64,000 nt of DNA from Halotalea alkalilenta (GTDB lineage: Bacteria; Pseudomonadota; Gammaproteobacteria; Pseudomonadales; Halomonadaceae): the NCBI RefSeq assembly GCF_001648175.1, contig NZ_CP015243.1, positions 248,001-312,000 of the forward strand, written 5' to 3'. The translations under genes were made by a program, and so were the position numbers. The notes beneath the pieces were generated by a model. The model did no database searches. It saw only the letters and a list, made by a program, of their open reading frames with translations, and was not told the DNA's origin. Position 1 is the stretch's first letter, and every line of letters begins with the position of its first letter. Of this stretch, positions 1 to 64,000 are shown piece by piece.

Positions 1-93
1 TCTTGCTCTAGGGGACATTGCGCATCCTCCCTGGCTTTATTTCCTGGGAACGATCGCCTGAAGCACGACTTTCGAAGCTTTTGAAGCACAACA

Positions 94-120
94 GGGGAGG
101 CGCCGATAAGACGCCTCCCC
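94..120 (-). terminator. Stem-loop downstream of gntP
   Basis: A 9-bp perfect GC-rich stem (GGGGAGGCG / CGCCTCCCC) with a 9-nt loop lies about 50 bp past the gntP stop. There is no strong U-tract on the minus strand, so it is a probable rather than certain intrinsic terminator. The rest of positions 1-168 shows no gene. Confidence 0.55.
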
Positions 121-168
121 CGCAGCATAGACCAGGCTATCCGCCTCGCCAGTGCCTGACCGTGAGGA

Positions 169-1545
169 TCAGGCCAGAGAGAAGATCAGCCAGGCGATAG
201 CGAACCCCATCAGCCCTATCGCCGTCTCCAGCACGGTCCAGGTCTTCAACGTAGTCTTCACGTCCATGTCGAAGAACCGGCCGACCAGCCAGAAACCGGA
301 GTCGTTGACGTGACTCACCACGACCGAGCCCGCGGCCAGGGAGAGCACGATCGCCGCCGTCTGCACTGCACCGAGGTCGGCAAGAGCGGGCTGGATCAAC
401 CCAGCCGCGGTGATCAGCGCCACCGTCGCCGACCCCTGCGCGATGCGCAACAGCGCAGCGATCAAAAAGCCCGCGGCGATCACCGGCAGCCCCAGCTCGG
501 CCAGGGTCCCCGAGAGCGCATCACCGATTCCGCTCGCGCGCAGCACCCCACCGAACATGCCGCCGGCACCGGTGATCAAAATGATCGAGCAGACCGGGCC
601 AAGCGCTGAGTCGAGCAGCTTCTCGACCGTATCACGACCCTTGCCGCGGCGGGTGCCGAGTACCGTAGCGGTGACCAGCACACCGATCAGCAGCGCCACC
701 GGCGTGGTCCCGATCATCCGCAGGTAGCCGAACCAGGCCGCCTCACCGCTGAGCAGGCCGGCCACGCGCAGCGCCTCGAGCCCGGTATTGAGGAAGATCA
801 ACATCAAAGGCAGCAGCAGCATGGAGATCACAAGGATTGCGCTGGGCGGATTCTCCTCGCGTGGCTGCTGCTCGCCGAGAACATCGGGTACCGGCAGGTT
901 GATTCGTTTGCCGACCCACAGCCCGAAGAGGTAGCAGGTGAAGTACCAAGTCGGCAGCGCGATCACCAGGCCCAGCAGGATCACCAGGCCGACGTCGGCA
1001 CCGAGCAGCTCGGAGGCTGCCACTGGACCCGGGTGCGGCGGCACGAAGATGTGCATTACCGAGAAAGCGCCGGCGGCGGGCAGGCCATAGAGCAACATCG
1101 AACCGCCGACCCGGCGCGCGACGCTGAAGATTACCGGCAGCATCACGATCAGCCCGGCATCGAAGAAGATCGGGAAGCCGAACAGCAGCGAAGTGATCCC
1201 CAGCGCCATCGGCGCGCGCTTCTCGCCGAAGCGATGAATCATCTCATCGGCCAGCGACTGCGCTCCGCCGGAGACTTCGATGATCCGGCCGAGCATGGCA
1301 CCCAGCCCGACCAGCAGCGCGACCCCACCCAGGGTGCTACCGAAACTGCTGGTCAAGGTAGTGATGATCTGGCCGGCGGGAATCCCGGTGACCAGCGCAG
1401 TCAACAGGCTGACGATGATCAGCGCGATGAATGCATGGACCTTGAACTTGATGATCATTACCAGGAGCAGCGCAATCGCCGCTCCGGCGATGCCTAATAA
1501 AGGCATTACGCCAAGCGTCTGTTCCCACTCTGCGGTCGAATTCAT
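169..1545 (-). CDS. gntP: Gluconate:H+ symporter, GntP family
   Basis: A 458-residue, very hydrophobic protein with about a dozen membrane segments, the usual GntP length. It shows family-typical stretches such as GFPIFFDAGLIVMLP and FVPPHPGPVAA, and a C-terminal NDSGFW motif near residue 415. It should import gluconate or a related sugar acid across the inner membrane with protons. It lies 22 bp downstream of gluconokinase on the same strand, so uptake and phosphorylation are probably one operon. The substrate is inferred mainly from that neighbour; other GntP members carry fructuronate, idonate or glycerate. Confidence 0.93.
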   Translation of the reverse strand: MNSTAEWEQTLGVMPLLGIAGAAIALLLVMIIKFKVHAFIALIIVSLLTALVTGIPAGQIITTLTSSFGSTLGGVALLVGLGAMLGRIIEVSGGAQSLADEMIHRFGEKRAPMALGITSLLFGFPIFFDAGLIVMLPVIFSVARRVGGSMLLYGLPAAGAFSVMHIFVPPHPGPVAASELLGADVGLVILLGLVIALPTWYFTCYLFGLWVGKRINLPVPDVLGEQQPREENPPSAILVISMLLLPLMLIFLNTGLEALRVAGLLSGEAAWFGYLRMIGTTPVALLIGVLVTATVLGTRRGKGRDTVEKLLDSALGPVCSIILITGAGGMFGGVLRASGIGDALSGTLAELGLPVIAAGFLIAALLRIAQGSATVALITAAGLIQPALADLGAVQTAAIVLSLAAGSVVVSHVNDSGFWLVGRFFDMDVKTTLKTWTVLETAIGLMGFAIAWLIFSLA

Positions 1546-1567
1546 GACGGCCTCCCGGCGCGCAATC

Positions 1568-2092
1568 TCAAAGCCGGCTTGGCTTGGCGAGGTTCATATC
1601 GGCGATGACCTGGTCGACGATCGACTCAGGTGTGGACTCTGCGTTGATCGTCTCGCCCGGCTCGTCGGCAGTGAGACGTTCGAGGGTCGCGAGCTGGGAA
1701 TCGAGCAACGATACCGGCATGTAGTGGCCCTTGCGCGAGCGCATCCGCTCGGTGAGCACCTCGTAGTCGACGTCCAACAGCACGAAGCGAACGTCGCATT
1801 CCGCCTCGCGGAGCAGGTCGCGATAGCTGCGTTTGAGCGCGGAGCAGGTCAGCACGACGTTCTCGCCAGCCTCACCCTTCGCACTGATCCAATCGCGAAT
1901 GTCCCGCAGCCACGGCCAGCGGTCCTCGTCCTGGAGCGGAATGCCCGCCGACATCTTGTCGATATTGGCCTGGGGGTGGAACTCATCGGCTTCGGCAAAT
2001 GCCCAGCCCATGCGCTGAGCGAATGCCTGAGCGGCCGTGGTCTTGCCGGAACCCGAGACGCCCATGAAGATGACGGCCATCGGTTGGGTCAT
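1568..2092 (-). CDS. gntK: Gluconokinase, GntK/IdnK type
   Basis: A 174-residue protein that phosphorylates D-gluconate to 6-phosphogluconate with ATP, feeding the Entner-Doudoroff and pentose phosphate routes. The P-loop GVSGSGKTT is at residues 11-19, followed by the family signature ADEFHPQANIDKMSAGIPL and LTCSALKRSYRD. The reading frame is open further upstream, but I chose the ATG at 2092: it gives the normal length, puts the P-loop close to the N terminus, and has a GGGAGAA ribosome-binding site. It is first in an operon with gntP. Confidence 0.93.
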   Translation of the reverse strand: MTQPMAVIFMGVSGSGKTTAAQAFAQRMGWAFAEADEFHPQANIDKMSAGIPLQDEDRWPWLRDIRDWISAKGEAGENVVLTCSALKRSYRDLLREAECDVRFVLLDVDYEVLTERMRSRKGHYMPVSLLDSQLATLERLTADEPGETINAESTPESIVDQVIADMNLAKPSRL

Positions 2093-2587
2093 GAGAAATT
2101 CTCCCGAACCTGGTGAGTAAAAAAGGTACATGATGGACGCACAGAACGTGGCCGCCCAATGAATGGCTGTGAACGGTACCATCAAGGCCCGGCCGACTCT
2201 ATGCGGCAAATGCCACCCCCTACCAAAGTAGTAAACCAACGACGGTCAGATCGTCCCACCCGTCTGGTTCAGGGCGCTTTTCACCCCGGCAAAGCCCACG
2301 CTCGGATCCGCGTAATAAGCGCACAAAATCGACAATATCAGCTAAAAAAATACCTTCTGGTTGATATTTATTGCCATTTACATCGAACGTCACGACATCT
2401 CCCCCAACAGCCGGGCTACCGCTCGGACCGCTGGTGGCTTTCTTATTACTGAAGACCGCGGCGACCATGCGAACCATCGAGGTGGCAATCCCGGCGCTGG
2501 CGATCGGGCCGATCCGGCGTATGCTGGGGAGTCAATCCCTTCGCCGCCCGCCGCGGCCATGGACCACCGCGCCCTGAGAGAGAAGAA
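2093..2587. other. Intergenic region between gntK and the peptidase gene
   Basis: A 495-bp divergent spacer that should carry the gntK promoter (leftward) and the peptidase promoter (rightward). Positions 2325-2400 are clearly more AT-rich than the surroundings. A minus-strand frame at 2220-2477 (85 aa) contains a plausible-looking piece around VTFDVNGNKYQPEG, but it has no recognisable family and no clear ribosome-binding site. It may be a small hypothetical gene or a remnant. A GGTACC-centred imperfect palindrome near 2170-2184 weakly resembles a GntR-type gluconate operator. Confidence 0.35.
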
Positions 2588-4408
2588 ATGCCCGCAGAGA
2601 CCGTGCAGACCATCGCCAACCGCATCGACATGCTGCGCCAAGCACTTGAGCGAGAGGGCCTCGATGCCTGGATCGCACCCTCTTCCGATCCCCATTTGTC
2701 CGAATACCTGCCGGCCCACTTCTCGAACCGTGAGTGGCTTTCCGGTTTCACCGGCTCGGCCGGCACCCTGGTGGTACTCGGCGACGATGCGACGCTCTGG
2801 GCCGACAGCCGCTACTGGGTCCAAGCCGAGCAGCAGCTCGATGGCAGCGGCATACAGCTGGAGCGACTGATTCCCGCCGAAGGTCGCGACCACATCGCCT
2901 GGCTGGTCTCGACGCTTGCCGAGGGAGCGCGGGTCGGGGTCGACGGCGCGGTGCTCTCGCTCGCTGCCGCCCGTACGCTCGAGGCCGCCTTCGCCGCCAA
3001 GGGCATCGAACTTGCCACCGACCGTGATCTGGTCGGTGCAATCTGGCCCGACCGCCCGGCGCTGCCCAAGGCGCCGGTCTACGCCCATCTCGATGAGTTC
3101 GCCACCACCAAGCGTGCCGTTAAGCTCACCGCGCTGCGCCGGGCACTCGAGGCGCGCGGCGCGCAGTGGCAACTGCTGTCGAGCCTCGACGACGTCGCTT
3201 GGCTGTTCAATCTGCGCGGCAGCGACGTCGACTACAATCCCGTGTTCCTCGCCCACGCACTGATCGGGCCCGAGCAGGCGACGCTGTTCGTCGACGAGAC
3301 CAAGTTCGACGCAGCGCTCATCGATGAGCTGGCCGCCGACGGCGTGAACCTCGCCCCTTACGACTCAGTGCTCGAGGCGCTCGCCCAGCTGCCCTCGCAG
3401 GCGCGGGTGTCGCTCGACCCGAACAGGCTGAGCCTGCGGCTCCACCAGGCGCTGCCCGAGGGAGCCGCGACGATCGAGGGAATCAGCCCCACGACGCTGG
3501 CCAAGGCATGCAAGAGCGAGGCTGATCTCGTCCACGTGCGCCATGCGATGGAAGAAGACGGCGCGGCGCTGTGCGAATTCTTCGCTTGGCTCGAAGCCGC
3601 GCTGGCCAGGGGAGAGGCGATCACCGAGCTGACCATCGATGAGCGCTTGAGCGCGCGTCGCGCGAAGCGTTCACGTTTCGTCTCGCTGAGCTTTCCGACC
3701 ATCGCCGGCTTCAATGCCAACGGCGCGCTGCCCCATTACCGCGCCACCGAGACGGCGCACGCCCGTATCTCAGGCAACGGCCTGCTGCTGATCGACTCCG
3801 GTGCCCAGTATCTCGACGGCACCACCGACATCACCCGGGTGGTACCGATCGGCACACCCAGCGATGCCCAGCGACGCGACTACACCCTGGTGCTCAAGGG
3901 CACCATCGCGCTCTCCCGCGCCCGTTTTCCGGAAGGGCTCAAGGCACCGCTGCTGGACGCCATCGCCCGGGCGCCGCTCTGGGCCGCGGGGGTTGACTTC
4001 GGGCATGGCACCGGCCACGGGGTCGGCTACTTCATGAACGTCCATGAAGGGCCACAGGTGATCTCCTATCATGCCCAGCCGGCTCCGCAGACCGCGATGC
4101 GCGCCGGCATGATCACTTCGATCGAGCCAGGTCTCTATCGTCCCGGCCAGTGGGGCATCCGGATCGAGAACCTGGTCGCCAACCAGCCGTTCATCGAGGC
4201 CGACGGTGAGTTCGGCGAGTTCCTGCACTTCGAGACCCTGACCCTGTGCCCGATCGACACCCGCCCGATCGATCTTGCGCTGCTCACGCAAGAAGAGATC
4301 GCTTGGCTCGACGCCTATCACGTCGAGGTCCGCGCCCGCCTGGCGCCCAAGCTCGAAGGCGAGGCGCTGGCCTGGCTCGAGCTTCGCACCGCACCGCTCG
4401 CCGGCTGA
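2588..4408 (+). CDS. M24B aminopeptidase P family protein (Xaa-Pro aminopeptidase)
   Basis: A 606-residue cytoplasmic metallopeptidase expected to remove an N-terminal residue before proline. It has the long three-part layout: two creatinase-like N-terminal domains (about 1-310), the pita-bread M24 catalytic domain (about 315-545) and an M24 C-terminal extension. Metal ligands are visible: two Asp in LIDSGAQYLDGTTDITR (near 403 and 414), His in GHGTGHGVG (about 475), Glu in SIEPGLY (about 513) and Glu in HFETLTL (about 547). The start has a GAGAGAAG ribosome-binding site. It appears monocistronic, with a stem-loop after the stop. Confidence 0.93.
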   Translation: MPAETVQTIANRIDMLRQALEREGLDAWIAPSSDPHLSEYLPAHFSNREWLSGFTGSAGTLVVLGDDATLWADSRYWVQAEQQLDGSGIQLERLIPAEGRDHIAWLVSTLAEGARVGVDGAVLSLAAARTLEAAFAAKGIELATDRDLVGAIWPDRPALPKAPVYAHLDEFATTKRAVKLTALRRALEARGAQWQLLSSLDDVAWLFNLRGSDVDYNPVFLAHALIGPEQATLFVDETKFDAALIDELAADGVNLAPYDSVLEALAQLPSQARVSLDPNRLSLRLHQALPEGAATIEGISPTTLAKACKSEADLVHVRHAMEEDGAALCEFFAWLEAALARGEAITELTIDERLSARRAKRSRFVSLSFPTIAGFNANGALPHYRATETAHARISGNGLLLIDSGAQYLDGTTDITRVVPIGTPSDAQRRDYTLVLKGTIALSRARFPEGLKAPLLDAIARAPLWAAGVDFGHGTGHGVGYFMNVHEGPQVISYHAQPAPQTAMRAGMITSIEPGLYRPGQWGIRIENLVANQPFIEADGEFGEFLHFETLTLCPIDTRPIDLALLTQEEIAWLDAYHVEVRARLAPKLEGEALAWLELRTAPLAG

Positions 4409-4415
4409 ACATTGC

Positions 4416-4435
4416 TGCGGGGCGCAAGCCCCGCA
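4416..4435 (+). terminator. Stem-loop after the M24 peptidase gene
   Basis: TGCGGGGC and GCCCCGCA form a perfect 8-bp stem closed by a GCAA (GNRA) tetraloop, 8 nt past the stop codon. No U-tract follows, so termination efficiency is uncertain. The remaining gap to 4583 should hold the cstA promoter; I see no gene in it. Confidence 0.5.
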
Positions 4436-4583
4436 TCAGCTAAAGATTCAGCGCGGATCGGTTCCACAGCGCGGGTGAAAAGGATGCGTCCTGTCTCGCA
4501 AGGGCTGCGACTTAAGTCGTGATGCTTAACTCATTCTGTGCCGCTATAACGCAGTCTCCTTCCTGCCCATCCGGAGCCTGCCC

Positions 4584-6665
4584 ATGAATCGCTCCCAAGC
4601 TGTCAACGGCGGCCTAGTGCGACATCTTCCCTGGCTGCTGCTGGCAGTCGTCGGCGCTTGCGCGCTGGGGGTCGTCGCACTACGCCGAGGTGAATCGATC
4701 AACGCTTTGTGGATCGTCGCCGCCTCAGTGTCGATCTATCTGGTCGCCTACCGATACTACGCGCTGTTCATCGCCACCAAGGTAATGCGCCTGGACCCGA
4801 ATCGGGCGACACCGGCGGTAGTCAACAACGATGGACTCGACTACGTGCCGACCCACCGCCATGTGCTGTTCGGCCACCACTTCGCTGCGATCGCAGGCGC
4901 GGGGCCACTGGTCGGCCCGGTGCTGGCCGCGCAGATGGGCTACCTGCCGGGTACGCTGTGGCTGATCGCGGGTGTGGTGTTCGCCGGGGCGGTGCAGGAT
5001 TTCATGGTGCTGTTCCTCTCCACCCGGCGTAACGGCCGCTCGCTCGGCGAGATGGTGCGCGAGGAAATGGGCCGGGTACCGGGCACCATCGCGCTGTTCG
5101 GCTGCTTCATGATCATGATCATCATCCTCGCGGTGCTGGCGCTGATCGTGGTCAAAGCGCTGGCGGAGAGCCCATGGGGCATGTTCACGGTGATCGCGAC
5201 GCTGCCGATCGCGGTGTTCATGGGTATCTACATGCGCTTCATCCGCCCGGGACGAATCGGCGAAATCTCAGTGATCGGCCTGGTACTGCTGCTCAGCGCC
5301 ATCTGGTACGGCGGAGCGATCGCCGCCGACCCTTACTGGGGTCCGGCCTTCACCTTCACCGGTGTGCAGATCACCTGGATGCTGATCGGCTACGGGATCG
5401 TTGCCGCGATGCTGCCGGTGTGGCTGCTGCTCGCACCGCGCGACTACCTCTCGACCTTCCTCAAGATCGGCACCATCGTTGGGCTCGCGATCGGCATCCT
5501 GGTCATCGCACCGGAGCTCAAGATGCCGGCGCTCACCCAGTTCGTCGACGGAACCGGACCTGTGTGGAAGGGCGCGCTGTTTCCGTTTTTGTTCATCACC
5601 ATCGCCTGCGGCGCGGTCTCCGGCTTCCATGCGCTGATCAGCTCGGGCACCACGCCGAAGCTGCTCGACAACGAGGTCAACGCCCGCTACATCGGCTACG
5701 GCGGGATGCTGATGGAGTCCTTCGTCGCGATCATGGCGCTGGTCGCCGCTTCGGTGATCGAGCCCGGCCTCTACTTCGCAATGAACAGCCCACCGGCGCT
5801 AGTCGGCACCGACGTCGCCAGCGTCGCCGCCACGGTGTCGAGCTGGGGCTTCGTGATCACGCCGGAGACCCTGGAAGCCACCGCCCGGGATATCGGCGAG
5901 CACACCGTGCTGGCGCGAGCCGGGGGCGCACCGACGCTGGCGGTGGGGATCGCGCAGATCCTCCACCAGGTGCTGCCAGGTGAGAACACCATGGCATTCT
6001 GGTATCACTTCGCGATCCTGTTCGAGGCGCTGTTCATCCTCACCGCAGTGGATGCCGGCACCCGCGCCGGGAGATTCATGCTCCAGGACCTGCTCGGCAG
6101 CTTCGTGCCCGCCCTCGCCCGTACCGAGTCGTGGTTCGCCAACCTGCTCGGCACCGTCGGCTGCGTGGCACTGTGGGGCTATTTCCTCTACCAGGGCGTG
6201 GTCGACCCGCTCGGCGGGATCAACACCCTGTGGCCGCTGTTCGGGATCTCCAACCAGATGCTCGCCGGCGTCGCGCTGATCCTCGCCACCGTGGTGCTGA
6301 TCAAGATGAAGCGCGGCCGCTACGCCTGGGTCACCGCGGTGCCCGCGGCTTGGCTTTTGATCTGCACCACCTATGCCGGACTGATCAAGCTGTTCGATGC
6401 CGACCCGGCGGTCGGCTTCCTCGCCCAGGCCAACCGCTATCGTGACGCGCTGGCCAACGGCGAGCTGCTCGCCCCGGCGGTCAACGCGGCGCAGATGCAG
6501 CAGGTAATGATCAACAACTACATCAACGCCGGTCTCACCGTGCTGTTCCTCGCCGTGGTCTCGAGCATCCTGTTCTACGCGATCAAGACCGCGCTGGTGG
6601 CCCGTCGCCACAGCGAGCGCAGTGACAAGGAAGCCCCTTACCAACCGATGCCCAGCGCCCACTGA
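4584..6665 (+). CDS. cstA: Carbon starvation protein A, peptide/pyruvate transporter
   Basis: A 693-residue inner-membrane protein with many transmembrane helices, the standard CstA length. Conserved stretches include [27 protein letters not shown] (starting at residue 92) and [17 protein letters not shown] near residue 350, plus a C-terminal [14 protein letters not shown] segment. In enterobacteria CstA and its paralog BtsT import peptides or pyruvate under carbon limitation. The order cstA, yjiX-type small gene, YjiA-type GTPase is the usual partnership and supports the call. The substrate cannot be read from the sequence. Confidence 0.95.
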
Positions 6666-6672
6666 ACCAGCA

Positions 6673-6696
6673 CGCCGCCGGCTTCGGCCGGTGGCG
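6673..6696 (+). promoter_or_regulatory. UUCG-capped hairpin between cstA and the YbdD/YjiX gene
   Basis: CGCCGCCGGC and GCCGGTGGCG pair around a TTCG tetraloop, a very stable structure 12 nt upstream of the next start codon. No U-tract follows and the downstream gene has its own GGAGGAGA-like site. It is more likely a processing or differential-stability element than a full terminator. Confidence 0.55.
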
Positions 6697-6708
6697 AGGA
6701 GAATCGCC

Positions 6709-6912
6709 ATGTTCAACGACATCGCCCGCGCAGGCCGCTATCTCGGCCAGGCCGCAAGGCTCATGGTCGGCATGCCTGACTACGACACCTACGTCTCGCA
6801 CATGCGCACCCGGCATCCCGACCAGCCGGTGATGAGCTACCAGGAGTTCTTCCGCGAGCGGCAGGACGCGCGCTACGGCGGCGGCAAGGGCCGTCCGGTG
6901 CGCTGCTGCTGA
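6709..6912 (+). CDS. YbdD/YjiX family small protein
   Basis: A 67-residue protein of the YbdD/YjiX family, which is nearly always encoded directly after cstA or btsT. It shows the family core ([17 protein letters not shown]) and ends in a basic tail with two cysteines. A longer upstream frame exists, but the ATG at 6709 follows a GAGGAGAA ribosome-binding site and gives the normal family length. Its role is unproven; linkage suggests a transporter partner or regulator. Confidence 0.88.
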
Positions 6913-6980
6913 CGGGTGCGCCTAGCGCGGCCCCGGAGCCTTTAGTAGGCTGCGACGACATTCACGCCAGCGGAATCGCG

Positions 6981-8012
6981 ATGACCGACCCTACCCCCGA
7001 CAGCCTGGTGCCACCGATCCCAGTGACGCTGCTCAGCGGCGCCCTCGGAGCCGGCAAGACCACGCTCCTGCGTGAACTGCTCGACGCCCGCCACGGGCTC
7101 AAGATCGCAGTGATCGAGAACGAGTTCGCCGCCAGCGGCATCGACGACCAGCTGCTCGGCGATACCCCGGTCACCGTCGTCGCCCTGGCCGACGGCTGCA
7201 TCTGCTGTTCGATCGGCGGCGACCTGACCCGGGCGCTGGTGGTCCTGCTCGAGCGGCTGGACGCCGGCGAGCTCGACTTCGAACGGCTGGTGATCGAGTG
7301 CTCGGGGATGGCCGATCCCGGTCCGATCGCCCAGGCCTTCTTCGCCGAAGAACAGCTGCGTGATCGCTATCAGCTCGACGGCATCCTCACCCTGGTCGAC
7401 GCCGTGCACGCCGAGCGCCAGCTCGACCGTCCGCTGGCCCAGGCGCAGGTCGGCTTCGCCGACAAGCTGCTGGTGACCAAGCGCGACCAGGTCGATGATG
7501 CCCGGCTCGAGGCGCTGTGTGCCCGGCTGGCGCGGATCAACCGCCGCGCCCCGATCGTGCTCGCCGATCACGGCAAAGTGCCGCTCACGGAGCTGATCGA
7601 GCTGCGCGGTTTCCACCTCGAAGGCGACCCCGATGCGCTGGTCGCCGCCTCATTGATCCCTCCCACTACCCTGTTCACCCCCTCACCAACCCCACACCGC
7701 CACGACGACGCCATCTCCACCCTGATACTGGAGAGCATCTACCCGCTCGATATCGACGCCTTGAGCGAGTTCATGAACGAACTGCTCGAAGAGCACGGCA
7801 ACCGGCTGCTGCGCTACAAGGGCGTGCTCGATATCGAAGGGGAGCCGCGCCGGCTGGTGTTCCAGGGCGTATTTCGCCTCTACGGCTTCGACTGGGACCG
7901 CGAATGGGGCAGCGAGCCCCGCAAGAGCGTGGTGGTGTTCATCGGCGAGCACCTGCCGGAAGAACGGATCCGCCAGGGCTTCGCCCGAGCCACCGAAAGA
8001 AGGATCGGTTGA
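6981..8012 (+). CDS. COG0523 (CobW/YjiA) GTPase
   Basis: A 343-residue G3E-family P-loop GTPase. The Walker A GALGAGKTT is at residues 20-28 and the metal-binding CxCC of this family is at 73-76 (GCICC). A C-terminal CobW_C-like domain ends with LYGFDWDREW and a SVVVFIGE strand. Such proteins act as metal chaperones or GTP-dependent insertases. The YjiA-type position behind cstA-yjiX is recurrent in proteobacteria. The cognate metal cannot be deduced; no Zur box is evident. Confidence 0.9.
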   Translation: MTDPTPDSLVPPIPVTLLSGALGAGKTTLLRELLDARHGLKIAVIENEFAASGIDDQLLGDTPVTVVALADGCICCSIGGDLTRALVVLLERLDAGELDFERLVIECSGMADPGPIAQAFFAEEQLRDRYQLDGILTLVDAVHAERQLDRPLAQAQVGFADKLLVTKRDQVDDARLEALCARLARINRRAPIVLADHGKVPLTELIELRGFHLEGDPDALVAASLIPPTTLFTPSPTPHRHDDAISTLILESIYPLDIDALSEFMNELLEEHGNRLLRYKGVLDIEGEPRRLVFQGVFRLYGFDWDREWGSEPRKSVVVFIGEHLPEERIRQGFARATERRIG

Positions 8013-8257
8013 TAGCGCCCGTTCGTAGTGAGGGCCCTTCGACTCGCGGTACTCGCTCAGGATGCTCGGAAACATCTCGTCTCGAACCACCGCCCTGGCG
8101 CCGCCGCACGATCCCTCGACTGGCGCCCCCATCGCCGGGCTAATGCTCGACCTTGACGGGTAAGGGCGCCGCTCGGGACGAACGGGGTGAGGTGAGCTTG
8201 TCGAACCGCCCTCGGGATGGACGGGTTTTGAAAGGAATTTCAAGGAGATCAGCGCAG
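8013..8257. repeat. Intergenic region with REP-like inverted fragments
   Basis: The gap between two convergent genes contains short, partly complementary phrases: GTAGTGAGGGCCCTTCGACTC, then GACGAACGGGGTGAGGTG, AGCTTGTCGAACCGCCCTC and GGATGGACGGG. These are typical of dispersed intergenic palindromic repeats in which a CTTCGAC...CTCAGG phrase is followed by its inverse. No gene is visible. Copy number elsewhere in the genome cannot be judged from this window. Confidence 0.5.
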
Positions 8258-8953
8258 CTATGCCGCGGCGATCTCTTCCATCTCCAGCGGCCGATACTCG
8301 CCGGGCGAAAGCCCTGGGTCGAGGACGATGCCGCCTACGCGCTCGCGGTGCAGGGCGACGACGTGGTTACCGAGCGTGGCGAACATCCGGCGGATTTGTC
8401 GATAGCGACCTTCGAACAGGGTCACCCAGGCCCGGTGGGCGTGCTCGATCTCGAGTATCGCGGGCAGGGTGTCGGTGGTCTCGTGGCGCAGGCGAATGCC
8501 GGTGGCAAATGCCTCGACGTCGCGCTGGTGCAGCGGACGGGCAAGATCGACGCAGTATCGCTTGGGCTTGCGCGAACCGGGCTGGGTGAGTCGCTCCGAC
8601 CACTCGCTGTCGTTGGTCAGCAGCAGAAGCCCGGTGGTGTGGTAGTCGAGCCGCCCGGCGATGTGGAGATCCTCAGTGGCATCCGCCCCAAGCAGCTCGA
8701 GCGCAGTAGGATGCCGATCGTCGCGAGTGGCACTGATGCAGCCGCCCGGCTTGTACAGCATCAGATAACGCGGCGTACGCCCGGGGCGCAGCAATCGATC
8801 GTCGAACTCGACCCGGTCGAAGGCAGTGAGCATCCGGGTGCCATCGCGCTCGACCGTGCGATTGACCCTTACTCGCCCCTCGAGCAGCACCCTGCGCACA
8901 CGCTGACGGCTCTGCTCTGGCAGTGCGATGATCACTCGATCGAGGCGTTCCAT
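8258..8953 (-). CDS. RsuA-family rRNA pseudouridine synthase
   Basis: A 231-residue pseudouridine synthase that isomerises a specific uridine in rRNA. It has an N-terminal S4-like RNA-binding region (RLDRVIIAL... VRRVLLEGRVRVN) and the catalytic motif GRLDYHTTGLLLLTND near residues 108-123, whose Asp is the nucleophile. YKPGGCIS and RQIRRMFATLG are further family motifs. The frame is open to 9052, but the ATG at 8953 places the S4 domain at the N terminus as in relatives. The exact target uridine cannot be assigned. Confidence 0.88.
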   Translation of the reverse strand: MERLDRVIIALPEQSRQRVRRVLLEGRVRVNRTVERDGTRMLTAFDRVEFDDRLLRPGRTPRYLMLYKPGGCISATRDDRHPTALELLGADATEDLHIAGRLDYHTTGLLLLTNDSEWSERLTQPGSRKPKRYCVDLARPLHQRDVEAFATGIRLRHETTDTLPAILEIEHAHRAWVTLFEGRYRQIRRMFATLGNHVVALHRERVGGIVLDPGLSPGEYRPLEMEEIAAA

Positions 8954-9214
8954 CGCGGTCAGCCGCTCACGCCGAGGGTACCGACGCCCTGGTGTCTGGA
9001 CGACGCGAAACACATAGCAAACCGGGAAGTGATTCGGAGCACGCAGAGACATCCATAAGTCGTGGGTCGGGCGTCGACGATTCTGCCATGCCTCTCATCC
9101 CGGCGCCCAGCATCGCGCCGATTCACCGGCAACGACGACTCGCCTGGGCTATCATGCGGCCAATCACGCGAGTATCCCTTGCCTCGCGCTAGCCATCGAT
9201 CAGGAAACCGCGGC

Positions 9215-9637
9215 ATGTCCGATACCTCTGCAACTCCCGCTCAACTCGCTGCCGTCGGCTTCGCCGCGCTGGCGATCGGCAAGGCGTTCGATGCCCTCGA
9301 AGCCGTGCATTTCCCCCTCGACGACGCGCAGTACGCGGCGATGACCCAAGCGGTCGGCGGCTGGCTGCGCGAGCGCCACGGCGACGCTGCGGTCGATGCC
9401 GCCAAGCAGGCGCTCGGTGATGGCGCGCTGGGCAGTGACAACGCCGAAGAAGATGAGATCGACGCCGCAGTGGAAGCCGCCCAGCAGGGGTTGGCCGCGT
9501 CGTTCGCCATCCTCGGCGAGCAACGGGCCGATGCCATCGAGGCCGCCCATCAGGCAGGCTTGGCGGCGATCCGGGAGGCGCTCGCCGAGGCCTACGGAGA
9601 AGAAGCGGTAGCGACGCGCTGGTCTAGCGCGCTCTGA
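9215..9637 (+). CDS. Hypothetical acidic, alanine-rich protein
   Basis: A 140-residue, acidic, Ala-rich, probably all-helical protein with no family I recognise. The ATG at 9215 is preceded by an AGGAAA site; the frame is open further upstream but that part reads as non-coding. Residues 70-115 (EEDEIDAAVEAAQQGLAASF and following) look like amphipathic helices. Its last 14 bp overlap the 3' end of the convergent chemoreceptor gene. No signal peptide or membrane segment is visible. Confidence 0.65.
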   Translation: MSDTSATPAQLAAVGFAALAIGKAFDALEAVHFPLDDAQYAAMTQAVGGWLRERHGDAAVDAAKQALGDGALGSDNAEEDEIDAAVEAAQQGLAASFAILGEQRADAIEAAHQAGLAAIREALAEAYGEEAVATRWSSAL

Positions 9638-11228
9638 ACCACAGCAGCGGACGGCGCAGCATCGCGCCGAACGCGCGCAGCGGGCTCGGCGGTGCATCGA
9701 CATCTGCATGAGCCGATGCCGACGAGCGTGACAGAACGTGCCCTTCGACCTCCTTGAGCTCGGGCGCTCCCCGCTCGTCCAGCCTGAACCGACTCACCAT
9801 CTGCTCGAGCAGCGCCGCCTGTTCGCGCAGCGAAGCGGCCGCCATCGCCGACTGGTTGACCAGTGAAGCGTTCTGCTGGGTCACATGGTCGACCCGTTCC
9901 ATTGCCTGGGTAACCTGCTGGATGCCGATCGACTGCTCACTGGTGGCATGGCTGATCTCGCTGATCACCTCGCCGACCCGCTGGGTGCTGTCGACGATCT
10001 CCCGCATCACCGCGCCCGCTTCCTGAACCTGGCTCGCGCCGGCGTCGACCGCTTTCACGCTCTCACCGGTCAGCGCCTTGATCTCGCTGGCCGCATCCGC
10101 CGAGCGCTTGGCCAGCCGCTGGACTTCGATCGCCACCACCGAGAAGCCGCGGCCCTGCTCGCCCGCACGCGCCGCCTCCACCGATGCGTTGATCGCAAGG
10201 ATATTGGTCTGGAAAGCGATCTCATCGATCAAACCAACGATCTCGCCGATGCGATGGCTGGAGCTCTCGATCAGCTTCATTCGCTCAACGACCTGCTCGA
10301 TCACGCCGCCGCCTCGCTCCGCCGCCGCATTGGCATCCTGCGAGAGCAGGTCTCCCCGCTCGGCCGCCTGGGCGGTCTGCTGCACAGTGGTGGAAAACTG
10401 CGAAAGCGAAGCCACCGTTCCCTGCAGGTCGTTGGCGGTCTGCTCGGTGCGCGCCGCGAGATGCTGGTTACCGTCGGCGATTCCTTGGCTGGCACCGGCG
10501 ATGTTTTCGCTGGCGTCGCGGATTTGCGCCACGATGCTCGCCAGCTGGCGCTGCATCTGCGTCTGGGTCTCCTGCAGCTTGGTGAGCTCATCGCTACCCG
10601 AGGCGTCGATGGGCTGGGTCAGATCGCCGCCGGCGATCGCCTCGGCGGTGTGGCGCGCCCGTCGTACCGGCACGCAGATCGCCCACATGTTCAAAAGCGT
10701 CAGCGGCACCACGATCAGCAGTACCAGCAGTATCTCGCCGAAGAAGGTCACCAGGATCTGGCGGAATAGGCTCGCCTGGCCTGCGACATTGGCGTCTATG
10801 TAGCCCTGTATCAGCGTATCGATCGAGCGCAGGCGCTGCTGCACGCCATCGAGTGCGGCGCCGCTATCACCTCCCCCCGTACGCCGCTCACGATACGTTT
10901 CCAAAGCAGCCAGCAGCTCAGGCGCCGCCGCGCCGGTGGTACCGATGCCCTCGAGCGCCGTCGCCAAGCGTGTCGCCTCATCGAGATGCTCACGCCATGC
11001 CCCCGACCCGTCGAGCGTGCGCAGCGTCGCCAGCCGATCCTGGAGTGCGACGAGGGTGCGCATACCGGCGACCCCCTCCTCGATCAGTTGGGTGTGCATG
11101 GTGTACATCCGCTGATTGCCGAGCAGTCCCGCACCGCTGAGGAGGATCAATAGTGCGATCACCATGCCGATAGCGCCAAGCATGCGCAGGCGAATGGTGA
11201 AGCGCCGAATCATCGCGAGGAAGATCAT
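9624..11228 (-). CDS. Methyl-accepting chemotaxis protein
   Basis: A 534-residue chemoreceptor. A first transmembrane helix lies near residues 16-35, followed by a periplasmic sensor helix bundle of about 150 residues. A second membrane helix (ILLVLLIVVPLTLLNMW) leads to a HAMP domain and the cytoplasmic signalling domain. The hairpin tip signature EIAFQTNILAINASVEAARAG and the ...RLAKRSADAASEIK segment are intact. I chose the ATG at 11228 because it leaves a short cytoplasmic head before the first helix; the ATG at 11213 is an alternative. The ligand is unknown. Confidence 0.92.
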   Translation of the reverse strand: MIFLAMIRRFTIRLRMLGAIGMVIALLILLSGAGLLGNQRMYTMHTQLIEEGVAGMRTLVALQDRLATLRTLDGSGAWREHLDEATRLATALEGIGTTGAAAPELLAALETYRERRTGGGDSGAALDGVQQRLRSIDTLIQGYIDANVAGQASLFRQILVTFFGEILLVLLIVVPLTLLNMWAICVPVRRARHTAEAIAGGDLTQPIDASGSDELTKLQETQTQMQRQLASIVAQIRDASENIAGASQGIADGNQHLAARTEQTANDLQGTVASLSQFSTTVQQTAQAAERGDLLSQDANAAAERGGGVIEQVVERMKLIESSSHRIGEIVGLIDEIAFQTNILAINASVEAARAGEQGRGFSVVAIEVQRLAKRSADAASEIKALTGESVKAVDAGASQVQEAGAVMREIVDSTQRVGEVISEISHATSEQSIGIQQVTQAMERVDHVTQQNASLVNQSAMAAASLREQAALLEQMVSRFRLDERGAPELKEVEGHVLSRSSASAHADVDAPPSPLRAFGAMLRRPLLWFRAR

Positions 11229-11553
11229 GAACTGGTTTCCGAGTGGCCTGGCAAGGAATCGTCGCCACCCGGCGCTCGGCCCGTCCCGGGTCGCGTGAAG
11301 CATGGTGGGCGGTCGGCAGTGGTGGCATCCATAAGAACATCGGCACGCGGGCGCGAATCTTTCGCTTTGATGACGAAAAATCATCTTTCGCTGACTGAAA
11401 GTCGCTGAGCGCGCCATGCCAAAAAGCCGGGCGCCTAGCCGACACCCCTGCCTCGACGATCGAATCGAGGCGAACGATGCCGCCGTCACGAGGTCCAGAT
11501 GCCCACACTCAGGTAGAATCACCGCGAATGAATGCAACCCCTGGGAACCGACC
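11229..11553. other. Divergent promoter region, chemoreceptor / DUF1456 gene
   Basis: A 325-bp gap between divergent genes. It contains an AT-richer patch at about 11365-11400 and an imperfect repeat (TTTCGCTTTGATGACG, then TTTCGCTGACTGAAAG) that may be regulatory. No gene or clear terminator is seen. Confidence 0.35.
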
Positions 11554-12021
11554 ATGATCCACAACGATGTGCTGCGCAGCGTGCGCTACACCCTCGATCT
11601 GCATGAGACCCGGCTGATCGAGCTCTTCGCGCTGGCGGACTATCCGGTCGAACGCGAGCAACTCGACAGCTGGCTCTCGCCAGAGGGGGAAGAGGGATTC
11701 GAGCCTTGCCCCGACGAGGCGATGGCGCACTTTCTCAATGGCCTGGTGATACTGCGCCGGGGGCGCGACGAAACGCGCCCACCGCAGCCGGTGGAACTGC
11801 CGGTGAACAACAACATGGTGATGAAGAAGCTGCGCGTTGCCTTCGAGCTCAAGGACGACGATATGCACAAGATTCTCGCTGCGGCCGACTTTCCCCTCTC
11901 CAAACCGGAACTCTCGGCGCTGTTTCGCAAGAAAGGACACAAGAACTACCGCCCTGCTGGCGATCAGCTGCTGCGTCGGTTTCTACGCGGCCTGGCGCTG
12001 CGCTTTCGTGAGCAGGTATGA
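11554..12021 (+). CDS. DUF1456 (YehS-like) family protein
   Basis: A 155-residue protein made of two DUF1456 repeats: residues 1-70 (NDVLRSVRYTLDL... LIELFALAD) and 85-150 (NNMVMKKLRVAFELKDDDMHKIL). It is of standard length and predicted cytoplasmic. The frame opens earlier, but the ATG at 11554 matches the family N terminus (MxNDVLRS). Its biochemical role is unknown. It overlaps the downstream S4-domain gene by 4 bp (ATGA), so the two are translationally coupled. Confidence 0.85.
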   Translation: MIHNDVLRSVRYTLDLHETRLIELFALADYPVEREQLDSWLSPEGEEGFEPCPDEAMAHFLNGLVILRRGRDETRPPQPVELPVNNNMVMKKLRVAFELKDDDMHKILAAADFPLSKPELSALFRKKGHKNYRPAGDQLLRRFLRGLALRFREQV

Positions 12022-12725
12022 CCCGCATGAGTGTGGAACCGATTCGGCTGGGGCGCCGGCTAGCCGCACTGCTGCAATGCAGTCGCCGCGAAGCGGAGCT
12101 TTACATAGAGGATGGCTTGGTCAGCGTCGATGGCGTGTGCATCGATTCACCGCAGCACCGAGTGACCGATGAGCGCGTGGAGCTGGCGCCGGGGGCGAAG
12201 CTCGAGCATTCTCCACCAGTCACCTTGCTGCTGCACAAACCGCTGGGGGTCGATATCGACTCGGCCGGCGCACTGCTGCGTGCCGATCACCATGCCAGCG
12301 ACGACATCGCACCGTTCCCGCTGCTCGGCCGCCACTTCAAGCGGCAGCTCGCGTTGATGCCGCTCGCCGCGCAGGCCGAGGGCCTGAGCGTCTTCACCCA
12401 GGTGCCGGGCATCGCACGCAAGCTGCGCGACGAAGCGCACACCCTGGAGCAGGAGTACATCATCGGGGTGAGCGGAGACATCGACACCGCGCTCGCCCAG
12501 CTCGAGCGCGAACCGCGCGAAACCCATGCCCGCTGCCGCGTCAGCCGCCAGAACGAAACCCATCTGCGCGTGGCGCTGAAGGGCAATACTCAGACCATCG
12601 TCCGGCTGTTCGAGGGGCTCGATATCGAACCTACGAGCTTCCGGCGGATCCGCATCGGCGCACTCAGCATGGGGCGTCTACCGAGCGGCCAGTGGCGCTA
12701 TCTCAAGCAGAGCGAACGGTTCTAG
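12018..12725 (+). CDS. S4-domain pseudouridine-synthase-like protein lacking the catalytic Asp
   Basis: A 235-residue RsuA/RluF-like protein. It has an N-terminal S4 RNA-binding domain (residues 9-60: RLGRRLAALLQCSRREAELYIEDGLVSVDG) and a pseudouridine-synthase fold (LLLHKPLGVD... RRIRIGALSMGRLPSGQWR). Where relatives have GRLDxxTxGLLLLT, this protein reads MPLAAQAEGLSVFT, so the nucleophilic Asp is Ala and the preceding GRL is lost. It may bind rRNA without modifying it, or have another role. It overlaps the DUF1456 gene by 4 bp and ends before a strong hairpin. Confidence 0.82.
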   Translation: MTRMSVEPIRLGRRLAALLQCSRREAELYIEDGLVSVDGVCIDSPQHRVTDERVELAPGAKLEHSPPVTLLLHKPLGVDIDSAGALLRADHHASDDIAPFPLLGRHFKRQLALMPLAAQAEGLSVFTQVPGIARKLRDEAHTLEQEYIIGVSGDIDTALAQLEREPRETHARCRVSRQNETHLRVALKGNTQTIVRLFEGLDIEPTSFRRIRIGALSMGRLPSGQWRYLKQSERF

Positions 12726-12769
12726 GGCCGAGATCGCCGAAAGCCACGAGCAGCATCGCAGAAAGCAAA

Positions 12770-12803
12770 AGGCCGGGGCCGCCGCAATTAGCGGCCCCGG
12801 CCT
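12770..12803. terminator. Bidirectional terminator hairpin
   Basis: A perfect 13-bp stem, AGGCCGGGGCCGC / GCGGCCCCGGCCT, encloses an 8-nt loop. It sits between the convergent S4-domain gene and the small gene at 12830. An A-run on the left (GCAAAAGG) gives a short U-tract on the minus strand, so it probably serves both directions. Confidence 0.75.
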
Positions 12804-12829
12804 AGTCACTGCCATGCGCAGGGCATGGC

Positions 12830-13024
12830 TCAGGCGACGTCGCTGACCTGCTCGCGGCTTGCCTGCTCGACCATTCTCAGTCGTACCGCTTCCGCTTCCT
12901 CGCGAGAAGGATAACAACCGAGGCGATTGTCAGCAGCGCAGGTTCGCTCGATCAGCAGCCAACCGACCACCTTGGCCGTCTCGAACTCGTCGTAATGGGG
13001 AATCACACAGTATGAAGTAGACAT
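12830..13024 (-). CDS. Small hypothetical protein, 64 aa
   Basis: A 64-residue protein (MSTSYCVIPHYDEFETAKVVG at the start) rich in acidic and basic residues at the C terminus. I do not recognise its family. The ATG at 13024 is preceded by a GGAAAGGATA ribosome-binding site; an upstream ATG in frame lacks one. A Cys/Trp/Asn-containing middle and the helix-like tail PSREEAEAVRLRMVEQA suggest a compact cytoplasmic protein. Confidence 0.65.
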   Translation of the reverse strand: MSTSYCVIPHYDEFETAKVVGWLLIERTCAADNRLGCYPSREEAEAVRLRMVEQASREQVSDVA

Positions 13025-13294
13025 GCCAGTATCCTTTCCAGCCAAGTCACGAAAAGAGTATAGATGCCACGCCCGAAATGTCGCGATCAGGCATCTATTA
13101 AACGTTAGTCTCATCCGTCTGCGCTGACTAGTAAGGTTTTCCTCTATAACGTGTCATTTCCAACTCGCTGCGTAACCTCCTGTATTCGGCCGCAGCCGTC
13201 GACGACCGCGATGCCGCACTATTGTTGATAGCACAAGGGTTGAAAGAACAAGGGTTGAAAGAACAAGCGCTCGGGAGCGAATACCCCTCGCCTC
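13025..13294. repeat. Intergenic region with a 15-bp tandem repeat
   Basis: A 270-bp gap. The unit ACAAGGGTTGAAAGA occurs twice in direct tandem at 13233-13247 and 13248-13262, followed by a partial third copy (ACAAGC). Open frames across it on the minus strand look non-coding. The small gene's promoter should lie at 13030-13090, an AT-richer stretch. Confidence 0.5.
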
Positions 13295-13501
13295 TCAACC
13301 GCCATGGCATTTCTTGAATTTCTTGCCGCTGCCGCACGGGCAGGGGTCGTTACGCCCGATGTCCTTGAGCGCATTGCGCACCGGCTCGCGCGGCCCGTGG
13401 TCGTGATTGCAGTGCGATCCGTGGACGTGCCCGGGATGGTCGTGCTCGTGATGGTCGTGATCATGGTTGCAGTCGGGGCCATGGACGTGGGGCTGGTTCA
13501 T
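13295..13501 (-). CDS. His-rich SEC-C motif protein
   Basis: A 68-residue protein. Residues 5-35 are a dense histidine/aspartate segment ([20 protein letters not shown]), a likely metal-binding region. The C terminus is a SEC-C zinc motif ([17 protein letters not shown]), the same motif as at the end of SecA. The ATG at 13501 starts the His-rich part directly; the open frame upstream looks non-coding. A role as a small metal reservoir or chaperone is an inference. Confidence 0.8.
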
Positions 13502-13634
13502 GTCGAACTCCAGGTAGGGGCATGGCGTGATTATCGCGCGTGCGGGACCGCACGGCGAGCGCCTGGCCCCATCTCCTCCGCGCGCCCTTGGCGCACGGGC
13601 CGCCACTTCGCTGGTGTTGCCGAGACGCGCTCGC

Positions 13635-14615
13635 TCAGCGGGGCTCGTCGTCTTGCACCGGGCCTCGATCGCCATCCGCCTCGCTCGTATTCATGCGATT
13701 GAGCTTGCCGAACGGCACGTGCACCGACGGGAGCAGGGAGCTGGTCGCGGCGAGGTGCGAGGTCTGGTCGTCGAAGAAGATGTGCGGCTTGACGATCTTC
13801 AGCACCGCGCTCTTGTCCACACCGCCGAGGAAGAAAGCCTCGTTGACCGTGATTCCCCACTCTCTCATGGTGTGGATCACTCGCTCATGGGCCGGCGCAT
13901 CGCGTGCGGTCACGATAGAAACCCGCAGCTTGGGCACGTAGGCGCTGTCGCTACGCTCCTGGTGACGTCGCTCCAATGCCTGGATGGTGGAGAGCCGCTG
14001 GAGCAGGTCGGCGAGCAGGCCGCGCTCGGCAGGCACCAATGCGTGCGCTCTCTCGTGCCGATGGTAGGCATCGATGCCTTGGGTCTGGTAGATGCTTTCG
14101 GATTCATCGGTGGTCAGCACGCCATCGAAATCGAACGCCACCCGCAGCTCGTCGCCTTGATCGAGCTCGTAGTGCCCCTCCATGACCTGTCCGGCGGGAT
14201 ACCCCGCCGCGATCGCCCCGCGAACGTCGTCGGGGTTGGCGGAGAGGAACAGACTGATATTGAGCGCTGGGATGAAGGGATAGGGCGAGCGCCCCTGGAG
14301 GAAGACCGCGCGGGAGATCGCCAGTTGATGGTGTTCGATCGACTTCATCACCCGAAGCCCGGTATCGGGATCGTTACGCGACAGCAGCAGGACCTCGATG
14401 GGCGGGTCGAGCGGATCGAGCTCACGCAGCGCCAGCAGTCTCTTGATGAAGGCGAAGGCCACCCCCGGCGTCAGCGGCTCGTTTTCGTGCCGACGCTGAT
14501 AGTCGCGGTAGGCCGCCTCTCCCTGCTGGACGAACACTGCGTCCGAATCCGCCAAGTCGAAAAGCGCGCTCGAGGCGAGGCCGATCACCAGGCGATTGGA
14601 CAGGTCATAGGGCAT
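13635..14615 (-). CDS. 5'-nucleotidase, NT5C1-like family
   Basis: A 326-residue cytoplasmic enzyme of the bacterial family related to eukaryotic cytosolic 5'-nucleotidase IA, removing the 5' phosphate of nucleoside monophosphates. The HAD-like nucleophile motif [12 protein letters not shown] lies near residues 159-170. Other conserved parts are [21 protein letters not shown] (starting near 76), [14 protein letters not shown] and IFFDDQ near the C terminus. The length is normal. The 3' end is followed by 133 bp without a gene before the SEC-C gene. It appears monocistronic. Confidence 0.85.
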
Positions 14616-14756
14616 ACGACGGTTTCCCGATCAACGGTTGAAACAACGGCAATCCAGCCAGTGACACAAGCCTACCCCACGCTTGAATGATCCGCCCATC
14701 GCACCCATTTCTTCCTCGGGATCGGTGTCGCGGCCAAATGGAAAAATCACTTCGCT

Positions 14757-14790
14757 GCCCCTTGAAAACCGTTGGCCCCGACCCTATTTA
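14757..14790 (+). promoter_or_regulatory. Sigma-32 (RpoH) type heat-shock promoter
   Basis: GCCCCTTGAA ending at 14766 and CCCTATTTA at 14782-14790, with 15 bp between CTTGAA and CCCTAT, closely match the RpoH consensus (CCCTTGAA, 13-15 bp, CCCCATnT). Transcription should begin near 14797, giving a leader of about 90 nt. That leader contains a CACGAAC/GTTCGTG hairpin (about 14825-14850), so an RNA thermometer is conceivable but unproven. Confidence 0.8.
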
Positions 14791-14888
14791 ACATAACGTC
14801 AACGGAAGAAGTTATTCCCGAGACCACGAACGCCGCCAAGCGGGTTCGTGCGATCCCATGACTTCGCTGAAATCAGGAGGTTCGCGCC

Positions 14889-15377
14889 ATGAATACGCTT
14901 TCACTCTCTCCGCTGTTCCGTCGCTCGATCGGCTTCGATCGTCTCAACGATCTGTTCGAGACTGCGATGAAAAGCGACGCACCGAGCTATCCGCCCTACA
15001 ACGTCGAAAAGCACGGTGACAACGATTACCGCATCGTGGTCGCCGCCTCTGGATTCGACGAGCGCGAACTCGAGGTCAACGTCGAGAACCGCCTGTTGAC
15101 CATCAGCGGCGCCAAAGAGCAGAAGGAAGAAGCGAGCCAGGTCAACTACCTGCACCAGGGTATCGCCCAGCGCTCGTTCAAACTCTCCTTCCGTCTCGAC
15201 GAGCAGATCGAAGTGCAGGGTGCGCGGTTCGAGAACGGCCTGCTCAAGGTCGATCTGCTCCGCATCGTGCCCGAAGCCCAGCGTCCGCGTCAGATCGCAA
15301 TCAACGGCCGCACCTCGCAGAGCCTCGAGCACCAGGGCGAAGCCCAGCGTGAAACCAGCGCCGTCTCCGTCGCCTGA
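14889..15377 (+). CDS. Small heat-shock protein, Hsp20/IbpA family
   Basis: A 162-residue ATP-independent holdase. The alpha-crystallin domain spans about residues 38-135 (PPYNVEKHGDNDYRIVVAA... ANGLLKVDL-like beta strands). The conserved ...FENGLLKVDL replaces the usual GVL motif. The N terminus (RSIGFDRLNDLFE) is IbpA-like. An AGGAGG ribosome-binding site precedes the ATG. The RpoH-type promoter upstream indicates heat-shock control. Confidence 0.92.
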   Translation: MNTLSLSPLFRRSIGFDRLNDLFETAMKSDAPSYPPYNVEKHGDNDYRIVVAASGFDERELEVNVENRLLTISGAKEQKEEASQVNYLHQGIAQRSFKLSFRLDEQIEVQGARFENGLLKVDLLRIVPEAQRPRQIAINGRTSQSLEHQGEAQRETSAVSVA

Positions 15378-15435
15378 GCCCATTCGGCTCGCATGAACGC
15401 AGACGCGTGGTGATCAAGTAGTGGTGGCAGAAAGC

Positions 15436-15465
15436 GAAGCCCCCGCCGGCAACGGCGGGGGCTTC
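15436..15465 (+). terminator. Rho-independent terminator of the Hsp20 gene
   Basis: A perfect 12-bp stem, GAAGCCCCCGCC / GGCGGGGGCTTC, with a GGCAAC loop about 60 bp past the Hsp20 stop. A GTCGTTCG tail gives only a weak U-tract. Confidence 0.75.
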
Positions 15466-15565
15466 GTCGTTCGACGTAGGGGAAACCAAGAAGCGAGATC
15501 AAAACACCTCGCTGGCGCTACACTGGAGAGGCATATTTCAACTTCTACGTCGCGAGGCCAGTGCA

Positions 15566-16363
15566 TTGCCTTTTCTGCTCCGCTCTATCCTCTGGCTACT
15601 GCTAGCCCTGGCTATGCTGCTCTACATCAATATCTCAGCAGCGCATCTGCCAACGCCAGCGCTGGCCGCGATCTGGCTCGCACTATGGATACCGATCGCT
15701 CACGGCCTATGGACGCGCGCGCGTGCTCACCGCAGTGCTTGGCTTTCGACTTACCTGCATCCCGATGGGCGTTGGCACGACCGGCTGTCAGGTGGTCCGG
15801 TGATGGCACTGGTGCAAGGCTTACTCGCGGGCGGGTTTGCACTGGCCTTGATGGTCGGTGCGGCACGCCTCGAAGGGGTGATCGAATGGCGGCTGCTGCT
15901 GACTGGGCTGCCGCTGCTGGTAGTGCTGCGTGCCTTGATCCAAAGGCGGCTTTCAGACCATGTCAATCCGCGCTTGCTCGATATGTTCAGTTGGCGGATT
16001 GCAATGGGGACCACGGGCCTCCTACTACTGGCCGGTTTCACCCTCAGCGCACTATGGCGCGGCCAGCCGGACTACTCGACTATCCAGCTAGGTGAGGCGA
16101 TATGGCGGGCGATCGCCGAACCCGAGGCCAAGAGCGATGCACTGCTCGGGCTGCTCCAGCTCGGTGCTGCCAAGGATGCCTTCGGCACCTGGCTCGGCCA
16201 GCGGCTGATCCCAAGTCTCGGCGCGCCATGGTTCCAGTTCGCCGGCTGGAGTTTATTGTTCGCCGCCAACGGGCTGTTCATTTGGGCCTGGATGAACTTA
16301 TGTAGCGGACTGCTAGGGCTGGTCGGAGAGCGCCGAATCCCCACCCTGGAGACGGCGCAATGA
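15566..16363 (+). CDS. Hypothetical multi-pass membrane protein
   Basis: A 265-residue protein with about five or six hydrophobic helices (roughly residues 5-22, 32-50, 80-100, 108-125, 145-165 and 228-248). It reads from a TTG start with a GAGG site about 10 nt upstream; no ATG gives a complete first helix. No family is recognised. It overlaps the next gene by 4 bp (ATGA), so the two form an operon and may make one membrane complex. An IQ/LG-rich external segment lies before the last helix. Confidence 0.65.
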   Translation: MPFLLRSILWLLLALAMLLYINISAAHLPTPALAAIWLALWIPIAHGLWTRARAHRSAWLSTYLHPDGRWHDRLSGGPVMALVQGLLAGGFALALMVGAARLEGVIEWRLLLTGLPLLVVLRALIQRRLSDHVNPRLLDMFSWRIAMGTTGLLLLAGFTLSALWRGQPDYSTIQLGEAIWRAIAEPEAKSDALLGLLQLGAAKDAFGTWLGQRLIPSLGAPWFQFAGWSLLFAANGLFIWAWMNLCSGLLGLVGERRIPTLETAQ

Positions 16364-17322
16364 CCCGCCTTGACATCTGGCTGGGTCTGCCGATGGTTCT
16401 GCTCGGGCTCGCGCTCGGCTGGCTCGCGATCGACCAGCGTGCCAGCTGGCATGCCTTGTTTGCCCTCTCACCGCCGGTCGTGATCGAGTTCGCGGGCACC
16501 CGCCATCGCCTGCCCACAGACCAACTCACAGAGCTTGCCGAGTTCTCCAGCGAGCACTTCGCTGCCGCCGATTCGGCCAGCCAGCAGCGTATCCGCACAG
16601 CACTCGATGCCGAGCTCGACGCCCTATTCCTCGACCTCGATGCCCGGCTCCCCGGGTTCGCCGACTGGTACTACTCGATGACCGCCGAGTACTCTCGGCT
16701 GTTTTTCGGGATAATCGACCAACTCAGGCTCAGTGACAGCGATTATCTCGCAGGACAGGTGCAGCAGCGTATTTTCGACGACGCAAGGTTCGTTCAACGC
16801 CTCGAAGCCCTACAACTCAATGTCTTCACCCAACTCGACACCGAAAGCCGCACCGCCACCGAAAGCTGGGCTATCGCGCTAATCAGTCGACTCGACACCT
16901 ATCCCAAGGCTTATCCCATCCCAGGTTTCGAAAATGCAGACCTTACGATCGATCTCGACGCCACCCTACAACGGCTCATCGGCCTCGACGACCCGCGCTT
17001 CGACCAACGCATCCTCTTCAGCGCGGTCGCGCTCTGCGCACCCAGCGGCCCAATCGCTTTGAGCTGTGGCGTCGCCATTGGGGTAGCTAGCTGGATTGCC
17101 ATCGACTATGGACTGCTCAGCCTCGACGAGAAGCTGAATCGCCAGCAGCTCATTGATGATTGGCGCGCGAGCCTGAACAGCACACGTGAGGGATTACGCC
17201 AGGAACTTCACCAGCGCCTCGATACCGCCATCGGCCACCGCTTTGACGTGATCCAAGGCGAGGTTCAACGCAGCTTTGTGCCAGCGGAGCACCTGCATTC
17301 CGGGCCAGACGGACAGGGCTGA
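16360..17322 (+). CDS. Hypothetical membrane-anchored protein
   Basis: A 320-residue protein with one N-terminal hydrophobic segment (residues 7-25), a long charged region, and a second hydrophobic stretch near residues 221-250 (FSAVALCAPSGPIALSCGV...). The C terminus is helical and probably coiled (LIDDWRASLNSTREGLRQEL). No family is recognised. It is translationally coupled to the preceding membrane protein. The same pair order in other genomes would be the most useful clue to its role. Confidence 0.65.
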   Translation: MTRLDIWLGLPMVLLGLALGWLAIDQRASWHALFALSPPVVIEFAGTRHRLPTDQLTELAEFSSEHFAAADSASQQRIRTALDAELDALFLDLDARLPGFADWYYSMTAEYSRLFFGIIDQLRLSDSDYLAGQVQQRIFDDARFVQRLEALQLNVFTQLDTESRTATESWAIALISRLDTYPKAYPIPGFENADLTIDLDATLQRLIGLDDPRFDQRILFSAVALCAPSGPIALSCGVAIGVASWIAIDYGLLSLDEKLNRQQLIDDWRASLNSTREGLRQELHQRLDTAIGHRFDVIQGEVQRSFVPAEHLHSGPDGQG

Positions 17323-17629
17323 CTGAGGCTCGGCCGCCCCATTTCTATACTCAGTGGTGGAATCACTATTCAGCGTATGACAGCCCATCACTCCACCGGT
17401 GGCACCCACTTGGTGGCGAAACATCTCGATGTGAACCAATACCCCTGGTCCAACGACTTCACCGAATGAAGGACTCGTTAGGGTCCATTCTTCACCCGCG
17501 AACAGCGCAGGATGCACGTAAATGAAGAGCCGGACCAGATGAACCCATAGTCCGGGGAGGCACATGAATATTGAAAGGATTCCTTAATAATTTTCCGTCT
17601 CGAAGGCCGACCCAGGCCAGGCCATTAAA
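17323..17629. other. Intergenic region before the siderophore receptor
   Basis: About 300 bp with no convincing gene. A minus-strand frame at 17194-17565 runs across it but overlaps the upstream gene and has no recognisable content. No transcription terminator was identified with confidence. Confidence 0.3.
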
Positions 17630-17632
17630 ATA

Positions 17633-17663
17633 AATGATAATATATCTCATAATCATTGATATT
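17633..17663 (+). promoter_or_regulatory. Fur-box-like operator upstream of the TonB receptor
   Basis: The AT-rich stretch TGATAATATATCTCATAATC followed by ATTGATATTC contains overlapping GATAAT / CATAATCATTGATATTC phrases resembling the Fur consensus (GATAATGATAATCATTATC). It lies about 90 bp upstream of the receptor start. Iron repression of the receptor is inferred. Confidence 0.6.
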
Positions 17664-17750
17664 CACTAACCTCCATGCTAGAAACCACGGGCGGGACTCA
17701 CACGGAATACAACGATACCGGCTCACGATATAACAGGGATTATTTCGGCA

Positions 17751-19892
17751 ATGAATCACCCATCCAAGGGGTCATCTCCGCTAAATAACAAAAACCATCT
17801 AAAGGCCCGCTCAAAAAGACCTCATCACTGGATCGCTCTTTTCTCATCGAGTACCGCCATCCTCTTGTCCAGCCACGCGCTGGGGCAAGTCGCAGGCTCG
17901 AGCGAAACACTGGACACTCTCACGGTCGAGGCGGCACGGCAAAGCGCCGTGGGGCCTGATCGCACCATCGTCGCGGACAGTACCGCGACGGGCAGTAAAA
18001 CCGATACCCCGCTGCTCGATCTTTCCGCCGCGGTCTCGGTGATCACCGAGCCGGAAATGAGAAAACGCAGCGTGCAGAACCTGCAGGAGATACTGGCCTA
18101 TACCTCCAGCGTCTCGGTCGATGAATATGGCTCCGATGATCGCTATGACTTCTACCGCATCCGAGGCTTCAGTCAAACATCGCTCGGCACCTATCGCGAT
18201 GGCCTTTCGGTACGTACGGCAAACTTCACCAGCAGCCGCGTCGAGCCCTATGGTTTGCAGCGGGTCGAGGTCCTGAAGGGCTCCACGTCGACCCTGTTCG
18301 GTCTGAACTCCCCGGGCGGCATCGTCAATACGATCACCAAGCGCCCTCAGGAGCAGAAGTTCGGCGAGGTCTATACCACACTGGGCGACGGCCACACCGA
18401 GACCGGCACCGATTTCGGCGGCCCGATCGATGCCAACAGGGAATGGACCTACCGTATCACCACCAAATGGCAGGACGGGGACAATGGCGTCGATCATGCC
18501 CGCGATGACCGCTTCTACTTCGCTCCCGCGCTCACCTGGCGGCCGAGCGATGCGACCTCGCTGACGCTGCTGGCGGGCTACAACAAGCGTAAGGGCAACA
18601 CCTCCCGCAGCATCCCCTACGGCTCGGGTATCGACCCAGAAACCTTCCTGGGTGAACCCGACTTCGACAAGATGGACACCATCGAGCGCAACATCGGCTA
18701 CCAGTTCGAGCATAACTTCGGCAACGGACTGACCTTCCGCCAGAACACGCGCTACACCAACCTGGATCTGCTCTACGAAACGGTCTATCCCGGCGCGGCC
18801 GATCCGTCCGAGGAGCGCACGGCCTTCGCCGTCCACGGCGAACGTAACCTTTTCACCATCGACAACCAGCTGCAGTACGACACCCAGGTCGCCGGAGTCG
18901 GCAGCCGTACCCTGGCGGGCTTCGACTATTTCAATGACGATGTGAATGAGCGCCAGTTCAACGGCACCGCCGCCGGCATCGACATCTATGATCCGAACTA
19001 CTGCGGCCGGGCTTGCGTCAGCCTTGATAGCGGCAGCACTTGGAGCCAGAAGCAGATCGCCCGAGGTTTCTATCTACAGGAAGAGCTGACCTTCGCCGAC
19101 CGCTGGATCCTCACCCTGGGTGGCCGATACGATGACGTCTACACCGGCGCGGATGCCTACAGCGCCAACGACTACGCCTTCACCAAGCGCGCGGGACTGA
19201 CCTACCGGGTGCGCAACGACCTCTCCGTCTACGCCAATTACTCCGAATCGTTCCAGCCGCCGACCAGCCGCACCTTGATCGAGGGCAGCCCCGAACCCCA
19301 GGAAGGCACCCAGTACGAAGTCGGCATGAAATACCGCCCCGAGAACACCGACGCGATGTTCACGCTGGCCCTGTTCGACCTGACCCAGACCAACGTAACC
19401 ACGAACGTGGACACCAACCTCTACCGCCAGACCGGAGAAGTGAACGTCCGCGGCATCGAGCTCGAAAGCAAGATAGCGATAAGCGATCGATTCAATCTGA
19501 TCGCCTCCTACTCATACTGGGATTCAGAGATCACAAAGGACGGACTGACGGGTAACGAAGGCAACCGGCCAGGACTGGTGCCCAAGCATCTGGCTTCACT
19601 ATGGGCGGACTACACCATACCCGGTGATGCCTCACGCGGAGACCTGACCCTGGGGCTGGGCACACGCTTCGTCAGCTCCTCCTATGTCGATGACGCCAAC
19701 ACCGGCAAAACGGGCTCCCACACGCTCGTCGACGCCCTGATCAACTACCGGATCAACCAGAACCTGGAGCTATCGCTCAACGCCACCAACCTGTTCGGCC
19801 GCGAATACATCTCCTACGTCAACGACTTCAGCAACGCCGCCTTCTACGGCGACTCACGCGCCGTACGAACGACGCTGAGATACCTCTGGTAG
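17751..19892 (+). CDS. TonB-dependent siderophore receptor
   Basis: A 713-residue outer-membrane receptor of the FhuA/FoxA-like siderophore class. A long basic signal peptide ends at about residue 47 (...SSHALGQVAG), followed by a TonB box (ETLDTLTVEA). The plug domain shows SVITEPEMRKRSVQNLQEIL, RGFSQTSLGTYRDGL, VEVLKGSTSTLFGLNSPGG and VNTITKRP. The 22-strand barrel follows and ends in an aromatic residue (TTLRYLW). The ferric siderophore, possibly a hydroxamate, cannot be fixed from sequence. It is preceded by a Fur-like box and followed by a hairpin. Confidence 0.92.
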   Translation: MNHPSKGSSPLNNKNHLKARSKRPHHWIALFSSSTAILLSSHALGQVAGSSETLDTLTVEAARQSAVGPDRTIVADSTATGSKTDTPLLDLSAAVSVITEPEMRKRSVQNLQEILAYTSSVSVDEYGSDDRYDFYRIRGFSQTSLGTYRDGLSVRTANFTSSRVEPYGLQRVEVLKGSTSTLFGLNSPGGIVNTITKRPQEQKFGEVYTTLGDGHTETGTDFGGPIDANREWTYRITTKWQDGDNGVDHARDDRFYFAPALTWRPSDATSLTLLAGYNKRKGNTSRSIPYGSGIDPETFLGEPDFDKMDTIERNIGYQFEHNFGNGLTFRQNTRYTNLDLLYETVYPGAADPSEERTAFAVHGERNLFTIDNQLQYDTQVAGVGSRTLAGFDYFNDDVNERQFNGTAAGIDIYDPNYCGRACVSLDSGSTWSQKQIARGFYLQEELTFADRWILTLGGRYDDVYTGADAYSANDYAFTKRAGLTYRVRNDLSVYANYSESFQPPTSRTLIEGSPEPQEGTQYEVGMKYRPENTDAMFTLALFDLTQTNVTTNVDTNLYRQTGEVNVRGIELESKIAISDRFNLIASYSYWDSEITKDGLTGNEGNRPGLVPKHLASLWADYTIPGDASRGDLTLGLGTRFVSSSYVDDANTGKTGSHTLVDALINYRINQNLELSLNATNLFGREYISYVNDFSNAAFYGDSRAVRTTLRYLW

Positions 19893-19906
19893 CCGGACCA
19901 CCCACC

Positions 19907-19933
19907 GCCCACCCATATCGACTATGGGTGGGC
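19907..19933 (+). terminator. Hairpin after the TonB receptor gene
   Basis: An 11-bp perfect stem, GCCCACCCATA / TATGGGTGGGC, with a 5-nt loop, 14 nt past the receptor stop and about 30 bp before the distal end of the CRISPR array. No U-tract follows. It may insulate the array from receptor transcription. Confidence 0.6.
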
Positions 19934-19963
19934 GAAAACGGATAAGTGCAGAGGTAGAGGTAG

Positions 19964-22900
19964 TTTATGGGCTACCCGCGCGGCAGCGAACCCCCGCCGC
20001 GATCATCCGCACGGTGATCGACATTTCTGAGCTGCCTATACGGCAGCGAACTTGAGGATGTTGCGGATCCGATGCTTGTAGCCTTTCTGAGCTGCCTATA
20101 CGGCAGCGAACTCGCCACGGACGCTAATCACCTTCAGAGAGCGTTTCTGAGCTGCCTATACGGCAGCGAACGGTCGTGCCGCCAGAGTCGCCGGGATGGG
20201 TGTTTTCTGAGCTGCCTATACGGCAGCGAACCTCGGGCATCTCGATCTCGCCACGCTCCATCATTTCTGAGCTGCCTATACGGCAGCGAACGGGCTGATC
20301 GGAGGGTGATTGGCAGCTGTCTGTTTCTGAGCTGCCTATACGGCAGCGAACTAGGTCGCGTTGGGTGCAGGCGCTGTCCCATATTTCTGAGCTGCCTATA
20401 CGGCAGCGAACGCTAGCAAGGAGGATTTCAGAACCTTTGACCATTTCTGAGCTGCCTATACGGCAGCGAACGCGGACGACATAGACGCGATCCTTTGGGA
20501 CTGTTTCTGAGCTGCCTATACGGCAGCGAACGTAGAACGCGGTCAGGCAAGCGCTCTGAGGGATTTCTGAGCTGCCTATACGGCAGCGAACAAACTGCCG
20601 GTGGTGATCTTCGCGTTGCAGCTTTTCTGAGCTGCCTATACGGCAGCGAACACGCAGAAGGATGCGCCAGTCACCAGTTTCCGTTTCTGAGCTGCCTATA
20701 CGGCAGCGAACGCAGCTCGGTATCGCTCGATCGGCCATTCGACTTTCTGAGCTGCCTATACGGCAGCGAACCCGGTGGGCGTGCCGATCGACTTCGTTCC
20801 CCATTTCTGAGCTGCCTATACGGCAGCGAACGAGTATCTGTTCCGCCCGACCGGATTCCGGCCTTTCTGAGCTGCCTATACGGCAGCGAACATCGTGATG
20901 TACTCGGGATTTCCGCGCAGGTTTTTCTGAGCTGCCTATACGGCAGCGAACCCTAACCTTAACAGGTGGAAGAAAATGACAAATTTCTGAGCTGCCTATA
21001 CGGCAGCGAACCTGCCGATGCAGGCGAAGGTTCGGATGAAACTTTTCTGAGCTGCCTATACGGCAGCGAACATGTCGGACAGAAGGAACATCTCGATCCC
21101 AAATTTCTGAGCTGCCTATACGGCAGCGAACGTTGGTGTTATCAGGAGATTCAATATCTTTCATTTCTGAGCTGCCTATACGGCAGCGAACCAAGCGCTG
21201 AAATCGCTCGCCGCACTCTGAAATTTCTGAACTGCCTATACGGCAGCGAACTTCCACAATTCAGGATCATAACCATTGTCGATTTTCTGAGCTGCCTATA
21301 CGGCAGCGAACAAACTGCAAGGCGAGCGCGATCGCATCCGGCATTTCTGAGCTGCCTATACGGCAGCGAACCGTACTCCTCGCGGGTGATCGTCACGACC
21401 TCGTTTCTGAGCTGCCTATACGGCAGCGAACCATCGTGTCTCCATGCAAAGCTCCGCCCGCCCTTTCTGAGCTGCCTATACGGCAGCGAACCAGTAGCGC
21501 CGATTGTATCTCTTGACCTCGCCTTTCTGAGCTGCCTATACGGCAGCGAACCTCTCCCCGATGACGTATGGGAGCGTGAGGACTTTCTGAGCTGCCTATA
21601 CGGCAGCGAACAGGCGGGCTTTCTTTTGCCCAGCCCTCTGTCATTTCTGAGCTGCCTATACGGCAGCGAACTCGGATGTGCGGCGCACAGACGCCCGCAG
21701 ACGTTTCTGAGCTGCCTATACGGCAGCGAACGGTTGGCGAGCCAATATTCCTCATTGTACCCGTTTCTGAGCTGCCTATACGGCAGCGAACTCCAAATAA
21801 CAGATTGACGGGCTTTCAGGGTTTTTTCTGAGCTGCCTATACGGCAGCGAACTGATGCGCCGACCAGCGGCGGGCGACCCATCCTTTCTGAGCTGCCTAT
21901 ACGGCAGCGAACATTGTTCACGGATCGAATTAATCGTCCCACCATTTCTGAGCTGCCTATACGGCAGCGAACTTGCCGACAAATACGGTGTCGGTTTTCT
22001 ACTCGTTTCTGAGCTGCCTATACGGCAGCGAACATTCCGAAAGGCTGCGGATGCGGGAGCGAGGTTTTCTGAGCTGCCTATACGGCAGCGAACGGCTCAT
22101 GTCATCGTCTCGCGTCGAGTATAGTTTTCTGAGCTGCCTATACGGCAGCGAACCTGATCGAGTGCTGGTATCGCACCCCGAAAGATTTCTGAGCTGCCTA
22201 TACGGCAGCGAACGGGGGCGAGGGCGGCTCTTGCTCTCCTCATTCTTTCTGAGCTGCCTATACGGCAGCGAACCCAGCGTCGCAAACATCAGGGCAGTGG
22301 CTAACTTTCTGAGCTGCCTATACGGCAGCGAACGACCGCCGACGCCGAGCGGTACCGGTGGCTGCTTTCTGAGCTGCCTATACGGCAGCGAACGGGCGTT
22401 AGCGCGCACCCAAGTTCTGAGTACTTTTCTGAGCTGCCTATACGGCAGCGAACTTTCTCGCCCTGGAGCTGGCGGGCATAGCGCATTTCTGAGCTGCCTA
22501 TACGGCAGCGAACGCACGCCATGTCTCGAGCCGAGCACGGGCATTTTTCTGAGCTGCCTATACGGCAGCGAACGCCGGGGAGATACGACCCGGGGCCGCG
22601 TAGATTTTCTGAGCTGCCTATACGGCAGCGAACCCGTTCCCCGTCCGGCCCGCGTGAACCGTCGTTTTCTGAGCTGCCTATACGGCAGCGAACCTCCTCT
22701 CTCAGCCGATCATTCTCGGCGACCTTTTCTGAGCTGCCTATACGGCAGCGAACCCGCCGAATGGTTCAACATAGGTGTCATATGCTTTCTGAGCTGCCTA
22801 TACGGCAGCGAACGCAGGACGCTACAAAGCCGCTCCCGAAGTCGTTTTCTGAGCTGCCTATACGGCAGCGAACAAGGGAAAGAAAACCATCGCCACTCTG

Positions 22901-25900
22901 CAGTCTTTCTGAGCTGCCTATACGGCAGCGAACTACGCGGTAACGCTCAATCAGCCTGCCGGTTTTTTCTGAGCTGCCTATACGGCAGCGAACGGATTTC
23001 CTCGGGCGTCGGCTCCTCGGCGTCGTTTCTGAGCTGCCTATACGGCAGCGAACATACGGCGGAATGGAACCCAGCGGAATGCATTTTTCTGAGCTGCCTA
23101 TACGGCAGCGAACCCGAGGGACACGGTTTCGGCCACGGCACGTTCTTTCTGAGCTGCCTATACGGCAGCGAACTCGCGAAACGGGAATTGTCGACGATAC
23201 TCGGGTTTTCTGAGCTGCCTATACGGCAGCGAACGATCACGTCGCCCCGCGCTCGGGCTATCTGGCTTTCTGAGCTGCCTATACGGCAGCGAACGACGCG
23301 GCGGGCTCTCGGCCTCGCGCCACCGTTTTTCTGAGCTGCCTATACGGCAGCGAACCCCATGGCTCAGTAATGCGTTCTAGCCGGTACTTTCTGAGCTGCC
23401 TATACGGCAGCGAACACGACTTCATCTTCATTTCTTGGCTCCTGAAATTTCTGAGCTGCCTATACGGCAGCGAACCGTATCTAGTGCAATATGCGCTCGA
23501 GCAACTATTTCTGAGCTGCCTATACGGCAGCGAACCGCTTCGCGCCGGGTCGAGGCGCGAGCTATCGTTTCTGAGCTGCCTATACGGCAGCGAACGCTTT
23601 GTCATTGATGTTAAAGGAGATTTGTCTTTTCTGAGCTGCCTATACGGCAGCGAACGTCTATATTGTCAATCGGTCAGATATGCCCCATTTCTGAGCTGCC
23701 TATACGGCAGCGAACCTCGACGTTGCGATCGCCCCGCCGCGCTGCCGTTTCTGAGCTGCCTATACGGCAGCGAACCCATCGACGGGCCGGGTGTTGTATC
23801 CGCAGATTTTCTGAGCTGCCTATACGGCAGCGAACGCGGTGTCGGCAGCTGGCTCTGCATTCCCGACTTTCTGAGCTGCCTATACGGCAGCGAACAGGGG
23901 TGAGCAATGAGATACGTGACTATCAGCTTTCTGAGCTGCCTATACGGCAGCGAACATCGATCTCGTCAAATGCGACGGCGATAGCCTTTTCTGAGCTGCC
24001 TATACGGCAGCGAACGTCGCGAACTCAGTCGGCGCCGTGGCCGCAAATTTCTGAGCTGCCTATACGGCAGCGAACCCATCGACGGGCCGGGTGTTGTATC
24101 CGCAGATTTTCTGAGCTGCCTATACGGCAGCGAACACTAGCAAAGAGCGCTTTGCAGCGCATCGCCCTTTCTGAGCTGCCTATACGGCAGCGAACGGACA
24201 GATCATCCGATAGGTACTGCTCAGCCTTTTCTGAGCTGCCTATACGGCAGCGAACCATCCCGCGAGCGCGTCGTTGTAGATCTCGCTTTTCTGAGCTGCC
24301 TATACGGCAGCGAACGGGAGCTGAATGCTGCATTCGCGTCGCCGAGAGTTTCTGAGCTGCCTATACGGCAGCGAACTCGGCATTGAGGTGAGGAGCGATG
24401 TTCTCGCCTTTCTGAGCTGCCTATACGGCAGCGAACGCGACAGACGTGCCGAGGCTGAGTAACAGGATTTTCTGAGCTGCCTATACGGCAGCGAACTCGC
24501 TCGGGTTGATGTCCATCCAGACTGGGCTTTTCTGAGCTGCCTATACGGCAGCGAACGAGAAGCCGTTCGAAATCTCGTCATATCGGCTTTTCTGAGCTGC
24601 CTATACGGCAGCGAACGCGATAGGCGGCGTAGTAGCTCGGCACTGGCTTTTCTGAGCTGCCTATACGGCAGCGAACACGATGGTTCGTATTCATTTGATC
24701 TAGCGACCTTTCTGAGCTGCCTATACGGCAGCGAACCGGCTGGCGCCGGGTCGTGCGTGTATGTGTGTTTTCTGAGCTGCCTATACGGCAGCGAACATCC
24801 GCTGGCGCTCTTGTAGTCCCTTGCCGCTTTTCTGAGCTGCCTATACGGCAGCGAACTCAGCCGCGGCATTTTGTCGCTCGAGCGTAGCTTTCTGAGCTGC
24901 CTATACGGCAGCGAACGGCGACTTGCGCGAGGTGCTCAATCTCTGTGCTTTCTGAGCTGCCTATACGGCAGCGAACACAGCCGGAGAGCCTGTCAATGCT
25001 TTCCTTTCTTTCTGAGCTGCCTATACGGCAGCGAACTGCCTCCGCGGCGCGGGCGCGGGCGCCGTCCTTTTCTGAGCTGCCTATACGGCAGCGAACATCA
25101 CCACCGTGCCCTACGTGCCCGGCGTGCCTTTCTGAGCTGCCTATACGGCAGCGAACGCGTCGGTGTAAGCCCCTCTCCGCTCGATCTATTTCTGAGCTGC
25201 CTATACGGCAGCGAACGGGGCAGCAACGCACGGGCGCTAGGTCGTCTATTTCTGAGCTGCCTATACGGCAGCGAACGATGATAACGCTACAATGCGCGAT
25301 CGGGTTGATTTCTGAGCTGCCTATACGGCAGCGAACACGCTCGGCCGCGCGGCGTGGTTTGCCGTGTCTTTCTGAGCTGCCTATACGGCAGCGAACCTAA
25401 TAGCATTGTTCATGAGGCTGTTGATGCTTTTCTGAGCTGCCTATACGGCAGCGAACGGGTCGCTTTTTAGTGCTGTAAAATGCATTATTTTCTGAGCTGC
25501 CTATACGGCAGCGAACGGGGCAGCAACGCACGGGCGCTAGGTCGTCTATTTCTGAGCTGCCTATACGGCAGCGAACGGGGCAGCAACGCACGGGCGCTAG
25601 GTCGTCTATTTCTGAGCTGCCTATACGGCAGCGAACGGGGTCCTCCGGCGAAACCGCGTGTCTCTCCCTTTCTGAGCTGCCTATACGGCAGCGAACGCGC
25701 TGCACCACTTCCGCCACTCCCTCCCACTTTTCTGAGCTGCCTATACGGCAGCGAACCCCCATGCCCTCCAGCCCCCGGCTTCTCTTCATTTCTGAGCTGC
25801 CTATACGGCAGCGAACCGCGACGATTGAGCTCCCCGCGGCCCTCGCTGTTTCTGAGCTGCCTATACGGCAGCGAACCAGGGGATGATGAAGGAGCGCACC

Positions 25901-27979
25901 GCCTCTCATTTCTGAGCTGCCTATACGGCAGCGAACGCTGACGACGGCGTCGAGATACCCACGCGCGATTTCTGAGCTGCCTATACGGCAGCGAACAGGA
26001 GCATGCAGCATGATCACCACCGATCCAATTTCTGAGCTGCCTATACGGCAGCGAACACGTGACTATCAGCGGCCACCGCCGCACTGACTTTCTGAGCTGC
26101 CTATACGGCAGCGAACCTCAGGGCGGGGCGATGATCGAAGCGGGTGGATTTCTGAGCTGCCTATACGGCAGCGAACGCCACCGCTTGGCCTGCAGCGAGA
26201 TAATCCATTTTCTGAGCTGCCTATACGGCAGCGAACAAGAAGCGCAAGAGCGCGCGTGAACCAGCCGTATTTCTGAGCTGCCTATACGGCAGCGAACGGG
26301 TCGAGGCGCGAAGCGTTGGTCGAGGCCTGTTTCTGAGCTGCCTATACGGCAGCGAACCTCTGCCCGGCGGCGTTCGCGTAGTGCCGGTCTTTCTGAGCTG
26401 CCTATACGGCAGCGAACGATGATAACGCTACAATGCGCGATCGGGTTGATTTCTGAGCTGCCTATACGGCAGCGAACAGCTAACGCGGACCGGATTAGCT
26501 CCTCGCCCATTTCTGAGCTGCCTATACGGCAGCGAACCCCAGGAGCCGAATCTGCGCCGCAGCCGCGGCTTTCTGAGCTGCCTATACGGCAGCGAACCAT
26601 GGAGACGGCCCCTAAGCGGCCTTTTTTCATTTCTGAGCTGCCTATACGGCAGCGAACATAATATTCTCTCAGCTCGCCCGTGGCGTCTATTTCTGAGCTG
26701 CCTATACGGCAGCGAACGCGTTTGACCATCTCGCCGTGGGTCCAGGTGATTTCTGAGCTGCCTATACGGCAGCGAACGCCCAATGCCTCTCGGTTCGTCT
26801 TCGCCCGGTTTTCTGAGCTGCCTATACGGCAGCGAACCCTATGTAGGGAATCGGCGATGGAGAAAGAGATTTCTGAGCTGCCTATACGGCAGCGAACAGC
26901 TGTAGATTTTGGAACGGGTTGGTGTCCTCTTTCTGAGCTGCCTATACGGCAGCGAACGCGGTTGATTGCACGGAACGCTGTTTCACCTGTTTCTGAGCTG
27001 CCTATACGGCAGCGAACGTTTACGACCTACTGCTGTCGAACGTCGTGATTTTCTGAGCTGCCTATACGGCAGCGAACAAAACAAGTGGTCTGAAATAATC
27101 GGAGCCACCTTTCTGAGCTGCCTATACGGCAGCGAACAATCGCAACGGGTTCATCGGTCTGTACGAGACTTTCTGAGCTGCCTATACGGCAGCGAACGGC
27201 ATGACCCAGCAAGTCAGCGCATCCCAGTTTTTCTGAGCTGCCTATACGGCAGCGAACCAGTGCGGCCACCGTTCCGTAGACTGCCGCTTTTTCTGAGCTG
27301 CCTATACGGCAGCGAACTCGCGTCTGCTCTCGGACCAGTTCATCGACTCTTTCTGAGCTGCCTATACGGCAGCGAACCCGTCTGGCTATTGCGAACAGCA
27401 TGCGCACCTTTTCTGAGCTGCCTATACGGCAGCGAACGAATTGGCGGCAATGTTTTGCCGCCGCACTCTTTTCTGAGCTGCCTATACGGCAGCGAACGCG
27501 GCGAACGTGGCGCACTCGCGTCTGCTCTCTTTCTGAGCTGCCTATACGGCAGCGAACTTCGTGATACGCCGATACTCCGTGAAAAGATCGTTTCTGAGCT
27601 GCCTATACGGCAGCGAACACCCGCGGCGACAGCCACAGGCATTCGGTTCTTTTCTGAGCTGCCTATACGGCAGCGAACAGCTCGATCACACAGCGCGCAT
27701 GCTCTTTGACTTTCTGAGCTGCCTATACGGCAGCGAACTTCGTTGCGCATCGTTCACACTCCGTAATATTGTTTCTGAGCTGCCTATACGGCAGCGAACA
27801 CGCATTAGTTGCATCGTCACGCGCGCCGACTTTTCTGAGCTGCCTATACGGCAGCGAACATAAAATCGAACCCGGTTTGCTTGCAAAGCTTTTTCTGAGC
27901 TGCCTATACGGCAGCGAACGCCACGCCCTGCGATCCAGGTAGTGGAACACTTTTCTGAGCTGCCTATACGGCAGCGAAC
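19964..27979 (-). CRISPR. Type I-F CRISPR array 1 (134 repeats, 133 spacers)
   Basis: A 28-bp repeat (plus strand begins TTTCTGAGCTGCC, ends CGGCAGCGAAC) at a 60-bp period. Eight of the 133 intervals are 61 bp, meaning 33-nt spacers instead of 32. The canonical strand is minus: GTTCGCTGCC GTATA GGCAG then CTCAGAAA, with a 5-bp stem for Cas6f. The leader is on the right (after 27979). The left-most copy at 19964-19991 is degenerate (TTTATGGGCTACC...) and marks the old end. One internal repeat at 21224 has a G-to-A change. Several spacers are duplicated and two pairs overlap by 14 nt (see findings). Confidence 0.98.
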
Positions 27980-28083
27980 TAGAACCCACCCAAGATAATC
28001 TATTGATTTTTAAAAAGAAATCACTTGATGAAACAATGCCCCCCTTTTCAGAGAGGCGTCAGTAACAGACTGATTTAATTGGC
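27980..28083 (-). promoter_or_regulatory. Leader of I-F array 1 with an IHF site
   Basis: An AT-rich segment between the newest repeat and cas6f. Read on the minus strand it contains AATCAATAGATTA (plus coordinates 27996-28008), an exact match to the IHF consensus WATCAANNNNTTR, 16 bp from the first repeat. IHF bends I-F leaders for Cas1-Cas2/3 integration. The leader should also carry the array promoter. Confidence 0.8.
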
Positions 28084-28108
28084 GTTAAAAAACCTTTCAA
28101 AAAAAGGG
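28084..28108 (-). terminator. Terminator of the csy (cas8f-cas6f) operon
   Basis: Directly after the cas6f stop the minus strand reads CCCTTTTTTTGAAAGG followed by TTTTTTAACG: a short CCTTT/AAAGG hairpin with a run of six T. This is a plausible weak intrinsic terminator separating the operon from the array leader. Confidence 0.6.
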
Positions 28109-28678
28109 TCAGAACCAGGGCACAGTGGCCTCACTGCTCAATCCGTAATGATTGAAGCGACCGGCGACCGGTTGCGATTGCGGCTGGCCATGTTCGATGA
28201 ATAGCGCAAACCGCTGTCCACTGGAGCGGCTACTGACCTGCACAAAAGGCAGGGCAATCTGCCGAGCGGCGGATTTTTCCATCAAACGCTGCGCCTCTTC
28301 TATTTCAATGCCCTGCCGTTGGGCAAGCCGCTTCGCCCGGCTGGCACCACCAGTATTGAACTGTCGGCGCCGAATGATCCGATGGCGCACTTCAACAGGC
28401 ACTGGCTGAATAGCCTCCAGCATTAAGTGGTCACGCATGCCGGTGAACCACGAAATCGCCATCAACTGCTCCAGCCGCGCCTGCCCAGCATGCAACCGCA
28501 ACTGGTCGCCCGGCGTGCGTGCGCGCACACCGGTCTTGTGACCGGGGAAGCTAACGCCGATGTCATCGGCGTTCAGATCATGCAGCGCCCGATGCAGCTT
28601 GCTGTATAGCGCCCCCATCAGCATCTCAGCGGGAAAGTCCGGGTCGGGCCGCAGACGAATGTCGAGATAGTGATCCAT
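28109..28678 (-). CDS. cas6f: Cas6f (Csy4) crRNA endoribonuclease
   Basis: A 189-residue protein closely resembling Pseudomonas Csy4 end to end (MDHYLDIRLRPDPDFP... YGLSSEATVPWF). The catalytic His29 is present (YSKLHRAL). The Arg-rich helix around residues 100-120 (RRRQFNTGGASRAKRLAQRQ) grips the repeat stem. It cuts the I-F repeat just after the stem-loop and stays on the crRNA 3' hairpin in the Csy complex. It is the last gene of the cas8f-cas5f-cas7f-cas6f operon, 3 bp after cas7f. It must process both repeat variants in this window and possibly the pseudo-repeats at 32383-32465. Confidence 0.97.
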   Translation of the reverse strand: MDHYLDIRLRPDPDFPAEMLMGALYSKLHRALHDLNADDIGVSFPGHKTGVRARTPGDQLRLHAGQARLEQLMAISWFTGMRDHLMLEAIQPVPVEVRHRIIRRRQFNTGGASRAKRLAQRQGIEIEEAQRLMEKSAARQIALPFVQVSSRSSGQRFALFIEHGQPQSQPVAGRFNHYGLSSEATVPWF

Positions 28679-28681
28679 GAC

Positions 28682-29716
28682 TTACCCCGCATCGCCGAAA
28701 ACGCCACCACGGATGAGGGTCGCCATGACGAAGTGCTGCTGTTCGGTAGAGGGCGCCTGGTCCTTCAGCAGCCAGTTATCCAGCAGATTGTAGAAATCCA
28801 CTTTCTGCTTTGGTTGCCGATAAGCGCTTCCCTGGGTGGTCACCGAGCCGTAGGGCTCGACGGCAATTGGGCCGAGGTCGCCGCCGTCTTCCGGTGCTGG
28901 ATACCAGGTATCGATGGTACGCAGGGCATTGCCCAGCTTCTGAGAGTGGATGGCAGCTGTCTTGTCATCGCCAATGCTGTAAAGCGTCTTGCTCTTGTCA
29001 CCACGGGAACGGTCGAGAATCAGCTCCTGCGAGGGGAAGACCTCCTGCCCTGCGCCGACCCGGGCAAAAGCCACCACATCCAACAGCAGATAACGCTCGC
29101 CGGACAGCGCCTCATTGATGAGTTCGCTTAACTCGCGAGTCGCCTTGCTACCTTCAAAGTCACGCAGCGAATGCTCGAACGCATCGAAGGTCCACTGCTG
29201 CTCCGCTTGGCCACCCTTCATCTGGCTGACGACGACTTCGATTTCTTCGGCGCCGACGCGATTGCGCCATAAGAAACGACCGTTGGCGAGGTTACAAGCG
29301 TAGCGATGGGCGAGTTCGCCAAAACCGTGCTCACTAACGTAGCCCGCCACTGTTTGCTTCAGCTTGCGCTGATACTCAGCGCTATTACATGCCGAAGGAG
29401 TGCCGGCGCCGGCCAGCACACGCAGCGTGAAATGCACGGCCAACGTGTCGGCATCGTGCGGCAGCGCTGCGACATCGACAGTCTGCAGGTTAGGATTTTC
29501 GATGGCAGCATCGAGCTTAGCCGGATCTTGATCCTTGGCCTTCAATCGATTGGAGATGGTGCCACGAACCGACTTTTCACGAACGGGGATAATACGCCAA
29601 TTCGCATATTGAGCACGATCATCCCAAGTGCCTGAGCTGAACAGCGCATCGGACGGATCGAGCTTGCGCTCGAAGGCGAGGACGGAAGCGGTTTTGAGTG
29701 TGTCATTCTTGGCCAT
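28682..29716 (-). CDS. cas7f: Cas7f (Csy3) backbone subunit
   Basis: A 344-residue RRM-like protein, of which six copies form the crRNA-binding backbone of the Csy complex. Typical I-F features are the N-terminal [31 protein letters not shown] near residue 50, and [12 protein letters not shown]. The beta-hairpin thumbs flip out every sixth crRNA base, which is relevant to the mismatch pattern described for the pseudo-spacer at 32411. It lies 15 bp downstream of cas5f. Confidence 0.97.
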
Positions 29717-29731
29717 GAGAGGTTTCCTGCG

Positions 29732-30709
29732 TCAGTCGTTGATCAAGGTATCGATGTAGGCGTTGCTCAAGCGATAAAGGCCGCGTTCGAGATCGTTCTC
29801 CACGAACCACATCAAGGCTTCGGGATTCCTGATTCGGTGAGGGCTTACCCATTCGCCGACCGAGTAGAGGCTTTCGACGAATTGGAACGGCACCTCAGGA
29901 TCTCGGGCATTAGCTACCGTGCCCGGATCGAAAAGGTCGGAAATAGCGCCGTAACCCACCGGGATCGGCACTAGCCAACCGGGATACGGGCGGCGAATCT
30001 CCCAGCTAACTTGCTCCGTGCCGTTATCGTCTTCACCCTTGGTGATCCGGCACTCGTGGTTGAGCCGCGACAGGTCGAGCCAGGCGTCCAGCGGCGTAGC
30101 ACTCTGGTCATTCACTTTTAGCGTGGCGGTATGCTCAGTGAGTCGGTCATCCCGAAGTACCAGCGCAAACCCCGGCAACAACCGGCGCTTGAGCCGGCGC
30201 CATTGCTGCGCACCTTTTTCCTCATCGGAATCGAAACTGATCAATTCCGGCCGGTAGCGTCGCTCGCTGGGACGGGGTGGCATCACACTGCCTCCCGCAA
30301 TACGCATGCCCTGCACTTGCTGATAAAGCTGGTTAGCTATCACCTGACGGCGCTCGGCGCTTTTCAGGTCATCTCCACCGCTTGCCTCGACCCCAATCAG
30401 CAGTGAGATTTCCAGATGCGCTCGGCCTTCCTCGACGATGGCTGCCGTGCTGCCAGTCTTGTCTACAGGATTACGGGTAAGATGAAAGGCCCGAATGAAG
30501 CCGCCTTCCGTAACCTGAGGATCGATGCGGTGGCACACTACACCGATTTCATTGAATACCAGCCTGATATCATCGGGCAGGTTGCGCTCCAGCGCCTGCA
30601 CCGTGCCCATGAAGGCACTCATGGCGGGAAAGCCCCAGGTCATCGGACTGGAGATGGCGTTGACGTTCTGGATACGCAGTCGCGGAAGCACCAGCAGATG
30701 ATTGATCAT
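29732..30709 (-). CDS. cas5f: Cas5f (Csy2) subunit
   Basis: A 325-residue subunit that, with Cas8f, caps the crRNA 5' handle in the Csy complex. The N terminus LLVLPRLRIQNVNAISSPMTWGFPAM is diagnostic for Csy2. The start overlaps the cas8f stop by 4 bp (ATGA), indicating translational coupling. Length is normal and no key segment is missing. Confidence 0.96.
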   Translation of the reverse strand: MINHLLVLPRLRIQNVNAISSPMTWGFPAMSAFMGTVQALERNLPDDIRLVFNEIGVVCHRIDPQVTEGGFIRAFHLTRNPVDKTGSTAAIVEEGRAHLEISLLIGVEASGGDDLKSAERRQVIANQLYQQVQGMRIAGGSVMPPRPSERRYRPELISFDSDEEKGAQQWRRLKRRLLPGFALVLRDDRLTEHTATLKVNDQSATPLDAWLDLSRLNHECRITKGEDDNGTEQVSWEIRRPYPGWLVPIPVGYGAISDLFDPGTVANARDPEVPFQFVESLYSVGEWVSPHRIRNPEALMWFVENDLERGLYRLSNAYIDTLIND

Positions 30710-32052
30710 GCCGCGTCTCCTTGATCATTGTCTTCATCGCGCAACGTCTCTTGTAGATCGTCGAGCTGGCGTCGGAACTCAGTCACGATACCTTCGAACC
30801 GTCGCTTCCAATGATGGTGTTCCGCATCGCCAAAGCTCAGTGGGCTTTTATGGTTTAACTCTCGATTGAGCCAGTTGGCCGCGCGTGAACTGACGGCTGC
30901 GTGCCAGTTGGACTGGCGGCGAGCTTCGGCAAACTCTCCATCCTCCTCTGCCCGTCCAGGGTCTAGCCAATACTGTTCCTCCAAGGCCAGTTGGCACTTC
31001 TCGTCGGCAGTCCAGCCTGGCGCCAAGGAGTAGATATCGAATGTGAACAGCATCAACTCATCGACCAGCATTGCAGTGAGGTCGTCGCGAAGGTCGCGGG
31101 TATGCATGTTCTTGGCGGGATCCGTTTCCAGGAAACGCTTGAGCTCACTGATGGTCCGCCTGACGTCAGGACGTCCCTTAAAAGCTCGGAAAGCATCGCG
31201 CATCGGAGCGTAAATCTCGCGCGACTTCCAGTGCGGCGGCAGTGACGCCAGCAGATAGTTCTGGCCACCCCGTTCGCTATTGAGCTGCGAGATGTTCTGT
31301 GGTTTGGTGCCGCCGAGTTTCTGGACTGCCAGATTGGGATAGCTGGTGTAGCCCCCCTCAAAGAACGTTTTGTCCTTCAGCGCTTTGCGTGCCGCCTTGT
31401 TGTGATCGCCAAAGAACCAGGTATTGGGGCTGGCCTGCGCGTAGAAGCGGTGAGTGAGCGCTGTGCCATAGAGCGGCGCCAGCAGGTGGTAGTTTTTATC
31501 ATCGGTGGGGTCGTCGCCGACCAGCCAGTAGAGCTGTTTACCCATGACATGAGAGCTGGGCGTCCCTTTGGGCTCGGTAATGCTCGCGAAGGCGCGTACC
31601 CAGTTTTCGGCTTCCTCACGATCCAGGCTCAAGGCATCGATTAATGCTTCGTCGAAATCGAGCGCCCGTTCCAGCAGCGTACGCCCCTGCCACTCCTGTT
31701 TCAGGAACTTGTAGACATCAAGCGCCGCTGCGTTGCCGACGACATCGCCCTGAAAATCGGCAGGCAGACAGTGGCTACCCACCAGACCGCCTTGATTCAA
31801 CTGGCCAGGCTCAACGTAAAGGTTCGTGCCCTTGGCATCCGGGTGAATGGCCTTCAGGGAGTGCGTGACGACCTGAAGCTGGCTGACACGGCGGGCCGCA
31901 TCGGCCAGCCAGGCTTGCGGATCGAACTGCTGCTGGAGCTCAAGATACTTAGGGTCGTCCGCCGCGAGCTTTTCCGCTTTGGTTGCAAAGCGATCACGGA
32001 TAAACCATTCGACCAGGTCGCGTATAGACGCATGGTGTTGAGGTTCTGGCAT
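30706..32052 (-). CDS. cas8f: Cas8f (Csy1) large subunit
   Basis: A 448-residue large subunit of the Csy complex that reads the CC PAM and opens target DNA. Recognisable segments are LVEWFIRDRFATKAEKL near the N terminus, KFLKQEWQGRTLLERAL, and GGTKPQNISQLNSERGGQNYLLASLPPHWK (starting near residue 266). It is the first gene of its operon; a GCAGGGAACCT ribosome-binding region precedes the ATG. Upstream lies a 435-bp gap with the regulatory elements listed next. Confidence 0.97.
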   Translation of the reverse strand: MPEPQHHASIRDLVEWFIRDRFATKAEKLAADDPKYLELQQQFDPQAWLADAARRVSQLQVVTHSLKAIHPDAKGTNLYVEPGQLNQGGLVGSHCLPADFQGDVVGNAAALDVYKFLKQEWQGRTLLERALDFDEALIDALSLDREEAENWVRAFASITEPKGTPSSHVMGKQLYWLVGDDPTDDKNYHLLAPLYGTALTHRFYAQASPNTWFFGDHNKAARKALKDKTFFEGGYTSYPNLAVQKLGGTKPQNISQLNSERGGQNYLLASLPPHWKSREIYAPMRDAFRAFKGRPDVRRTISELKRFLETDPAKNMHTRDLRDDLTAMLVDELMLFTFDIYSLAPGWTADEKCQLALEEQYWLDPGRAEEDGEFAEARRQSNWHAAVSSRAANWLNRELNHKSPLSFGDAEHHHWKRRFEGIVTEFRRQLDDLQETLRDEDNDQGDAA

Positions 32053-32102
32053 AGGTTCCCTGCCTCAACTTGGGTAGCGTACCCAAGGCATGTCATAATG
32101 AG

Positions 32103-32126
32103 CCCCAAGCGTGATAACGCTTGGGG
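32103..32126 (-). terminator. Perfect 10-bp hairpin in the cas8f 5' leader
   Basis: CCCCAAGCGT and ACGCTTGGGG form an uninterrupted stem around a 4-nt loop. It begins 15 nt after the stop of the mini-ORF at 32142-32177 and about 50 nt before cas8f. There is no U-tract, so it may stabilise the 3' end of a short RNA, act as an attenuator, or be a processing site. Confidence 0.6.
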
Positions 32127-32141
32127 CATGGCTGGACCGAA

Positions 32142-32177
32142 CTACCCGACTCTTCTAACGGGACGATAGCCAATCAT
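32142..32177 (-). other. Eleven-codon mini-ORF with near-perfect Shine-Dalgarno (CreT-like candidate)
   Basis: ATG at 32177 encodes MIGYRPVRRVG then TAG. The upstream minus-strand sequence is AAGGAGGTG (32191-32183), complementary to nine bases of the 16S 3' end, with ideal spacing. Codons 8-9 are tandem AGA AGA (32156-32151). A 10-bp hairpin follows the stop. In the Haloarcula I-B CreT toxin, a strong ribosome-binding site plus tandem AGA codons sequesters a rare arginine tRNA. Similarity of layout suggests an RNA toxin of that kind. Alternatives are a leader peptide controlling cas8f or chance. AGA AGA also occurs in the iclR gene here, so rarity is not absolute. Confidence 0.5.
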
Positions 32178-32228
32178 CCTCACACCTCCTTGCTCTTCGG
32201 AAAGCAAACCAGACGTTATCGACGCTTT

Positions 32229-32285
32229 GCTCGCCCAATGAGCGGCCACTTATTTGGGCGAGCACCTCACCCGGCTCTGCCGGGT
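32229..32285 (-). promoter_or_regulatory. Two leader hairpins upstream of the mini-ORF
   Basis: GCTCGCCCAA (32229-32238) pairs perfectly with TTGGGCGAGC (32254-32263), and ACCCGG pairs with CCGGGT around CTCTG at about 32269-32285. Both would sit in the 5' leader of a transcript started at the minus-strand promoter just upstream and could influence RNA stability or access to the strong ribosome-binding site. Confidence 0.5.
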
Positions 32286-32293
32286 TCAGAAAC

Positions 32294-32322
32294 AGAATAG
32301 GATTGCCCCCAGAACAAATCAA
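32294..32322 (-). promoter_or_regulatory. Predicted minus-strand promoter reading toward the mini-ORF and cas8f
   Basis: On the minus strand TTGATT (32322-32317) and TATTCT (32299-32294) are separated by exactly 17 bp, a fair sigma-70 promoter (4/6 and 4/6). Start would be near 32287, giving a long leader with the mini-ORF before cas8f. The -35 box directly abuts the CC PAM of the pseudo-spacer target. Confidence 0.55.
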
Positions 32323-32323
32323 T

Positions 32324-32342
32324 CCTAACAATCAATATTTTC
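32324..32342 (+). promoter_or_regulatory. Putative target (protospacer) of the mini-CRISPR RNA
   Basis: CC (32324-32325) followed by TAACAATCAATATTTTC (32326-32342). The pseudo-spacer begins TAACAGTCAATGTCTTC: 14 of 17 positions agree, with mismatches at 6, 12 and 14; position 18 also differs. Positions 6, 12 and 18 are the flipped-out bases not read in type I complexes. A Csy complex here would abut the promoter at 32294-32322 and could also reach the mini-CRISPR's own -35 box (32352-32357). Confidence 0.7.
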
Positions 32343-32382
32343 CAAAATAAATTTTCAGATTCCCTTGGCGTGATAGACTGTC

Positions 32383-32493
32383 CAGCGCAGCCGAACAGGC
32401 CGCTTAGAAATAACAGTCAATGTCTTCGAGGCATTACGTTCACTGCCGCACAGGCAGCCTCAGCCGGCCCGATCAAGGCCGGCTGCTTTATTT
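32383..32493 (+). ncRNA. Mini-CRISPR RNA gene (CreA/CreR-like) in the I-F cas locus
   Basis: Two degenerate I-F repeats flank a 27-nt pseudo-spacer (32411-32437). The left copy (32383-32410) ends CGCTTAGAAA and agrees with the Pseudomonas I-F repeat at 20 of 28 positions. The right copy (32438-32465) reads GTTCACTGCCGCACAGGCAG, with an intact CTGCC/GGCAG stem. A terminator follows at once. A possible promoter is TTTTCA (32352-32357), 16 bp, TAGACT (32374-32379). The predicted product resembles a crRNA with 5' handle CUUAGAAA. Its target lies beside the cas8f-side promoter. Function as CRISPR-like antitoxin or cas autoregulator is inferred. Confidence 0.75.
32461..32493 (+). terminator. Intrinsic terminator of the mini-CRISPR RNA
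   Basis: CAGCCGGCC (32461-32469) and GGCCGGCTG (32477-32485) form a 9-bp stem with a 7-nt loop, followed by CTTTATTT. The T-rich tail is on the plus strand only, so it terminates rightward transcription, i.e. the mini-CRISPR RNA. It overlaps the cas2/3 stop codon. Confidence 0.75.
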
Positions 32494-35400
32494 CCGCCGC
32501 ACAAACCCCAGCGCAGGGTGAAAGTGCCAACCCTGCGGGGCGTAATTCGTTTTCAGGCGGATGCGTCCGAAGCGCTGGGCGCAGCGCTCAATCGTCATGT
32601 CCATGGCCTCGGCTTGATCCACCACTGCCGCCATATAGTCGGGCTCGTTCCAGGGCGCGATGCGTGGATGGCGAAAAACGTCCTCCGGTATCCGGTCCAG
32701 CTCGGTCTCCATACGCGTCAGCTTCTCCTCCCTGCCATCCTGTTCCACCCGCCAGAAGCCGTAGTCTTCCCCAGATTCATCGGGCAGCAGTACGAATTCG
32801 CACTCCGGTTCGTTGTCTTCGCGGAAAGGCTGTTGCTGCATCGGTAACGCCCCAAGGGTCATCGATTGGGGACGATAAAAGAGATAGGCCCCGAAGTTGA
32901 TCTGCACGGGCTCACCGCGACGTTTACGTCGCGGCCGGCCGGCAGCGACATCGCTCCCCTCGACCATAAGCGCGGCAAGGCGCGCATGCTCGAGATCGAC
33001 GAGCCTACGTGTCGGCTCGAGCACTTCGTCTGGCATCAGTCGCGGACGTGAGTCGATATGCTCGATCTCTTCTGCCCTCAGCAGCTCCGTCAACTGGTGC
33101 GAAGCCAGCGGCCAGTCCCGCTCGGTTTCGAAGCCAGGCCGGTTAAAGGCTGGCGTGGTTCGTTTCAGGTGTCGGACATTGGTTCCGAGCAGCGCGATAT
33201 TGGGGGCATGGACGGGTGTGGGACGATGGCGGCGCACGCGGCCGGCGAGCTGAATGATCGAGCGCATCGAGGAAGGCTCGACCACTGCCCAGTCATAATC
33301 GTGGTCTCTCCCCACCTCTGTGACCGGCGAGCCGAGCACGATGAATAGCTGATCCGCAGCGGAGCTTCTATCGATCCGCGCACGAACGTCAGGCAGGTCG
33401 AATACGGTATTCTCCGTGCGCCTGTCCAATGCACGGTCAAGCTGTGCTTCCAGACGCGAGCGCAGCAGCAAGGGGAACTGGGAGTGGTAAACACAAAGAT
33501 GGATGTGCCGCCCTTCCGGTATGTCCGATCGATAAAAAGCCTGGGCAACGGCCACCAGCGGCTGGATATTGGCCATGCGCACCAAGCCAAAGCTGACTCG
33601 CTTGCCGCTGTTGGGATCGACAGTGTGGTGCTGAGCGTGAAGAGCGAATGCCTGCGCGAGAATTGTCTGCGCGATAGCTTGATGAACGGCGTCAGGATGA
33701 GCTGAAGGCGCAGATAGCGGGACGAGGTAGCCCCGACGAACCGCCGCCTGATCGCTGAGCCGGGCAGCGCGCTGCCGGGCAAACTGCATATGAGCAACAT
33801 CGAACTGCCCGCCTTCGGCACATTCCTGCTGAACACAACCATGCTCATCGAACCAGGCACAGCAGGGACTCACCGGGGATCCTGGAACACCGCGATGGCG
33901 CTGATATTCTGTACGGCCAGCCCGATATGCCTCGAACAAGCCACGCACCAATGCCGGTGGCAGCGTGGCCGATGAGAGCAGCACTCGCGAGCCGAGCAGC
34001 CCTGCCCAGTACACCAGACGCGTGAGACCGGGAAGATCATCTATCTCGAAGTCATCTGGCTCATCGAGCACGAGGTCACTGCTCATGAGCCTCAGCATGG
34101 GCGCGATCTGACGGCCACCACGCAGGCTCTCCGTGGCCGGTATCAGGTGGTCGATGGTACACACCAGCACCGGGGCGCTGATCAGCGCCCTGGCATGCGG
34201 ATCATCCGCGGCTCTCGACAGCAGCGGATGCTCGTCGATCTGGCCTTCGAAATGGACGTGGCTCTGCTCGTCAAGCAGTGCAGCGCGCGATTCCGAGCCA
34301 CCGCCCCCACGCTGCTGGTGCTCGAAGAGTGCCCGGCTGGCGCCACCGCCGACCCGAATGGCCAGGTCGTCACTACCCAGCCCCAGTTTTTCGCGGTAGA
34401 CCTGTCCGGTTTGCAACGTAAGCGTTCGCAGGCCAAGCGCTATCGAAAAACGAGCTCCTTCTTCGGGATCGTTCAAGGCATACATGATCCGGCCATTGGC
34501 GATCGTCTTGCCACAGCCGGTTGAGGCCATGTTGATGCCAAAAAAGCCTTGTCCGCGGGACTTGTCACGCAAGCCCTCCGCCAAGTCGAAAGCCCTGTCC
34601 TGCCAGCGAAAGCGAGGGTCGCGGCTACGCTGGCGAAAACCCTTGTGCCGGGCGATGCGTGGCAGGGCTCTCGTCATATCCGGCAAGCGGTGCACGATCT
34701 CACCTGCCGCGCGGGTCACGCCCAACAGGTGCTCTTCCAGCGGCTGGCATAGCTGACGCTTGCCGTTCAGCACGGCAGTGTTGGCATACAATTCCGTTGA
34801 CCAAGCACCGGAGAGTCGGCCTGTGCCGGTCAGGCTCGAATAGTGATGATCCGCAAGCATCAATGCCAAACGCGCTAGATGCATGACGTAGACAGATTCC
34901 AACGGCGGCGCCAACGTCCGGACTTCCCTCAATTGGCGCGCCAGCCGCCGACTGCGCTGTCGCCATGCATCATTGGTAACAGGCAGGCCATGCGGGAATA
35001 CCCAATATGGCCTGACATCTTGCATCTCGGCAGTCTCAACACACTCGTTCCAGGCGGCTGTAATGGCCTCGGGAAGCATCGGCAGGTTGGCGGCATTCAT
35101 GTCTGCGCGAGCCCCGACCCACTTCTGCCGCCCGCCGTCATCGTAGGCGGGCAATGCCGGAAGGCGATGATGGCTCAAGATCAGCCAGCCAATCGCAGCG
35201 GCAAGCGGTGGCAATTTAATAAAAGGTGTCTTCTCCTCTTTGGCGACGTCATCCACCCCATCACTTCTGAGGCGGCCCAACCAGCAGGCATCATCATCCG
35301 GAGTGGGGCGCTCGAGCCGAGTAAGCCAAGTCTCGTCGTCATCATCACCGACAAAGGCTTCGAGCAAACGCAGCGACACCCATTCATGCCGATAGCGATT

Positions 35401-35829
35401 ACGACCCTCCAGGCGGCCATGAAGCCGGTCCTGAAATGCGCGACTGGCCTTACCAAGATCATGAAACAGGGCTGCCATCGCAGCCAATGAATGAATCAAG
35501 TGGCCGCTGTACCAATCGTTTTCATCCTCCGCGCGCAAGATATTGCGGCGTGTAGTATTGGTCGGGGATGCTCCCTTCATATTGAACTGTGCGGTATTGC
35601 CGACGATCCATAGCAACTCGCTATGATCACGTCCACGAATCCAGTGGCAAGCCACGGCGGTATTCTTGCGCGCTCGCCTGCGTAGCAACTTGCGTAGTGT
35701 CTCCAGCCCGGCCTGGGTGATCGGCGTTTGCCAGGTACGATCGCCACGCCGTTCGGCGAATTGATCGAGAATGCGCCGTGTCTCCTTAAGAGCATTCTTG
35801 CTGCATTGGGAAACGAGCAGGACATTCAC
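32488..35829 (-). CDS. cas3f: Type I-F Cas2-Cas3 fusion (cas2/3)
   Basis: A 1113-residue fusion. Residues 1-90 are a Cas2 domain (NVLLVSQCSKNALKETRRILDQF). The HD nuclease follows (LFHDLGKASRAF, His123-Asp124), then an SF2 helicase with Walker A STGCGKT (Lys441), a DExD-like VLDEPDD near 590 and SSATLPPAL. It degrades targets after Csy recruitment and forms the integration complex with Cas1. The frame is open upstream, but the GTG at 35829 matches the Cas2 N terminus and overlaps the cas1 stop (GTGA). Confidence 0.96.
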   Translation of the reverse strand: MNVLLVSQCSKNALKETRRILDQFAERRGDRTWQTPITQAGLETLRKLLRRRARKNTAVACHWIRGRDHSELLWIVGNTAQFNMKGASPTNTTRRNILRAEDENDWYSGHLIHSLAAMAALFHDLGKASRAFQDRLHGRLEGRNRYRHEWVSLRLLEAFVGDDDDETWLTRLERPTPDDDACWLGRLRSDGVDDVAKEEKTPFIKLPPLAAAIGWLILSHHRLPALPAYDDGGRQKWVGARADMNAANLPMLPEAITAAWNECVETAEMQDVRPYWVFPHGLPVTNDAWRQRSRRLARQLREVRTLAPPLESVYVMHLARLALMLADHHYSSLTGTGRLSGAWSTELYANTAVLNGKRQLCQPLEEHLLGVTRAAGEIVHRLPDMTRALPRIARHKGFRQRSRDPRFRWQDRAFDLAEGLRDKSRGQGFFGINMASTGCGKTIANGRIMYALNDPEEGARFSIALGLRTLTLQTGQVYREKLGLGSDDLAIRVGGGASRALFEHQQRGGGGSESRAALLDEQSHVHFEGQIDEHPLLSRAADDPHARALISAPVLVCTIDHLIPATESLRGGRQIAPMLRLMSSDLVLDEPDDFEIDDLPGLTRLVYWAGLLGSRVLLSSATLPPALVRGLFEAYRAGRTEYQRHRGVPGSPVSPCCAWFDEHGCVQQECAEGGQFDVAHMQFARQRAARLSDQAAVRRGYLVPLSAPSAHPDAVHQAIAQTILAQAFALHAQHHTVDPNSGKRVSFGLVRMANIQPLVAVAQAFYRSDIPEGRHIHLCVYHSQFPLLLRSRLEAQLDRALDRRTENTVFDLPDVRARIDRSSAADQLFIVLGSPVTEVGRDHDYDWAVVEPSSMRSIIQLAGRVRRHRPTPVHAPNIALLGTNVRHLKRTTPAFNRPGFETERDWPLASHQLTELLRAEEIEHIDSRPRLMPDEVLEPTRRLVDLEHARLAALMVEGSDVAAGRPRRKRRGEPVQINFGAYLFYRPQSMTLGALPMQQQPFREDNEPECEFVLLPDESGEDYGFWRVEQDGREEKLTRMETELDRIPEDVFRHPRIAPWNEPDYMAAVVDQAEAMDMTIERCAQRFGRIRLKTNYAPQGWHFHPALGFVRRK

Positions 35830-36803
35830 GCTCCTTGTGCTCCCAGGTCCAGGGCGACGGCCTTGAGAGTGTCGATCATGAAGTCCAGCGACTCGCTGCG
35901 AGTAAGATTCTCGATGCACGCCTGGCGGAATTCCTGCTCCTCGTCGCCGCGCACTGCGCTGACAAAGGCCTGAGGCAGGATGGTGGCATCCTTGACCAGA
36001 TCGGCCACGTCGAATACCAGGCCGCCACGGCGTGTCTTGCCGTGCAGCACCGCCAGACCGTGGGGCAGGCCGAGCACCCAGGTGGCGCTGGCGGCGAGGC
36101 CGTAGGCGAGGTAGTTGCCGTGGTCGAGGAAGCGGTTGGCTGGATCCGTGCCGGAGCCGCGCTTGGCGCGCACGAAGTCGCCATAGCTCACCGCCCGCGC
36201 GGCTAGAGCGAACAACTGCTTGCTCAGGCGCGCTTCCTCGGTGAGCAGAAAAGTGTTGTCCTGCGCGGACTGGATGGCAGCTTGCGCGGCCTCGAGGGCG
36301 CGTTCGAGGGCGCCGGTATCTACCAGAAATCCGGCGTCCTTGAGCGTTCGACTGTTCAGCCAGCTGAGGCGAATGCGTCCCAGTCGGGCCAGTTGGAAAG
36401 CCCTGGCCGCCTCCAGGCGCTTGCCGTCATCGAACCAGAATCGCACCCAATGCTGGAGGTACTCGGTCGGCCGGTACTCGCTCTGCGGATTGAACCAAGC
36501 GATCTCGACATCCACTTCATTGGCGCTGAACAGCGGCGTACCTCCGCCACCGCAAAATCCCACCAGCACGCCCGCCTTTGCCAGCTCGCGCATCGCCGCC
36601 TGGGTGATCGATGTGCCAGTGCCAAGCAGCAGGGAGGTGGTATTGGCAATCGGGATATTCCAGTACTTCGACCGGTTACCCTCGTCGGTGACGTACTCGA
36701 CTCGCCCACCGTTGACCAGTATTCGGCAATGCTGGAGGTAATAGAGATTGGCGCGCTTGGAGTGCAGGATCGTTTTCAAATCACTGGCAGCGATATCGTC
36801 CAT
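35826..36803 (-). CDS. cas1: Cas1, type I-F integrase
   Basis: A 325-residue protein very similar to Pseudomonas I-F Cas1 (MDDIAASDLKTILHSKRANLYYLQH at the start; the ATG at 36803 fits this exactly). Metal-binding residues are expected in LLTEEARLSKQLF, FLDHGNYLAYGLA and the following HGLAVLHG region. It catalyses spacer integration. It is first in a two-gene operon with cas2/3 (4-bp overlap) and is divergent from the Phd-RelE pair. Confidence 0.97.
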   Translation of the reverse strand: MDDIAASDLKTILHSKRANLYYLQHCRILVNGGRVEYVTDEGNRSKYWNIPIANTTSLLLGTGTSITQAAMRELAKAGVLVGFCGGGGTPLFSANEVDVEIAWFNPQSEYRPTEYLQHWVRFWFDDGKRLEAARAFQLARLGRIRLSWLNSRTLKDAGFLVDTGALERALEAAQAAIQSAQDNTFLLTEEARLSKQLFALAARAVSYGDFVRAKRGSGTDPANRFLDHGNYLAYGLAASATWVLGLPHGLAVLHGKTRRGGLVFDVADLVKDATILPQAFVSAVRGDEEQEFRQACIENLTRSESLDFMIDTLKAVALDLGAQGA

Positions 36804-37112
36804 GCGCGCCTCGGAACAGATGGGGTATGTGTCAGTTTGTATACTTTTATCAGACTTCCTTATCCATCGAAACGTCCCTATGGGCACGCTGAGGTCAATT
36901 CTCTCTACCTATAGCATCGCGAGGCATAGTTGCTGCCATGGATATGCCCTTTCCAGGCCTCACCACTGTAGCGGCCTGGTCGTCAAGGAGAGTCGACCAA
37001 GAGGAGGTATGAGTGACGCACCGAGGTGTCGGCCACATTGCGAAACATGGAAAATTGCACGAAAAAGCATATAATAAAGCGCAAAATCATATGATTCATT
37101 GTGAGGACAAAC
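36804..37112. promoter_or_regulatory. Divergent promoter region, cas1 / phd-relE
   Basis: A 309-bp spacer with no gene. The left part (about 36835-36865, GTTTGTATACTTTTATCAG) is AT-rich and should hold the cas1 promoter. On the right, AATCATATGATT (37085-37096) is a perfect 12-bp palindrome 17 bp before the antitoxin start; it is a good candidate for the autoregulatory operator of the Phd/YefM-type antitoxin. Confidence 0.55.
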
Positions 37113-37403
37113 ATGACCGGACTACTGGATCGAGCAGAGCATGCCGTCTCCGCCACAGCGATGGCCAGGGGCTTCAGTGCACGGCTCAAGGAAATATCTT
37201 CTCGCCGTACCGAGCGGCTGGTGGTGTTCAAAGACAATCAGCCCGCTGCTGTCATCATCAACGTCCAAGCCTATCAAGAGATGCTGGACGAACTGGAGAA
37301 CCTTAGGGTGGAGTCAGTTGCAAGAGAACGTCTGGAGAATTTCCATGAGGATCAAGCGATGACTCATGAGGAAATGCGTGCTCGATTCGCCAAGGACGAT
37401 TGA
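37113..37403 (+). CDS. Phd/YefM-type antitoxin
   Basis: A 96-residue antitoxin. Its N-terminal half is the Phd/YefM DNA-binding fold (SARLKEISSRRTERLVVFKDNQPAAVIINVQAY in residues 22-54). The C-terminal half is acidic and helical and should neutralise the toxin. A GTG four codons earlier is possible, but the ATG at 37113 has the GTGAGGA ribosome-binding site. It lies 3 bp upstream of the RelE-type toxin. The pair sits between I-F cas1 and the leader of array 2, so it may stabilise the CRISPR locus. Confidence 0.88.
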   Translation: MTGLLDRAEHAVSATAMARGFSARLKEISSRRTERLVVFKDNQPAAVIINVQAYQEMLDELENLRVESVARERLENFHEDQAMTHEEMRARFAKDD

Positions 37404-37406
37404 GGC

Positions 37407-37694
37407 ATGGCTTGGGAGGTGCTCTATCATCCGGATGTGGCTGAAGACCTCGATCGCTTGGGGCCTGCATCAGCCAACCGGATTCTCGATGTCATCGAAG
37501 AGCGCATCAGGGATGGAGAGCCGGACAAGCTGGGTAAACCCCTCCGCGGGCTGCTCGCCGGCTGCCGCCGCATCAGAACCGGCAATACCAGGATCATCTA
37601 TCGGATTAATGGAGAAGCCGTCCAGGTGCTGATCGTCGCGGTTGGAGCGAGGCGAGAAGAGGAGGTATATGCATTAGCCGAGAGGCGTGTATAG
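37407..37694 (+). CDS. RelE/ParE-family toxin
   Basis: A 95-residue RelE/ParE superfamily toxin (YHPDVAEDLDRL at the start, then LRGLLAGCRRIRTGNTRIIYRI and VQVLIVAVGARRE). RelE-like members cleave mRNA in the ribosomal A site; ParE-like ones act on gyrase. The basic residues in RRIRTGNTRIIYRI and the C-terminal RREEEVYALAERRV favour the mRNA interferase type but are not decisive. It is the second gene of the antitoxin-toxin operon. Confidence 0.88.
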   Translation: MAWEVLYHPDVAEDLDRLGPASANRILDVIEERIRDGEPDKLGKPLRGLLAGCRRIRTGNTRIIYRINGEAVQVLIVAVGARREEEVYALAERRV

Positions 37695-37931
37695 GCAACC
37701 GAAGGCGCGTTGGCCCATGGCTCAATATGCCTGGGGTCGTGGCGGGGTCCCGATCGAACGCGACGATGATCAGCTCGCCGCCTGTTTCACAGGTCCAGCG
37801 ACCCTCTTTTTGCTGATGTTCCAGGAGTGATTATAAAACAAGGGGTTACGGGGCTTGGATCAGAAAGAGTGATATCGGGAATTTGTCCGCATAAGGCATA
37901 TAAATCAATCGACTATATGAATTATGCGCTA
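37695..37931 (+). promoter_or_regulatory. Leader of I-F array 2
   Basis: A 237-bp non-coding stretch whose last 100 bp are AT-rich. AATCAATCGACTA at 37903-37915 matches the IHF consensus except for one base and ends 16 bp before the first repeat, the same spacing as in the leader of array 1. The rest of the two leaders is not obviously similar. Confidence 0.7.
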
Positions 37932-39400
37932 GTTCGCTGCCGCATAGGTAGCTCAGAAAACCCCGGGAATTGTATCAACAATTGAAAGTTTGTTCGCTGC
38001 CGCATAGGTAGCTCAGAAAGAGTCGGTGAGTGCGCGCGATGAGTCGAATACGTTCGCTGCCGCATAGGTAGCTCAGAAAGTCATGCTTCAGGCGTGTTTG
38101 CTCGAGCGCATGTTCGCTGCCGCATAGGTAGCTCAGAAATTGGGGTGCCGGGCGCCGAGACGGGCGCTTGCGTTCGCTGCCGCATAGGTAGCTCAGAAAG
38201 AGAGAGCCGGATCGGTGCGATCCGGTATAGAGTTCGCTGCCGCATAGGTAGCTCAGAAAATGCCTCTCGACCAGCACTTTCCATGGCACCTGTTCGCTGC
38301 CGCATAGGTAGCTCAGAAATAATCTCGGCATGATAGACCCCTCAAACGAAGGTTCGCTGCCGCATAGGTAGCTCAGAAAAGGATTCATAGCGCGTGTAGA
38401 GCGGCTCGCCAGTTCGCTGCCGCATAGGTAGCTCAGAAAATGAACTGCATGCGATCGAGACGAGTGGAGACGTTCGCTGCCGCATAGGTAGCTCAGAAAA
38501 GCGGGCAAATGCACTGGCCGCTCGCTGGAAAGTTCGCTGCCGCATAGGTAGCTCAGAAAGGCAGCACCTCAGGTGGCCGAGGCTGGTTTTTTGTTCGCTG
38601 CCGCATAGGTAGCTCAGAAAAGCGCCATCACGAATACCCGCGTGATCGGGTTGTTCGCTGCCGCATAGGTAGCTCAGAAAGAGCCCCACGACTCGGCGAT
38701 GCGTTCGATCCGGTTCGCTGCCGCATAGGTAGCTCAGAAAATGCTCGATGCCCAAGCTACCACCTGGTCGCGGTTCGCTGCCGCATAGGTAGCTCAGAAA
38801 AGACATGTTGATGCGTCGCTCGTACCACGCCGGTTCGCTGCCGCATAGGTAGCTCAGAAATCGACGACGCCCGTTAGCGTCACGCTCTTGCCGTTCGCTG
38901 CCGCATAGGTAGCTCAGAAAGGAGGATTAATCGGCGCTCATTAAAAATGCATGTTCGCTGCCGCATAGGTAGCTCAGAAAATGAACGCGCTTTTCTCGTC
39001 GCCCGCCTTGCGGTTCGCTGCCGCATAGGTAGCTCAGAAAGGAGGATTAATCGGCGCTCATTAAAAATGCATGTTCGCTGCCGCATAGGTAGCTCAGAAA
39101 ATGAACGCGCTTTTCTCGTCGCCCGCCTTGCGGTTCGCTGCCGCATAGGTAGCTCAGAAAAGCATGTTCGCCCTGGACCACGGCCTCAACCGGTTCGCTG
39201 CCGCATAGGTAGCTCAGAAAGAGCGCACCCCGGATCTCGCGCGATTCGTACCGTTCGCTACCGCATAGGTAGCTCAGAAAAGCCGCGGTGTCGCAAAGCG
39301 CACGACGGCGTAGTTCGCTGCCGCATAGGTAGCTCAGAAAGGAGAGGCCGTTTGACACCGTGTCACGCAGACGTTCGCTGCCGTGCGGCAGCTAAAGAGT
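37932..39400 (+). CRISPR. Type I-F CRISPR array 2 (25 repeats, 24 spacers)
   Basis: Repeats read GTTCGCTGCCGCATAGGTAG then CTCAGAAA on the plus strand, leader on the left. They differ from array 1 at two positions (T-to-C in the loop, C-to-T in the stem), leaving a G-U wobble in the Cas6f stem. Spacers are 32 nt, except one of 33 before 38593. The last copy (39373-39400) is degenerate and the 39253 copy has a point change, marking the old end. Segment 38893-39012 is repeated exactly as 39013-39132, duplicating two spacers. Confidence 0.97.
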
Positions 39401-39425
39401 GATTCGGCGCTGGGCCGAATCACTC
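39397..39425. terminator. Hairpin at the trailer end of array 2
   Basis: GAGTGATTCGGC and GCCGAATCACTC form a perfect 12-bp stem with a 5-nt loop. It starts inside the degenerate last repeat and separates the array from the convergent GGDEF gene. It could terminate both transcripts. Confidence 0.65.
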
Positions 39426-39476
39426 GGGTGAGGTTCTTGCGTTCGATCTCGCGGCGTCAGGCTTCGATGCGATTGA

Positions 39477-40499
39477 TCACGCCGAGGCGGGGACTTTGAA
39501 CCAGCCCCAGCCTCCTTTTCGCAGGGTCTTGAGGCGATAGAGCGCTTCGTCGGCGCGTTTGAGCAGGTCGTGCAGGTCGCGTCCGTCCTGGGGGTAGAGG
39601 CTTGCGCCGATGCTGGCGCCAAGCGTGATGGAGCGCGCTGCGAGTGCGAATGGCCGTGAGAGTGCTGTCTCGATGCGCCAGCAGAGCTGCTCTACCTGTT
39701 CGAGGGTACGTAGATGCGGCAGAAGTACCACGAACTCGTCTCCTCCCAGCCGACATACGAGGCCGCTGATCCCCACGCTGTCGCACAGCCGGCGGGCGAC
39801 CTCGGTCAGTACTTCGTCGCCTCCATCGTGCCCGAACCGGTCGTTGATCCCTTTGAAGCCATCGAGATCGATGAGCAGCAGCGCGGCCATTCCTTCAGGG
39901 CCCCCGGAGATGGGCATCGACTTGGACCACCGCTCCTGCAGCACACGCCGGTTCGGCAGGCCGGTCAAGGGGTCCTCGAAAGCGATACGGCGCAGTACGT
40001 CTTCGGCGAGCTTCCTGTCCGAGATATCCTCGAAGGTGGCGATCCCTACGCCGACTTCATGCAGCAGGATGCCGCGGTGCTGAACGGTACGTATGGAGCC
40101 GTCGGCGCAGAGCACCTGCACTTCGAAGGGCTCGACCTCGGCAATTCCCGTCGATTCGACTTCCCAAAGCTCCTTCCATCGAACGCGCGCCTGTCGACGA
40201 TCTTCTTCGAGCACATAGGCCCGATCGATCCAGTCATCCACGGTCGAGAATTCACCATCGGCGTAGCCGAAGGTGTTGGTGAAGAAGCGATTGACGAAAC
40301 GTATCTGTCCCCCGGGCAGGGTGGCCCAGGAAAGCGGGGTTGGCAGGGCGTCGAGGATGATATGCAGGTCCCGGAACGGGAGATTGGCTCCATTGGCTGC
40401 TCGTTCCAGCAATTCTCTCACCACTTCCTCCCGATCGGCGTCCGCCTGCCCGGCCTCTGCCGACAAGCTATTTCTTACAGAATCGTTCCATAAGCGCAA
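39477..40499 (-). CDS. PAS-GGDEF diguanylate cyclase
   Basis: A 340-residue cytoplasmic protein with no membrane segment. Residues 45-155 are a PAS domain (ILDALPTPLSWATLPGGQIRFVNRFF... GILLHEVGVGIATFEDISDRKLAEDVLRR), linked to a GGDEF domain (170-340). The active-site motif RLGGDEFVVLLP is intact and DPLTGLPNRRVL begins the domain, so cyclic-di-GMP synthesis is expected. I see no RxxD inhibitory site five residues before the motif. The signal sensed by the PAS domain is unknown. Confidence 0.9.
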   Translation of the reverse strand: MRLWNDSVRNSLSAEAGQADADREEVVRELLERAANGANLPFRDLHIILDALPTPLSWATLPGGQIRFVNRFFTNTFGYADGEFSTVDDWIDRAYVLEEDRRQARVRWKELWEVESTGIAEVEPFEVQVLCADGSIRTVQHRGILLHEVGVGIATFEDISDRKLAEDVLRRIAFEDPLTGLPNRRVLQERWSKSMPISGGPEGMAALLLIDLDGFKGINDRFGHDGGDEVLTEVARRLCDSVGISGLVCRLGGDEFVVLLPHLRTLEQVEQLCWRIETALSRPFALAARSITLGASIGASLYPQDGRDLHDLLKRADEALYRLKTLRKGGWGWFKVPASA

Positions 40500-40604
40500 A
40501 GTGCCAACCTTGCCGAGCTGAAGTTCGGGCGTCGCTGCCGAGGCATCGAGCCACTCGCCATGAGCATGCGAGTCACCCTGCGTGATTCACGCCGCCTGGC
40601 GGGC

Positions 40605-42239
40605 TCAAAGCGACACACCACGTTTCCATGGGATGAAATCCTGCTGGCCGAGCGACACAGCGCGAGCGAGGTGGCGACCAGAGGCGGTTTCAACACATAG
40701 CATCAGCAAGGCATCGGCAGTCTCATCGATCCCCGCCTCGCCGCCAATGATGCGCCCAGCATCGAAATCGATCACATCGCCCATCCGTTTCACCAACTCA
40801 CTGTTGCTGGCGATCTTCAACACCGGCGCAATGGGATTGCCCATCGGGGTGCCCAATCCAGTGGTGAACAGCACCAGGTTGGCGCCGCTACCCACCAACG
40901 CGGTGGTGCACTCGGCATCGTTGCCGGGCGTGCACAGCAGCGTCAATCCTTTCTTGCGCACCGGCTCAGTGTAGTCGAGTACATCGACCACTGGACTGCC
41001 GCCCCCCTTCTTCGCCGCACCGGCCGATTTCATCGCGTCGGTAATCAGCCCATCACGGATATTGCCCGGCGATGGATTCATCGAGAAATCGGCGCCGACC
41101 TTGGCCGCGTGCGCTTGGTAGGCGGCCATCAGGGCGCTGAAGCGTTCGGCCACCGCGGCGCTTGCGCAGCGTGCGATCAGCTCGTGCTCGACGCCGCAGA
41201 GCTCGGGAAACTCAGCCAGTACCGCACTACCGCCGAGGGCTACCACCCGATCGGAGACCGCCCCAACCAAGGGGTTGGCCGAAAGACCCGAAAAGCCGTC
41301 TGAGCCGCCGCACTCGACACCGATGGTCAGCTCGGAGAGCGGCGCTGGTGCGCGCTCGACTCGATTAGCTTCGGCGAGACCCGCGAAGATCGACGCCAGC
41401 GCTTGCGTGATCAGCGTGCGCTCATCGCCGATACGCTGCTGCTCGAAGAACTGCACGGGCCTGCTCCCATTGGGGTCACGCTGCGCCATCGCCGCCTTGA
41501 GCAGCTCGATCTGGGCATTCTGGCAACCAAGGCTCAGTACAGTGGCACCCGCGACATTCGGGTGGCAGATGTAGCCCGCCAGCAGTCCGCAAAGCGCCTC
41601 GGCGTCCTCTCGGGTACCACCGCAGCCGAGCGTGTGGGTCAGAAAACGTACGCCGTCGACATTGGGAAACAGCGGCGCCGTCGGAGCGCTCGGAACCGGT
41701 GCGGCCTGTTCGCCATACAGCATCTCTCGCGCCATACGCTTGTAGTCGCGATAGGGATCGTCGTCGAGCACTTCAGCGACGCACTGGCGCAATACCTCTA
41801 TGTTGCGATTTTCGCAGAAGACCAAGGGCACCACGATCCAGAAATTGGCGGTACCGACCCGACCATCGGCGCGATGGTAGCCATCGAAAGTGAGCCCCTC
41901 GAAGCGCGATACGTCTGGCCCCTGCCAGCTACTCGCCCCTGATTCAGCGCCGGCACCGAGCGTGGCATGCTCGACATTGTCGACCCGGATCGCCTCGCCA
42001 GCCGCGATCGCTCGTGTCGCCCGACCGACCGTGACGCCGTACATCACCACCTGCTCGCCGACCGCCAACGGCACCAAGGCGAACTTATGCTTGCGAGCGA
42101 TCGGCTCTACCAATCTCACCCCGCCTTCGTCGACTTCATAGCCTTCAGGCAGATCGCGCAGCGCGACCCGCACATTGTCGTCGGGATGAATGCGCAGGGT
42201 CACCTGCTGTGGACGATCCGTGATGATAGTGCGTGTCAT
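40605..42239 (-). CDS. UxaA/GarD-family sugar-acid dehydratase (altronate dehydratase-like)
   Basis: A 544-residue two-domain lyase. Residues 1-95 form the SAF domain (QVTLRIHPDDNVRVALRDLP... GEAIRVDNVEHATLG). The remainder is the UxaA catalytic domain with HTLGCGGTREDAEALCGLLAGY and FTTGLGTPMGNPIAPVLKIASN. The family dehydrates altronate, galactarate or related aldonates to 2-keto-3-deoxy acids. The ATG at 42239 begins the SAF domain; the open frame upstream is not part of it. It is divergent from a Zn-dehydrogenase and TRAP transporter, with a GntR-type operator between them. Confidence 0.88.
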   Translation of the reverse strand: MTRTIITDRPQQVTLRIHPDDNVRVALRDLPEGYEVDEGGVRLVEPIARKHKFALVPLAVGEQVVMYGVTVGRATRAIAAGEAIRVDNVEHATLGAGAESGASSWQGPDVSRFEGLTFDGYHRADGRVGTANFWIVVPLVFCENRNIEVLRQCVAEVLDDDPYRDYKRMAREMLYGEQAAPVPSAPTAPLFPNVDGVRFLTHTLGCGGTREDAEALCGLLAGYICHPNVAGATVLSLGCQNAQIELLKAAMAQRDPNGSRPVQFFEQQRIGDERTLITQALASIFAGLAEANRVERAPAPLSELTIGVECGGSDGFSGLSANPLVGAVSDRVVALGGSAVLAEFPELCGVEHELIARCASAAVAERFSALMAAYQAHAAKVGADFSMNPSPGNIRDGLITDAMKSAGAAKKGGGSPVVDVLDYTEPVRKKGLTLLCTPGNDAECTTALVGSGANLVLFTTGLGTPMGNPIAPVLKIASNSELVKRMGDVIDFDAGRIIGGEAGIDETADALLMLCVETASGRHLARAVSLGQQDFIPWKRGVSL

Positions 42240-42267
42240 GGCGTCAGGTCTCTCGTCGCTCGATACT

Positions 42268-42284
42268 TTGGTCCAACCAATATC
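42268..42284. promoter_or_regulatory. GntR (FadR-subfamily) operator copy 1
   Basis: TTGGTCCAACCAATATC is almost identical to the site at 46416-46432 just upstream of the gntR gene (one mismatch in 17). It lies 29 bp upstream of the dehydratase start. The nearby palindrome AATTGGACAGTCCAAATT (42350-42367) is a related element facing the dehydrogenase. Confidence 0.7.
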
Positions 42285-42420
42285 GAAATAAAATACGAGA
42301 TATCGGCCTTCAACAACCCTTCGTAGACCAATGTCCAGTTTCAACCATTAATTGGACAGTCCAAATTCCGATGCTCGAACACCATCGACGCTTGAGATGG
42401 CAACTCTTGGAGTATCGACC

Positions 42421-43455
42421 GTGACAGGGCAAACACGCATCCTCAGCTGCATCGCCCCCGGCGAACTCCGGCTCTCCACCACCTCGCTGGGCGTCTGCGG
42501 CCCCAACGAAGTGCTGGTCAAGGTGCTGCGGGTAGGCATCTGCGGCACCGACATCCACGCCTTCGCCGGCCAGCAGCCCTACTTCACTTATCCCCGGGTG
42601 CTGGGCCACGAGCTCTCGGTTGAAGTGGTCGCCGCGGGTAGTCCACGGGATCTCGACATGCTTGGTCGCAAGGGCTACGTGATTCCCTATCTGCACGACC
42701 CGGATTCGCCGGCGAGCCGGCGTGGCAAGACCAACTGCTGTGAACGATTGGAGGTGATCGGTGTGCATCGCGATGGGGGCATGAGCGATTTCCTGGTACT
42801 GCCCGCTCGTCACGTGGTGCCCAGCGATCTTCTCGACGCCGAGCAGCTGGCGCTGGTCGAGTGCCTCGCCATCGGCGCCCATGGAGTGCGGCGCAGCGAA
42901 CTGCGCGCAGGAGAAACAGCGGTGGTGGTCGGCGCCGGTCCGATCGGAATGGGCGTGATCCAGATCGCGCGTGCCCGAGGGGCCCGGGTCATCGTGATCG
43001 ACCCCAATTCCCAGCGCTTGGCGTTCTGCCGCGAAAAGCTCGGGGTGACCGAGGCCGTCGATCCGCGCGAGCACTCGGTGGAAGAGGCCGTGGCCGCACT
43101 CACCGATGGTGGACTCGCCGACGTGGTGTTCGACGCCACCGGCAATCCCGATGCCATCGCTCGGGGGTTCGCGCTGGTTGGCCACGGCGGCCGCTATGTG
43201 CTGGTCAGCCTGGTCAAGGCCGACATCACCTTCCACGACCCGGAGTTCCATCGACGCGAGATCACCCTGCTCGCCAGCCGGAATGCCACTCGCGAGGACT
43301 TCGATACCGTGACCCGGTTGATGGAGGCAGGAGCGCTCGCCGAACGGGAAATGATCACCCACCGTGCCGAGCTCGAACAGATGCCGGCGGTCATGGCGCA
43401 CTGGTGCGCTCCCGCAACGGGAGTGATCAAGGGCCTGGTCCACGTCAATGACTGA
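42421..43455 (+). CDS. Zn-dependent alcohol dehydrogenase, sugar-acid (gulonate/galactonate) type
   Basis: A 344-residue MDR-superfamily oxidoreductase. The catalytic zinc site is GICGTDIHA plus GHELSVEV; the Rossmann motif is VVGAGPIGMGVIQIARARGA. It resembles YjjN/L-gulonate 5-dehydrogenase proteins (ICGTDIHAFAGQQPYF... VIGVHRDGGMSDF). The four-Cys structural zinc lobe is largely lost. I chose the GTG at 42421, which has GGAG 8 bp upstream; ATGs at 42397 and 42352 are alternatives without good sites. It leads into the TRAP operon and probably oxidises the imported sugar acid. Confidence 0.83.
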   Translation: MTGQTRILSCIAPGELRLSTTSLGVCGPNEVLVKVLRVGICGTDIHAFAGQQPYFTYPRVLGHELSVEVVAAGSPRDLDMLGRKGYVIPYLHDPDSPASRRGKTNCCERLEVIGVHRDGGMSDFLVLPARHVVPSDLLDAEQLALVECLAIGAHGVRRSELRAGETAVVVGAGPIGMGVIQIARARGARVIVIDPNSQRLAFCREKLGVTEAVDPREHSVEEAVAALTDGGLADVVFDATGNPDAIARGFALVGHGGRYVLVSLVKADITFHDPEFHRREITLLASRNATREDFDTVTRLMEAGALAEREMITHRAELEQMPAVMAHWCAPATGVIKGLVHVND

Positions 43456-43492
43456 CGCCGGGATTTTCCCGATCTTCCAAAGGGATACGACC

Positions 43493-44512
43493 ATGAGACC
43501 ACTTCGCCCTGCCATGGCTTTAGTCATCGCGGCCCTCACCATCGGCGCCTTCGCTCCCGGCGTCGCCGCCGAGACGGTAATACGCGTTTCCTACGGCAAC
43601 CAGCCGGGAGAGCCGATCGATCTCGCCGTTCGCCAATGGGCAACCTGGGTCGAAGAGGAGAGCGGTGGAGACTTGGTGCTGCGCCCCTTCCCTGCCAGCC
43701 AGCTCGGCAACGAAACCGAGATCACCGAACAGGCTCGCTTCGGCTCCGCCGTGATCGGGATCAGCGCCTACAGCAACTTCTTCGACGTCGCGCCGGATCT
43801 CAGCGTCATCGACGCGCCCTACATCGCCGACAGCTTCGAAGCCAAGGCCCGGATCTTCGATTCCGACTGGTTTCAGGCCCAGTCCGCGGCGTTGGTCGAG
43901 CAGGGCTATCGCATCGTGGTGCCGTGGGTCGCCTACGGCGAGCGCCAGTTGCTCTCGAACCGTGAGGTACGCACGCCAGAGGATCTGCGCGGTGTGCGGA
44001 TCCGGGTACAGAACTCGCCGATGTACGTAGCCGCGCTGCGCTCCATGAACGCGGTGCCGACCCCCATGTCGCTCGGCGACGTCTACCCGGCGCTGGCCCA
44101 GGGCATGATCGATGGGGTCGAGAACCCGATCCCGGTCCTGCATGGCGGGCGCTTCGAAGAAGTGGTGAAACGGCTGAGCCTGACCCGCCACATGCAGACC
44201 ACCGCCCCCTTCGTCACTGGCGAGGAGTTCTGGCAGCGGCTCACCCCGGAGCAGCGCCGGATCCTCAGCGAGACCGGCGCACGAATGGCCGAGTACGCCA
44301 ACCGACTGATCGAGGAGCGCAGCGAGGCGGACCTGGAGCGGATGCGCGACGCGGGCGTCGAGGTCATCGAAGTCGATCTCGCGCCATTTCGCAGTCGCGC
44401 ACGCGAGATGATCCCGAGCGCATTCCCGCAGTGGTCCGATCCTGGGCTCTTCGATCGCATGCTCGAGATCACCGCCAATGACCCACCCCGCCCCGAGGAG
44501 GATCCTTTATGA
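43493..44512 (+). CDS. TRAP transporter solute-binding protein, DctP family
   Basis: A 339-residue periplasmic binding protein with an N-terminal signal peptide cleaved near residue 26 (TIGAFAPGVAA|ETVIR). The conserved family Arg for a carboxylate lies in RGVRIRVQNSPMYVAALRSM, and GMIDGVENPIPV is typical. It captures an acidic sugar or organic acid for the DctQM permease. The ATG at 43493, after an AAAGGGAT site, gives a proper signal peptide. It overlaps dctQ by 4 bp. Confidence 0.92.
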   Translation: MRPLRPAMALVIAALTIGAFAPGVAAETVIRVSYGNQPGEPIDLAVRQWATWVEEESGGDLVLRPFPASQLGNETEITEQARFGSAVIGISAYSNFFDVAPDLSVIDAPYIADSFEAKARIFDSDWFQAQSAALVEQGYRIVVPWVAYGERQLLSNREVRTPEDLRGVRIRVQNSPMYVAALRSMNAVPTPMSLGDVYPALAQGMIDGVENPIPVLHGGRFEEVVKRLSLTRHMQTTAPFVTGEEFWQRLTPEQRRILSETGARMAEYANRLIEERSEADLERMRDAGVEVIEVDLAPFRSRAREMIPSAFPQWSDPGLFDRMLEITANDPPRPEEDPL

Positions 44513-45087
44513 GTACCGATGGCGCCGTTCTTTCCCCGCGCACCGGTTGGCTGGACGCACTCCTGCGCGTCGACGAGCTGCTCGCCAGCGTGGCGCTATT
44601 CGCCCTCTTCCTGGTCGCGATCTGCAACGTCTTCATGCGCTATTTCATGTCGATGCCGCTGGCCTGGGCCGAGGAAGTGCTGCAACTGCTGATGCTGTGG
44701 ACGACGATGCTCGGCGCCAGCGCGCTGGTACGGCGCAACGAACATGTGATGATTTCGATCGTAAGCGACCGGCTACCCCCAAGGCTGGCGAAATGGAACA
44801 CCCGAATCTTCAACGTCGGTGTGACGCTGGTATGCGCGGCGGTCATGCTGGTGTGGGGACTCAAGCTGCTGCCCTTCGCCGCGATGCGCAGCACACCGAT
44901 GTTGAACATCCCCTTCTACTGGGTGCACCTGGCGATCCCGATCGCCGGCGCACTGATGCTGATCCACTCGTTGCGCAACCTGATCTCGCCCCCGGCGGTC
45001 GACCCCCTCGCCGCGGTCGCGCCTGGACTGATTCCCGATCTCCCGCCCCGCGTTCATGCGGGACCCGACATTGATCCGAGGAGCTGA
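44509..45087 (+). CDS. TRAP transporter small permease, DctQ family
   Basis: A 192-residue inner-membrane protein with four helices, the small subunit of the TRAP permease. The family motif VFMRYFMSMPLAWAEEVLQLLMLW is at residues 44-67. It is coupled to the binding-protein gene by an ATGA overlap and lies directly before dctM. Confidence 0.9.
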   Translation: MSTDGAVLSPRTGWLDALLRVDELLASVALFALFLVAICNVFMRYFMSMPLAWAEEVLQLLMLWTTMLGASALVRRNEHVMISIVSDRLPPRLAKWNTRIFNVGVTLVCAAVMLVWGLKLLPFAAMRSTPMLNIPFYWVHLAIPIAGALMLIHSLRNLISPPAVDPLAAVAPGLIPDLPPRVHAGPDIDPRS

Positions 45088-45091
45088 GACG

Positions 45092-46375
45092 ATGGCCGTT
45101 GCGAGCGCACTGATCGGAATGCTGGTGCTGTTCTTCATGGGTACCCCGGTGGCCTTCGCGCTGCTGATGTCGACGCTGCTCTACTTCGTGGTCGAAGGCA
45201 GCGAACCCATGGTCTTGCTGGTACAGCGCATGACCGGCGGTCTCAGCGCCGTCTCGCTGCTCGCCGTCCCCTTCTTCATCATGGCTGGGGTGTTCATGAA
45301 TCGATCGGGGATCGCCACCCGGCTGCTGAATCTCGCCGGGCTGCTGACCCGACGCATGCATGGCGGGCTGGCCCAGGCCAACGTCATGCTCAGCGTACTG
45401 ATGGGGGGGCTTTCGGGTTCGAACATCGCAGACTCAGCGATGAGCGCCAAGCTGCTGGTGCCGCGGATGACCGAGCAGCGCTACCCGGTCGGCTTCTCCT
45501 CGGCGGTGACCGCCGCCTCGTCACTGATCACCTCGACGATTCCCCCGGCGATCGCGATGATCGTCTACGGCTACGTGAACAACGTCTCGATCGGGCGGCT
45601 GTTCATGGCCGGCGTGATTCCCGGCGTGATCATGGCGATGCTGCTGATGGTGGCGGTCAACCTGATCGCCCGCCGGCGTGGCTTCCAGCTGCCACAGCGT
45701 GAACCAGTACCGAAGGGCCAGTGGCTGAGCATCACCCGCGCCGGCCTGCTGGCGCTGGTGCTGCCCGTGCTGGTGATCGGCGGCATCCGCTTCGGCCTGT
45801 TCACGCCGACCGAAGCCGGTGCCATGGCAGTGCTCTATTCGCTGTTCGTCGGCGTGTTCGTGTATCGGGAACTAAGGCCAACGACGATCGCCCAAGCCAC
45901 CCGCGAGTCGATGCTGGCATCGGTCAACGTGCTGTTCATCATCTGCGTGGCCTCAGCGTTCGCCCGCTTTCTGACCTGGGAAGGCATTCCGCAGCAGATG
46001 ACCGAGCTGCTCTCGGAGCACGTCAGCGGGCCGATCGCCTTCCTGCTGCTGGCCAACCTGCTGCTGCTCGCCATCGGCATGTTTCTCGAAGGCAATGCGA
46101 TCCTGATCGTGCTCTCGCCGCTGCTGGCCCCCGTCGCCGCCGAGTTCGGCATCGACCCAGTGCACTTCGGCATCATCTTCATCATCAATGCCTCGATCGG
46201 CACCATTACGCCGCCGATGGGCACGGTGATGTTCACTACTTGCAGCATCACCGGTGCCGGCATCGGCACCTTCATTCGCGAGGTGCTGCCGTTCTGGGGT
46301 GTGATGCTGGTGGTACTGCTGCTGGTGACGTTCTTTCCAGCCCTGGCGCTGACGCTGCCCAACCTGATGTTCTGA
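45092..46375 (+). CDS. TRAP transporter large permease, DctM family
   Basis: A 427-residue membrane protein with 11-12 helices, the Na+-coupled transport subunit. Family motifs include VPFFIMAGVFMNRSGIATRLL, GGLSGSNIADSAM and TPPMGTVMFTTCSI. The ATG at 45092 has GAGGAG upstream and gives the standard length. It is the last gene of dctPQM, followed by the gntR operator region. Confidence 0.92.
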   Translation: MAVASALIGMLVLFFMGTPVAFALLMSTLLYFVVEGSEPMVLLVQRMTGGLSAVSLLAVPFFIMAGVFMNRSGIATRLLNLAGLLTRRMHGGLAQANVMLSVLMGGLSGSNIADSAMSAKLLVPRMTEQRYPVGFSSAVTAASSLITSTIPPAIAMIVYGYVNNVSIGRLFMAGVIPGVIMAMLLMVAVNLIARRRGFQLPQREPVPKGQWLSITRAGLLALVLPVLVIGGIRFGLFTPTEAGAMAVLYSLFVGVFVYRELRPTTIAQATRESMLASVNVLFIICVASAFARFLTWEGIPQQMTELLSEHVSGPIAFLLLANLLLLAIGMFLEGNAILIVLSPLLAPVAAEFGIDPVHFGIIFIINASIGTITPPMGTVMFTTCSITGAGIGTFIREVLPFWGVMLVVLLLVTFFPALALTLPNLMF

Positions 46376-46381
46376 CCATCC

Positions 46382-46432
46382 GGATTGGTCCATGGTGAGC
46401 AAATGGCGAGGCGAATTGGTCCATCCAATATC
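46382..46432. promoter_or_regulatory. GntR (FadR-subfamily) operator copy 2
   Basis: GGATTGGTCCATGG (46382-46395) and TTGGTCCATCCAATATC (46416-46432) lie between dctM and gntR. The second matches the site at 42268-42284 at 16 of 17 positions. This suggests autoregulation and joint control of the divergent dehydratase and dehydrogenase-TRAP genes by the adjacent GntR protein. Confidence 0.7.
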
Positions 46433-46473
46433 AATTGCTATCATCGAGCCCTCCCCATCTCGCGAGAGCCGCC

Positions 46474-47238
46474 ATGACCAGCGCCAAGCCCAAACGTCTC
46501 TACCAGCAGATCGCCGCCATCCTCCGCTCGAGGATCGAGGCAGGAGACTACCCCGTCGGCAGCCGCATGCCGGCGGAACGGCTCATCGCCGAGGAGCTCG
46601 ATATCAGCCGCACGGTGGTACGCGAGGCGCTGATTCTGCTCGAGATCGAGAACCGGGTGGAGGTGCGCAAGGGCTCGGGAATCTATGTGATCGAGCCCAA
46701 GGAGGCTGCCGTCGAGCCGTCGCCGGAGCCCTATCACGACGAGCTGTCGGCCGGGCCGTTCGAGATGATCCAGGCACGCCAGCTGGTCGAGAGCAACATC
46801 GCCGAATTCGCCGCGCGGCAGATCACCAAGGCCGGGATCCTCGAGCTGCAGGAGATCTCGGCGAGAAGCCGCGCCGAGGATCGCTATCGGGATTCCGACT
46901 GGGATCGGCGCTTTCACCTCGGCGTCGCGAGCGCCACGCAGAATTCGGTACTGGTCTATCTGGTCGAGAAGATGTGGTACCAGCGGGAGAGAAACCCAAT
47001 GTGGCGCAAGTTGTTCGACCGGATCGACAACCGCGAATCGCTCGCAAGCTGGTGCGACGACCACGATGCGATCCTGCGCGCCCTGATTCGGCGCGATCCG
47101 GTCGAGGCGCGATCGGCGATGTGGCGTCATCTCGAAAACACCCGGCAGATGCTATTCGATGCCAGCACCGTCGAGGACGGCAACGAAGTGGATCGCTACA
47201 TATTCAGCGACAATCCGCTGCAGGATCTCGACCGCTGA
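46474..47238 (+). CDS. GntR-family regulator, FadR subfamily
   Basis: A 254-residue regulator. An N-terminal winged helix-turn-helix (LYQQIAAILRSRIEAGDYPVG... PAERLIAEELDISRTVVREAL... EVRKGSGIYV) is followed by an all-helical FCD effector domain from about residue 95 (QARQLVESNIAEFAARQ). It resembles ExuR/UxuR-type hexuronate regulators. The ATG at 46474 starts the DNA-binding domain; upstream frame looks non-coding. TTGGTCCA-type operators occur immediately upstream and 4 kb away at the start of the cluster. Confidence 0.9.
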   Translation: MTSAKPKRLYQQIAAILRSRIEAGDYPVGSRMPAERLIAEELDISRTVVREALILLEIENRVEVRKGSGIYVIEPKEAAVEPSPEPYHDELSAGPFEMIQARQLVESNIAEFAARQITKAGILELQEISARSRAEDRYRDSDWDRRFHLGVASATQNSVLVYLVEKMWYQRERNPMWRKLFDRIDNRESLASWCDDHDAILRALIRRDPVEARSAMWRHLENTRQMLFDASTVEDGNEVDRYIFSDNPLQDLDR

Positions 47239-47326
47239 CGCGTAAGGCCCCATCGAAGGGCGAAGCGCGATGGTCACGGGTCGAAAGATCAGGCCGACGG
47301 ATGCAGATCCCTTGGAGGAGTGGCAG

Positions 47327-48067
47327 ATGCGACTAGCGGACAAGAAGGCGGTAGTCACCGCCGCGGGACAGGGCATCGGCAGGGCGATAGCGCAGCGCCT
47401 GGTTCGAGAGGGCGCCACGGTGATCGCCACCGACCTCGAGATCACCAAGCTGGCCGATCTCGAGGGTGCGCAGCCCGCAATGCTCGATGTGCTCGACAGC
47501 GAAGCGATCGCCGCGCTCGCCGTCGAACTCGGCACCATCGACGTACTGGTCAACTGCGCGGGCTATGTCCACCAGGGCAGCCTGCTCGAGTGCGACGAGC
47601 GCGCCTGGTCACGCTCACTGGCGCTCAACGTCGGCGCCATGTTCCACAGCTGCAAGGCGTTCCTGCCCGGCATGCTCGAACGCGGCGGCGGGGCCATCAT
47701 CAATATCGCTTCGCTGGCGTCGAGCCTCAAGGGGGTGCCCAACCGCTTCGCCTACGGCACCACCAAGGCAGCGGTGATCGGCCTGACCAAATCGATAGCC
47801 GCCGACTACGTGACCCAGGGAGTGCGCTGCAATGCGATCTGCCCGGGCACCATCGACTCCCCTTCGCTGCGCGAGAGAATCAACACGCTGGCCTCGGCAC
47901 AGGGACGCAGCGAAGCGGACGTACATGCCGAATTCATCGCCCGCCAGCCGATGGGACGGCTCGGTAGCAGTGAAGAAATCGCCGCGCTGGCCGCCTTTCT
48001 CGCCAGCGACGAGGCGGCCTTCATCACCGGTACCAGCCAGGTGATCGACGGCGGTTGGTCGAACTAG
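47327..48067 (+). CDS. SDR dehydrogenase, 2-keto-3-deoxy-L-fuconate dehydrogenase-like
   Basis: A 246-residue classical short-chain dehydrogenase. The cofactor motif is AAGQGIGRAIA; NCAG is at about residue 80; the catalytic Ser is in NIASLAS and the Tyr-Lys pair in YGTTKAAVIG. The ending FITGTSQVIDGGWSN is usual. Its length, and the FAH hydrolase gene that follows, fit the oxidation of a 2-keto-3-deoxy sugar acid in an L-fucose-like route. A GGAGGAG site precedes the ATG. Substrate is inferred. Confidence 0.82.
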   Translation: MRLADKKAVVTAAGQGIGRAIAQRLVREGATVIATDLEITKLADLEGAQPAMLDVLDSEAIAALAVELGTIDVLVNCAGYVHQGSLLECDERAWSRSLALNVGAMFHSCKAFLPGMLERGGGAIINIASLASSLKGVPNRFAYGTTKAAVIGLTKSIAADYVTQGVRCNAICPGTIDSPSLRERINTLASAQGRSEADVHAEFIARQPMGRLGSSEEIAALAAFLASDEAAFITGTSQVIDGGWSN

Positions 48068-48127
48068 CGAAGCCCTTGCGAAGCGATCCGGGCGACTTCT
48101 CCTTTCAACGTCGGAGCTGAACAACAG

Positions 48128-48970
48128 ATGAAACTCTTGCGCTACGGTCCCCATGGGGCGGAAAAACCCGGCATCCTCGACGCCGACGGCAGCCTTCGCG
48201 ATCTTTCCGGCGACATCGACGATATCGCCAACGAGACGCTCACGCCCGAAGGGCTCGAGCGAATCCGCGCACTCGATCTTGCACGGTTGCCGAAGGTGGA
48301 GGGCGAGGTGCGCATCGCTCCCTGCGTCGGAGGGATCGGTAAGTTCATCTGCATCGGGCTCAACTATGCCGACCATGCCGCCGAGACCGGCGCCGACATT
48401 CCCAAGGAGCCGGTGGTTTTCGGCAAGTGGACCAGCGCGGTCTGCGGCCCCAACGACGATACCCTGATTCCCTGCGGCTCGGCTAAAACCGACTGGGAAG
48501 TGGAGCTCGGCGTAGTGATCGGCAAGCCCGGACGCTACATCGAGCCGCGCGACGCGCTCGATCACGTCGCCGGTTACTGCGTGGTCAACGACATATCCGA
48601 ACGCGAGTATCAGCTCGAGCGCGGCGGCACCTGGGACAAGGGCAAGGGCTGCGACACCTTCGGCCCCATCGGCCCTTGGCTGGTCACCCGCGATGAGGTC
48701 GCCGACCCACAGCAACTGTCGATGTGGCTCGACGTCGACGGCCATCGCTACCAGGACGGCTCCACCCGTACGATGATCTTCTCCGTCGCCGAGATCATTA
48801 CCTACCTCAGCCGCTTCATGAGCCTGCAGCCGGGAGATTTGATCTCCACCGGTACACCGCCCGGCGTCGGCATGGGGCAGAGGCCGCCGGTGTACCTGAG
48901 GCCGGGCCAGGAGGTGCGGTTGGGCATCGAGGGGTTGGGTGAACAGCGCCAGCGAACGGTTTCCGCCTGA
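48128..48970 (+). CDS. FAH-family hydrolase, 2,4-diketo-3-deoxy-L-fuconate hydrolase-like
   Basis: A 280-residue fumarylacetoacetate-hydrolase-fold enzyme. FICIGLNYADHAAETG, the metal-binding DWEVELGVVIG and the C-terminal GDLISTGTPPGVGMGQRPP are intact. With the SDR it would oxidise and then cleave a 2-keto-3-deoxy aldonate to pyruvate plus a hydroxy acid. It is 60 bp downstream of the SDR on the same strand. Its stop is only 7 bp from the end of a truncated convergent gene, so a rearrangement lies here. Confidence 0.83.
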   Translation: MKLLRYGPHGAEKPGILDADGSLRDLSGDIDDIANETLTPEGLERIRALDLARLPKVEGEVRIAPCVGGIGKFICIGLNYADHAAETGADIPKEPVVFGKWTSAVCGPNDDTLIPCGSAKTDWEVELGVVIGKPGRYIEPRDALDHVAGYCVVNDISEREYQLERGGTWDKGKGCDTFGPIGPWLVTRDEVADPQQLSMWLDVDGHRYQDGSTRTMIFSVAEIITYLSRFMSLQPGDLISTGTPPGVGMGQRPPVYLRPGQEVRLGIEGLGEQRQRTVSA

Positions 48971-48977
48971 TCGGCGC

Positions 48978-49316
48978 TCAGATCGCGGCGCTCGACAGCT
49001 TGCCGTCCACCAGCCGCTGGACGCGGGCGGCCGGCAAGGCGGTCTCACGCGTCACCAAGGAGATGAAGCCGTTGTCCAGCGCATCCAGCTCATCGGCGAT
49101 GGCGTCGAGGAACTCGGCTCGTTGGGTGGCAGGCAGACGGCGATAGGCAGGATAGGCCGATGCCGCGGCGCGGGCGGCGCTATCGATCTCGGCTGGCGTG
49201 GCCTGGCAAAATTCATAAGGCAGCCGCGCTGCGCTGGTGGCGTCGTAGCTATGGATACGCTCATCGCCCTCGCCGCTTCTCTCACCGCCGATGTAGTTCT
49301 TGCCTGTGATCTGCAT
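48978..49316 (-). pseudogene. Truncated alpha-ketoglutaric semialdehyde dehydrogenase (5' fragment)
   Basis: The 112-residue product starts like an intact KGSADH (MQITGKNYIGGERSGEG... ETALPAARVQ) with a good AGGGAGGCGAC ribosome-binding site, but stops after about 100 residues of an enzyme that is normally about 500. The last 12 residues (RLVDGKLSSAAI) do not continue the family. The NAD-binding and catalytic domains are missing. The break sits next to the 3' end of the FAH gene. It can have no dehydrogenase activity. Confidence 0.85.
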
Positions 49317-49385
49317 GTCGCCTCCCTAAGCGCGATTGAAAATTCAAGTCCGACCCCGGTGTCCGCTGGTGCCCCTTCCAACCGC

Positions 49386-50546
49386 TCAGGCGCCGCGCCG
49401 TTCGGCCAGATGCGCGAAAAGCGAGCGGATGCCATAGGTCCAGGGCGCTATTTCCGTCGACAGGCTCACCTCGTTGACCAGCGCTCCCAGCCGGGGGGAA
49501 GAGATGATCACGCGATCACCGAGGTGATGGGTGAAACCGCCACCGGCCGTGTCCCGGTCCTCGGTCGGGGAGAACATGGTGCCGAGGAAAAGCATCATTC
49601 CATCTGGGTACTGGTGATGCGCTCCGATGGTTTGCCGAACGATGGCGAGCGGATCCCGGCTGATCTCGCTCATATGGCTGATGGCTTCGAGTTCGAAGCC
49701 GTCTCGTCCCTCGATCCGCAGCGACACATCAGCGGTGCGCACCGCATCGATGTCGAAGCGCTCATCGAACAGGCGGATGAACGGTCCGATCGCGCAAGAG
49801 CCGTTGTTGTCCTTGGCCTTGGTCAATAGCAGCGCACTGCGCCCCTCGATGTCGCGCAGGTTCACATCGTTGCCCAGCGCCGCTCCCACTGCTTCCCCCC
49901 GGCTGTCGACGGCAAGCACGATCTCCGGTTCGGGGTTGTTCCAGCTCGAATCAGGGTGCAGTCCAACCGGCGAGCCGAATCCTATGCTGGCCATCGGCGG
50001 CGCCTTGGAGAAAACCTCGGCATCCGGGCCGATGCCCACCTCGAGGTATGGGGACCAATGACCGCGACGCTGAAACTCCGCTTTCAGCGCCTGCGCTTCG
50101 GCAGAACCAGGCCGAACCGTCGACAGGTCGCGGCCGATCAACTCGACCATCGCACCGCGAATGGCCTCCGCCCTGGAGGGGTCGCCCTCGGCCTGCTCCT
50201 CGATCACTCTCTCGAGCAGGCTCACGGCGAAGGTCACGCCGGAAGCCTTCACCGGCTGCAAGTCACAGGGAGCGAGCAGGTAAGGCGCCCGCCCGCCGCC
50301 GGCGAGGCTGTTGTCGAGCAGCGCATCCAGCGTGCCGATGACCTCACCCGGCGCGTGTCGAACGATTCGATGACGATCCGAACGCTCGAGCAGGTCGGCG
50401 ACCGTGGCAACGTGCTGCGTGAGATCGACGACCTCGCGATTGCGAATCGTCACCACAGCGGGGCCGTTGATCGGGGCATCACGCCAAACGCGGCCGACCA
50501 GCAGTGCCGAGTCCAGGTCGATAGGAAGATACGCATCACGAGCCAT
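49386..50546 (-). CDS. FAH-family sugar-acid dehydratase/hydrolase (arabinonate-type)
   Basis: A 386-residue FAH-superfamily protein of the longer type linked to KGSADH genes in pentose oxidation (2-keto-3-deoxy-pentonate dehydratase-like). The metal-binding NNPEPEIVLAVDSRG and the following ALGNDVNLRDIEGRSALLLTKAKDNNG are recognisable. It shares a strand with the truncated KGSADH 69 bp downstream, which would have been the next pathway step. The ATG at 50546 is chosen; 50558 is possible. Product: alpha-ketoglutaric semialdehyde, if the analogy holds. Confidence 0.78.
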   Translation of the reverse strand: MARDAYLPIDLDSALLVGRVWRDAPINGPAVVTIRNREVVDLTQHVATVADLLERSDRHRIVRHAPGEVIGTLDALLDNSLAGGGRAPYLLAPCDLQPVKASGVTFAVSLLERVIEEQAEGDPSRAEAIRGAMVELIGRDLSTVRPGSAEAQALKAEFQRRGHWSPYLEVGIGPDAEVFSKAPPMASIGFGSPVGLHPDSSWNNPEPEIVLAVDSRGEAVGAALGNDVNLRDIEGRSALLLTKAKDNNGSCAIGPFIRLFDERFDIDAVRTADVSLRIEGRDGFELEAISHMSEISRDPLAIVRQTIGAHHQYPDGMMLFLGTMFSPTEDRDTAGGGFTHHLGDRVIISSPRLGALVNEVSLSTEIAPWTYGIRSLFAHLAERRGA

Positions 50547-50601
50547 TGTTCGATCCATCGCTGATGTCGAACTGCCACTGTAGAAAAACCCCACCGCTTG
50601 T

Positions 50602-50634
50602 ACAATATCTTGTTTTATTGTCCAATATGTTGGA
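50602..50634. promoter_or_regulatory. IclR-type operator region
   Basis: The 68-bp divergent spacer holds two inverted repeats: ACAATA-8-TATTGT (50602-50621) and TCCAATATGTTGGA (50621-50634). They overlap where both promoters must lie and are the obvious binding sites for the IclR regulator encoded 28 bp away. Confidence 0.65.
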
Positions 50635-50662
50635 AATATCCGCTCGATAAGGCGACGCCACG

Positions 50663-51415
50663 ATGGCCACCGACTACGAAGTACCCGCGATCAGAAGAGC
50701 CCATCAGATCCTGGAGACGCTGGCGACGAAGGGGACCCCGGTCAGCGCGGCGGATCTTGGTCTAGCGACCGGGCTGCCGAAGAGCACGCTGTATCTGCTG
50801 CTCGAGTCCCTCGTCCAGCGACGCTGGATCGAGAAGAGAAGCGACGGTTATCTCATCGGTATCGGGCTCTACACCCTGGGGGCCTCGTATCTCCGGCACG
50901 ACGCACTCCAGGAAGCGTTCAGGCATGCCGCGGTCGAGTTCGTGGAACGAGAGAAGGAGGTGCTGCAACTCGCGGTCCTGGACGGCGACGAGGTCGTCTA
51001 CATCGCCCGCGAAGACGCTCCCCGCCCGGTGAGGCTGGTATCCGAGCTCGGTTCGCGGCTTCCCGCTCATGCCTGCGCACTCGGCAAGGCGCTGCTCGCC
51101 CAGCTCCCTGAGGCGAAGCTGCAACAGCTCCTGCCCGCACGGCTACCCGCCATCACCGAACACACGGTCACCGACCTCGCGCAGTTGCTCGAGCAGCTGC
51201 GCGAGGTACGAAGATCCGGAGTGGCCACGGAGCAGGAAGAGGTAACCGCTGGGCTCTGCTGTTTCGCCGCCTATGTCGGCCAGACCCCCAGCGGAAAAAG
51301 CATCGCCGTCAGCACCTCGATTCCCGTCGCTCGACTGGACGCGCAGCGCCGCAGCGACATCCGTGGCGAGATCGCCGATGTCGCTGCCCAAATGAAAAAA
51401 GCGATAGTCGGGTGA
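50663..51415 (+). CDS. IclR-family transcriptional regulator
   Basis: A 250-residue regulator with an N-terminal winged helix (ALRRAHQILETLAT-like start, SAADLGLATGLPKSTLYLLLESL) and a C-terminal effector-binding domain (LVSELGSRLPAHACALGKALLAQLPE). It is divergent from the FAH dehydratase gene and probably controls it and the former KGSADH gene in response to a sugar acid. Confidence 0.92.
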   Translation: MATDYEVPAIRRAHQILETLATKGTPVSAADLGLATGLPKSTLYLLLESLVQRRWIEKRSDGYLIGIGLYTLGASYLRHDALQEAFRHAAVEFVEREKEVLQLAVLDGDEVVYIAREDAPRPVRLVSELGSRLPAHACALGKALLAQLPEAKLQQLLPARLPAITEHTVTDLAQLLEQLREVRRSGVATEQEEVTAGLCCFAAYVGQTPSGKSIAVSTSIPVARLDAQRRSDIRGEIADVAAQMKKAIVG

Positions 51416-51709
51416 GGCGTTGCCTGCGCGATCCAGACAAGCATGCCTTCATTCTCTAAGTCTTCGAGACTATGGGTACCGGAGCGGACCCTCGGCACCA
51501 TGACCTTCAGTGGCAAGGGAGAGTTCGGCACGACTTGGCGCCGACCTGTCCGCTGCCAGGCGCCAGATCGATGTCTGCCTCGACCACAGGGTGAACTTCT
51601 TCGCCATCGCCAATGCCAATTTCGACGGCCTCTCGAAGTTCCAAATACGCTGCTAATGAAAAATCTTCTGAACAGCGACAACGCTGGAGCAGGCGAAGTG
51701 GGCCTGTTC
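51416..51709. other. Intergenic region with a possible gene remnant
   Basis: About 290 bp between iclR and the distal end of the I-C array. A plus-strand frame at roughly 51515-51656 reads ...RQIDVCLDHRVNFFAIANANF... ending FQIRC*, which looks like the C-terminal end of a lost protein. It has no start and no recognised family. Nothing else is evident. Confidence 0.35.
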
Positions 51710-52880
51710 TTTTCTACCCATACGGTGGTGCGAGGCCGCGACGGTCAATGCGCCATTCGAACCATTGCACTCCCAAGTTTCTATCCGCGCGGCCGTGCGA
51801 GGCCGCGACACCCAAGCGACATACCCGCAGGCAACCACCACATGTTTCTATCCGCGCGGCCGTGCGAGGCCGCGACTACCCGTAGCCCTTCGACCCGGGC
51901 CGGGGAGGTACGTTTCTATCCGCGCGGCCGTGCGAGGCCGCGACAGCGATAGCCTCTCCCTACACCACGCTCGCCGAGGTGTTTCTATCCGCGCGGCCGT
52001 GCGAGGCCGCGACATGCCATGGCGTCGTTGGATGCCGCATAGGAGAAGTTTCTATCCGCGCGGCCGTGCGAGGCCGCGACGCGACCTCTACGTCTTCCTG
52101 TCTCAGTACATGCAGTTTCTATCCGCGCGGCCGTGCGGGCCGCGACCCCCACGGCATTTGTCCGCTGCTGGATTCACGAGTTTCTATCCGCGCGGCCGTG
52201 CGGGCCGCGACGGCAAAGTCACGCCGAGATCGTGGCAATACTGGGTTTCTATCCGCGCGGCCGTGCGGGCCGCGACCCCTCCTAGGCCAGCAGATCAGTC
52301 AGCGCTCGAGCGTTTCTATCCGCGCGGCCGTGCGGGCCGCGACCCCTTCACCGACCGCCCGAGGCGATCGGCTATCTGTGTTTCTATCCGCGCGGCCGTG
52401 CGGGCCGCGACATCGAGGACAAGTCTAGCGGCACCGGGCTGATTCAGTTTCTATCCGCGCGGCCGTGCGGGCCGCGACGGCGACTTCGTCGTCGTCGACA
52501 TGCTCATCAAAGCGTTTCTATCCGCGCGGCCGTGCGGGCCGCGACCTCGCGGCTCTCGATGTCCTGGCGGCGTTCAGCCTTGTTTCTATCCGCGCGGCCG
52601 TGCGGGCCGCGACCAGCACAAGGACTGGTACATGCGTCGCGCTCAGGTTTCTATCCGCGCGGCCGTGCGGGCCGCGACTCGATGACCGAGGCGCAGTCCG
52701 AACCGGTGATCGTGTTTCTATCCGCGCGGCCGTGCGGGCCGCGACATTCATCGACGGGCTCAACCCTGCCGCGATCATCTCGTTTCTATCCGCGCGGCCG
52801 TGCGGGCCGCGACTCCAGCCCTGCGAGCCTGATCACAGGGATCGACACGTTTCTATCCGCGCGGCCGTGCGGGCCGCGAC
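51710..52880 (-). CRISPR. Type I-C CRISPR array (18 repeats, 17 spacers)
   Basis: Repeats (plus strand GTTTCTATCCGCGCGGCCGT then GCGGGCCGCGAC) are canonical on the minus strand, ending GGATAGAAAC, with a GCGGCC/GGCCGC stem. The leader is on the right, next to cas2. The left-most copy (51710-51742) is degenerate. Copies 2-6 (51777-52080) are 33 bp with an extra A in the loop; copies 7-18 are 32 bp. Spacers are about 33-36 nt. No duplicated spacer was noticed. Confidence 0.97.
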
Positions 52881-53069
52881 CCCCACTCTCATAACATATT
52901 GATAATGAAAGTGAAATACTTTTGGGACAGCGAAACTCTCCAAGGATGAGAGTTAATTTTTTAATTCCCCCCGTATATGAGAAAAAAGTGCAAAGAAAAC
53001 AAATTGTTAAAGAACTGCGAACCCACCGGCAAAAACCACGACACTTAAGGTTCGCAGAGCTACGGGAAA
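52881..53069 (-). promoter_or_regulatory. Leader of the I-C array
   Basis: A 189-bp AT-rich stretch between the newest I-C repeat and cas2, without a gene (for example TTAATTTTTTAATTCC and GAGAAAAAAGTGCAAAG). It should contain the array promoter and the Cas1-Cas2 docking site. Confidence 0.65.
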
Positions 53070-53360
53070 TCAGAAGACAAGAGGGCCGTTCATATCCAGT
53101 GAAGGTTTCGCACCGATATGCTCGATCCGATTCTTCCAATTCCTGCCCAGGAAATAGAAACGCAGGCTATCGACTTCATCATCGATCAACTCGATCAACC
53201 GCTGGCGAAGGCGCACCCACTGATCAGGCTCGACTTCGATCTCGAATACAGAGAACTGTACGCGCTGCCCCAAATCACGGCAGGCTTTCGCCACACGGCG
53301 CAAGCGCCCTTCTCCACCGTCGGACGAAGTGCTCACATCGTAACTGACCAGTACCATCAT
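53070..53360 (-). CDS. cas2: Cas2, type I-C
   Basis: A 96-residue ferredoxin-fold protein (MMVLVSYDVSTSSDGGEGRL... VQFSVFEIEVEP... LRFYFLG) that dimerises and bridges two Cas1 dimers for spacer integration. Either of the first two Met codons could be the start. It is the last cas gene before the leader, 29 bp after cas1. Confidence 0.95.
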   Translation of the reverse strand: MMVLVSYDVSTSSDGGEGRLRRVAKACRDLGQRVQFSVFEIEVEPDQWVRLRQRLIELIDDEVDSLRFYFLGRNWKNRIEHIGAKPSLDMNGPLVF

Positions 53361-53389
53361 TGCTTGGCCTCCTCATGGATAGGCTACTT

Positions 53390-54430
53390 CTATTTCCAAA
53401 GGAATGGCGGGTAAGCATCCAGATCACCGCGCAGGTGGCGTGCAAGCAATTGAGCTTGCAGGATAGGCAGCATTCCTATTGGCGCCTTCTCGCCGATGAA
53501 CGCATGGCTGAGCTCCTCACGCTTACGCTCTTGGTAAGCAGTCAATACAGTCTTGCGCGCATTATCGGCCAACACTACACCACCGCTTTCGGCGACAGTG
53601 AAGTCTTTCTCTCGCAACTGGCGACGATTGACTAGCGATAAAGCCAGACGGTCTCCCAATAGTGGCCGAAACTCCTCGGCTAGATCGAGTGCCAGACTGG
53701 GCCGTCCCGGCCGATCTCGATGAAGGAACCCGACAGCGGGGTCCAGCCCAGTACTCTCCAAGGCTGAACGACAATCATGGGTCAGTAGCGTATAAAGAAA
53801 CGACAGTAGCGCATTGATACGATCACGGGGCGGTCGGCGATTACGACCGGTAAAACGAAAATCCTCGCTGCTATGGCGAATAAGGGAATCGAAGATACTG
53901 AAATAAACCTGTGCAGCTTCTCCTTCCAGACCTCGCAAACCACTGGTGGAGGGCTCATCTAGCAGATCACGAGTGATCCTACTCATACGTGAGCGCGCAT
54001 TTTCCAGCCGTTTTCGCTCCCCCTCATCCAATTTATCGCCATAGTCCCGCAAACCGCGCGAGAGAACGGCCCGTTGATTATGCACTTTACCGATCAGTAT
54101 ACTACGCACGATTTCGGCGCATCCTGCGCCATCGTCGCTAACTCGATATTGTGTACGCCGCAGCAACACATTGCCCGATACAGGCCCCTCGATACGCGCG
54201 AGAAACTTGCCATTAGGCGATAAGTGCGTGATGGTTACCCCCTGCTCAGCACAAAAGCCCATTAGCGGTGGGGATACCAATACCCGCCCAAAGCATACCA
54301 GCGATTCGAGCATATGGATGGGCAAGCGAGCTCGCTCCTTACCTTCGATATCCATAACGATATTGGCACCATCTTTCTTGAGCCAGGCACCCTCGGTAGT
54401 GATATATAGCGTATTGAGCTGGCGACGCAT
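53390..54430 (-). CDS. cas1: Cas1, type I-C
   Basis: A 346-residue integrase (MRRQLNTLYITTEGAWLKKDG, then HMLESLVCFGRVLVSPPLMGFCAEQGV). The C-terminal helical domain has LEGEAAQVYFSIFD (metal Glu), and further GLDPAVGFLHRDRPGRPSLALDLAEEFRP with the metal His and Asp/Glu residues. It lies 6 bp after cas4. It is clearly a different lineage from the I-F Cas1 at 35826. Confidence 0.96.
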   Translation of the reverse strand: MRRQLNTLYITTEGAWLKKDGANIVMDIEGKERARLPIHMLESLVCFGRVLVSPPLMGFCAEQGVTITHLSPNGKFLARIEGPVSGNVLLRRTQYRVSDDGAGCAEIVRSILIGKVHNQRAVLSRGLRDYGDKLDEGERKRLENARSRMSRITRDLLDEPSTSGLRGLEGEAAQVYFSIFDSLIRHSSEDFRFTGRNRRPPRDRINALLSFLYTLLTHDCRSALESTGLDPAVGFLHRDRPGRPSLALDLAEEFRPLLGDRLALSLVNRRQLREKDFTVAESGGVVLADNARKTVLTAYQERKREELSHAFIGEKAPIGMLPILQAQLLARHLRGDLDAYPPFLWK

Positions 54431-54436
54431 GGCGAC

Positions 54437-55081
54437 TCACTCATCCAGTGTTTGCAGTTGACGCACCAGCCAACGGCTCGCCGAGCGCTGCTTGCCCATT
54501 ACTTGCGGCTGACAGATATCGGTCAGCGAGCAGTGATTACAGCGCTTGGATTCATAAATGGCGGGTGGAGTACGGTTGCTCTCGAATTGCGCGCGAGTAT
54601 CCTCGATAACTTTCAGGGTCAATGCCCGCAACTCATCATCGAAGGTAATAACCTTGCGCCGCCGCGTTTTGCCATAGTAGAGCGCGCCCTGCTCGACTCT
54701 GACATCTAGCATCTCTTCCAGGCAAAGTGCCTGGGCGCATAGCTGCACTTCGTCGGCACGGTGCGCCTTGGGCCGGCCACGCTTGTACTCGATGGGCCGG
54801 ACAACCACAGACTCTTGGCATTCGTCGAACTCGACCATGTCGGCGACACCACTCAAGCTCAGCACCTCGCTAGCCAGCGGTAGCGCCATGGCCGTATGAA
54901 TACCGCGTCGGCGCTCATGCCCCAGGTGGTCAGCGCGCTCATGGAGGATGCGCCCTTCCGCCGTATAACGGTTCTCCGTCCACTGCTGCTCAAGGTGGAT
55001 CAGCGCACATTGACGCGGACAGAACAGCATATGCTGCAGTGCTGAGAGCGGGATCAAGCGAGTCTCATCCCCCATTCCCAC
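54437..55081 (-). CDS. cas4: Cas4, type I-C
   Basis: A 214-residue RecB-like nuclease with an iron-sulfur cluster, trimming prespacers and selecting those with a PAM. Cys residues are visible in HMLFCPRQCALIHLEQQW and in CNHCSLTDIC near the C terminus. The nuclease core includes VVVRPIEYKRGRPKAHRADEVQLCAQALCLEEM. It lies 4 bp after cas7. Confidence 0.95.
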   Translation of the reverse strand: MGMGDETRLIPLSALQHMLFCPRQCALIHLEQQWTENRYTAEGRILHERADHLGHERRRGIHTAMALPLASEVLSLSGVADMVEFDECQESVVVRPIEYKRGRPKAHRADEVQLCAQALCLEEMLDVRVEQGALYYGKTRRRKVITFDDELRALTLKVIEDTRAQFESNRTPPAIYESKRCNHCSLTDICQPQVMGKQRSASRWLVRQLQTLDE

Positions 55082-55085
55082 TGAC

Positions 55086-55951
55086 CTACAAATGCTCGAT
55101 TACGCTGACGCCGGCCGGCAAGCTCTCAGCATCTATAGCCACTCGATAATCACTGTAATGGCGAGCGGGCGTATCGGTCTCACCTTCGACACGCTCGACT
55201 TTCACGCTATCGAACAATATATGGGCCGGCGCATTACCCATCGGATGGTCATGCCTGAAGACGATCAGCTTGCGTGCCGACATTTCGCCTCGTGCGGCGG
55301 AGCGGTCGTGCTCGAACATATTGACCAGAGCGCGCCACAGCAACGCAAGGTCGTCCTCCGAGAATCCCGTGCGCTCAGCGAGCTTTGCCGATACATAGCC
55401 GTGTGCACGATAGAGACCATAGGGAATGATGTGCTTACGGCCCATGGTGCGTTCTTTTTCGAGATCGCGCTCATTGGTGACCGCCATGCGGGTAATCGAT
55501 ACCTCCATCGGCACCACCGGGTCGATGGAGCTGGCAAAGGCCATCTGAACCGGGCCGCGCACCTGTCCGGAGTTGACTTCGGTGGTCATAACCGCACCAA
55601 AGGTCCGCACATCGAAGAAATTCTTGCACATCCATTCGGTCACCGCCCGAGCTTTTTCCGCTTCCTTGGGGAGTTTCTTCGGCTCGGACTTTATCTCAAG
55701 CGCGTCGTACGCCTTCTTGTGCTGATTATTGAGGACCGACTTTTCCTGCATATAGATCGCATAACCGGCGTCTTTCTCTTTCTCAAGCGCAACATAGTTG
55801 CGAATCTTGCGCTTGAGGCAAACGTCGGTCACCAGGCCCTGATTGGTCTCAGGATCGAGTCTCGGCAGGTTACCCGCGTCCGGGTCACCATTGGGGTTGC
55901 CGTTGTTGACGTCGAACAGCAGCACAAACTCATAGCGGTTGGCGATGGCGG

Positions 55952-55955
<4 letters not shown>
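55086..55955 (-). CDS. cas7c: Cas7c (Csd2) backbone subunit
   Basis: A 289-residue backbone subunit of the I-C Cascade (YEFVLLFDVNNGNPNGDPDAGNLPR at the N terminus, then LKRKIRNYVALEK). It overlaps cas8c by 4 bp (ATGA). Confidence 0.96.
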
Positions 55956-58419
<2,464 letters not shown>

Positions 58420-58456
58420 CTACTCCTATTCGCTCATTATGATTACATCGGCCAAT

Positions 58457-60685
58457 TCACCAGATATTTGATTCGCCGGATCGGAATGTCGGCTCGCTCC
58501 AGTTCAGCCCCAGCGCCTTGCGGTCATAGAGATCCTCGTTGACCAGTACCATGAACTGCTCGCCGAACTTGCCGGGCTCGACGGCAGCGACGGCACCGAC
58601 CCGCTCCAGCGCAACGAAGCCTTGGCGTGGCACCTGTACGGTATAGGGCTGCAGCTCGCGGGCGATACCGCCCACGCCCTCGGCATGCGCCAATCTCCTG
58701 AGCGCGCTGCGCGCGATATCGTCGAAGGGAATGATCACGGCACGCTGGCCGTTCTCGATCATGCGGAATTTCTGTTCAAGGGTTTCGAAAGGCAGGCCGT
58801 CGAGGCGACCCTCCTCGATCAGTCTCAACAAACCATGCCGGTCCAGCCGCTGGTCCCCTTGTTGCCAGTAGAGCAGCCGGAAGTAGGCGTCGATCGCCGC
58901 CAATGACAGCGGATCGGCGCCATACTGCCTGATTACCTCGCGGGTCACCTGGGCGAACTGCTTGAGTTCCGGCGGCGGCGCCCAGTCTTCGTTGGCGGTG
59001 GCAAAGATCGCGACCTCGCTGTCCGCCGCACTACGTTTGCCTTCCCGGTTACAGCGCCCGGCGGCCTGGGCGATGGAGTCCAAGCCCGCTTCGGCACGCA
59101 ATACGCGTGGAAAATCGACATCGACACCCGCTTCAATCAAGGAGGTAGATACCACTCGACAAGGGGCACCAGCTTTGAGGGTCTCTCGTATCTCAGCCAG
59201 TACTCGGCGGCGATGCACGGCACACATTGAGGTGGTGAGATGGTAGGCGCCAGGCTGATCCGAGATCGATTCAAACAACGCCCGAGCATGGCGACGGTTG
59301 TTGACGATACACAACACCTGCTCGGTCGCGAGTAGTTCGTCATGCAGCTCGTCATCATTCAGCGTACCGATATGGCGTACCGTGACGCGCTCCAGCCGGC
59401 GATAAAGGCACTTAGGATCGGGGGCAAGCTCCCTGAGATCGCGCAAGCCACCAGCAAAGCTGCACTCAGGATCATCGGTTTCGGCCAGCGCCGGCTGCGT
59501 CGCCGTGCACAGCACGACGCTGGTGCGATAGTTCAACGCCAGTTCGTCCAGCGCCACCACGCTGGGACGCAGCAGCGGCAAGGGCAGGGTCTGCGCCTCG
59601 TCGAGGATCACCACGCTGCGGGAGATATTGTGCAGCTTGCGGCAGCGTGAGGTCTTGGCCGCGAACAGACTCTCGAAGAACTGCACCGCCGTGGTAACGA
59701 TGATCGGCGCATCCCAGTTCTCGCTATCACGGCGCAGCTTGTCGATGGTGTAGCGGTCCCGCTGGTTACCAGCATCAAAGGCACTGTGATGCTCGAGCAC
59801 GGCCGCTTCGCCGTATTCACCCAGCGCGCGCCGGAAGACCGCCGCGTTCTGCTCGACGATGCTGGTGAACGGAATCACGTAAATCACCCGATCCATGCCG
59901 TGCGCCATGGCGTGATCGAGAGCGAAGGCAAGCGAGGCCAGCGTCTTGCCGCCGCCGGTCGGTACCGTCAGCGTAAAGCGTCCCGGGGGTAACTCGGCCT
60001 GGCTTCGCACATGAGTCAGAATCTCACCACGCAGGCGATTGACATCGCTGTCCGCCTTGAACACCGACAGATGGGCATGCAGCGCATCGCGCAGGGCTTC
60101 CAACCTCGGCCCCCCGCCACGCGCATGAGGCAATCCTTTTTCATGCGAGGCATAGAAGGTCTCGGTATCGATGAAGTCGGCATCGACCAAGCAAGAGAAC
60201 AGCATCCGAGTCAAAAAGGCGTACTGGAAGTGGCCTCGATCACGGCGCGGCGTGAAATGCGCTGGAGGTGTCAAACTGACAGGCAGGACGATCTCATCCC
60301 GCCAAGCCGGGTCGAGTTCGGGCAGGTCCGCCGCCATACGATCGTTCAGTGAGGAACGCTCGCCGCTATCGCGACCATTGGCCAACCCCGCATGATGGCC
60401 GGCAATCAGATAGGCCAACAGGTGGCCGAGTTGGGGATACTTTTCCATGGCGATACGCGCGCCTGCCGTGGAGTGATCGACCCGTACTGGCGCCCCCTCC
60501 AAGCGGCATTGGAATACCCTGGTGTACTTACCCAGGTCATGGAGCAGCCCCGCGACCTCGCCCCAAGGGCCTGCGCCGAAACGCGCGGCACGCTCGGCCG
60601 CCATCTGCCCAACACTGATCAAGTGGCTATCGAGCGATTGCCAATTCGACTTATCGGTCGTCAAGGTGGAGTGCGCGTAGAACAT
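58457..60685 (-). CDS. cas3: Cas3, type I-C helicase-nuclease
   Basis: A 742-residue effector with an N-terminal HD nuclease (VAGLLHDLGKYTRVFQCRL near residues 45-63; HDAG-like IAGHHAGL at about 95) and an SF2 helicase. Walker A is PTGGGKTLASLA (about 245), the Walker B box is VVILDEAQTLP, and motif III is CTATQPAL. It unwinds and degrades DNA bound by the I-C Cascade. It is the first gene of the I-C operon. Confidence 0.96.
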   Translation of the reverse strand: MFYAHSTLTTDKSNWQSLDSHLISVGQMAAERAARFGAGPWGEVAGLLHDLGKYTRVFQCRLEGAPVRVDHSTAGARIAMEKYPQLGHLLAYLIAGHHAGLANGRDSGERSSLNDRMAADLPELDPAWRDEIVLPVSLTPPAHFTPRRDRGHFQYAFLTRMLFSCLVDADFIDTETFYASHEKGLPHARGGGPRLEALRDALHAHLSVFKADSDVNRLRGEILTHVRSQAELPPGRFTLTVPTGGGKTLASLAFALDHAMAHGMDRVIYVIPFTSIVEQNAAVFRRALGEYGEAAVLEHHSAFDAGNQRDRYTIDKLRRDSENWDAPIIVTTAVQFFESLFAAKTSRCRKLHNISRSVVILDEAQTLPLPLLRPSVVALDELALNYRTSVVLCTATQPALAETDDPECSFAGGLRDLRELAPDPKCLYRRLERVTVRHIGTLNDDELHDELLATEQVLCIVNNRRHARALFESISDQPGAYHLTTSMCAVHRRRVLAEIRETLKAGAPCRVVSTSLIEAGVDVDFPRVLRAEAGLDSIAQAAGRCNREGKRSAADSEVAIFATANEDWAPPPELKQFAQVTREVIRQYGADPLSLAAIDAYFRLLYWQQGDQRLDRHGLLRLIEEGRLDGLPFETLEQKFRMIENGQRAVIIPFDDIARSALRRLAHAEGVGGIARELQPYTVQVPRQGFVALERVGAVAAVEPGKFGEQFMVLVNEDLYDRKALGLNWSEPTFRSGESNIW

Positions 60686-60870
60686 GACCCCTCTGCGCTC
60701 TTAACGCAAAGATAACGAATCACTCGAATTGCAACACAAAAATACGTAAATGCAAATCTGGTATTTGAAAACTCACCAACGTTTCCACGCGCGCTCAAAT
60801 CTCAAGCGGATCGAGGTAATAGCACGGCAACGTGGTTTCACCAGGCATAAGAACGCTTCGCCGGGACACA
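60686..60870. promoter_or_regulatory. Promoter region of the I-C cas operon
   Basis: A non-coding stretch upstream of cas3, AT-rich at 60700-60780, where the operon promoter should lie (leftward). It is bordered by the IS3-family insertion on the right, which ends 185 bp from cas3. Confidence 0.45.
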
Positions 60871-62111
60871 TGGGCTAGCCCCGCCCCTCCGGACAGATCA
60901 GATGGCATGATTCTGCCTGGAGAGCGAAGCGATGGCACGAAACAGAAGACATTTCACGGACGAGTTCAAGCGCGAGGCGGTGCGGCTGGCCGAGCAGCCT
61001 GATAGCAACGTATCGCGCGTGGCGCAGGACCTGGGTCTGGACCCCAGCGTTCTACGGCGTTGGGTCGGGCAGATGCGTGGCGGCACATGGGAGCCGGCGC
61101 CTGGTAAGCCGCTCAAGAGTGCCCAGCAGCAGGAGATCGAGCAACTGCGCCGGGAACTGGCCAAGGTCAAGACCGAGCGGGATATCTTAAAAAAAAGCGG
61201 TCGGATACTTTGCCAAGGACCAGACATGAAGTATCCGTTCATCGCCCGACACCGGGCCGTCTGGTCGGTCAGTGAGCTATGCCGAACCTTGGGCGTGTCA
61301 CGCAGCGGCTTTTACGAATGGCATGGCCGCTCGCCCAGCGCTCGGAATCTGACCAACGAACGCTTGACTGGCCGTATCCGCGCGAGCTTCCAGGCCAGCG
61401 ACCGGACGTACGGCAGCCCTCGACCTACGTGCCTGGGGTAAGCACTGCGGCAGGCACCGTGTGGCGCGACTAATGCGCCGCGCAAACCTTGTGGCACGAA
61501 CCAGGCGCCGTCGCCATCCGTCAGATACGGGACCAAGATCGGCTCATGCCATTGCCGCCAATGTGTTGGATCGAGACTTTACGGCCAGCGCATCCAACCA
61601 GAAATGGGTAGCCGACTTTACCTACGTTTGGACTGCGGAGGGTTGGCTCTATGTGGCTGCCGTCATGGACTTGTACTCGCGGCGCATCGTCGGTTGGTCC
61701 ATGCAGGCCAGCATGACGGATCAACTAGTGACCGATGCCCTGATGATGGCGTTGCATCGCCGAGGCCGGCCACGAGAGGTCCTACATCACTCTAACCAGG
61801 GCAGCCAATACAGCAGTGAGCAGTTCCAGATGCTGCTGACCGATGCCGAGATCGTGTGCAGCATGAGCAAGCGCGGGGATTGCTGGGATAATGCCGCTAT
61901 GGAGAGCTTCTTCTCCATGCTGAAAACCGAACGGCTGAGCCGGCGAATTTACCAATCCCGAGATGAATGTCGCGCCGACGTGTTCGACTACACCGAGCGC
62001 TTCTACAACGCACGACGCCTGCACTCAACGCTGGGATACGTCAGCCCCATGCAGTTCGAAGCAACCACTTGTTAAGTTAACCAACCTGTTCGGAGGGGCG
62101 GGGCAAGCCCA
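60871..62111. mobile_element. IS3-family insertion sequence, 1241 bp
   Basis: The ends are near-perfect inverted repeats of about 28 bp: left TGGGCTAGCCCCGCCCCTCC, right (inverted) TGGGCTTGCCCCGCCCCTCC. The element is flanked by a 3-bp direct repeat ACA (60868-60870 and 62112-62114), the target duplication size of IS3 elements. It lies between the I-C cas3 promoter and hipA. The transposase is broken (see the pseudogene entry), so the copy cannot move by itself. Confidence 0.88.
60932..62075 (+). pseudogene. IS3-family transposase (OrfA/OrfB), frameshifted and catalytically dead
   Basis: OrfA (MARNRRHFTDEFKREAVRLAE, helix-turn-helix plus ERDILKK leucine zipper) runs into an eight-A tract near 61189-61196. 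This puts OrfB (MKYPFIARHRAVWSVSEL) in the same frame instead of requiring slippage. OrfB then breaks after RTYGSPR, about 61423, where roughly 10-11 bp are missing; the rest (RAWGKHCGRHRVARLM... to 62075) is in another frame. In the DDE domain the second Asp is Asn (HHSNQGSQYSS instead of HHSDxGSQY). The first Asp (VADFTYVW) and the Glu (NAAMESFFSMLK) remain. Confidence 0.88.
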
Positions 62112-62141
62112 ACAATGAGCCGTTATGGTCTTGGACCAAAC

Positions 62142-63422
62142 CTATGCCAACCGCGATATCGCCTTCGGCGTACCTTCGAAAACAAATGGGTTGAGGAACA
62201 TCCGTGACCAAAACAGCTTGCGATCCACTTCGCTCAACCCGACCTCATCGCAAATGCTTGTCCAGCGCGCACGTACGGTTTCGATGTGATGCGTGATGAT
62301 CTCAACGGCTTCGTTTCTTTCCAGCAGAAACTTTGGGGCCGCATCCAGGCAAACGGCTAGATTGCTCATCCGGTTCTCGCCGATGATCAGCATCGCTTGC
62401 GTTGCCTCGTTACCTGTCCGGTTCTGAGGGCATATATCGTAGGCTGGTGTCAGCTCCAGTGTGTTGCCGTCCCAGAAAGCAGCGTGGTTTCGTGCATGAT
62501 CATCAGTGTTGCCACAGATGATGTTGAAGACTAGTCGGCCAAACAATTCGCGCAGCGTCGTTTCCGGCTCGTCGAAGCGTTGACGAATAATGTCCGAAAG
62601 TTCTTCATAGCTCGCGTATCGCGCCATCATCTCATCGAGGCCGAAAAGGGTCAGTACCGAGACCATCAGCCGGCGCTTCCAGCCACCTCTAGCCTTCGAG
62701 CGGTCGAAACGCTCGACCAGGAGAGCGTCCTTGCCTAGCGTGTGGTGGAAGCGCACCGGCGCTACATGCAAACCGACCTCCGCAGCCAGCCGCATAGCGA
62801 TGTATTCAGCCTTCACAACATTGTAGGTGTCCGTCGAAGACGAGAACTTCGCGATGAATTTTTGTTTCTCTGCTTCGATCATCGCTTTCGGCCGTGCCCC
62901 GCCCAGCGAACTGCCATGAAAAAGAGCCTGATCAAGATCGGGCGTCAGCGGCACTCCGTTCTCCACCATTGCTGCTGCGTTCATCAATTCTTCTAGGGGC
63001 GCGGCCTGCGCAAGGCGCGGTACATACTCTGTTGGTGATGCCTGAAAATCGAGACCACCAATCCTGTCTGAACCGGATTCGAGTAGGTATGTCAGTTCAT
63101 CCAGCGCCCCGACATCCGCGTCTTTACTCCTGGTCCCCACCAGTCGATTAAGGATGACACGACGCCCCCATGCGTCTGGTGCCGCGTCGCGTAGCGCACT
63201 CGCCAGCTTCAGCCCCGGCTCAGGAAAAATGGCGCCACGCGTCAGTGGCAGCTCAGGCTCATAGATCGGGATGCAATCGTTCCGCTCAAGGTAGCTGCGG
63301 CCATAGTTGAAGATGAGCTGGTCTTCATCCCGGCTCAGCCGACCCGCGACAACGGGCTCCATCGCATCGGGCAACCAGATCCACACATAGGCTTCGTCGA
63401 CTGCTTTCCTAGAAGTCATCAT
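62142..63422 (-). CDS. HipA-family Ser/Thr kinase toxin
   Basis: A 426-residue HipA-like kinase. The Gly-rich loop is GSSLGGARPKAMIE (about 168-181); the catalytic loop is ICGNTDDHARNHAAFW (about 313) and the metal motif TPAYDICP follows. Classical HipA phosphorylates glutamyl-tRNA synthetase and causes dormancy; the target here is not known. The N-terminal subdomain (YVWIWLPDAMEPVVAGRL) is fused in the same chain as in full-length HipA. Start is Met1 or Met2. It overlaps the hipB gene by about 14 bp. Confidence 0.88.
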   Translation of the reverse strand: MMTSRKAVDEAYVWIWLPDAMEPVVAGRLSRDEDQLIFNYGRSYLERNDCIPIYEPELPLTRGAIFPEPGLKLASALRDAAPDAWGRRVILNRLVGTRSKDADVGALDELTYLLESGSDRIGGLDFQASPTEYVPRLAQAAPLEELMNAAAMVENGVPLTPDLDQALFHGSSLGGARPKAMIEAEKQKFIAKFSSSTDTYNVVKAEYIAMRLAAEVGLHVAPVRFHHTLGKDALLVERFDRSKARGGWKRRLMVSVLTLFGLDEMMARYASYEELSDIIRQRFDEPETTLRELFGRLVFNIICGNTDDHARNHAAFWDGNTLELTPAYDICPQNRTGNEATQAMLIIGENRMSNLAVCLDAAPKFLLERNEAVEIITHHIETVRARWTSICDEVGLSEVDRKLFWSRMFLNPFVFEGTPKAISRLA

Positions 63423-63747
63423 TCACCACCTTCTTCGGATGATGAACAGCGCGGGGAAGAAGAGAGAGGATTTTCTCCGCGTTTGCGATGTGAAGCGTCA
63501 TCGCAGATCGATCCGCGGTGAAAAGTGGAACGCCGGCAATGGTGGCGAGCTCAAAAACGGCTCCAATCGCGCATCCCATATCGCCTTGCTCGGCCCGATA
63601 GACCAGGCCGCGTGACACACCTGCGCGCTCTGCCAGTTCCTCTACCGTCAGCTCACGTTCGATTCGCGCATTGCGGATCATCAATCCGAGCAACCGCGCT
63701 GCATCGCGGCTATGGCGGGAGTAAGTGCGTGTGGAGGGTTTCGCCAT
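63409..63747 (-). CDS. HipB-like XRE antitoxin
   Basis: A 112-residue protein with an XRE helix-turn-helix (LGLMIRNARIERELTVEELAERAGVSRGLVYRAEQG, from residue 20). It is first in the operon with the HipA kinase and should bind both the kinase and the promoter. The C-terminal tail is longer than in E. coli HipB and ends HHPKKVVNDDF. Confidence 0.85.
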   Translation of the reverse strand: MAKPSTRTYSRHSRDAARLLGLMIRNARIERELTVEELAERAGVSRGLVYRAEQGDMGCAIGAVFELATIAGVPLFTADRSAMTLHIANAEKILSLLPRAVHHPKKVVNDDF

Positions 63748-64000
63748 GGCTACGCTCCTGTTCCTTTAACGAGGCATATTTCCAATTTTTGAACTATTAA
63801 TAGAGCAATCTTGCTGACGAAAGACTGCGCGGACAAAGGCAATACGATCTATTAATGGATCATTCTATCCGGTTACGCCTCATTAGCGAAACAAAACATA
63901 AAGGAAAAAGCAGGCCTGCGACCGGCACTGGAGCCGTCGTGGGGTAGAAAAGGGGTGACAACCAAGCGGTCACGACCGATGGCCATCCACGCCAGCCGCA
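63748..64000. promoter_or_regulatory. hipBA promoter region with repeated palindromes
   Basis: The AT-rich sequence upstream of hipB contains CTATTAATAG (63794-63803, a perfect 10-bp palindrome) and a near copy CTATTAATGG (63849-63858) within GATCTATTAATGGATC. They are 55 bp apart and are likely HipB operators. No further gene is visible up to the window end. Confidence 0.55.

What the first reader, a model, noticed from the sequence alone, without database searches (positions are those of the whole stretch)
32383..32493. Mini-CRISPR RNA gene inside the I-F cas locus that targets the adjacent promoter
Seen: two degenerate I-F repeats (32383-32410 and 32438-32465) flank a 27-nt pseudo-spacer and are followed at once by a plus-strand intrinsic terminator. 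The pseudo-spacer start TAACAGTCAATGTCTTC matches TAACAATCAATATTTTC at 32326-32342, preceded by CC, the I-F PAM. Mismatches are at 6, 12, 14 and 18. Positions 6, 12 and 18 are the bases that Cas7 thumbs flip out, so pairing is not required there. The target abuts a minus-strand promoter (TTGATT-17-TATTCT). Known: CRISPR-like RNAs (CreA of CreTA modules, CreR regulators) guide Cascade to cas-locus promoters with only partial, seed-centred complementarity and so repress without cleavage. Inference: this is such an element in a halomonad I-F system. The 32-nt Csy footprint would also cover the mini-gene's own -35 box, suggesting self-limitation.
Basis: partly seen in the sequence, partly recalled or inferred. 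Interest (0 to 1): 0.95.

Follow-up and report, generated by a model that had tools for sequence, protein, structure and literature searches.

The report
CRISPR-guarded rare-codon toxin module
Inside a salt-loving bacterium's CRISPR immune locus, a miniature CRISPR guide partly matches a site beside the predicted promoter of a tiny 11-codon reading frame carrying two rare arginine codons in a row; it is predicted to steer the immune complex to silence that gene, which likely makes a toxic RNA, so that losing the immune system would harm the cell.

Summary
Two degenerate I-F repeats flank a 27-nt spacer between cas2-3 and cas8f, a terminator follows, and the spacer's first 17 nt match a CC-flanked site nearby except at 6, 12 and 14. 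Relatives show selection: in 85 cas8f stretches I found 42 mini-arrays, and in 42 of 42 the best upstream match is CC-flanked although the seeds differ. A later set gave 13 of 13. Positions 6, 12 and 18 match about as often as base composition predicts.

Below the targeted promoter lie a strong Shine-Dalgarno, an 11-codon ORF with AGA AGA at codons 8-9, and an 11-bp stem-loop: the elements of CreT toxins. Of 54 loci with a long target-to-cas8f stretch, 31 have such an ORF (2.2 in shuffles); of 19 short ones, none. With codons 8-9 left open, 26 of 28 homologous-frame ORFs have AGA/AGG or AUA pairs, one UUA UUA. So this is most likely a type I-F CreTA module, possibly also restraining cas8f. Guide lengths cluster near 14/20/26/32 nt, as whole Cas7f units predict. 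Toxicity and repression are untested.

The parts
32383..32410 (+). creA repeat 1 (psiR1): degenerate I-F repeat supplying the 5' handle CTTAGAAA
   Evidence: 20 of 28 to the array-1 repeat, 7 of the last 8; first-repeat stems show compensated changes in relatives
32411..32437 (+). creA pseudo-spacer, 27 nt
   Evidence: 14 of 15 scored seed positions match the target
32438..32465 (+). creA repeat 2 (psiR2): Cas6f hairpin kept, 3' end degenerate
   Evidence: 17 of the first 20 match the array-1 repeat, 1 of the last 8
32461..32485 (+). intrinsic terminator of creA
   Evidence: 9-bp stem, 8 GC pairs, tail CTTTATTTCC; folds it
32352..32379 (+). predicted creA promoter (TTTTCA-16-TAGACT)
   Evidence: 8 of 12 consensus matches; prediction only
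32324..32357 (+). CC PAM (32324-32325) and 32-nt protospacer frame of CreA (a 27-nt guide covers 32326-32352)
32294..32322 (-). predicted promoter targeted by CreA (TTGATT-17-TATTCT), -35 one base from the PAM
   Evidence: in 54 of 70 relatives a promoter-like pair lies within two bases of the PAM (shuffled flanks 6.4)
32142..32191 (-). creT core: Shine-Dalgarno AAGGAGGTG (32191-32183), ORF ATG ATT GGC TAT CGT CCC GTT AGA AGA GTC GGG TAG (32177-32142)
32102..32127 (-). creT stem-loop GCCCCAAGCG..CGCTTGGGGC, 11 bp, 14 nt after the stop codon
30706..32052 (-). cas8f (csy1)
   Evidence: PF09611, 433.7 bits
29732..30709 (-). cas5f (csy2)
   Evidence: PF09614
28682..29716 (-). cas7f (csy3)
   Evidence: PF09615
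28109..28678 (-). cas6f (csy4)
   Evidence: PF09618
32488..35919 (-). cas2-3 (ORF as listed)
   Evidence: Cas3_I-F_Cas2, Cas3 HD and C-terminal domains
35826..36887 (-). cas1
   Evidence: PF01867

Best explanation
Between cas2-3 and cas8f lie a two-repeat mini-CRISPR whose spacer partly matches a CC-flanked site beside a predicted promoter, and below that promoter an 11-codon ORF with a strong Shine-Dalgarno, tandem AGA codons and an inverted repeat; together they are predicted to act as a CreTA toxin-antitoxin in which CreA would guide the Csy complex to silence a likely tRNA-sequestering CreT RNA. Shown by sequence and comparison: the guide, the PAM, a matching seed that changes together with its target, the freedom of positions 6/12/18, promoter-like boxes against the PAM, the mini-ORF with tandem rare codons, the inverted repeat, and a full I-F cas set. 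Inferred: Cas6f processes the RNA; Csy with a 27-nt guide (about five Cas7f) binds but cannot trigger Cas2/3; binding at the -35 blocks transcription; loss of Csy would release CreT, whose strong initiation and stalling at AGA AGA would trap tRNA-Arg. Also inferred: because no terminator or promoter was recognised between creT and cas8f here, the same promoter may feed the csy operon, so one binding event would cap both toxin and Csy supply.
For: Seed/target: in 42 of 42 mini-arrays from 85 stretches the best upstream match with any PAM is at CC; 40 unique pairs score 10-15 of 15, while 1478 swaps between unlike spacers give 5-12, two reaching 12. Later set: 13 of 13, scores 13-15; 154 swaps at most 11. 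Over 40 unique pairs positions 1-5 and 7 match 40/40, 6 matches 8/40 (7.3 expected from composition), 12 9/40 (6.6), 18 14/38 (12.2). Where the cas3 end was located, 30 of 30 loci with a cas3-cas8f gap of about 260 nt or more have the mini-array, 4 of 37 with less; 15 further loci had no cas3 end in the stretch, 7 of them with a mini-array. creT: 31 of 54 long loci, 0 of 19 short; shuffles 2.2 and 0.8. 29 of the 31 have a stem of 7 bp or more after the ORF (no shuffle control), and with codons 8-9 left open 26 of 28 homologous-frame ORFs have AGR or AUA pairs, one UUA UUA, one UCA AUA. AGA (2.9) and AGG (4.5 per 1000) are rare in 25 long window ORFs picked mechanically. PMC8501985 (abstract, section 3 part 2 of 6, passages) names strong SD, start codon, two AGA codons and a stem-loop as critical for the H. 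hispanica CreT. PMC10097628 (section 6 and passages) describes an I-F CreTA in the same cas3-csy1 gap with CC PAM, a 20-nt guide and a 33-bp mini-ORF; its Csy-dependent repression was shown after a repeat was replaced to suit another host.
Against: No expression, processing or toxicity data. The rare codons lie at codons 8-9, not right after the start as in H. hispanica; the Acinetobacter I-F CreT is reported to rely on a hairpin and start codon, so tRNA sequestration here is by analogy. 23 of 54 long loci lack the tandem-codon ORF. Of 63 mini-arrays in the first two sets, one (L146) has no good target. The promoter boxes are weak and no promoter passed the scan. Terminator-like sites between mini-ORF and cas8f occur in 7 of 31 relatives, more than shuffles give (1.1), so a shared transcript is not general. 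In PMC7296934 guides shortened by 18 nt or more no longer suppressed phage in vivo, which speaks against the 13-15-nt guides of some relatives working well. The mini-ORF may be part of the cas8f leader, so a regulatory leader peptide is a real alternative.
Confidence: 0.78

Rival explanations
1. CreR-type autorepressor: the guide represses only the csy operon promoter and the mini-ORF is incidental.
For: No minus-strand terminator and no promoter was recognised between the predicted promoter and cas8f in the window; 24 of 31 relatives have no terminator-like site and 0 of 31 a promoter-like one between mini-ORF and cas8f (shuffles 1.1 and 1.7). In 19 short loci the same kind of guide targets a site nearer to cas8f with no tandem-codon mini-ORF. 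CreR autorepression is reported for I-B, I-E and V-A (passage in PMC13131331); an I-F1 mini-array acting as a regulatory guide on cas8 promoters is recalled from Shmakov 2023, a paper not held.
Against: The mini-ORF with a rare-codon pair at a fixed place is found in 31 loci, 7 of them outside the window's family, which incidental sequence would not keep. Seven of 31 relatives do have a terminator-like site after it.
Confidence: 0.12
2. Leader-peptide control: ribosomes pausing at the tandem rare codons alter the downstream stem-loop and so tune cas8f expression; CreA represses the whole unit.
For: Mini-ORF, then an 11-bp stem-loop, then cas8f 89 nt after the stop codon, with no recognised terminator between.
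Against: The codon pair changes between Arg, Ile and once Leu on one scaffold, odd for a sensor of one charged tRNA but natural for a toxin that needs any rare tRNA; the layout matches CreT elements tested in PMC8501985 and the I-F gap of PMC10097628.
Confidence: 0.08
3. Decayed remnant of an ordinary array with a self-matching spacer.
For: Both repeats are degenerate.
Against: Joint seed-target change, compensated stem changes and the gap/presence rule in relatives.
Confidence: 0.02

Closest known systems
Type I-F CreTA of Acinetobacter sp. WCHA45 (PMC10097628; section 6 and passages read)
   Same: Same place (cas3-csy1 gap), two divergent degenerate repeats, CC PAM, divergent SD-led 33-bp mini-ORF below the target; a strain without the gap lacks the module.
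   Different: Its CreT is reported to rely on a hairpin and the start codon; the terms rare codon and minor codon do not occur in its text. There point changes in psiS at 2-5, 7-9 and 13-17 abolished function, position 1 only partly, and 10, 12, 19, 20 did not; this agrees with the natural pattern here except at 1 and 10, which are kept in 40 and 38 of 40.
Haloarchaeal I-B CreTA with tRNA-sequestering CreT (PMC8501985; abstract, section 3 part 2 of 6 and passages read)
   Same: Short ORF with tandem AGA or AUA codons and a stem-loop; crRNA-like antitoxin pairing at 1-5 and 7-11 beside a PAM; homologues there also carry AGA in place of AUA.
   Different: Archaeal I-B, other PAM, other scaffold, rare codons within the first few codons; here I-F bacteria, codons 8-9 (6-7 in three), and one UUA UUA case.
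CreR / I-F1 regulatory mini-arrays (Liu 2023 and Shmakov 2023: known to me from citing passages and from memory; texts not read)
   Same: Mini-array whose partial match represses a cas promoter; the short-gap relatives here look like this.
   Different: CreR has no toxin partner; this window has a CreT-like mini-ORF below the promoter.
Racr single-repeat anti-CRISPR RNAs (PMC10651486, passages read)
   Same: Repeat mimicry that engages Cas6f/Cas7f.
   Different: Carried by phages and plasmids and sequesters Cas proteins; this one is in the host cas locus, has two repeats and a matching site.

Membership tests
CreTA (type VIII toxin-antitoxin) | crRNA-like guide from repeat-like sequences with Cas6 hairpin and 8-nt 5' handle | tested here: met
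   (sequence only); handle CTTAGAAA, hairpins present, stems compensated among relatives
CreTA (type VIII toxin-antitoxin) | PAM-flanked partial match at the toxin's promoter | tested here: met
   the promoter itself is predicted
CreTA (type VIII toxin-antitoxin) | CreT with strong SD, start codon, tandem rare codons and stem-loop | tested here: met
   (sequence only)
CreTA (type VIII toxin-antitoxin) | linked intact Cascade genes | tested here: met
   cas6f, cas7f, cas5f, cas8f, cas2-3, cas1
CreTA (type VIII toxin-antitoxin) | CreT is toxic and Cascade-CreA represses it | not testable with these tools
   needs expression assays
CreR cas autorepressor | target is a cas promoter | tested here: inconclusive
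   no promoter or terminator recognised between creT and cas8f in the window, so the promoter may serve both; 7 of 31 relatives have a terminator-like site
CreR cas autorepressor | no associated toxin | tested here: not met
   CreT-like mini-ORF at 32142-32191; toxicity itself untested
Racr | carried by a mobile element, no target-matching spacer | tested here: not met
   lies inside the cas locus of a 4.39-Mb contig and has a CC-flanked matching site

The most novel reading that the evidence does not exclude
A widespread gammaproteobacterial I-F toxin scaffold with an interchangeable pair of rare codons at positions 8-9 (AGA/AGG, AUA, once UUA) sits in the leader of the csy operon, so CreA-Csy caps its own supply and the toxin with one binding event; and its guides have been trimmed by whole Cas7f units (14, 20, 26, 32 nt), yielding dedicated Csy complexes that bind but cannot call Cas2/3.
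Probability: 0.4. Interest if true: 0.82.

Novelty: new variant of a known kind. Interest (0 to 1): 0.72.

Why it matters
It would extend rare-codon CreT toxins from archaeal I-B to bacterial I-F systems and show one toxin scaffold exchanging the tRNA it is predicted to trap. The natural guide-target pairs are an evolutionary readout of how Csy reads DNA: three five-base blocks are kept, each sixth base is free, and guide length tends to step by six. It also gives a direct test of whether a CRISPR effector is kept by addiction, by autorepression, or by both at once.

Tried and rejected
Self-limitation of the mini-gene by its own target: a minority of relatives, dropped as a general feature. 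Selection against a match at sixth positions: matches are near column expectation, so free rather than avoided. The target base there is often A (20, 18 and 15 of 31 cluster representatives at 6, 12 and 18; together 53 of 93, against 142 of 465 at the 15 other positions of 1-17); unexplained, relatedness not fully removed. Other targets: of 153 array spacers two have a weak 13-of-15 CC-flanked match in the window outside the arrays, no evident meaning. A first target-guided detector found nothing in 53 loci; it allowed only 5-nt loops. Allowing 4-nt loops and lengthening two stretches recovered 10 mini-arrays. The mini-ORF list often picked a wrong frame and was replaced.

What was counted and dropped. 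First set: 85 stretches = 81 rows of 79 family genomes, three order genomes, one named contig (L053). L053 and L090 were dropped as duplicates from unique counts; L013/L023 (one split cas8f) and L053 from the gap table. Second set: 69 stretches; nine loci of genomes already in the first set were left out, and five rows (G831, G673, G623, second rows of G479 and G613) were not fetched. There 21 forward mini-arrays passed the cut-off of 31, 20 with a target; L152 and L153 (reversed, scores 27-28) were added by me because their targets scored 13 and 15, so those two are chosen on the outcome; 46 of 69 were not counted. Third set: 68 stretches, 13 counted, 55 not (L176, L183 and L214 fell just under the cut-off; four stretches were re-fetches of genomes already in the second set). 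L152/L153 were left out of the creT scan. The long/short split is rough: in the second and third sets the stretch includes roughly 120 nt of cas8f. The 6-nt length pattern was seen before it was tested; L = 6N-4 was read afterwards.

Full report
What is there. The window is part of a 4.39-Mb single-contig genome; the named contigs with the closest cas8f are Halomonas, Billgrantia, Bisbaumannia, Modicisalibacter, Onishia and Salinicola, halomonads as I recall their taxonomy. It holds a full type I-F set: cas1, cas2-3, cas8f, cas5f, cas7f, cas6f, with two arrays whose counted spacers (130 and 23) are 32 or 33 nt.

Is the spacer-target match meaningful? In the first 22 cas8f loci scanned, 8 mini-arrays were recognised, with unlike spacers, and in 8 of 8 the best match on the cas8f side was CC-flanked. 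In 85 stretches 42 had a mini-array, and in 42 of 42 the best match with any PAM was at CC. Forty unique pairs scored 10-15 of 15 against 5-12 for 1478 swaps. A class- and order-wide set of 69 stretches gave 21 forward mini-arrays over the cut-off, 20 with a target and one (L146) without; two reversed ones below the cut-off were added because they had targets. A later set of 68 stretches gave 13 of 13 with targets; 154 swaps reached at most 11. Seeds and targets change together: in 55 pairs of similar loci, which share members and are not independent, 180 double changes kept pairing and 116 changes did not (37 spacer only, 47 target only, 32 both but unpaired), while at sixth positions 2 of 74 changes were paired ones.

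How pairing is distributed. Over 31 cluster representatives positions 1-5 and 7 match 31/31, 8-11 28 to 30 of 31, 13 29/31, 14-17 between 78 and 85 percent, 19 18/27, then a decline; 6, 12 and 18 match 9/31, 8/31 and 7/27 against 6.9, 7.7 and 9.2 expected. The non-sixth positions up to 17 were used to pick the site, so their excess is judged by the swaps; 6, 12, 18 and beyond were not used.

Guide length. Measured from handle to second hairpin less the 5 canonical repeat bases, 75 guides run from 13 to 33 nt; 61 lie within one base of 14, 20, 26 or 32 (p 1.9e-8; one per cluster 27 of 31, p 1.7e-5; the 13 later ones 10 of 13, p 0.046, V-test 0.015; 8 of those in new clusters 7 of 8, V-test 0.006). 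PMC7296934 (abstract and passages) gives L = 6N - 4 for N Cas7f subunits in I-F1, a lower limit near 14 nt, and shows that truncated complexes bind but do not trigger Cas2/3. It also reports that binding weakens with shortening and that guides shortened by 18 nt or more no longer suppressed phage in vivo, which fits the shortest guides here badly. The window's 27-nt guide is one base from the five-subunit length. The pattern was noticed before testing, so the later set is the fairer test and is small; the boundary of 5 repeat bases is an assumption.

Promoter. A -35/-10-like pair within two bases of the PAM occurs in 54 of 70 loci against 6.4 in shuffled flanks (22 of 28 cluster representatives, 2.9 shuffled). 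So the complex would sit against the -35 box.

What the promoter drives. PMC10097628 places a CreTA module in this same gap in Acinetobacter. That led me to the leader below the promoter: AAGGAGGTG, then ATG ATT GGC TAT CGT CCC GTT AGA AGA GTC GGG TAG, then an 11-bp stem-loop. Among 73 loci, 31 of 54 long ones and 0 of 19 short ones have an SD-led short ORF with a rare-codon pair (shuffles 2.2 and 0.8). The scan asked for AGA, AGG or AUA pairs within the first codons; 28 of the 31 pairs sit at codons 8-9 and three at 6-7. Pairs are AGA AGA 16, AUA AUA 12, AGG AGG 2, AGG AGA 1; elsewhere in these ORFs Arg is CGN 21 times and AGR 4, Ile AUU/AUC 17. With codons 8-9 left open (SD of 6 or more, 9-15 codons, G/S/R at codon 3) 26 of 28 are AGR or AUA pairs; the others are UUA UUA (L067) and UCA AUA (L099). 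UUA and AGA are the two rarest sense codons in 25 long window ORFs. Seven of the 31 lie outside the window's family (L095, L101, L128, L132, L171, L192, L194; families as tabled).

Reading. The parts match what PMC8501985 lists for rare-codon CreT toxins and the layout of the I-F CreTA in PMC10097628. I therefore call this a CreTA module with a predicted tRNA-sequestering toxin. No terminator or promoter was recognised between creT and cas8f here, so the same promoter may feed the csy operon; but 7 of 31 relatives have a terminator-like site there (1.1 in shuffles). Short-gap relatives without the mini-ORF look like CreR-type autorepressors. Toxicity, repression and processing remain untested.

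Prior art. CreTA, CreR and I-F1 regulatory mini-arrays are known. In the listings of ten paper searches and in the passages I opened I saw no halomonad case, no bacterial I-F CreT with tandem rare codons at codons 8-9, and no 6-nt steps in natural regulatory guides; most listed papers were not opened, Shmakov 2023 is not held and Liu 2023 was not looked up by id, so this is no proof of novelty.

Noticed in passing
window 37101-37403 and 37407-37694 (+): YefM/Phd-like antitoxin and RelE-like toxin ORFs (by eye, no family search) between cas1 and array 2: a possible protein toxin-antitoxin pair inside the CRISPR locus.
   Followed up: no
L028:3132-3682; L030 shows the same 842-nt spacing: A ParD/ParE-like pair (by eye) lies between CreA's target and the mini-array, no tandem-codon mini-ORF was found, yet the seed still pairs across 842 nt: a possible swap of RNA toxin for a protein toxin-antitoxin pair.
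   Followed up: partly
targets in 31 cluster representatives: Target positions 6, 12, 18 are A in 20, 18 and 15 of 31, more than most neighbours; could reflect easier base flipping, promoter context or shared ancestry.
   Followed up: partly
L067, leader upstream of cas8f: Mini-ORF GTG ATT GGC TAC CAC GTG ACG TTA TTA GTC GTG TGA with an inverted repeat soon after: the only UUA UUA version seen.
   Followed up: partly
L152, L153: Mini-arrays in the opposite orientation with CCACT..AGTGG and CCGCC..GGCGG stems, below my cut-off, with CC-flanked targets scoring 13 and 15 of 15.
   Followed up: partly
L146: A good mini-array without a matching CC site upstream (best 8 of 15); its target may lie elsewhere.
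   Followed up: no
window 38887-39126 (+): Two neighbouring 120-nt stretches of array 2 are 99 percent identical: duplicated repeat-spacer units.
   Followed up: no
L003 against L002: cas8f is 88 percent identical but the mini-ORF is of the AUA type and resembles that of L039, suggesting the module is exchanged on its own.
   Followed up: no
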